Origin: Oscillospiraceae bacterium
GTDB taxonomy: Bacteria > Bacillota_A > Clostridia > Oscillospirales > Oscillospiraceae
DNA: 25,238 nucleotides
Assembly (NCBI GenBank): GCA_017936985.1
Contig: JAGBEM010000012.1
Location: 1-25,238 of the forward strand
Reading direction: 5' to 3'
Shown: one piece after another, positions 1-25,238 of the stretch
Layout of the letters: each line of letters opens with the position of its first letter
How positions within the stretch are numbered: the stretch's first letter is position 1
The notes under the pieces: model-generated
Told to the model about the DNA's origin: nothing
What the model saw: the letters and a program-made list of their open reading frames with translations, nothing else
Database searches by the model: none
Program-made: the position numbers and the translations under genes

Positions 1-375
1 GAAACTGCTACGACAAAAGAAAAACTGCACGACGGGGGAACGGTTCTGGGTGCACTCACAAGCTGGGCCTTAGAGGGCAGTGTGGTTACTGGTGATTCTA
101 TGCGTGCCCGTGGATATGGATCTGCAAAACGAAGTAGCTTTATGATATACCGCATGACTGTAATGGATTGGGCTTTACTGTGTGTCATGACGATCCTAAT
201 TGCATTAACAATTGCTGCTGCCTGTTACGGCCAGTTTGCTGCCGCTTTTGTACCGACGATTGAGCTTGCGCCTGTTTCCTGGGGGCTTGTAGCCTATACC
301 TGTTATCTTCTGATTCCTACTGCATTACATATAAAGGAGGCCATCCAATGGCACATTTCGAGATCAAGGATTTGA
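1..375 (+). CDS. ECF transporter T component, C-terminal part (partial)
   Basis: This frame is open from base 1, so the gene starts left of the window and only about 124 residues are visible. T components are the membrane scaffold of energy-coupling-factor vitamin importers and pass ATPase movement to the substrate-binding S protein. The visible part has the cytoplasmic coupling-helix signature SMRARGYG followed by a basic stretch (AKRSSF), then two hydrophobic segments (WALLCVMTILIALTIAAACY and a second near the end), as expected for the C-terminus of the CbiQ/EcfT family. It overlaps the ATPase gene by 28 bases, which indicates translational coupling. A second, complete T gene lies at 2697-3578, so the cassette has two T proteins. 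Family assignment is fairly sure; the substrate is inferred only from the cobamide genes downstream. Confidence 0.8.
   Translation, partial: ETATTKEKLHDGGTVLGALTSWALEGSVVTGDSMRARGYGSAKRSSFMIYRMTVMDWALLCVMTILIALTIAAACYGQFAAAFVPTIELAPVSWGLVAYTCYLLIPTALHIKEAIQWHISRSRI
333..340 (+). promoter_or_regulatory. Strong ribosome binding site for the ECF ATPase
   Basis: AAAGGAGG lies seven bases before the ATG at 348, inside the 3' end of the preceding T gene. It fixes the start of the double ATPase and shows that the two genes overlap. Confidence 0.75.
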
Positions 376-2006
376 GTTTTTCCTATCCTACCGCCAAAGG
401 CAAGAAATCTTTGGACAATGTGAGCCTGACCATCGAGAAGGGAGAGTATATTGTTCTTTGCGGCAAGTCTGGCAGTGGTAAAACGACTTTGCTACGGCAA
501 CTGAAATCTGTATTGGCACCTCATGGCAAGAAAGCCGGCGAGATCCTGTTTAACGGAATGCCTATTGAAAAGGTTAGCCAGCGGGATCAGTCTGCCAAAA
601 TCGGCTATGTGATGCAGAATCCCGATGATCAGATTGTTACAGACAAGGTGTGGCACGAACTGGCCTTTGGATTGGAAAGCCTCGGCTGCGATCAGAAAAC
701 CATGCGCTCCCGGGTCGCGGAAATGGCCTGTTATTTCGGCATCCAGGATTGGTTCCACCGGGATGTTGCTAACCTCTCCGGCGGTCAGAAGCAGCTGCTG
801 AACCTGGCATCCATCATGGCGATGCAACCAGAGGTACTGATTCTGGATGAGCCTACCAGCCAATTAGACCCCATTGCCGCATCGGATTTTCTTAATACGG
901 TTCGCAAGATCAATATTGAACTGGGCACTACTGTTATTATCACAGAACACCGTCTGGAGGATATTTTCCCATATGCAGACCGTGCCATCGTCATGGACAG
1001 TGGTAAGGTCATTGCCGACGATACCCCTCGTAATATTGGAAAGCTGCTGTATGAGCAGAAGAATGATATGTTTGCCGCAATGCCTACCCCTGTCCGTGTA
1101 TTCTATGGTGCAGAAGGTTCAGGAGATTGCCCCCTGACCGTGCGGGAAGGCCGTACTTGGCTCAGCAAGACCTATTCCGCTCCCACTGTCAATGCCCTGA
1201 GCGTGGAAGAATTGGAGGATGAAATTGAGAACCCTGCCCTTTCTTTGAAGGAATTGTGGTTCCGTTACGAAAAAGACAGTCCGGATGTATTGCGAGGCGT
1301 GTCTGCGGAAGTTCCCAAGGGCGCGCTGTACGCCATTGTGGGCGGCAACGGCGCAGGTAAGTCAACCACCTTAAAGGCTGTCTGCGGCATCTGTAAGCCC
1401 TACCATGGCAAAGTTAAGGTCTTTGGTAAACCGGTGGAGAAATACAAGTCTTCGGAACTGTTCGGCGGCTGCCTTGCTATGCTTCCGCAAGATCCCAAGA
1501 GCTTGTTTGTCAAGAAAACCGTTCGGGATGATCTGGCGGAAATGACCAAGGACGAAAAGAGAATTGCAGAGATTGCAGCTGTCTGTGAAATTGAAACCTT
1601 GCTTGACAGCCATCCCTATGACCTGTCCGGCGGTGAGCAACAGCGCAGCGCACTGGCTAAAGTGCTGCTCACCGAGCCTAAGCTTTTACTGCTGGACGAG
1701 CCTACCAAAGGCATCGACAGCTTCTTTAAGGAGAAGCTGGCAGCAATCCTCTGCAAGCTGAAGGAGCAAGGCATCACCATCGTCATGGTATCCCACGATG
1801 TGGAGTTCTGCGCCAAGTATGCGGATATGGTGTCTATGTTCTTCGACGGACAGATGCTGACCACCGATACGCCCCGCCGTTTCTTTGGCAATAACAGCTT
1901 CTATACCACCGCCGCCAACCGTATGAGCCGCCATGTGTTCTCTATGGCGGTAACTGCCGAGGATGTGGTGCAGCTGTGCAGGCAGAATCAGGAGGTCCGG
2001 GAATGA
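348..2006 (+). CDS. ECF transporter ATPase, two A domains fused in one chain
   Basis: This 552-residue protein contains two complete ABC ATPase domains and powers an ECF importer on the inner face of the membrane. Domain 1 has a Walker A at residues 39-46 (GKSGSGKT), a signature LSGGQ near 143 and a Walker B with LILDEPTSQLD. Domain 2 has a Walker A near 332-340 (GGNGAGKST), a signature LSGGE near 426 and a Walker B with LLLLDEPTKGID. Most Firmicutes encode EcfA1 and EcfA2 separately and share them among many S components. Here a fused version sits with its own S and T genes, so it is probably a dedicated (group I) transporter. It overlaps both neighbours: the ATG of the S gene overlaps its stop codon. 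Confidence 0.93.
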   Translation: MAHFEIKDLSFSYPTAKGKKSLDNVSLTIEKGEYIVLCGKSGSGKTTLLRQLKSVLAPHGKKAGEILFNGMPIEKVSQRDQSAKIGYVMQNPDDQIVTDKVWHELAFGLESLGCDQKTMRSRVAEMACYFGIQDWFHRDVANLSGGQKQLLNLASIMAMQPEVLILDEPTSQLDPIAASDFLNTVRKINIELGTTVIITEHRLEDIFPYADRAIVMDSGKVIADDTPRNIGKLLYEQKNDMFAAMPTPVRVFYGAEGSGDCPLTVREGRTWLSKTYSAPTVNALSVEELEDEIENPALSLKELWFRYEKDSPDVLRGVSAEVPKGALYAIVGGNGAGKSTTLKAVCGICKPYHGKVKVFGKPVEKYKSSELFGGCLAMLPQDPKSLFVKKTVRDDLAEMTKDEKRIAEIAAVCEIETLLDSHPYDLSGGEQQRSALAKVLLTEPKLLLLDEPTKGIDSFFKEKLAAILCKLKEQGITIVMVSHDVEFCAKYADMVSMFFDGQMLTTDTPRRFFGNNSFYTTAANRMSRHVFSMAVTAEDVVQLCRQNQEVRE

Positions 2007-2707
2007 AGAAATCCAACATAGCCACATTGCTTGTTTTTCTGCTGCTGATTCCTGCGACTTTATTCCTGGGAACAAAAATACCGGGACGCAGCTACTACAT
2101 CACCGGTACATTGATTATTCTGGAACTGATGATCCCGTTCTTTATGGCCTTTGAAGGCAGAAAACCCCAGGCCAGAGAATTGGTTGTGATTGCCGTTATG
2201 TGTGCCATTGCCATCGCGGCCCGTGTGGCAATTCCCATTCCTAATTTCAAGGCGATCTTTGCCATTATCATGCTTAGCGGCATTGCGTTCGGACCGGAGG
2301 CAGGTTTTATGGTAGGTGCGATCTCTGCTTTTGCCAGCAACTTCTTCTACGGACAAGGCCCCTACACACCCTGGCAGATGATGGCCTATGGTGCGGGCGG
2401 TATGCTGGCAGGCTTTCTGTTTGCCAAGGGCCGGCTGCCAAGAAAGCCTTTGATCATGGCAATTTTTGGTTTCCTTGCGGTGATTTTGTGGGTTGGCCCT
2501 CTGCTGGATACCTCCAGTGTGTTCTTAATGCTGTCTGATATCAACTGGAACTCTGTGCTTCTCACTTACACAGCAGGTCTTTCTGTGAACATCAGCCAGG
2601 CGGTTTGCACTGTGCTGGTTATGCTGCTCTTCGGAAGACCTCTGCTTGACAAGCTGGACCGCATTCAGGTCAAGTACGGGATGATGGAGGGCGACGATGG
2701 GCTTTGA
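2003..2707 (+). CDS. ECF transporter S component (probable corrinoid or lower-ligand binding subunit)
   Basis: A 234-residue, very hydrophobic protein with about six membrane helices. The ATG at 2003 is chosen over an upstream in-frame start at 1976 because GGAGG at 1991-1995 precedes it and the ATGA overlap with the ATPase stop is typical of this operon. The stretch around AIAARVAIPIPNFKAI and SGIAFGPEAGFMVGAISAF, followed by FFYGQGPYTPWQM, is typical of the ECF_trnsprt S-component family, which includes CbrT-like cobalamin binders. S components bind the vitamin and topple in the membrane when driven by the A/T module. The substrate cannot be read from sequence. The CobT/CobU/CobS/CobC neighbours suggest cobalamin, another cobamide, cobinamide, or a benzimidazole-type lower ligand. 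Confidence 0.85.
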   Translation: MKKSNIATLLVFLLLIPATLFLGTKIPGRSYYITGTLIILELMIPFFMAFEGRKPQARELVVIAVMCAIAIAARVAIPIPNFKAIFAIIMLSGIAFGPEAGFMVGAISAFASNFFYGQGPYTPWQMMAYGAGGMLAGFLFAKGRLPRKPLIMAIFGFLAVILWVGPLLDTSSVFLMLSDINWNSVLLTYTAGLSVNISQAVCTVLVMLLFGRPLLDKLDRIQVKYGMMEGDDGL

Positions 2708-3578
2708 GAAATGCCACCCCGCGGTGAATTTAATTTACTTTGCTACTGTAATCGCTGGTATGATTACTTTTCAACATCCCGTATTTTTGCTGATTTCTTT
2801 CGTTTGTGCGTTTATTTACAGCATTAAGCGCAACGGTTGGAAGGCGTTGATATTCAACACTGTACTGCTTCCGTTTATAGCGGCCTACGCATTCTACTAC
2901 AGCAGCTATAACCATTTTGGTGTGACCGTGCTGCAGCAGAATATGATCGGCAACAATATGACTCTGGAGAGCCTTGTGTATGGTTTTGTTCTGGGCTTTG
3001 TGGTTGCCGGTGTGCTGATCTGGTTTTCCTGTGTGTACTCTGTGTTCACAACAGACAAAGTAGTATACCTTTTTGGCAAGGTTAGTCCTCGGTTGAGCCT
3101 GTTTTTGGCGATCATTCTTCGTATGGTGCCCCGCATCAAGAAAGAGGCGAAGAAAATCAACACTGCCCAGCGCGGCATTGGCAGAGGTGCAAATCAAGGT
3201 AATCTGTTTCGGCGACTGAGGAATAGCATCCGGATACTATCCATGCTGATTACCTGGACAATAGACTCCCTAACTGTTGCGTCGGAATCTATGCGCAGCC
3301 GTGGCAACACTTTGCGAGGCAGAAAAGCCTTTTCCATTTACCGCTTTGATAACCGGGACAGAGCCTATGTAATAGGCGTGTTTGCAAGTCTGACTGTGAT
3401 TCTGATGGCAGTAATGCTAAAACAAACGGATATCCTCTATGATCCCAAGATCATTATGACACCGATTACCTCCATGTCCTATGTGTTTTACATCGGTTAT
3501 GCCGTCTTTTGCTTAATGCCCCTTATGCTGGAGCTGTGGACGGAATATCGCTTCAAGAAAGCAAGGAGATCACTGTGA
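2697..3578 (+). CDS. ECF transporter T component (CbiQ/EcfT family), second copy
   Basis: A 293-residue membrane protein, complete. Several hydrophobic segments lie in the first 150 residues. Two cytoplasmic coupling motifs follow: RIKKEAKKINTAQRGIGRG near 145-165 and SMRSRGNTLRGRKAFSIYRF near 200-220. Two more membrane segments end the chain. The X-R-G motifs are the sites by which T proteins grip the two ATPases. GGAGG at 2686-2690 precedes the ATG, and the gene overlaps the S gene by 11 bases. It is paralogous to the partial T gene at the window's left edge. Whether the two T proteins act together or one serves another S component cannot be told here. Confidence 0.9.
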   Translation: MGFEKCHPAVNLIYFATVIAGMITFQHPVFLLISFVCAFIYSIKRNGWKALIFNTVLLPFIAAYAFYYSSYNHFGVTVLQQNMIGNNMTLESLVYGFVLGFVVAGVLIWFSCVYSVFTTDKVVYLFGKVSPRLSLFLAIILRMVPRIKKEAKKINTAQRGIGRGANQGNLFRRLRNSIRILSMLITWTIDSLTVASESMRSRGNTLRGRKAFSIYRFDNRDRAYVIGVFASLTVILMAVMLKQTDILYDPKIIMTPITSMSYVFYIGYAVFCLMPLMLELWTEYRFKKARRSL

Positions 3579-4324
3579 GAAAAGATAAAGTCTATATTTC
3601 CACCATATCCACCGATGCGGTCCGGGTAGCACAGGAGTACGGCCTTGGTCTGGAGATTGCTGAATACTGCACCGCCTGGAATATGGACGAAAAATTTGCC
3701 GGTGTGGATGGCGTAGTCAAAAAAAAGCTGGAGGGGATCTGGGGCTGTACACTACATGCTCCCTATAACGAACTGTTTCCCTGCGCCATTGATAAAAAAG
3801 CCAGGGAGTTGGCAGCATACCGCTACCGGCAGGCAACCGACCTGGCGAATCGCTATGGAGCCACCAAGGTTGTGATCCACGGCGGTTATAATCCCAGGAT
3901 CTATTTTCCGGTTTGGTATGTGGAGCAATCCATTCTGTTTTGGAAGGCTTTTCTGGAAGAAGACCCCGGTGTGCAGATCGTGCTGGAAAATGTTTTGGAA
4001 GACGATCCCCAGTGGCTGTTGGACATCGTAAAGGGCGTGGATGATCCTCGGCTCCGGCTTTGTTTGGATATTGGTCATGTGAATGCCTATTCCGGTGTGC
4101 CGGTAATGGATTGGCTGGAAGCCTGGGCACCGTATATCTCCCACTTCCACATCCACAACAACGACAGCTCCCGGGATCAGCACAATGCACTCACGGATGG
4201 CACGATCCCTGTGGAGCAGCTGCTTGACCGTGCGCAGACGCTTTGCCCGGAGGCTACTTATACACTGGAACTGATGAAAGACAAGCCTTCCGTAGAGTGG
4301 CTGGCAGAAAACAATAGGATTTGA
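3575..4324 (+). CDS. cbiR: AP endonuclease 2-fold (TIM barrel) hydrolase, probable CbiR-type cobamide remodelling enzyme
   Basis: A 249-residue protein of the xylose-isomerase-like/AP endonuclease 2 superfamily. The start is the GTG at 3575, whose last two bases overlap the preceding TGA, with AAGGAGA upstream; the longer frame from 3509 lacks a site. Likely metal ligands are all present: H61 (LHAPYN), H102 (VIHGGYNP), E138 (LENV), D165 and H168 (CLDIGH), the HFHIHNND cluster at 190-197, H203 and E232 (LELMKD). Most annotators would call it a sugar phosphate isomerase/epimerase. CbiR, first characterised in Akkermansia muciniphila, is a member of this superfamily and hydrolyses the phosphoribosyl bond in the cobamide nucleotide loop. 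The position between a vitamin importer and CobT/CobU/CobS fits that reaction exactly. The fold is certain; the CbiR assignment is inferred from fold plus context. Confidence 0.72.
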   Translation: MRKDKVYISTISTDAVRVAQEYGLGLEIAEYCTAWNMDEKFAGVDGVVKKKLEGIWGCTLHAPYNELFPCAIDKKARELAAYRYRQATDLANRYGATKVVIHGGYNPRIYFPVWYVEQSILFWKAFLEEDPGVQIVLENVLEDDPQWLLDIVKGVDDPRLRLCLDIGHVNAYSGVPVMDWLEAWAPYISHFHIHNNDSSRDQHNALTDGTIPVEQLLDRAQTLCPEATYTLELMKDKPSVEWLAENNRI

Positions 4325-4333
4325 GGTGGATTT

Positions 4334-4612
4334 ATGGATAACTGTTATCGGTTTTTTCAAAATCGGGAGTGCGAATATTTCCCTTGCCATAAGGTAAATG
4401 ACGACAGTGCGTTTAATTGTCTGTTCTGTTATTGCCCGCTATACGCGCTGGGTGATCAGTGCGGCGGTAACTTTTCCTATACTGAGTATGGTCTTAAGGA
4501 CTGCTCCAATTGCATGCTGCCACATAGCTTGCAGGGATATGATTATGTGCTTTCAAAGTACTCTCAGATTGCGGAGCTGGCAAAGCAAAATTGTAAGGCG
4601 AAAGAAGAATGA
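4334..4612 (+). CDS. Cysteine-rich small-domain protein of cobamide operons
   Basis: A 92-residue soluble protein with nine cysteines, including the dense run CLFCYCPLY and the pair CSNC, plus conserved FFQN, CEYFPCHK and GGNF motifs. This matches the 'cysteine-rich small domain' family often found beside, or fused to, cobalamin-salvage proteins. The spacing suggests binding of zinc or an iron-sulfur cluster, but no activity is established. GAGGTGG lies upstream of the ATG, and the stop overlaps the CobT start, so the two are translationally coupled. The family call is good; the role is unknown, perhaps as a corrinoid-handling or metal-site accessory protein. Confidence 0.75.
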   Translation: MDNCYRFFQNRECEYFPCHKVNDDSAFNCLFCYCPLYALGDQCGGNFSYTEYGLKDCSNCMLPHSLQGYDYVLSKYSQIAELAKQNCKAKEE

Positions 4613-5706
4613 TCCGTATGGATTTTCAAGATTATATTTCATCTGTTTCTCCCCTGGATGATGCAGCTATGGCTGCAGCTCGTCAGCGGCAGGCGCAGCT
4701 GGCAAAACCGCCCGGTTCATTGGGTCGATTGGAAGACTTGTCCGTCCAGCTTGCGGGCATTACTGGGAAAGTACACAACCGAATTGAAAAGAAACACCTT
4801 CTGGTATTCGCTGCTGATAATGGCGTGGTGGCAGAGGGCGTATCCAGTGCGCCCCAAAGTGTGACATTGATGCAGACCATCAACCTGACACGGCACAAAA
4901 CCGGTGCTTCTACTTTGTGTAAGCATTTTGGCTGTGAGATTACTGTCTGTGATGTGGGCGTCAATGCGGACATCAAGGAGCCTGCGGTTCTAAACCGCAA
5001 GATCGCTTACGGCACACAGAATATTGCAATTGGCCCTGCTATGACCAGAGAGCAGGCAGTCCAGGCAATGTTGACCGGAATCGAATTGGCGCAAAAAACC
5101 GATGCAGATGTAATAGGCATCGGTGAAATGGGCATCGGCAATACGACGACCTCTGCCGCAGTGCTGTCTGTCTTACTCGATGCATCCCCTGAAGCTGTAA
5201 CCGGTCGGGGCGGTGGCATTACAGACGATAGTTTCCGCAAAAAGAAGGAAGTCATCAAAACTGCTGTTGCAGTCAACAAGCCTGATAAAAACGACGTAGT
5301 GGATGTACTGGCAAAGATAGGCGGATTCGATATTGCCGCCATGTGCGGTGCGTTTATCGGTGCGGCGGCAACCCACCGCCCGGTGGTAATCGACGGGTTT
5401 ATTTCTTCAGTTGCGGCTTTGTGTGCTGTACGGCTATGTCCTAATGTAAAGGGGTACCTTGTGCCCAGCCATGCGTCCTACGAGATCGGCTACAAGCTTG
5501 CCATGGATGCCATGGAACTGCAGCCATTGTTCCTGCTGGGCATGCGATTGGGTGAAGGCAGCGGCTGCCCGCTTGCGTTCCAGGTGCTTGAAGCAGCGTG
5601 CGCTATCATAGGTGATATGGCGACCTTTGCGGAGGCTGACATTGACGATGGCTATCTGGACGAGATCCGCCAGGGCGACAAATTCACCGTGGAGGAAAGC
5701 ATATGA
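4609..5706 (+). CDS. cobT: Nicotinate-nucleotide--dimethylbenzimidazole phosphoribosyltransferase CobT
   Basis: CobT moves the phosphoribosyl group from nicotinate mononucleotide to a free lower-ligand base, giving an alpha-riboside phosphate for cobamide assembly. The 365-residue length matches the family (about 350). Diagnostic motifs are KPPGSLGRLE near residues 33-42, FAADNGVVAEGVS near 67, GIGEMGIGNTT near 170, and GEGSG at 315-319 containing the catalytic glutamate E316. The start at 4609 overlaps the previous stop (ATGA); an in-frame ATG at 4618 is an alternative. The stop overlaps the CobU start. CobT homologues differ in base preference, so the lower ligand used here is not determined by sequence inspection. 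Confidence 0.96.
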   Translation: MIRMDFQDYISSVSPLDDAAMAAARQRQAQLAKPPGSLGRLEDLSVQLAGITGKVHNRIEKKHLLVFAADNGVVAEGVSSAPQSVTLMQTINLTRHKTGASTLCKHFGCEITVCDVGVNADIKEPAVLNRKIAYGTQNIAIGPAMTREQAVQAMLTGIELAQKTDADVIGIGEMGIGNTTTSAAVLSVLLDASPEAVTGRGGGITDDSFRKKKEVIKTAVAVNKPDKNDVVDVLAKIGGFDIAAMCGAFIGAAATHRPVVIDGFISSVAALCAVRLCPNVKGYLVPSHASYEIGYKLAMDAMELQPLFLLGMRLGEGSGCPLAFQVLEAACAIIGDMATFAEADIDDGYLDEIRQGDKFTVEESI

Positions 5707-6248
5707 CTTACTTTATCTCCGGTGGTGCCAAAAACGGAAAATCCACACTGGCGCAGGACCTAACTGTGGCGCTGGCCAAAGGTGGAAAGCATTATTATGT
5801 GGCAACGATGATTTCGTCGGGAGCTGAGGATGATGAACGTATCCGACGACATATTGCAGACCGGGAAGGTATGGGTTTTGAGACCGTAGAGTGCTTCCGG
5901 AACATTATGGATTGCCTGAACACCGCAGATAAAGACGGTGTGTTTTTGGTGGACAGCGTTACTGCGCTGATCCAGAATTCTCTGTTTCCCATCGAGAAGA
6001 ACTACGAGATGGACGTAAGCGCGGCGAACCGTTGCGCCGACGAGCTGATTGAATTTGCCGGGGCAATCCGGCATGTCATCTTTGTCAGCGACTATATTTA
6101 TTCGGATGCAGAGCGGTATTCGGAAAGCACAGAAGTGTATCGCAAGTGTTTGGCATCCATTGACCGCCGATTGGCTGCAGTTTGCGATACAGTAATCGAA
6201 ATATCTGCCGGGCAGCTTATTATTCACAAGGGGGATTTGTGCATATGA
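5703..6248 (+). CDS. cobU: Adenosylcobinamide kinase / adenosylcobinamide-phosphate guanylyltransferase CobU
   Basis: A 181-residue protein with an intact P-loop at residues 7-14 (GGAKNGKS). DERIRRH follows, where H50 corresponds to the histidine guanylylated in CobU, and FLVDSVTALIQN is the Walker-B region. CobU phosphorylates cobinamide and converts cobinamide phosphate to GDP-cobinamide. In a remodelling pathway that starts with CbiR, only the guanylyltransferase step would be needed. It overlaps cobT and cobS by four bases each. The C-terminus (DAERYSESTEVYRKCLASIDRRLA) is more diverged than usual and lacks the AENR-type motif, which instead appears in the short CobU-like protein at 6995-7357. 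Confidence 0.9.
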   Translation: MTYFISGGAKNGKSTLAQDLTVALAKGGKHYYVATMISSGAEDDERIRRHIADREGMGFETVECFRNIMDCLNTADKDGVFLVDSVTALIQNSLFPIEKNYEMDVSAANRCADELIEFAGAIRHVIFVSDYIYSDAERYSESTEVYRKCLASIDRRLAAVCDTVIEISAGQLIIHKGDLCI

Positions 6249-6985
6249 AAATACTTTTACACGCCTATGCTATGTGCCAAAGTATGTTTTGCGCCATCCC
6301 TTGCCCGTGGAAAATATGGGACGAGAAGGCAAAGGGAAAGATGCTTTTGTTTCTTCCCATCATAGGATTGGAGATTGGCGCGATCTGGGCTGGCCTTGCG
6401 TGGGTATGTGGCTTTTTGAAGCTGCCTGCATTGGTCGCGGGACTGATCCTCTGTGCCTATCCCTACATCATCACAGGCTTTATCCATCTGGATGGCTATA
6501 TGGATGTAACCGACGCAGTCAAGTCCTGGCGGGATTTGGAGCGCCGAAGAGAAATCTTGAAGGATTCGCGTGTAGGTAGCTTTGCGGTAATTGGCATTGT
6601 TCTGCTGATGATTGCACAGTTTGCGTTCTTTGCATCTGCACCGGAAGCTGCCAATTACCTGATTCTGATTTTTATCCCTGCGGTCAGCCGTTGCTGTTCT
6701 GCCCTGGCTGTTACCGGGTTAAAGCCTATGTCCACCAGCCAGTATGCAGATCAGAAGAAACCAAAAGCACACCTTATCGTGCTGACGGTCATGCTTGTCG
6801 TATGCCTTGGAGCAGGCTTCCTGCTCTGCGGCAAATACGGCTTTGCGCTTGTTGGCTGCATGGCGGGTTTCGGTCTTGCTCTGCTGCGTGCTTACAAATC
6901 CCTGGACGGTATGAACGGTGATATTTCCGGTTATGCACTGACAATTGGCGAACTGTGCGCCGTGGCCGTATATGCGCTCATTTAG
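6245..6985 (+). CDS. cobS: Adenosylcobinamide-GDP ribazoletransferase (cobalamin synthase) CobS
   Basis: A 246-residue integral membrane protein, the normal CobS length. It joins GDP-cobinamide to an alpha-riboside (phosphate) to make the finished cobamide (phosphate). The family signature GFIHLDGYMDVTDA near residues 78-91, followed by RRREILKDSRVGSFAV, carries the acidic residues thought to bind metal and GDP-cobinamide. Several hydrophobic helices follow. The ATG at 6245 is preferred over an upstream start at 6182: AAGGGGGAT precedes it and it overlaps the CobU stop as ATGA, like the other junctions here. Confidence 0.95.
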   Translation: MKILLHAYAMCQSMFCAIPCPWKIWDEKAKGKMLLFLPIIGLEIGAIWAGLAWVCGFLKLPALVAGLILCAYPYIITGFIHLDGYMDVTDAVKSWRDLERRREILKDSRVGSFAVIGIVLLMIAQFAFFASAPEAANYLILIFIPAVSRCCSALAVTGLKPMSTSQYADQKKPKAHLIVLTVMLVVCLGAGFLLCGKYGFALVGCMAGFGLALLRAYKSLDGMNGDISGYALTIGELCAVAVYALI

Positions 6986-6994
6986 GAGGTTATT

Positions 6995-7357
6995 ATGATT
7001 CTCATTATTGGCGGTGCGTATCAAGGCAAGCTGGATTTTGCGAAAGACGCTTTTGGCATCACGGATACGGAGGTGTACACCTGTACTTCCGGTGAGATTG
7101 ATTTCTCTAAGCGATGCATCTATAAGATTGAAGATTTTGTCTATGGCCACCAAGATCCTGTTTCCTATTTTCAGGCGCACCGGGAGGAGTGGAAGGACAG
7201 TGTCTTGATCCTGCAGGATATCTTCTGTGGTGTAGTCCCTATGGGAGCAGAAAACCGTGCTTGGCGACAGAAAGCCGGAAGACTGGCGCAGTACCTTAGC
7301 CGGGAAGCAAATCAGGTCAGCAGGATCTTCTGCGGATTGGAGCAAAGACTGAAATGA
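6995..7357 (+). CDS. Short CobU-like protein with a degenerate P-loop
   Basis: A 120-residue protein, much shorter than CobU (about 180). The N-terminus MILIIGGAYQGKLDFA is a CobU P-loop in which the usual Ser/Thr after GK is replaced by Leu13. The C-terminal GAENRAWRQKAGRLAQYL and SRIFCGLEQRLK are typical of the CobU end. The region carrying the guanylylated histidine is missing. It follows cobS after nine bases with an AGGAGG site and overlaps cobC by four bases. The middle has been lost without loss of the reading frame, so it seems to be maintained as a gene. It could be a non-catalytic CobU partner, a kinase-only form, or a protein with a new role in nucleotide-loop assembly. Confidence 0.75.
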   Translation: MILIIGGAYQGKLDFAKDAFGITDTEVYTCTSGEIDFSKRCIYKIEDFVYGHQDPVSYFQAHREEWKDSVLILQDIFCGVVPMGAENRAWRQKAGRLAQYLSREANQVSRIFCGLEQRLK

Positions 7358-7890
7358 CCATTTATTTGATTCGGCACGGCAAAACGGAAGCCAACGAAAA
7401 ACACTTGTACTGTGGCAGTACAGACCTACCCTTATCTGAAATAGGCAAGGCAGAGTTGCAAGCGCTTCACTATGATATTAAAAATGTCCGCTTCATTACC
7501 AGCGGTATGAAACGGACAAATGAAACCTTGCGTATTCTGTTTGGTGATGTGCCCTACGTGGAAGATCCTCGTTTCCGGGAGGTTGACTTCGGTATTTTTG
7601 AAATGCGCAGCTATGACGAGCTAAAAGATACCTCCGACTATCAGGCGTGGCTTGCCGGAGACAATAGCGCAAATATACCGCCAAAGGGCGAAAGCGGTGC
7701 GCAGATGAAAGTGCGGGTGTTGGCGGCATTCTCTGAGATTCGGGAAGATACCTGCATCATCACCCACGGCGGTGTAATCGCTGCAATCATGGAACAGCTT
7801 TTCCCGGAAGATAATAAGAACATCTACCAGTGGCAACCAAAACCGGGCTGTGGATATGCTGTAGAACAACGCAATTACAGAATGCTGTAG
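7354..7890 (+). CDS. cobC: Histidine phosphatase family protein, alpha-ribazole phosphatase CobC
   Basis: A 178-residue member of the phosphoglycerate-mutase-like histidine phosphatases. RHGKTEAN at residues 7-14 holds the phosphorylated histidine H8; REVDFGIFE holds the acid; THGG near residue 138 holds the second catalytic histidine. CobC removes phosphate from alpha-ribazole phosphate or from the cobamide phosphate made by CobS. It is the last gene of the operon, overlaps the short CobU-like gene by four bases, and is followed by a perfect hairpin. The assignment as CobC rather than a generic phosphatase rests on context. Confidence 0.88.
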   Translation: MTIYLIRHGKTEANEKHLYCGSTDLPLSEIGKAELQALHYDIKNVRFITSGMKRTNETLRILFGDVPYVEDPRFREVDFGIFEMRSYDELKDTSDYQAWLAGDNSANIPPKGESGAQMKVRVLAAFSEIREDTCIITHGGVIAAIMEQLFPEDNKNIYQWQPKPGCGYAVEQRNYRML

Positions 7891-7925
7891 AAGATAAACC
7901 CAATTAAACAACCGCTAAATCATAA

Positions 7926-7955
7926 AGATCCCCAGCCAATTTCGGCTGGGGATCT
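7926..7955 (+). terminator. Perfect hairpin ending the cobamide operon
   Basis: Twelve-base arms AGATCCCCAGCC and GGCTGGGGATCT enclose a six-base loop, 35 bases after the cobC stop. No long T-run follows on either strand, so it is either a weak intrinsic terminator or an RNA-stabilising hairpin between converging genes. Confidence 0.55.
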
Positions 7956-8004
7956 ATGCATATAAGCAAACACGCATAATCATAGAAGCAGTGAACCAGT
8001 ATTA

Positions 8005-8235
8005 CTATTTGGGATCAAATTTTCCGGACTCTTTGTCGCGTTCCATTCCATCTATATCACGAGCCAATGCTTCGTCTACAGCGCGATTGATAAAGGCGTT
8101 TACGGATTCGCCCAGTTTGGCTGCGTGCTCTTGGATGATGGCTTTTTTGCCCTTGGGAACACGAAAACGAATGTCCTCCACTTTTTCAGTTAGCCACTTA
8201 TCCCGTGCTCTTTTTTGTGCGTCAGTTAGTGCCAT
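8005..8235 (-). CDS. Ribbon-helix-helix DNA-binding protein (antitoxin-like)
   Basis: A 76-residue protein. The start at 8235 is chosen because GGAGGG lies six bases upstream; the longer frame from 8268 would begin before the site. The N-terminus is charged (ALTDAQKRARDKWLTEKVE), then DIRFRVPKGKKAIIQEHAAKLGESVNAFINRAVDEAL forms the strand-helix-helix pattern of the Arc/CopG class. Such proteins are usually antitoxins or small repressors that bind their own promoter. No toxin gene lies next to it on either side. It is divergent from the xis-int operon across a repeat-containing promoter region, so it may regulate integration or excision. Confidence 0.72.
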   Translation of the reverse strand: MALTDAQKRARDKWLTEKVEDIRFRVPKGKKAIIQEHAAKLGESVNAFINRAVDEALARDIDGMERDKESGKFDPK

Positions 8236-8282
8236 AATCATCCCTCCATTCCAAACTGATGGTAACATAGCCGGTTGTTAAT

Positions 8283-8288
8283 TGTCAA
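8283..8288 (-). promoter_or_regulatory. Candidate -35 box (TTGACA) for the RHH gene
   Basis: On the - strand a consensus TTGACA lies 48 bases upstream of the RHH start. The -10 at 17-base spacing (TTACCA) is poor, so the promoter may need help or another -10. A TATAAT at 8323-8328 on the same strand is a second candidate, with TTGCAC 15 bases upstream. Confidence 0.4.
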
Positions 8289-8302
8289 TTGGCAGGTTGC
8301 AC

Positions 8303-8379
8303 ATATATGGACCCAAATACGCATTATACGGGACCGCATATTTGTGCAACATTCCATATTGATATATGGTACCGCATAT
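8303..8379. repeat. Paired direct repeats in the divergent promoter region
   Basis: ATATATGG occurs at 8303-8310 and 8362-8369. GGGACCGCATAT (8330-8341) and GGTACCGCATAT (8368-8379) are 38 bases apart. One copy lies between the candidate -35 and -10 boxes of the leftward promoter and the other lies inside the spacer of the rightward promoter. This is what an operator shared by a divergent repressor would look like. Confidence 0.5.
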
Positions 8380-8387
8380 AGTATAAT
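8359..8387 (+). promoter_or_regulatory. Promoter for the xis-int operon
   Basis: TTGATA and TATAAT are separated by exactly 17 bases, a near-consensus sigma-A promoter. It would produce a leader of about 250 bases before the excisionase start, and the leader contains a palindrome and a terminator-like hairpin. The 408-base stretch 8236-8643 holds only these regulatory elements and no supported gene. Confidence 0.65.
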
Positions 8388-8437
8388 ACAGATAGAAAAT
8401 AAAACAACGGCAGTGCAAGGGAGCGCCAACTCCCATG

Positions 8438-8451
8438 CACCTGCGCAGGTG
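8438..8451. repeat. 14-base perfect palindrome in the xis leader
   Basis: CACCTGCGCAGGTG is self-complementary and lies about 50 bases inside the predicted leader transcript. It could be a protein-binding site or part of leader RNA folding. Confidence 0.45.
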
Positions 8452-8574
8452 AATTCGGCACCTACACAACGGGATTACCCCGCACCGCAGGGATATTATA
8501 TCCTTTTTGTATCTTTTTTGCAAGAGGGAAAGTGTATCTTTGCGAGGTTACTCCCGGCTATCATATTATGATTT

Positions 8575-8617
8575 GCACCGTGTAGAGCTATCAGCCCTGC
8601 ACGGTGTTTTGTTTTCT
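8575..8617 (+). terminator. Terminator-like hairpin (attenuator) just before xis
   Basis: CACCGTG at 8576-8582 pairs with CACGGTG at 8600-8606. The stem continues inward with one wobble and one mismatch to a three-base loop and is followed by a T-rich stretch (TTTTGTTTTCT). The xis ribosome site AGGAGG follows within 30 bases. Placed between promoter and gene, it probably limits integrase operon transcription. Confidence 0.65.
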
Positions 8618-8643
8618 CTATAACAAACTTAGGAGGAAACACT

Positions 8644-8826
8644 ATGGAAAACAAAAGATTTTTGACAGCCAACGATGTGGCGCAGTACATGGGCATTTCG
8701 GTGCCTATGGCCTACAAGATCATTCGTCGATTGAATGATGAACTGGTGGCGGCAGGCTATATCATCGTTTCCGGTCGCATCAGCCGTAGCTATTTTGAAA
8801 AGAAGATCTACGGCGGCATCGCGTAG
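8644..8826 (+). CDS. xis: Excisionase-like helix-turn-helix protein
   Basis: A 60-residue protein with a MerR/excisionase-like winged-helix start: FLTANDVAQYMGISVPMAYKIIRRLNDEL, then VSGRISRSYFEKKIYG. Small proteins of this kind upstream of tyrosine integrases bend the attachment DNA and bias recombination toward excision. AGGAGG lies a few bases before the ATG, and the integrase starts 11 bases after its stop. The function is inferred from size, fold and position. Confidence 0.8.
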   Translation: MENKRFLTANDVAQYMGISVPMAYKIIRRLNDELVAAGYIIVSGRISRSYFEKKIYGGIA

Positions 8827-8837
8827 GAGGTGAGCAT

Positions 8838-9932
8838 ATGCCTGCTTATAAGGAAAAAGACAGAAACACCTGGACCGTTAAAATCAAACATAAAAACTGG
8901 AACGATCAAATCAAGTGGGTTACCAAAAGAGGTTTTGCAACCAAGCGGGAAGCACTGCAGTATGAGCGTGACTTTCTGGCCCGTAAGAGCGGCAATCTGG
9001 ATATGTCTTTTGCAGATTTCGTCCAGGTCTATCGGGAAGAACGGGGAGCCCGGATCAAAGAGAGCACCCTGTCAATGAAAGGCAATATTATTGACACCAA
9101 ACTGATACCTTACTTCGGCAAAAAATGTATGCGTGAAATCACTACAAAAGATATTATGCTTTGGCAAAATGAGCTGCTGACTTACCGCGATCCCAAGGAT
9201 GGCAAGCCCTACTCCAAATCGTACCTGAAAACGATTCATAACCAGTTGAGCGCGATCTTCAACCATGCGGTCCGTTACCACAAGCTTTCGGAAAACCCTG
9301 CCAGAACGGTTGGAAATATGGGCAGCGAAAAAGGTATTGAAATGAAATGCTGGACCCGTGAGGAGTATCTGAAATTCTCGGAATATATGATGGACGATCC
9401 TGTGGGCTACTACTATTTTCAAATGCTCTACTGGTGCGGTCTCCGTGAGGGTGAGGCACTGGCCCTGACCATCGACGATTTTGATTTTGCAAAGAAGACA
9501 GTTTCCATCACAAAGACCTTTCAGCACCTGAAAGGAAAGGATGTAATCACCGAACCCAAGACACCAAAGAGCAACCGAATCGTGGAAATGCCGGCATTCC
9601 TGGTGGAGGAGATACAGTACTACATTGAAAAACTGTATGAGCCGAAACCCGACGACCGATTGTTTCACTTATCCAAGAGCTATCTCTACCGCAAGATGGA
9701 GCAAGGCAGCAAGGAAATGGGCATTCAGCGTATTCGGGTTCACGATTTGCGGCACTCCCACGTATCCTTGCTTATTCATATGGGATATAGTGCCGTGGCG
9801 ATTGCAGAGCGAATGGGCCACGAGTCCATCGATATCACTTACCGGTATGCCCATCTGTTTCCCACTGTCCAACGGCAAATGGCTACTGATCTGAATGCAC
9901 TACAGGAAGGGGGTGCTGCAGATGTCAGCTAA
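8838..9932 (+). CDS. int: Tyrosine recombinase / phage-type integrase
   Basis: A 364-residue integrase. The N-terminal 50 residues (AYKEKDRNTWTVKIKH...GFATKREA) form the arm-type DNA-binding domain seen in Tn916-like integrases, followed by a SAM-like core-binding domain. The catalytic set is complete: R203 (GLREGE), H302 and R305 (HDLRHSH), H328 (MGHES) and nucleophile Y337 (TYRYAHL). It would cut and rejoin DNA at the att sites of this element. GGAGG precedes the ATG. Its stop overlaps the next gene by 11 bases, unlike most integrases, which end an operon. Confidence 0.95.
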   Translation: MPAYKEKDRNTWTVKIKHKNWNDQIKWVTKRGFATKREALQYERDFLARKSGNLDMSFADFVQVYREERGARIKESTLSMKGNIIDTKLIPYFGKKCMREITTKDIMLWQNELLTYRDPKDGKPYSKSYLKTIHNQLSAIFNHAVRYHKLSENPARTVGNMGSEKGIEMKCWTREEYLKFSEYMMDDPVGYYYFQMLYWCGLREGEALALTIDDFDFAKKTVSITKTFQHLKGKDVITEPKTPKSNRIVEMPAFLVEEIQYYIEKLYEPKPDDRLFHLSKSYLYRKMEQGSKEMGIQRIRVHDLRHSHVSLLIHMGYSAVAIAERMGHESIDITYRYAHLFPTVQRQMATDLNALQEGGAADVS

Positions 9933-10236
9933 GGCTCGTGACGGACAGGGACGCTGGCGCAGCAAGACAATCGGCGTCCGTATATCTCCGGAAGAAAATG
10001 CGGAACTGGATGCTTTGGTGGCCTTGTCCGGTATGACAAAGCAGGAGTATTGCATTAACCGTATGCTGCAGCGGGATGTTGTGGTAACCGGAAATCCCCG
10101 TGTCCACAAAGCACTCAAAAGTCAGATGGAACAGCTCTGTCAGGAATTTGAAAGGCTGTGCAATGTAAATGATCTCAGCGCAGAAACAATGCACGTACTT
10201 GAATATCTGGCAAAAGTCTATGAGGGTTTGCAATGA
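9922..10236 (+). CDS. Ribbon-helix-helix protein, MobC/relaxosome-accessory-like
   Basis: A 104-residue protein starting at the ATG at 9922, with AGGAAGGGGGT upstream; the longer frame from 9895 lies fully inside int. SKTIGVRISPEENAELDALVALSGMTKQEYCINRMLQRDVVV is the RHH and following helix of plasmid mobilisation proteins. GNPRVHKALKSQMEQL follows and is characteristic of a family found in clostridial integrative elements. The C-terminus is helical. No relaxase is in the window, so it would act with one encoded elsewhere or serve as a regulator. It overlaps both int and the transglutaminase gene. Confidence 0.65.
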   Translation: MSAKARDGQGRWRSKTIGVRISPEENAELDALVALSGMTKQEYCINRMLQRDVVVTGNPRVHKALKSQMEQLCQEFERLCNVNDLSAETMHVLEYLAKVYEGLQ

Positions 10237-11141
10237 TGACTAAATTATTTTCGCGTACATTGCAGTCAAAATCGGGACTTATTTTCTTCGCTATCTTAGT
10301 GGTGTATAATCTGCTTTTGGGTGCATATCTGAAAGACTTTCTTGTGCTTTCGCCTATGTTGCTCACATTCTATTTGCTCTCTGCAGTACCGCCCTTACTT
10401 TTCGTCATCAGAGTACGGTCTGCACCTATGCGTGCAATCGTGTACATTATTTTGTTTGTTGTTCTTTTAATGAACACCCTTAGCTTTGTTTTATGCCGCA
10501 GACTTCTGCCGATGATGACGCTGATAACCACTGCCGCCGAAATGATGTATCTGGCGATCTTTGATAACAGTTCCGGCAAGGACAACCTGCTGACGAAAAT
10601 ATATGTTTTGGCAGTTTCGGCGCTTATCGTAGTGACGCTGTTTACCTCGTATAATTTCGTCAGCAAACCGGAGACTCCTTATCTTCTTAACGGTGGTACA
10701 ACTCTGTGGGATACGCAGACAGAAGAGCTTGCTGACGAAATTTGCGCAGGCTGTGATACTGATGCAGAAAAGGTACAGGCGATCTATCATTGGATGCTCC
10801 AAAACCTTGAATACGATTATGGCTACAATGCGCTCTTCCAGTATTTCGATGTTCGCAAAACACTTCGCACCCAACAAGGTGTTTGCTTTGACTTTTCCCA
10901 TCTGTTCGCTGCGCTCTGCCGAAGCCAAAACATTCCGTGTTACGCTGTTGACGGAATATCTTATAAAGACAACTCTGTTCAACACACTTGGAACCGTGTG
11001 TACTACGATGGTACATGGTGGAACATGGATGTGACCAATGACATCTCAAGCACGGCTGCCGGCAAAAGTCTTTACGGTTTTCGCAAACTGGATTCAGCTT
11101 TTGTCACCGACGCAGACTTTTTCATAACAAAAATATATTGA
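10233..11141 (+). CDS. Membrane-anchored transglutaminase-like protease-fold protein
   Basis: A 302-residue protein. Residues 15-140 hold about four or five hydrophobic segments. A transglutaminase-like domain then starts near 165 (ELADEICAGCDTDAEKVQAIYHWM). The catalytic triad is present: C218 (QGVCFDFS), H251 (VQHTWNRVY) and D266 (WWNMDVT). Such bacterial proteins are usually peptidases or cross-linkers acting at the cell surface, here tethered with the domain probably outside. The gene overlaps the RHH gene by four bases, so it is expressed with integration functions, which is unusual. The substrate is unknown; modifying the envelope of the host or of a mating partner is one possibility. 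Confidence 0.8.
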   Translation: MMTKLFSRTLQSKSGLIFFAILVVYNLLLGAYLKDFLVLSPMLLTFYLLSAVPPLLFVIRVRSAPMRAIVYIILFVVLLMNTLSFVLCRRLLPMMTLITTAAEMMYLAIFDNSSGKDNLLTKIYVLAVSALIVVTLFTSYNFVSKPETPYLLNGGTTLWDTQTEELADEICAGCDTDAEKVQAIYHWMLQNLEYDYGYNALFQYFDVRKTLRTQQGVCFDFSHLFAALCRSQNIPCYAVDGISYKDNSVQHTWNRVYYDGTWWNMDVTNDISSTAAGKSLYGFRKLDSAFVTDADFFITKIY

Positions 11142-11148
11142 ATTACTC

Positions 11149-11178
11149 TTGACTATTATACTCCTCTGGGAGTATAAT
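11149..11178 (+). promoter_or_regulatory. Promoter with built-in perfect operator for the DUF3990/XRE pair
   Basis: TTGACT (11149-11154) and TATAAT (11173-11178) are 18 bases apart. The spacer and the -10 box together form a perfect inverted repeat at 11155-11178, with ten-base arms ATTATACTCC and GGAGTATAAT around TCTG. Binding there would block RNA polymerase, which fits autoregulation by the XRE protein two genes downstream. Confidence 0.8.
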
Positions 11179-11203
11179 ATGTAACAGAAAGGAGATGATA
11201 CCT

Positions 11204-11881
11204 ATGGTAAGAAAACTTTATCACGGTTCCTGCAGCATTATTGAAAAGCCTGTCTTCGGACAGGGAAAGCGATATAACGACTACGGTCTGGGGTTTTACT
11301 GCACCGACAGTTTGGAGATGGCGAAGGAATGGGGCGTGTCCCACGATAAGGACGGCTATGCAAACTGCTATGAATTGGATTGCGAGGGCCTGCGTATCTT
11401 AGATCTGAACGATCCGCAATACTGCATTCTCCACTGGCTGGCAGTACTGCTGGAAAATCGGGAGTTTGATGTGCCTTCTGCCCTGGCTCTGGAAGCAAAG
11501 GAGTACATTCTGAAGAACTTTGCCGTTGACTATAAAGACTATGACGCTATCATTGGATACCGGGCAGACGACAGCTATTTTTCCTTTGCTCAGGACTTTA
11601 TCAATGGCACTATCTCCTACCGGCAGCTGAACAATGCTATGCACCTGGGCAAGCTGGGTCAGCAGTTCGTGCTGAAGAGCAAAAAGGCATTTGATCGGAT
11701 TCGTTTTATCGGTGCGGAAGTTGCTGAACGGGAAGAATGGTACGCAAAACAGCAGTCCCGAGACCAAAAGGCCCGGCGGCAGTACTTCGATGTAGAACGC
11801 TTTAAGCGCCAGCGTGGGGATCTGTACATTATGCAGATTATGGATGAGGAGATGAAACCAAATGATCCGCGCTTATCATAA
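11204..11881 (+). CDS. DUF3990-type ADP-ribosyltransferase-like protein, probable toxin
   Basis: A 225-residue protein starting at 11204, with AAAGGAG nine bases upstream. It has the ADP-ribosyltransferase-like pattern: LYHGS at residues 5-9 (H7), GLGFYCTDSLEMAKEW at 28-43 (Y32), IIGYRADDSYF near 116-126, and GQQFVLKS at 152-159 in the place of the third catalytic motif. These features match the DUF3990 family, which belongs to the ART-like fold. The C-terminal 45 residues are highly charged. The target is unknown, and whether the third motif keeps a catalytic acid is not clear. Gene order with an XRE protein and a palindromic promoter suggests a toxin-antitoxin system. Confidence 0.75.
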   Translation: MVRKLYHGSCSIIEKPVFGQGKRYNDYGLGFYCTDSLEMAKEWGVSHDKDGYANCYELDCEGLRILDLNDPQYCILHWLAVLLENREFDVPSALALEAKEYILKNFAVDYKDYDAIIGYRADDSYFSFAQDFINGTISYRQLNNAMHLGKLGQQFVLKSKKAFDRIRFIGAEVAEREEWYAKQQSRDQKARRQYFDVERFKRQRGDLYIMQIMDEEMKPNDPRLS

Positions 11882-12506
11882 GGTTTATTTGGAAAAGGCC
11901 CGTAACAATTTGGGTCGCATGCTGGACTTTGCCACCTATGACTTGGGTTATGATCCCTGCACCTTTTTTGATTTGTTTATGAATTCCGGCTTGGCTAAGC
12001 GGTTTGAAAAGGGCGAGTTTAACGTAACCGTTGGAATGTCCGGCGTAGAGCTGGCATACCGGGTTTTGGAGCTGACCAATCATCAGATAGAGGATCCGCA
12101 GCCCAGGTATTCGGCAGACAGAAGCCCGGAATACTGGGCAGGTTGGGCACTAGCTTATTACCAGTGGGAAACCGCTATGTCATTCCTGGATATCCTGGAA
12201 TGCGTTCCCCTTGATGATATCATTCGTATGTACTCGCCTTATCACGAAATGGATATCCGCCAGTTTTGCGACCGGATGAACGAACTGTACCGTGCCGCCA
12301 ATCCGGAGACAAAACTGAAACAGCTTCGTCAGCGGGCGGGCATGAGTCAGAGCGAGCTGGCAGAGCAGTCCGGCGTTCCGGTGCGGACGATCCAGCAATA
12401 CGAGCAGCGGCAAAAGAGCATCAACAAAGCGCAGGCTGAGTATCTGATGATGTTGGCGAATGCACTGCACTGCAAAGCAGAAGATTTAATTGAGCCTGTT
12501 GAATGA
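11862..12506 (+). CDS. XRE-type regulator with an N-terminal partner domain, probable antitoxin
   Basis: A 214-residue protein. The C-terminal helix-turn-helix at about 147-205 (LKQLRQRAGMSQSELAEQSGVPVRTIQQYE) is a clear XRE/Cro domain. The first 140 residues form an unrelated domain (AYHKVYLEKARNNLGRMLDFATYDLG; YWAGWALAYYQWETAMSFLDIL) likely to bind the partner protein. Its start lies 20 bases inside the DUF3990 gene, with GAGGAG upstream, so the two are coupled. The likely role is to neutralise the ART-like protein and repress the palindromic promoter. Toxin and antitoxin roles are inferred. Confidence 0.75.
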   Translation: MIRAYHKVYLEKARNNLGRMLDFATYDLGYDPCTFFDLFMNSGLAKRFEKGEFNVTVGMSGVELAYRVLELTNHQIEDPQPRYSADRSPEYWAGWALAYYQWETAMSFLDILECVPLDDIIRMYSPYHEMDIRQFCDRMNELYRAANPETKLKQLRQRAGMSQSELAEQSGVPVRTIQQYEQRQKSINKAQAEYLMMLANALHCKAEDLIEPVE

Positions 12507-12521
12507 AATAACACGATATGG

Positions 12522-12560
12522 AAATGTGCGTCAGATGATAACATCTGACGCGCATTTTCG
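12522..12560 (+). terminator. Terminator of the DUF3990/XRE operon
   Basis: About 15 base pairs, with one G-U pair, between AATGTGCGTCAGATG and CATCTGACGCGCATT around the loop ATAA, then TTTTC. It begins 16 bases after the XRE stop. Confidence 0.75.
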
Positions 12561-12739
12561 TCACAAAAAGTTTTCATTTCGGAGAGAAAAAAGCCGGGTG
12601 CACCCCTTGACTTTTTGGCAGAAAATTCTTATTACTTAAGTGTAAGGTAAAAATAGCCTTTGGCAGGTTTGGTGGTTTTCTTGCCATGAGCTGCTATGAT
12701 ATTTATCTTATAATTCACTTTTGAAAGGATGTGAATGTG

Positions 12740-13696
12740 ATGATCGTTGAAGCAATCGATAAGCAGACAAACAGGACTGTTAAAATTGAAGAAGCATATT
12801 CCGGTCAACGTCTTGCATGCCCCTACTGCGGTGTGGATGTACACCCTGTATTGGGAGGCGATACGCAGTTCTTCCGTTGCTATGAAGGCGGAAAGCATAC
12901 GGATCGCATCTGCAAGCAATTGGACAGAACGAACAGAGCATATGATCCCAAATTAACAGATATTGAGGAACTGTTTGACAATCTGTTTCACCCGGTACGC
13001 GAAAAGGAAGAACCCTCTTGGGAGTCCGATGAGGACGAGGGCCTCGTTGAGCCTGAAATGGAGGACGAATACCTGTATGGGGATGAATCCGAGTATGGTA
13101 CCGATTCCGATACAGATGAAAGTGATGAAGAGGAGGGCGAAGCTGATTCCGGACCTGTGATCCTTCCCTGCAGAACACTCAGTCAACTCTGGAAAGCCGG
13201 TATTAAGGAAATTAAGTCGTATGAACGTATCGGCTCTCGCTTAAGATCGGATATTTTCCTGTGGTATATGGATTTTGACGGGTTCTTTGCCCGACACGAG
13301 GACTTGGGGAAACGCGTGCTTGCGGTGCGTCCACGGTGGCCTGTCAACAGAGCCAATGCCATTCTGTTTGCGTCGTTTAGCGGTTTTCGAAAAAAGGGCG
13401 AGTCTAAAACCGAGTACAAACAGAAGCAGTTTGTGCTTGTGTTTCAAGATCGGAAGGCGTACAATCAGGCCTGCAAAAAGCTGTTTGTCCGCAATACGGA
13501 AAGCAACGGTATCAGCAGCACTGCTCCCAAGTATGATATGGTGTTAGTGGCCGGTGACTGGGCGGAGCTGGATGAAGAGGAATATGCAGCATTTGCTGCG
13601 AAGCCCCCAGAGCATTTTTACGGCGCACAGAGGTCCCTTGTCTATTCCAAGAATCAGATTTATGCGATTCCGGAATATAAAAAAACTAAAAAATAA
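12740..13696 (+). CDS. Unrecognised protein: Zn-binding N-terminus, very acidic linker, unknown C-terminal domain
   Basis: A 318-residue protein of no family I recognise with certainty. The start at 12740 is supported by GAAAGGA at 12723-12729; GTG codons at 12731 and 12737 are alternatives. Residues 1-60 look like a treble-clef or CoiA-like metal site: CPYC (C27, C30), C47, H53 and C58. Residues 88-138 are almost wholly acidic (EEPSWESDEDEG..., DTDESDEEEGEAD). Residues 140-318 form a basic, mixed domain with LWYMDFDGFFARHEDLG and QKQFVLVFQDRKAYNQACKKLF. The gene is alone between two terminators, with a possible TATAAT at 12710-12715. It could bind nucleic acid, or mimic it through the acidic stretch; neither is shown. 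Confidence 0.6.
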   Translation: MIVEAIDKQTNRTVKIEEAYSGQRLACPYCGVDVHPVLGGDTQFFRCYEGGKHTDRICKQLDRTNRAYDPKLTDIEELFDNLFHPVREKEEPSWESDEDEGLVEPEMEDEYLYGDESEYGTDSDTDESDEEEGEADSGPVILPCRTLSQLWKAGIKEIKSYERIGSRLRSDIFLWYMDFDGFFARHEDLGKRVLAVRPRWPVNRANAILFASFSGFRKKGESKTEYKQKQFVLVFQDRKAYNQACKKLFVRNTESNGISSTAPKYDMVLVAGDWAELDEEEYAAFAAKPPEHFYGAQRSLVYSKNQIYAIPEYKKTKK

Positions 13697-13711
13697 CGGT
13701 CTTAAAACGAA

Positions 13712-13748
13712 GGCAGCCAAGTGATTCGCACTTGGCTGCCGTTTCTTA
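13712..13748. terminator. Bidirectional terminator between converging genes
   Basis: Twelve-base perfect arms GGCAGCCAAGTG and CACTTGGCTGCC enclose ATTCG. GTTTCTT follows on the + strand, and TTCGTTTT follows on the - strand. It serves the gene ending at 13696 and the recombinase-like gene ending at 13746. Confidence 0.8.
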
Positions 13749-15152
13749 TGCTTTGGTATAGACCTTATGATACTGCTGCTGCGTATCCACAAAGCGATCG
13801 TACTCAGTTTCCTTCACATTGTAACGCCGGCAATTTAATTGGATACGCATATTCTGTGGGTGGGAAGAAAGGGAAACTTTAATGTTGTCTGTGGGTTCAT
13901 TTGCGGTAATGTGCATCTCGGTTTCTGCGGATTCTGCCGGTATTTGCACATAGGCGGAATGCTGCAGTTGCAGCCGTTCTCCCACATCGATACGCGCGAT
14001 CTCAGAAAGGTCACTGTTGACCAAAGGCCTGCGATCCATCTTTTGTTTAATGGCAAACAGTTTCTCTTCATTCACAAATTCGTTCCGGGTTTCGTAAGGG
14101 TCATCAATGTCGTGCCCGATCACATACTCAATTTCCGGTTCGTTCAAACCGAGAATGTGTAAATGCGTACCAAAATTACGGCGAAACAGATAGGCTGTAG
14201 GGTCTTTTCGATCCTCAAACGGCAGGCTGTCTCTATCGGATATGGGGTCCTCTTGAAGGTCCTCATTGATGGATGCCATTTGAGAAGCTTTTATTCTAAT
14301 GTTTTGGAACAGGACGCGGGCTGCGTTTGTTAACTCCCGGGCGGAGCATCGGACGTCCCAACGGTCGTTGTTGCACACAATGGGATAATCATCGATGGAT
14401 TTGCCAAGTTGCGACTCGATATACTGACGCCGCTCATCGATCAGCGCGGCAACCTTATCAGGCACCGGGATAATGCGGTCGGCATTCCTGGTCTTTCCGC
14501 CCAGCTTGCCTGCACTGGTATCATAGCCGGTGGTTTTGTAGATCCATATTACCGGGCAGTCAGGATGGGTTTGCATTGGCTTGATGTCGCCGTAATCTAC
14601 CGCGCAGGCTTCCGCATTACGCAGCCCCAGGGAATACATTAACAGCAAGCCCATGTTTTGACCGGATTGCAGAGGATCGGAAAGGAGCGCTTTGGCCACA
14701 GCCTGCTCTTGGGGGATGGTCAGTGACTTGCAAAGCAGCGCCTGATTGGCTTTTACTTCTTCGCTTTCCGTTGTGGCTTCGGGATTTAGGTTGCTTTCCC
14801 AAAGCACATTATCGCATTCGCCGTGTCTGGCGGCTGTTTCCACGACGTAGTAGATCAAACGGCGAAAATCCTGCAGGGTGCTTTCCTTGTAGGGCATATA
14901 CTGTTTGCCCTTTGTATCCTGGCCCCGCCGGATCAAAGTCTGAATCACAGCATCGTAATCTTCCTGGGTATAGGCGCTGATTGGGGTCTCATCGTGATTC
15001 CCAAGCAGCGGGATGATCTGATTGCAGTAACGCAGGTGGTTACTTCTCTGCGTAGAATCTGCCTTCCAATGTTCCTCAAAGTCTTCGTAGTAATCGTGAT
15101 AGATTCCGTAAAAGGTGTGCTCTTCACCAACAAAGCATTTCCACTCTGTCAT
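13746..15152 (-). CDS. Tyrosine-recombinase-like protein with an atypical active site
   Basis: A 468-residue protein starting at 15152, with AAAGGAGG upstream; the ATGA overlap with the upstream gene shows coupling. A core-binding-like region (residues about 20-130) leads into a catalytic-like domain. R near 177 (GLRNAEACAV) is kept, as are a basic strand (GGKTRNADRIIPVP) and R in FRRNFGTHL near 326. The H of HxxR is replaced by Y. GHD near 347 keeps the second histidine. The tyrosine expected about nine residues after it is R (HDIDDPYETRNEF); the only nearby Tyr is at +6. A 120-residue tail follows with no known domain. It resembles one half of multi-recombinase modules such as Tn554 TnpA/TnpB, but is not an obvious member. 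Confidence 0.75.
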   Translation of the reverse strand: MTEWKCFVGEEHTFYGIYHDYYEDFEEHWKADSTQRSNHLRYCNQIIPLLGNHDETPISAYTQEDYDAVIQTLIRRGQDTKGKQYMPYKESTLQDFRRLIYYVVETAARHGECDNVLWESNLNPEATTESEEVKANQALLCKSLTIPQEQAVAKALLSDPLQSGQNMGLLLMYSLGLRNAEACAVDYGDIKPMQTHPDCPVIWIYKTTGYDTSAGKLGGKTRNADRIIPVPDKVAALIDERRQYIESQLGKSIDDYPIVCNNDRWDVRCSARELTNAARVLFQNIRIKASQMASINEDLQEDPISDRDSLPFEDRKDPTAYLFRRNFGTHLHILGLNEPEIEYVIGHDIDDPYETRNEFVNEEKLFAIKQKMDRRPLVNSDLSEIARIDVGERLQLQHSAYVQIPAESAETEMHITANEPTDNIKVSLSSHPQNMRIQLNCRRYNVKETEYDRFVDTQQQYHKVYTKA

Positions 15153-18100
15153 AAACGACCATCCTCCTTTCCTGTGCCATATACGGCAATGCTGCCGGTT
15201 ACGCCGTGATCGCATTCAACCAAAACATCAATATAGCTTCCGGGCAATTCCTTTGTAGGGGATACCGTGATAGAGACGGCGTTATAATGGTTCTTTTTGC
15301 GGTCTGAATGGACGGTGGTGCTGCGGGTGAATGTTGAAGCTTCGGATGTGCTTTGTACAGCATTCTGCACACCGGTTTCGTGGGCATAGCTCCATCGGTT
15401 CAGCTTTTGCACCATCCCGTACTGGACCAGGTCGTTTGTGTAGTCACAGTAATGCTGAGAGAATGTATCCGGAGCCTTGTTGCCCACAACATAGGATAAT
15501 TCTCCCCGGTTAAAGGAGCAGGTGTGGTTTGCCCGGTGCTTAAAATTGCTGTAGAAAATATCACCCTGATACTTGTTCATATCTACAACGATCTCTTTGT
15601 CACCTTCACCGGGCAGGACCAACTCCTGGGTCGGGATGTTGGCTTTTTCAATCAGAGACCGGCAAACCCGGATAGCAGCATCGTACTTGCAGAAGGACGG
15701 CTTGGAAAGTGCTGCAAGGGTCTTTTTGTTATTGGGCATAATGATCGGCAAATATCGCAACTCGGCTTCTGTAAAGCCGCACATCGCCTGCAGATAGGTT
15801 TTTCTGCTATTCAGCATATCTGCCAACAGCGGGGCTACCGGCACTTTTCTGCAGGCAGTGCCATCTGAGTGATAGATTACTGCACCTTCATCCGATAGGA
15901 ACTTATATACCAAAAGGCGGTATGCCTTCAAGCCGGGAATGGCCTCAAAATCATCCCATGTCAGTGCGCAGGCTTCCCTGGTACTCATGCCGGTAAACAG
16001 ATGGATCGGGCCAAGCAGCAAGGTGCTGTCATCCTCAAACAGCAAGGCTTTTCTCGGGCCAAAGTCCGCATCACTTTCTTCACGAACATAAGAAAGGATT
16101 CGAGCCTCTTCCTCAAAGGTGAAGGTTTTCTTCGTGAGCATATTTCGCAAATTGCGCAGCTCTTTGGATGCCCGATTGCTGATTTCCGGTAGAAGTGCAG
16201 GGATGGGATTTGTGTGGATAAAACCGCTTTCCTCCGCAACCCGCATAATGATATTTAACTGCTGCCAGTACTTAACGATGGCAACGCTGTCCTCTGGGAT
16301 GATTGCCTGCATTGCATTGCGGTAATCTTCATCGCTGGCATCCGATGGACAAAGCGCAGACAGTGCGTTTCCACCGGGACAGAACAGGATGTTTCGGGCA
16401 ATTTCGTCACGGTAGTCCCGTCGCGCCAGCAAGCGGCTGCGGCAGCAAAACCAGATAGTTTTCAGAGAGCAATCCACAAGGCGATCACCGTAGTGATCCA
16501 GCATATTCCCCACGATATAGGGGTAAATGGAATCAAGAAAGGGAACGCTCTCCAGCTTGCCAATGACGGATTCCCGGTCTTTACAACGCAGACCTTTTTG
16601 GGTTGCAGGGGAATTCCGCACTTGCCTATCCTTTGTGTTTTCAGGTGTCGATTTTCCTCTGTAATAGGCCTCGCCAACATAAACGCCGTACCTGTCCCGG
16701 TGTACGGTATAGTACAGCGAGATTTCATTGGAGAACTGATAGACAGATGGCCGCTTACGGTGCTTCACCGCGTCCAGGTCGATTTTTGCTTTTTCAAAAT
16801 CCTTTCGGAGCTTGACCAGGGTTGTTGGCTTTTTCAGCTGTTGCTGAGATACATGGATATACTCTTTTTCAACGATAAGATTGGAGGCGCTTTCATCACA
16901 CTGGGTAAAGAAAACGGGAACCGGCGCATTGGGATCGACGCTACGACCTGCGAACAAAAGCATTTTCTTTCTGGGCTGGGTGACAGTAGCATCGGATGCG
17001 ATTGCAATGATCTTACTGGGAAGGAAACCGTGATCCCGTAAGAGCGTACAAATGTTATCCTTAGAAGCAGATATAAAGGTCTGAGGAAGCAATGCAATGA
17101 AATTGGCATTATCCGTGCCGGCAGAAAGCATTGCGCCAATGTTGAATTCTTCCTCTGTGAACGGGGATACGATGGCGATCAGGTCAAATCTTTTTGCATA
17201 GTTGGCAATATCAGAAAAGATGCTGAACTGAAGGTTCTTAAATTCCATTCGATAGGCGGAGGCCACATAGATATTCGGCACAGCAACGCAGCATTTACAT
17301 CCATACTTCCTAGCTTTTTGAGACCAAGCAAGAAGAAAGTCGGGACCCGGATTTACAATCAGGATCTGAGATACATTTCGGGCCAGCACCTCAAACTGCC
17401 GCAGGAAGAAGGAACATTCGAATTTGCCGTCGTATTTGCTTCTGACATTAAAATCAGATCTCTTTCCAAATAGTTTCGGGAAGGGGTAGAGCGCTGCGCG
17501 GATCACATCGCTGGGTCTTTCGTTCTTGATATTATCAACCAGATCAAAGGCTGTTTCGGTAATGCTGATGCCATGTGTAGCATTCTGCTTTCCTTTGATT
17601 GTATACTGGAATTCCAACCAGGGATTAATTGGATCCCCTAGCTGTGTGCGATACTTATTAAATTGGCAGTAGTTCGCAAGGAGCCTAAGACCGGAAACCT
17701 TGTGCTGACGGTAGAACCGAATGGTTTTGGCCAGTTGGGAGCTGACCGTTCCTTTTAGCGCAGGCATAGAAATGTGATACACGGCTTTCCAGCAAGGGAT
17801 GAAATTGTCCTTGGTAAGTCCAAATGAATGATAGAGTTCCTCGCTTTCCTTATAGAAGCTCTCAATCGTGGCATCCTCAATTTCTGCAATTGGTAGCTGA
17901 GACTCTTTTGGGGATCTAAGAATCAGATGAATCACATAGGCTAATTTTTCGTAATTTCCTTTCGGGAATTCGGTCACAAGCTTATCCCAGTCAGCAACCA
18001 GGAAGGGAGCGAAGGTTTCAAAAAACAGCCGGCAATCCTTATCCATACCTGTCAAGACAAGCTCACTGCAAAGAGAGAAAAAAGCAGGACTATCATAGTA

Positions 18101-18307
18101 GTGGTTCTCATCAGGGGATAACAGCTGATACCTGGAAGTCTCCGCAGCAAATTCTGCTGTATGAATTCCGTCTGTATAATCAGACTTTCTGGAGTGCTCT
18201 ATATTGAGCTTTGCCAGAGCGTAACAGCGGGCAATATCCTCGTGACGAAAGATATCTATATTGAGTGCGGTAAACTTTTCTGAGATAGAAGGATAGATAT
18301 TGCTCAT
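15149..18307 (-). CDS. Large protein: methyltransferase-like middle and degenerate tyrosine-recombinase-like C-terminus
   Basis: A 1052-residue protein starting at 18307, with GGAGG nine bases upstream. Residues 1-290 are helical and unrecognised. Residues about 295-455 resemble the Rossmann fold of N6-adenine DNA methyltransferases: a strand ILIVNPGPDF, then FDLIAIVSPF near 377 where NPPF/Y would sit, then FIALLPQTFISASKDNICTLLRDHG and KKMLLFAGR. The catalytic NPPY is lost. Residues about 700-970 resemble a tyrosine recombinase: FTGMSTREACAL near 770 with Ser at the first Arg position, RKVPVAPLL, NFKHRANHTC near 922 with Lys at the second Arg, GN for GH, and a Tyr (HYCDY) near 950 at the nucleophile position. 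It is co-translated with the 468-residue partner. The fold readings are mine and need profile searches. Confidence 0.65.
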   Translation of the reverse strand: MSNIYPSISEKFTALNIDIFRHEDIARCYALAKLNIEHSRKSDYTDGIHTAEFAAETSRYQLLSPDENHYYDSPAFFSLCSELVLTGMDKDCRLFFETFAPFLVADWDKLVTEFPKGNYEKLAYVIHLILRSPKESQLPIAEIEDATIESFYKESEELYHSFGLTKDNFIPCWKAVYHISMPALKGTVSSQLAKTIRFYRQHKVSGLRLLANYCQFNKYRTQLGDPINPWLEFQYTIKGKQNATHGISITETAFDLVDNIKNERPSDVIRAALYPFPKLFGKRSDFNVRSKYDGKFECSFFLRQFEVLARNVSQILIVNPGPDFLLAWSQKARKYGCKCCVAVPNIYVASAYRMEFKNLQFSIFSDIANYAKRFDLIAIVSPFTEEEFNIGAMLSAGTDNANFIALLPQTFISASKDNICTLLRDHGFLPSKIIAIASDATVTQPRKKMLLFAGRSVDPNAPVPVFFTQCDESASNLIVEKEYIHVSQQQLKKPTTLVKLRKDFEKAKIDLDAVKHRKRPSVYQFSNEISLYYTVHRDRYGVYVGEAYYRGKSTPENTKDRQVRNSPATQKGLRCKDRESVIGKLESVPFLDSIYPYIVGNMLDHYGDRLVDCSLKTIWFCCRSRLLARRDYRDEIARNILFCPGGNALSALCPSDASDEDYRNAMQAIIPEDSVAIVKYWQQLNIIMRVAEESGFIHTNPIPALLPEISNRASKELRNLRNMLTKKTFTFEEEARILSYVREESDADFGPRKALLFEDDSTLLLGPIHLFTGMSTREACALTWDDFEAIPGLKAYRLLVYKFLSDEGAVIYHSDGTACRKVPVAPLLADMLNSRKTYLQAMCGFTEAELRYLPIIMPNNKKTLAALSKPSFCKYDAAIRVCRSLIEKANIPTQELVLPGEGDKEIVVDMNKYQGDIFYSNFKHRANHTCSFNRGELSYVVGNKAPDTFSQHYCDYTNDLVQYGMVQKLNRWSYAHETGVQNAVQSTSEASTFTRSTTVHSDRKKNHYNAVSITVSPTKELPGSYIDVLVECDHGVTGSIAVYGTGKEDGRL

Positions 18308-18433
18308 TATAAAACACCTCCACATCTAAAGTAATGAGCTAGGTAATTTGCAGAAAAATTGTATCTCTACCACAATCTTACCACTTAAAATAAATCTTTG
18401 CAAGTATATATGAAAATAATCAAGTGGGAAACT

Positions 18434-18477
18434 GTTGGTCAAAAGTTGGTCAAATTCAAAATGACGGATTTTGAATT
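18434..18477. repeat. Direct and inverted repeats at the island end near guaA
   Basis: GTTGGTCAAA occurs at 18434-18443 and again at 18445-18454, an 11-base period. An inverted repeat follows at once, with ten-base arms AATTCAAAAT (18453-18462) and ATTTTGAATT (18468-18477) around GACGG. This pattern fits integrase arm-binding sites or an operator of the large - strand gene. The 266-base stretch 18308-18573 contains these, the terminator below, and no gene. Confidence 0.6.
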
Positions 18478-18493
18478 GTGTAAAATAAGAATT

Positions 18494-18539
18494 AAAAACA
18501 CCGTATTTTGTGGAATTTACCACAAAATACGGTGTTTTT
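18494..18539. terminator. Very strong bidirectional terminator downstream of guaA
   Basis: Perfect 20-base arms (18494-18513 and 18520-18539) enclose AATTTA. The outer ends are five A and five T, so either strand yields a hairpin with a U-run. It lies 35 bases after the guaA stop and isolates the chromosome from the island. Confidence 0.88.
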
Positions 18540-18554
18540 CTAACTATTTATAGA

Positions 18555-18600
18555 ACCACATAGCCACACAGGGTCATTCCCACTCGATGGTACCGATGGG
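18555..18600. other. Candidate attachment site at the guaA 3' end
   Basis: The last codons and stop of guaA are a known, conserved integration target for genomic islands using tyrosine integrases. Here island-type recombinase genes begin within 300 bases of this end, and composition changes across it. The duplicate core that would prove integration was not found in this window and may lie to the left. Confidence 0.35.
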
Positions 18601-19575
18601 CTTGGGAGTCAGGTCGTACAGCACGCGGTTGATGCCTTCCACTTCGTGGGTGATGCGGTCGGTGATCTTATGCAGCACCGCGTAGGGGATCTCCTCGATG
18701 GTGGCGGTCATAGCATCCTTGGTATTGACGGCGCGGATGATGGCAGGCCAGCCCTCGTAGCGCATCTCATCGCGGACGCCCACGCTCTTGACATCGGGCA
18801 CAGCGATGAAATACTGCCACACATGCTCGGCAAGACCGGCGATGTCAAACTCCTCGCGGAGGATGGCATCCGCCTCGCGCAGCGCGTGCAGACGGTCGCG
18901 GGTGATGGCACCCAAGCAGCGCACGCCCAGACCGGGACCGGGGAACGGCTGACGGTAGACCATACCGTGGGGCAGACCCAGAGCCTCGCCCACCACGCGG
19001 ACCTCGTCCTTATACAGCAGCTTCACCGGCTCCACCAGCTCCATAGCCATCTCCTCGGGCAGACCGCCCACGTTGTGGTGGGACTTGACGGGCTTGCCGC
19101 TTTCGGCAGCCTTGATGCTCTCGAGAATGTCGGGGTAGATGGTACCCTGCGCCAGGAAGGAGATACCGTCCAGCTTGGCGGACTCCTCATCAAAGACCTT
19201 GATGAACTCGGCGCCGATGATCTTGCGCTTGCGCTCGGGATCGGCCACACCTGCCAGCAGATCCAGGAAACGGTCAGTGGCATCCACATAGATCAGGTTG
19301 GCATCCAGCGCCTTGCCGAACACCTCGATGACCTGCTCGCTCTCGCCCTTGCGCATCAGACCGTGGTTCACATGTACGCAGACCAGCTGCTTGCCGATGG
19401 CACGGATCAGCAGCGCTGCCACTACGGAGGAATCCACGCCGCCGCTCAGCGCCAGCAGCACCTTCTTATCGCCCACCTGTGCGCGGACCTGCGCCACCTG
19501 CTCGTCGATGAAAGCGTTGGCCTGCTCCAGTGTGGTAATACGAGCCATAGACTCGGGACGAACATTGCTATCCAT
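18574..19575 (-). CDS. guaA: GMP synthase, ATP pyrophosphatase plus dimerisation domains only (split-type GuaA)
   Basis: A 333-residue protein that converts XMP to GMP using ATP and ammonia. The start at 19575 follows AGAGG by nine bases. The PP-loop LALSGGVDSSV lies near residues 48-58. HVNHGLMRKGE, AQGTIYPD, HHNVGGLP and PFPGPGLGVR follow, ending with the family C-terminus PKPIGTIEWE. The N-terminal glutamine amidotransferase domain of the usual bacterial fused GuaA (about 510 residues) is absent, and the upstream gene ends only 25 bases away, so this is not a recent truncation with a leftover. A separate glutaminase subunit is expected elsewhere. It is probably co-transcribed with the CofE-like gene. 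Confidence 0.93.
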   Translation of the reverse strand: MDSNVRPESMARITTLEQANAFIDEQVAQVRAQVGDKKVLLALSGGVDSSVVAALLIRAIGKQLVCVHVNHGLMRKGESEQVIEVFGKALDANLIYVDATDRFLDLLAGVADPERKRKIIGAEFIKVFDEESAKLDGISFLAQGTIYPDILESIKAAESGKPVKSHHNVGGLPEEMAMELVEPVKLLYKDEVRVVGEALGLPHGMVYRQPFPGPGLGVRCLGAITRDRLHALREADAILREEFDIAGLAEHVWQYFIAVPDVKSVGVRDEMRYEGWPAIIRAVNTKDAMTATIEEIPYAVLHKITDRITHEVEGINRVLYDLTPKPIGTIEWE

Positions 19576-19600
19576 ATTCAATACCTCTGCCTTTCTGCGT

Positions 19601-20791
19601 TTAGTTGGTGTAGTTATCAAAGTAACCCTGAACGAGAACAACGGGTGTGCCCTTGTCGCCGGAACCGCTGGTCAGATCGCACAGAGATCCGATCAAATCG
19701 GTCAACTGACGGGGGGTGGTGCCCTGAGAGGCCATATTTCCCACCAGATTGTCGTTCTTCTCGCGGATGCTCTTGGAGATAGCCTCCCTCAGTGCTTCGC
19801 CGCTGAGATCCTTGAAATCGTTGTCCGCCAGATACTTCAGCTTCAGCTCGTTGGGAGTGCCGATCAGACCGTCGGTAAACGCAGGGGATACCACGGGGTC
19901 AGCCAGCTCCCAAATCTTGCCCTGAGGATCCTTGAATGCGCCGTCGCCGTAGACCATAACCTCCACGTGCTTGCCGGTGGCCTCAAAGACCCTCTTCTGC
20001 ACATCCAGCACCAGATCCTTGCACTCCTGAGGGAACAGCTTGATCCGATCCTCGGTGGACTTATTGGAGCCCAGCAGGCCGTACTTTGCATTAAAGCCAC
20101 TGCCATTGATAGGCGCGGTCAGAATATCATCCAGACTGTACACCTTCTCGGCACCATTGGCCAGCAGAATGCGCTTGGTGCGGGCGCGGGTATGGATGTC
20201 ACAGTTGAGCACATACTTGGTGTAGTCCAGGATCATCTTTGCCTGATTGGCAAAGACCACCTCCACCTCGCAGCCTGCCTCACGGATGATGCTGCTATAG
20301 TACTCCACATAGTCAACACCGGTGAACTCGTGTTTGTTCTCGCCGAACAGCTCACGGTATCTCTCCAGAGAGAGCACGTCGCTGTAGGGGTTGATGCCGG
20401 CATCGTCCAGCTTATCCAGACTGACCAGCTCATTGCCTACCTCATCGCTGGGGTAGCTGAGCATCAGAACGATCTTCTTGGCGCCCATAGCGATACCTTT
20501 CAGGCAGATGGCAAAACGGTTGCGGGACAGAATGGGGAAAATCACGCCCACTGTCTCCTCGCCAAACTTTGCCTTCACGTCTGCTGCGATATCGTTGACG
20601 GAGGCGTAGTTACCCTGCGCTCTTGCCACGATCGACTCGGTAATGCTGATGACATCTCTGTCGCGCAATGCAAAACCTTCAATTTCGGCCGCTTCGATCA
20701 CGCTGGTTGCTACGATGGCAGCCAGATCGTCACCCTCTCTGATAATGGGGCAGCGGATGCCTCGAGAAATTGTACCAACTCTTCTATCCAT
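19601..20791 (-). CDS. CofE / F420-0:L-glutamate ligase family protein of unknown substrate
   Basis: A 396-residue protein starting at 20791 (MDRRVGTISRGIRCPIIREG), with GAAAGGAAATG upstream. Residues 20-60 (DLAAIVATSVIEAAEIEGFALRDRDVISITESIVARAQG) match the F420-0:gamma-glutamyl ligase fold, which adds glutamate to a phosphorylated acceptor using GTP. A central acidic/Asn-rich part (YGDGAFKDPQGKIWELADPVVSPAF) and a DNDF...GS C-terminus are those of a longer clostridial branch. Clostridia generally lack coenzyme F420, so the true acceptor is unknown. It is next to guaA, 25 bases apart on the same strand, suggesting shared expression and perhaps a GTP link. Confidence 0.82.
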   Translation of the reverse strand: MDRRVGTISRGIRCPIIREGDDLAAIVATSVIEAAEIEGFALRDRDVISITESIVARAQGNYASVNDIAADVKAKFGEETVGVIFPILSRNRFAICLKGIAMGAKKIVLMLSYPSDEVGNELVSLDKLDDAGINPYSDVLSLERYRELFGENKHEFTGVDYVEYYSSIIREAGCEVEVVFANQAKMILDYTKYVLNCDIHTRARTKRILLANGAEKVYSLDDILTAPINGSGFNAKYGLLGSNKSTEDRIKLFPQECKDLVLDVQKRVFEATGKHVEVMVYGDGAFKDPQGKIWELADPVVSPAFTDGLIGTPNELKLKYLADNDFKDLSGEALREAISKSIREKNDNLVGNMASQGTTPRQLTDLIGSLCDLTSGSGDKGTPVVLVQGYFDNYTN

Positions 20792-20833
20792 GTTACATTT
20801 CCTTTCCTGTTTAGGGTAAAAACAAGCATTAAA

Positions 20834-20862
20834 ATTATAGTATAATTTTGTGCAGTTGTAAA
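20834..20862 (-). promoter_or_regulatory. Promoter of the CofE-like/guaA operon
   Basis: On the - strand TTTACA (20857-20862) and TATAAT (20834-20839) are 17 bases apart, with the -10 about 43 bases before the start codon. Confidence 0.7.
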
Positions 20863-20919
20863 TAAATAATCTCACAAATGCCGCAATTTTTTTCACCGGT
20901 ATTTGCGTAATTTTTTCAC

Positions 20920-20948
20920 TTTACAGTTATTTTTCCCTTTGCTATAAT
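20920..20948 (+). promoter_or_regulatory. Promoter of an orphan short transcript
   Basis: TTTACA and TATAAT are 17 bases apart on the + strand, identical boxes to the divergent promoter on the other side. There is no + strand gene downstream; a terminator follows about 30 bases later. Confidence 0.6.
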
Positions 20949-20954
20949 GTTTTT

Positions 20955-21006
20955 GTCTACACATATCATTTGCCGGTGCCGCATGGGAATGCTGCACCGT
21001 TTTTTA
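20955..21006 (+). ncRNA. Candidate small RNA of about 50 bases
   Basis: Between the promoter at 20920-20948 and the terminator hairpin at 20974-21006 lies a transcript with no coding capacity. Its only fold is the terminator stem plus a short 5' tail. It could be a genuine small RNA, a decoy terminator, or a remnant of a lost gene. Confidence 0.35.
20974..21006 (+). terminator. Hairpin with GGGA tetraloop and T-run
   Basis: CGGTGC pairs with GCACCG and GCAT pairs with ATGC across one mismatch, closing on the GNRA-type loop GGGA, followed by six T. A textbook intrinsic terminator on the + strand. Confidence 0.75.
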
Positions 21007-21047
21007 TTTACCGGCGCGCACGGCTTCAGCGCAACCGCGCTTCGCGA

Positions 21048-21082
21048 AAAAAACGGCGTACAAAAACTGTACGCCGTTTTTT
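21048..21082. terminator. Terminator of xpt (bidirectional)
   Basis: Perfect 15-base arms AAAAAACGGCGTACA and TGTACGCCGTTTTTT enclose AAAAC, eight bases beyond the xpt stop. T-runs occur on both strands. Confidence 0.85.
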
Positions 21083-21089
21083 ATATGGA

Positions 21090-21668
21090 TCATTCGTCGT
21101 CACGGAAAACGATATGTCCCTCCTGCGCCTCTTCAATGATGGCAAGGGACTTCACATTATAGCCGTCGGCACGCAGACCGTCGCCGCCGCCCTGGAAACC
21201 CTTTTCCACGGCGATACCGATGCCCACCAGCTCTGCACCTGCAGCCTCGACGATGTCGATGAGGCCGTGCATCGCATAGCCCTTGGCCATAAAGTCGTCG
21301 ATGATCAGCACGCGGTCGTCGCTGTTCAGCCACTCCTGCGCAACGATCAGCGTCACCTTTTTCTTGTAGGTATAGGAGAAGATCTCACTCTGATACAGAC
21401 CGCCTTCAATATTATCGCTCTTGGCCTTCTTGGCAAACACCATAGGCACGCCGTAGCGGGCAGCGCAGGCCGTGGCCAGAGGGATACCGCTGGCTTCCGC
21501 CGTCAGCACCATGGTAATATTCTTCGTATCAAAATGCTTGGAAAACTCATCGGCGATCTCCGTCAGCAGCACGGGGTCCACACGGTGATTCAAAAACCCG
21601 TCAACTTTGATGATATTGCCGGGAAGGACTTTACCCTCGCGGCGGATCCGTTCTTTCAGCTTTTCCAT
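21090..21668 (-). CDS. xpt: Xanthine phosphoribosyltransferase
   Basis: A 192-residue purine salvage enzyme making XMP from xanthine and PRPP; XMP is then the substrate of the GMP synthase encoded 1.5 kb away. The length equals the family norm. Motifs are FLNHRVDP near residues 25-32, VLTAEASGIPLATACA near 54-69, and the PRPP-binding RVLIIDDFMAKGYAM near 119-133. AAAGGAG precedes the start. The short leader (21669-21716) shows no purine riboswitch of the kind common upstream of xpt in Bacilli. Confidence 0.95.
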   Translation of the reverse strand: MEKLKERIRREGKVLPGNIIKVDGFLNHRVDPVLLTEIADEFSKHFDTKNITMVLTAEASGIPLATACAARYGVPMVFAKKAKSDNIEGGLYQSEIFSYTYKKKVTLIVAQEWLNSDDRVLIIDDFMAKGYAMHGLIDIVEAAGAELVGIGIAVEKGFQGGGDGLRADGYNVKSLAIIEEAQEGHIVFRDDE

Positions 21669-21716
21669 GAGCCAATCTCCTTTAAGTTATTACCCCTATC
21701 ATGACGGATATTACCC

Positions 21717-21768
21717 AAAAAAGCAAGAGGAGAAACAGCAAAAATTTGTTCTTTTTTCCTCCTGCTTT
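21717..21768 (-). terminator. Terminator downstream of the LysR gene
   Basis: Reading on the - strand, AAAGCAGGAGGAAAAA pairs with the facing TTTCTCCTCTTGCTTT with one mismatch and one wobble, and a run of six T ends the structure. It separates lysR from xpt. Confidence 0.65.
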
Positions 21769-21789
21769 GTGCCTTTTATGAGCTTTCTG

Positions 21790-22686
21790 TCAATCCTCGC
21801 TGCGGCTGTCCCTGACATAGTCAAAGAACCGCTGCGCCGCCGCCGTCATAGGCACATCGCGCAGTACGCACATATCCACGCTGCGCTGCGGAATCCGGAA
21901 ATCTGTCTTCAGCTCGCGCAGCTCGCCGCTCTCCAGCTCGCGCTTTACGAACTCCTTGGTGACACCTGCCACGCCAAAGCCGATGCTTGCCAGATCTGCC
22001 AGCAAACTTCTGGCGCCCAACTCGATCTCGGGCTTGAGATGCAGCCCGTTCTGCAGGAAATACTTCTCCAGATAGAGGCGGGACGAAGCCTTGCGATCCA
22101 GCAGGATCAACGGGAACTGAGCAATCTCCTGCAGGGTATAGGTATGGTCAAAATCGCAGCTGTAGTCCTTGGATGCCACGAACACCATATGGGTGGCAAA
22201 GCAGGGGCAGGTCTCCAGCGAGGCGGCCTCCTGCGGGGTACTGGCAAAAGCGATGTCCACCTTGCCCGACTGCAGCAGACCCAGTACCTTGTGGCTGCGG
22301 CCGCTGACGATACGGATCTGGATGGCGGGATACTGGCGGTGGAAGCTGTCCAGATAGGGCAGCAGGAACTGGCTGGCCACCGTGTCACTGGCGCCGATGG
22401 TCAGCTGACCCATCTGCAGCTCGTGAGTCTGGGACAGCTTGGCCTCGCCCGTCTCCAGCAGGCCCATAGCGCTGCGCACATACTCGTAGAGCATCTTGCC
22501 CTCCGCCGTCAGCTCCACGCCGCGGGAATTGCGGGAGAACAGACGGGTCTGCAGCTCGGATTCCAGCTGCTTGACCGACTGGCTCACCGCCGACTGGGAG
22601 ATGAACAGCGCCTGCGCCGCGGCGGTGATGTTGCCCGCCTCCGCCACTTCCTTGAAAACGCGATACAATTCCAGTTTAACAGCCAT
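21790..22686 (-). CDS. LysR-family transcriptional regulator
   Basis: A 298-residue regulator of normal LysR length. Residues 1-60 form the winged helix-turn-helix (YRVFKEVAEAGNITAAAQALFISQSAVSQSVKQLE). Residues 90-290 form the periplasmic-binding-protein-like effector domain (LTIGASDTVASQFLLPYL, then SGKVDIAFAS and LASIGFGVAGVTKEFV). The effector is unknown. Nearby genes do not make a clear target: the divergent gene is a small lipoprotein. An inverted repeat overlaps its own -10 box, suggesting autoregulation and possible control of the divergent promoter 40 bases away. Confidence 0.95.
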   Translation of the reverse strand: MAVKLELYRVFKEVAEAGNITAAAQALFISQSAVSQSVKQLESELQTRLFSRNSRGVELTAEGKMLYEYVRSAMGLLETGEAKLSQTHELQMGQLTIGASDTVASQFLLPYLDSFHRQYPAIQIRIVSGRSHKVLGLLQSGKVDIAFASTPQEAASLETCPCFATHMVFVASKDYSCDFDHTYTLQEIAQFPLILLDRKASSRLYLEKYFLQNGLHLKPEIELGARSLLADLASIGFGVAGVTKEFVKRELESGELRELKTDFRIPQRSVDMCVLRDVPMTAAAQRFFDYVRDSRSED

Positions 22687-22707
22687 AGATTACCTCATTA
22701 GATAAAG

Positions 22708-22765
22708 TAATTATTAGTTTTGCTTCTATCTGCAATAATTATATCAAAATCTGTCGAAATTGCAA
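22708..22765 (-). promoter_or_regulatory. LysR gene promoter with overlapping inverted repeat
   Basis: On the - strand TTGCAA (22760-22765) and TATAAT (22738-22743) are 16 bases apart. An inverted repeat with arms TAATTATT (22708-22715) and AATAATTA (22734-22741) overlaps the -10. The AT-rich dyad is typical of LysR boxes. Confidence 0.55.
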
Positions 22766-22780
22766 GAGGGAGTTTGACGG

Positions 22781-22809
22781 TTGCGAAAAAAGCGGAGATG
22801 TGGTATCAT
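22781..22809 (+). promoter_or_regulatory. Promoter of the lipoprotein gene
   Basis: TTGCGA (22781-22786) and TATCAT (22804-22809) are 17 bases apart, about 40 bases before the start codon and GAGGT ribosome site. Confidence 0.55.
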
Positions 22810-22849
22810 ACACAAAAATGATCTACGGCTAAATTGTGAGGTATTCCGT

Positions 22850-23485
22850 ATGAAAAAATGGCTTTCGTTTCTTTTATGCGCCTGTATGGCGCTGACCTTG
22901 GCAGCCTGCGGCGAACAAAACGAGCCTGCAGGCAGTAATCCCTCGCAAAATACCGGCAGCACCGCATCCGATCCCGTCGGTGACGGCTTGCCGAAAGACG
23001 AGTTTGACGAAAACGGCAAGCCGGTCAAAAGCACGGTGACACAACCGGATGGTACGGTTTTTGAGCTTTATTTTGCTGACGATGGCAGCATCGAAAAAGA
23101 GCAGACCACACAGCCAAACGGTGATGTGGATGCCACTTCATATGTCAGTGGCGTCAAGACAGAGTTTGTGCAGATCAGACAGAGCGGAACATATACGCTT
23201 CGTTACCGCGCCGACGGCAGTATCGCCGAAAAGCTGGATGAAAACGCCGACGGAAGCAGCAAAAAGCAGACCTATGATGCGTCCGGTACGCTGCTGACAG
23301 AAGATTTGACTGACACTGACGGCACCACCCGCTCCACCGTCTATTATGGTGATGGCTCGAAAAAGACCACCACCTATCCTGCGGAAGGAAGACCGTATAT
23401 TACCAATTACGCTGTAAACGGCGACATTTTCTCCATCACCAATCTGGACGGCAGCACCTATTTTGATGCCGGCGCAGGCAAATAA
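22850..23485 (+). CDS. Small secreted lipoprotein with glycine/aspartate-rich repeats
   Basis: A 211-residue protein starting at 22850. MKKWLSFLLCACMALTLAAC is a lipoprotein signal with lipobox LAAC, so Cys20 would be lipidated and the protein held on the outer face of the membrane. A 30-residue Ser/Thr/Asn/Pro-rich linker follows. The rest is built of loose repeats of about 15-20 residues around D/NG motifs (DENGKPVKS, QPDGTVFELYFADDGS, ADGSIAEKLDENADGS, DASGTLLTEDLTDTDG, YYGDGSKKT). These recall the beta-hairpin MORN/YwqK-type repeats. Function unknown; no partner gene is adjacent except the divergent LysR regulator. Confidence 0.85.
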   Translation: MKKWLSFLLCACMALTLAACGEQNEPAGSNPSQNTGSTASDPVGDGLPKDEFDENGKPVKSTVTQPDGTVFELYFADDGSIEKEQTTQPNGDVDATSYVSGVKTEFVQIRQSGTYTLRYRADGSIAEKLDENADGSSKKQTYDASGTLLTEDLTDTDGTTRSTVYYGDGSKKTTTYPAEGRPYITNYAVNGDIFSITNLDGSTYFDAGAGK

Positions 23486-23493
23486 CAAAAGAA

Positions 23494-23533
23494 AAACCGG
23501 CTCTTGATATTTGGAATCAAGAGCCGGTTTCTT
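23494..23533. terminator. Bidirectional terminator between the lipoprotein gene and nrdG
   Basis: Fifteen-base perfect arms AAACCGGCTCTTGAT and ATCAAGAGCCGGTTT enclose a seven-base loop, with TTTC at the + strand end and TTTTTC on the - strand. It starts nine bases after the lipoprotein stop and touches the nrdG stop. Confidence 0.82.
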
Positions 23534-24066
23534 CATCTTCTCAACTGTTCCCAGATGGCGATCTCGCCGGTCTGCCGTGTCTTATTCAAATCGATGACCC
23601 GCTGATTGCGGCTGCCGCGGAACTGCAGCGAGATATCCTTCAGTTCCTTGACAAAGCGTCCGTCCACCAGCACATCGATGTGCGAGAGCATCTCGTCTGT
23701 GTGTTCGCAGCGGGGATAGCTGCCCTCGCGCAGCAGCTCATCGTCCAGCCGAAACCCTGTGAAGCACCACACCGTCTTGTGGGGGTAGCGCTGCTTCACC
23801 CGCTGCAGCAGCGGTGCCAGCACAGCCTGATTTTTCGGCTCAAAAGGCTCACCGCCCAGCACCGTCAAGCCATCCACATAGCTTTTGTCCAGTTCAGCGT
23901 AGATCTCCTTCTCCGTGTCAGCGGTAAAGGGCTTGCCGTAGCAGAAGTCCCACGTCTGAGGCTGAAAGCAGTCCTCACAGCGGTTGGTGCAGCCGGACAC
24001 GAACAGGGTCACGCGCACGCCGATACCGTTGGCAATATCACATTTTTTCAGTTCGCCGTAGTACAT
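23533..24066 (-). CDS. nrdG: Anaerobic ribonucleoside-triphosphate reductase activating protein
   Basis: A 177-residue radical SAM activase that uses S-adenosylmethionine and a [4Fe-4S] cluster to place the glycyl radical on NrdD. The cluster motif is GCTNRCEDCFQP (C-x3-C-x2-C) near residues 25-36, followed by TVLGGEPFEPKN, which is part of the SAM site. The start at 24066 (MYYGELKKCDIANG) matches the family; the frame runs further upstream but without support. It lies 31 bases downstream of nrdD in the same operon. Confidence 0.95.
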   Translation of the reverse strand: MYYGELKKCDIANGIGVRVTLFVSGCTNRCEDCFQPQTWDFCYGKPFTADTEKEIYAELDKSYVDGLTVLGGEPFEPKNQAVLAPLLQRVKQRYPHKTVWCFTGFRLDDELLREGSYPRCEHTDEMLSHIDVLVDGRFVKELKDISLQFRGSRNQRVIDLNKTRQTGEIAIWEQLRR

Positions 24067-24097
24067 AGGCGCGCTCCTTACATTTGAACGAAACTCC

Positions 24098-25238
24098 TTA
24101 CAGATGCAGCACGCGGTCCTGAATCTCCTGCGTTCTGCCCTGATTCCAATACTGGGTGCCGATGTAGCCGCAGGTACGGCGCGCCACATTCATCTTGTCC
24201 TGATCGGTGTTGCCGCACTGGGGGCACTTCCAGATCAGCTTGCCGTCCTCTTCCACAATGTTGATCTCGCCGTCCCAGCCGCAGCACTGGCAGTAGTCAC
24301 TCTTGGTGTTCAGCTCGGCATAGATGATGTGATCGTAAATGAACTTCATCACGCTAAGCACGGCGTCCAGATTGTTCTGCATATCGGGGACTTCCACATA
24401 GCTGATAGCACCGCCGGGGGACAGATGCTGGAACTGTGCCTCGAACTCCAGTTTCTTAAATGCGTCGATAGGCTCGGACACATGGACGTGATAGGAGTTG
24501 GTGATATAGCCCTTGTCGGTGATGCCCTCCACCACGCCGAAGCGCTTCTGCAGGCACTTGGCGAACTTGTAGGTGGTAGACTCCAGCGGCGTACCGTAGA
24601 GACTGAAATCGATGTTGTGGGCAGCCTTCCACTTGCGGCAGGCGGCGTTCAGCGCATCCATGATCTCCAGCGCAAAGGGAGTAGCCGAGGGATCGGTGTG
24701 GGACTTGCCCGTCATATACTTGACGCACTCATACAGACCTGCATAGCCCAGCGAGATGGTGGAGTAGCCGCCGTAAAGCAGCTTGTCGATAGGCTCACCC
24801 TTCTCCAGACGCGCGCAGGCGCCGTACTGCCACAGAATAGGCGCAGCATCGGACAGCGTACCCTTCAGACGCTCGTGACGGCACAGCAGTGCGCGGTGGC
24901 ACAGCTCCAGACGCTCGTCCAGAATACGCCAGAACTTCTCAATATTGCCGCCGGAGGACAGCGCCACATCGGGCAGGTTGATGGTGACCACGCCCTGATT
25001 GAAGCGGCCGTAGTACTTGGGCTTGCCGTTCTCGTCCACGTAGGGGGTCAGGAAGCTGCGGCAGCCCATGCAGGTGTAGCAGTGACCCTCGCCGTTCTTG
25101 TCCACCTTCAGCTCCAGCATCTTCTTTTCGCTGATATAGTCGGGCACCATGCGCTTGGCGGTGCACTTGGCAGCCAGCTTGGTCAGATTCCAGTACTTGC
25201 TGTCCTCGTGGATGTTGTCCTCCTCCAGCACGTAGATC
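24098..25238 (-). CDS. nrdD: Anaerobic ribonucleoside-triphosphate reductase, C-terminal part (partial)
   Basis: About 380 residues of NrdD are visible; the frame runs off the right edge with no start. It reduces ribonucleotides to deoxyribonucleotides without oxygen. Visible motifs are CYTCMGCRSFLTPY (active-site cysteine region), GRFNQGVVTINLPDVALSS, the zinc site CQCCGWDG with CPQCGN near the end, and the glycyl-radical loop RRTCGYIGTQYWNQGR before the last ten residues. All are typical and intact. High GC and GC-ending codons mark it as core chromosome. Confidence 0.97.
   Translation of the reverse strand, partial: IYVLEEDNIHEDSKYWNLTKLAAKCTAKRMVPDYISEKKMLELKVDKNGEGHCYTCMGCRSFLTPYVDENGKPKYYGRFNQGVVTINLPDVALSSGGNIEKFWRILDERLELCHRALLCRHERLKGTLSDAAPILWQYGACARLEKGEPIDKLLYGGYSTISLGYAGLYECVKYMTGKSHTDPSATPFALEIMDALNAACRKWKAAHNIDFSLYGTPLESTTYKFAKCLQKRFGVVEGITDKGYITNSYHVHVSEPIDAFKKLEFEAQFQHLSPGGAISYVEVPDMQNNLDAVLSVMKFIYDHIIYAELNTKSDYCQCCGWDGEINIVEEDGKLIWKCPQCGNTDQDKMNVARRTCGYIGTQYWNQGRTQEIQDRVLHL

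Follow-up and report, generated by a model that had tools for sequence, protein, structure and literature searches.

To our knowledge, tyrosine recombinases are generally regarded as carrying every catalytic residue in each protomer, and relatives missing one catalytic residue are easily dismissed as inactive. Kinetoplastid topoisomerase IB uses the chemistry of the same superfamily. In the Leishmania and trypanosome enzymes, the core residues are located on one polypeptide and the DNA-cleaving tyrosine on a separate small subunit, according to the available portion of PMC2492870, and activity needs the interaction between the subunits (PMC3759442, available in part). In yeast Flp, one protomer activates the phosphate and its neighbor provides the tyrosine, as described in the accessible text of PMC8371274, and titles in the reference list of that article point to trans cleavage by the SSV1 integrase.

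Several mobile elements encode more than one recombinase. In the accessible sections of PMC5385486, GInt elements are described as encoding GinA and GinB, with an RHRHY motif, and GinC, without the first Arg. Strand-biased circularizing elements (IntA, Tfp, IntB, Srap) encode IntA and IntB proteins with the RHRY motif, which only Tfp lacks (PMC10214605, available in part), and a figure legend in the same article assigns an RHRY motif to both TnpA and TnpB of Tn554 (TnpA, TnpB, TnpC). For RIT trios, the available part of PMC3414803 reports that each of the three recombinase families has a possible catalytic motif. A full-text search of the open-access literature returned no title or start of an abstract describing a bacterial pair in which the active site is divided as proposed here.

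The gene pair analyzed here resembles kinetoplastid topoisomerase IB in that the pocket and the tyrosine are found on separate polypeptides, and differs from it in that the two proteins are bacterial paralogues, each with a recombinase-like domain, encoded by adjacent genes in a mobile island. Flp protomers are identical, whereas the two proteins described here would have fixed roles. As in GInts, adjacent recombinase-like genes lie within an island, and GinC, in the sections available, lacks the first Arg, as does the partner protein here; unlike GinA and GinB, however, neither member of the pair has the RHRHY motif. Membership in the GInts, which have three consecutive ginABC genes, two of them with the full motif, was rejected for a pair of two genes with a complete integrase elsewhere on the other strand. 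The Tn554-like arrangement invoked in the initial annotation of this locus did not hold up either: both Tn554 recombinases have the RHRY motif in the figure legend of PMC10214605, and neither member of the pair is complete. The best solved relatives of the smaller protein, integrases of the Tn1549/Tn916 type, are single-gene enzymes with a complete site, and one of them is present separately in the island.

The gene pair and its island at guaA

The pair is encoded within the window (the whole stretch of 25,238 nucleotides that was analyzed) and consists of a gene for a small protein, hereafter the core, and a gene for a large protein, hereafter the partner (Table 1). Both genes are open over their entire length, in agreement with the initial annotation of two minus-strand genes of 468 and 1052 residues overlapping at an ATGA. 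Across the catalytic region, the two proteins show mutual homology (BLASTP E 9e-6 when the two sequences were compared without composition correction).

Table 1. Coordinates of the gene pair and of associated features in the window.
Feature	Coordinates	Strand	Remarks
Island interval	7963..18568		DNA homology with the near-empty guaA-cobC site of a relative ends at 18568 and starts again at 7963; position of the left edge approximate
Integrase, Tn916/Tn1549 type	8838..9932	+	Tyr at His+9; opposite island end
NikA/MobC-like mobilization protein of the island	9895..10236	+
Core (small protein) gene, 468 aa	13746..15152	-	Tyrosine-recombinase fold (predicted)
ATGA overlap	15149..15152	-	Stop of large gene, start of small gene
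Partner (large protein) gene, 1052 aa	15149..18307	-	HsdM-like fold 186-507 (predicted); recombinase-like region ~600-975
Two TTTGACCAAC repeats	18434..18454	-	Start-to-start distance 11 bases; located between guaA and the pair
Palindromic terminator-like sequence	18494..18539	-	After guaA, at island right end; in 6/6 aligned loci
guaA (355-aa synthetase part), host gene	18574..19641	-	3' end borders the island

The 3' end of guaA borders an island that contains the pair and measures at most about 10.6 kb, as delimited by the points at which homology to the near-empty guaA-cobC site stops and resumes. The large gene directly follows guaA both in the window and in five further loci (L001-L005), and this junction is conserved in all six aligned loci. 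The pair travels in integrative elements, probably without integrating this island itself; integration of the island is probably the work of the separate island integrase, which is complete and lies 3.8 kb away from the pair on the opposite strand. The two repeats between guaA and the pair resemble what we take to be arm-type integrase sites. When the 3' end of guaA was sought as a direct repeat at the other island end, only matches of 10-11 bases appeared, which were taken as chance, and the attachment sites are therefore not located to the base. The ends of the pair were rejected as transposon ends, as positions 18300-18640 and 13500-13760 share no exact repeat of more than 8 bases. With an island integrase already in place, a second recombinase is not needed for integration.

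The guaA 3' end acts as a hot spot. Among 19 longer guaA-downstream regions, four (L121, L124, L125 and L135) contain other integrase and mobilization genes, L127 contains an integrase running up to the contig end, and L131 (genome G1039) harbors a divergent pair, while L122 has a truncated large gene of the window's clade and L132 one that is cut by the contig end. At L069, a very divergent pair lies near guaA with an integrase alongside. No tRNA was found in the window, and no Rfam match there reached the gathering score. The neighbors of the pair in the window look like defense or toxin cargo, and a DUF3990 gene among the window's genes matches the PADLOC candidate PDC-M42A (4.1e-41).

Catalytic residues of the two proteins

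The small protein carries Arg I in GLR178NAEAC, the catalytic Lys in GGK220TRNADR, Arg II in YLFR324RNFG and the His in GH347, with Tyr321 occupying the first His position and R356 at His+9, where the nucleophilic Tyr is expected. The initial annotation had read Arg I, the basic strand, Arg II, the GH histidine and an Arg in place of the Tyr, and each of these assignments was confirmed (R178, K220, R324, H347, R356). The match of the small protein to the Pfam Phage_integrase family (E 0.0011) falls under the family cut-off, and its match to the phrog_1 integrases reaches 4e-14. By sequence profile, the best solved relative of the core is 6en0, an integrase of the Tn1549/Tn916 type (E 5.9e-4), which also ranks first in a Foldseek search with the core model (9.5e-5); the predicted structure has the catalytic-domain fold of the tyrosine recombinase superfamily. 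Phage phi3T SroF, designated a repressor in its entry title, is among the structural matches.

A search with the small protein identified 148 relatives, the best 120 of which were combined with the window protein; 114 of these 121 rows, window protein included, have at least 440 aa and were kept for counting. Within this set, R178, K220 and R324 are each present in 113 of the 114 sequences and H347 in 111, with some of the outliers stemming from P0034, which resembles a large/small chimera. Alignment column 356 is Arg in all 114 sequences, none of which has a Tyr at His+9 or His+10, and column 359 is occupied by Phe (93), Tyr (17), His (2) or Ile (2).

In the large protein, Ser occupies the Arg I position (GMS775TREAC) and Asn the His position (GN943), and the stretch H952-Y953-CD-Y956 includes a nucleophile candidate, Y953, ten residues past the His position in the sequence alignment. 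The Ser, the Asn and a Tyr at nucleophile spacing in HYCDY, placed near residue 950, had all been noted in the initial annotation and stand. Its assignment of Lys (K923) to Arg II does not: when aligned with ordinary integrases (IFY919SNF vs ILRHT), this position corresponds to Y919, and it is not Arg on either alignment. The phrog_1 match of the large protein spans residues 631-835 (1.3e-4), and searching PDB sequences with the family of the large protein yielded a single match (E 1.7), which was disregarded. The placement of Tyr953 is based on sequence alignment because the recombinase-like region of the partner is poorly modeled, with pLDDT <50 for residues 903-1052.

The corresponding search with the large protein identified 144 relatives, and 106 of the best 120, with at least 1000 aa, were kept. 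Residues S775, N943, H952 and Y953 are invariant in these 106 full-length sequences, and Y919 is likewise unvarying (106/106). As judged from its conservation in 114 small and 106 large sequences, the residue pattern of the two proteins is not due to chance.

Divergent pairs and their distribution

The A3 protein search (best 120 of 164) contained no partners below ~50% identity to the query among the matches listed, and more distant partners were taken from genome loci. A survey of 300 genomes of one family returned 13 matches in 10 genomes (E <= 1e-15), and a survey of 394 genomes of the order, a set that overlaps with the former, returned 12 matches in nine genomes (E <= 1e-13), with two genomes containing ordinary integrases only. 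At the class level, 61 of 391 genomes matched (E <= 0.001), and only G002 (E 7.4e-195) and G328 (E 3.0e-28) were accepted as family members; the remaining 59 have E-values of 1.4e-11 or worse, many of them for matches only over the Arg I half. These surveys scored few candidates per genome, and members can be missed. In plasmid records, the pair was found on one plasmid only, from Aristaeella lactis; of three further queries, two recovered just this record and one recovered nothing. Three core queries against phage records identified no relative of the pair. A phage origin was rejected, as tblastn of viral_contigs with profile A1 returned no relative, 299 stretches fitting a pattern with none of them a relative.

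The residue division was counted over 19 loci, comprising the clade of the window, counted once together with its members L002 and L005, and loci from the family and order surveys, to which L043, the Aristaeella lactis plasmid and G1039 were added. Loci L069 and L085, with cores 89% identical, were both counted, and most other loci are very divergent. Three loci of the window's clade were left out (the remnant L006, the truncated L122, and L132, cut by the contig end), and L088 and L089 were excluded as ordinary integrases.

All 19 cores possess Arg I, Lys, Arg II and His, and in every core the first catalytic His is replaced by Tyr. No core has a Tyr at His+9, four have one at His+10 (L043, L069, L070 and L085), and eight lack any Tyr in the 15 residues following the His; column 359 is Tyr in eight cores, and the other 11 have Phe, Leu or Lys there. 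A partner gene adjoins the core at 18 of the 19 loci, in both gene orders (partner first at 11, core first at seven), the exception being L064, where the core has a stop and no partner was found. All 18 partners possess the Tyr, one has the His and none has Arg at Arg I, where one carries Lys. Arg II is retained as Arg in seven partners, and the column of K802, near the expected catalytic Lys, is Lys in 14. In these alignments the division is thus not fully reciprocal, because seven of 18 partners keep Arg II, and the consistent losses of the partners are Arg I and His.

An alignment of 14 cores contains ten invariant columns, the four pocket residues among them, and in an alignment of 12 partner C-termini the Tyr is the sole invariant column. 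Identity to the window's proteins is as low as 18% for cores and 17% for partners. Pairwise identities of cores and partners correlate (r 0.86 over 15 loci, with 0 of 5000 permutations as high), which is expected for co-inherited genes and does not amount to proof of contact. Some copies are interrupted: the L085 core has a stop, and the L085 and L067 partners are each split into two frames. The Aristaeella lactis plasmid encodes an adjacent pair, preceded by a kinase/phosphatase/AAA gene cluster, with the same residue division (large protein 23% and small protein 27% identical over the aligned parts). The G1039 pair, picked out by its position behind guaA and independently of motif, has R, K, R and H in the core, with Arg at +9, and QYYCDY in the partner, with Thr at Arg I. 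As controls, the ordinary integrases L088 and L089, recovered with the same core profile, retain a Tyr in IYxH, with a spacing of His+10, the island integrase keeps its Tyr as well, and two ordinary integrases aligned on the partner profile have Arg at Arg I and Arg II, the His, and a Tyr in the Tyr953 column.

A putative composite active site and its accessory domains

These observations make it probable, in our assessment, that the pair constitutes an obligate heteromeric enzyme that breaks and rejoins DNA strands and belongs to the tyrosine recombinase/type IB topoisomerase superfamily, with its active site split between paralogous subunits. Of these, the core (468 aa) would bind DNA and hold the scissile phosphate via R178, K220, R324 and H347, and the partner (1052 aa) would provide the nucleophile Tyr953 in trans, in a Flp-like manner with fixed roles. 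Neither protein would cut alone, so that cutting would require the complex, presumably through covalent 3'-phosphotyrosine chemistry. The pair would recombine the mobile element bearing it or affect the topology of that element, candidate roles being element recombination, element maintenance and topological relaxation. A composite active site is well supported by the comparisons above, because the pocket is found in one gene and an invariant Tyr in the other across 19 loci, with the two genes adjacent at 18. The hetero-oligomer with a composite site put forward in the initial annotation is therefore consistent with residue conservation and adjacency, and requires amendment in that the division is not fully reciprocal. 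The argument rests on Arg I, His and Tyr, and the reading of the partner Arg II leaves it standing. Two observations had been named as speaking against it. A conserved Tyr in the small protein is absent from its own clade (0/114, from the best 120 of 148) and, in one branch, a Tyr appears at His+10, in four of the 19 cores, and homologues occurring alone with complete residues were not encountered among the loci examined, which do not include the 59 weak-match genomes.

The His+10 Tyr in those four cores (L043, L069, L070 and L085) and the column-359 Tyr in eight of 19 raise the alternative that the core is active alone through a shifted Tyr, with the partner as a regulator. We regard this as highly improbable for the pair in general: column 359 is Phe in 93 of 114 small sequences (from the best 120 of 148) and Phe, Leu or Lys at 11 of the 19 loci, eight cores have no Tyr within 15 residues past the His, and a self-sufficient core would give no reason for the Tyr to be the only column without variation among the aligned partners. 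A core acting alone in this way is possible for one branch, and the four cores with a His+10 Tyr might be complete in cis, because the ordinary integrases L088 and L089 share that spacing. Strand cleavage by the pair is so far a prediction, and both proteins could instead be catalytically dead and form a DNA-binding pair acting as an element repressor, a maintenance system or an architectural factor. The titled repressor phi3T SroF among the structural matches of the core fits such a role, and Tfp of the strand-biased elements and GinC of the GInts are recombinase folds described as devoid of catalytic residues, Tfp being suggested, in the available parts of these sources, to bind DNA without processing it. 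Lost catalysis should nevertheless relax the catalytic residues, yet exactly those are kept, with Arg I, Lys, Arg II and His in 19/19 cores and Tyr in 18/18 partners at the lowest identities observed. A dead pair thus appears unlikely, and the DNA-binding system offered as an alternative in the initial annotation fits less well with pocket residues that are among the few invariant core columns.

Compatible with the split-enzyme reading is a role in anti-phage or anti-plasmid defense, in which the split site would nick or trap foreign DNA. The DUF3990 gene with its PDC-M42A match and the other defense- or toxin-like neighbors in the window, the HsdM-like fold on the partner, and the kinase/phosphatase/AAA gene cluster ahead of the Aristaeella plasmid pair are in line with this role, but the window's pair has no PADLOC match and ten proteins of other pairs gave one marginal match only (E 0.0096), leaving defense a doubtful assignment. 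Returning to the split enzyme, its existence would show how an active site can split after gene duplication, and would provide a built-in two-component control that makes DNA cutting conditional on complex assembly, as well as, possibly, a tool whose two parts are supplied separately. A permanent assignment of pocket and nucleophile to different subunits becomes directly testable with this pair.

Beyond the window's pair, we lean towards the existence of a bacterial class of obligately heteromeric tyrosine recombinases/topoisomerases, with pocket and nucleophile in two paralogous genes in either order. Within such a class, the domains that handle DNA would be specific to each lineage: a pseudo-HsdM methyltransferase domain attached to the Tyr subunit in one case, and a gyrase A C-terminal domain attached to the pocket subunit in another. 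N6-adenine methyltransferases have a motif IV of the form [DN]PP[FY] and a glycine-rich motif I. Residues 186-507 of the large protein have the predicted fold of HsdM/N6-adenine methyltransferases with degenerate motifs (FDLIAIVSPF, VNPGPDFL), neither [DN]PP[FY] nor the glycine-rich motif I being found in this region; the fold search with the large model covered mainly these residues, and its list is uninformative on the C-terminal part. The gyrase A C-terminal domain is a DNA-wrapping domain. It is present in the L065 core (Pfam E 4.3e-10 with the whole protein; E 1.3e-13 against gyrase A chains), with an NCBIfam gyrA match of 1.5e-15 over 692-883 that falls under the whole-protein cut-off, and more weakly in the L086 core (3.6e-4, below cut-off; 1.6e-7). 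Together, the gyrase A domain and the pseudo-methyltransferase suggest differing modes of DNA handling around one split catalytic unit.

The guaA 3' end as an insertion site

Different integrase-bearing elements occupy the 3' end of guaA in the genus of genome G005 (loci L090-L138), where this end is a hot spot. By eye, a short tandem repeat lies no more than about 150 bases past the guaA stop in at least 7 of the 27 listed loci of that genus. In genome G1081 of the search set (L129 / L103), the guaA 3' end is partly repeated in the guaA-cobC gap, in two inverted copies that are perhaps scars from earlier insertions. The window guaA product (355 aa) lacks the N-terminal part of its 513-aa counterpart at L069, a locus with a divergent recombinase-like pair.

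Features of the window and of loci with divergent pairs
Feature	Location	Strand	Basis
DUF3990 gene (ADP-ribosyltransferase-like), overlapping XRE-type HTH gene	window 11195-12506	+	PADLOC candidate match of the DUF3990 gene
321-aa protein, no family assigned, CPYCG start	window 12731-13696	+	sequence
guaA, 355-aa product	window 18574-19641	-	
Recombinase-like core fused with gyrase A C-terminal domain	L065 8529-11234		
Recombinase-like core fused with gyrase A C-terminal domain	L086 7791-10364		

Island cargo

Within the island cargo, the DUF3990 gene matches the PADLOC candidate PDC-M42A (4.1e-41), and it and the XRE-type HTH gene look like a toxin-antitoxin or defence pair; this gene pair was not found at L005, a locus of the window's clade. 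The 321-aa gene adjoins the recombinase-like pair also in L002, of the same clade, and in L005, and its window product gave a weak ribosomal L5e/L18 match, under the cut-off (E 2e-5).

Fused cores and plasmid surroundings

Two divergent pairs carry a gyrase A C-terminal domain fused to the core, an arrangement of which we know of no earlier case. On the Aristaeella lactis plasmid NZ_CP069422.1 (L013), clustered genes of the protein kinase, phosphatase, FHA, AAA and DUF4011 types precede the pair. The gene after the pair has a 173-aa product that begins with an HTH-like stretch.
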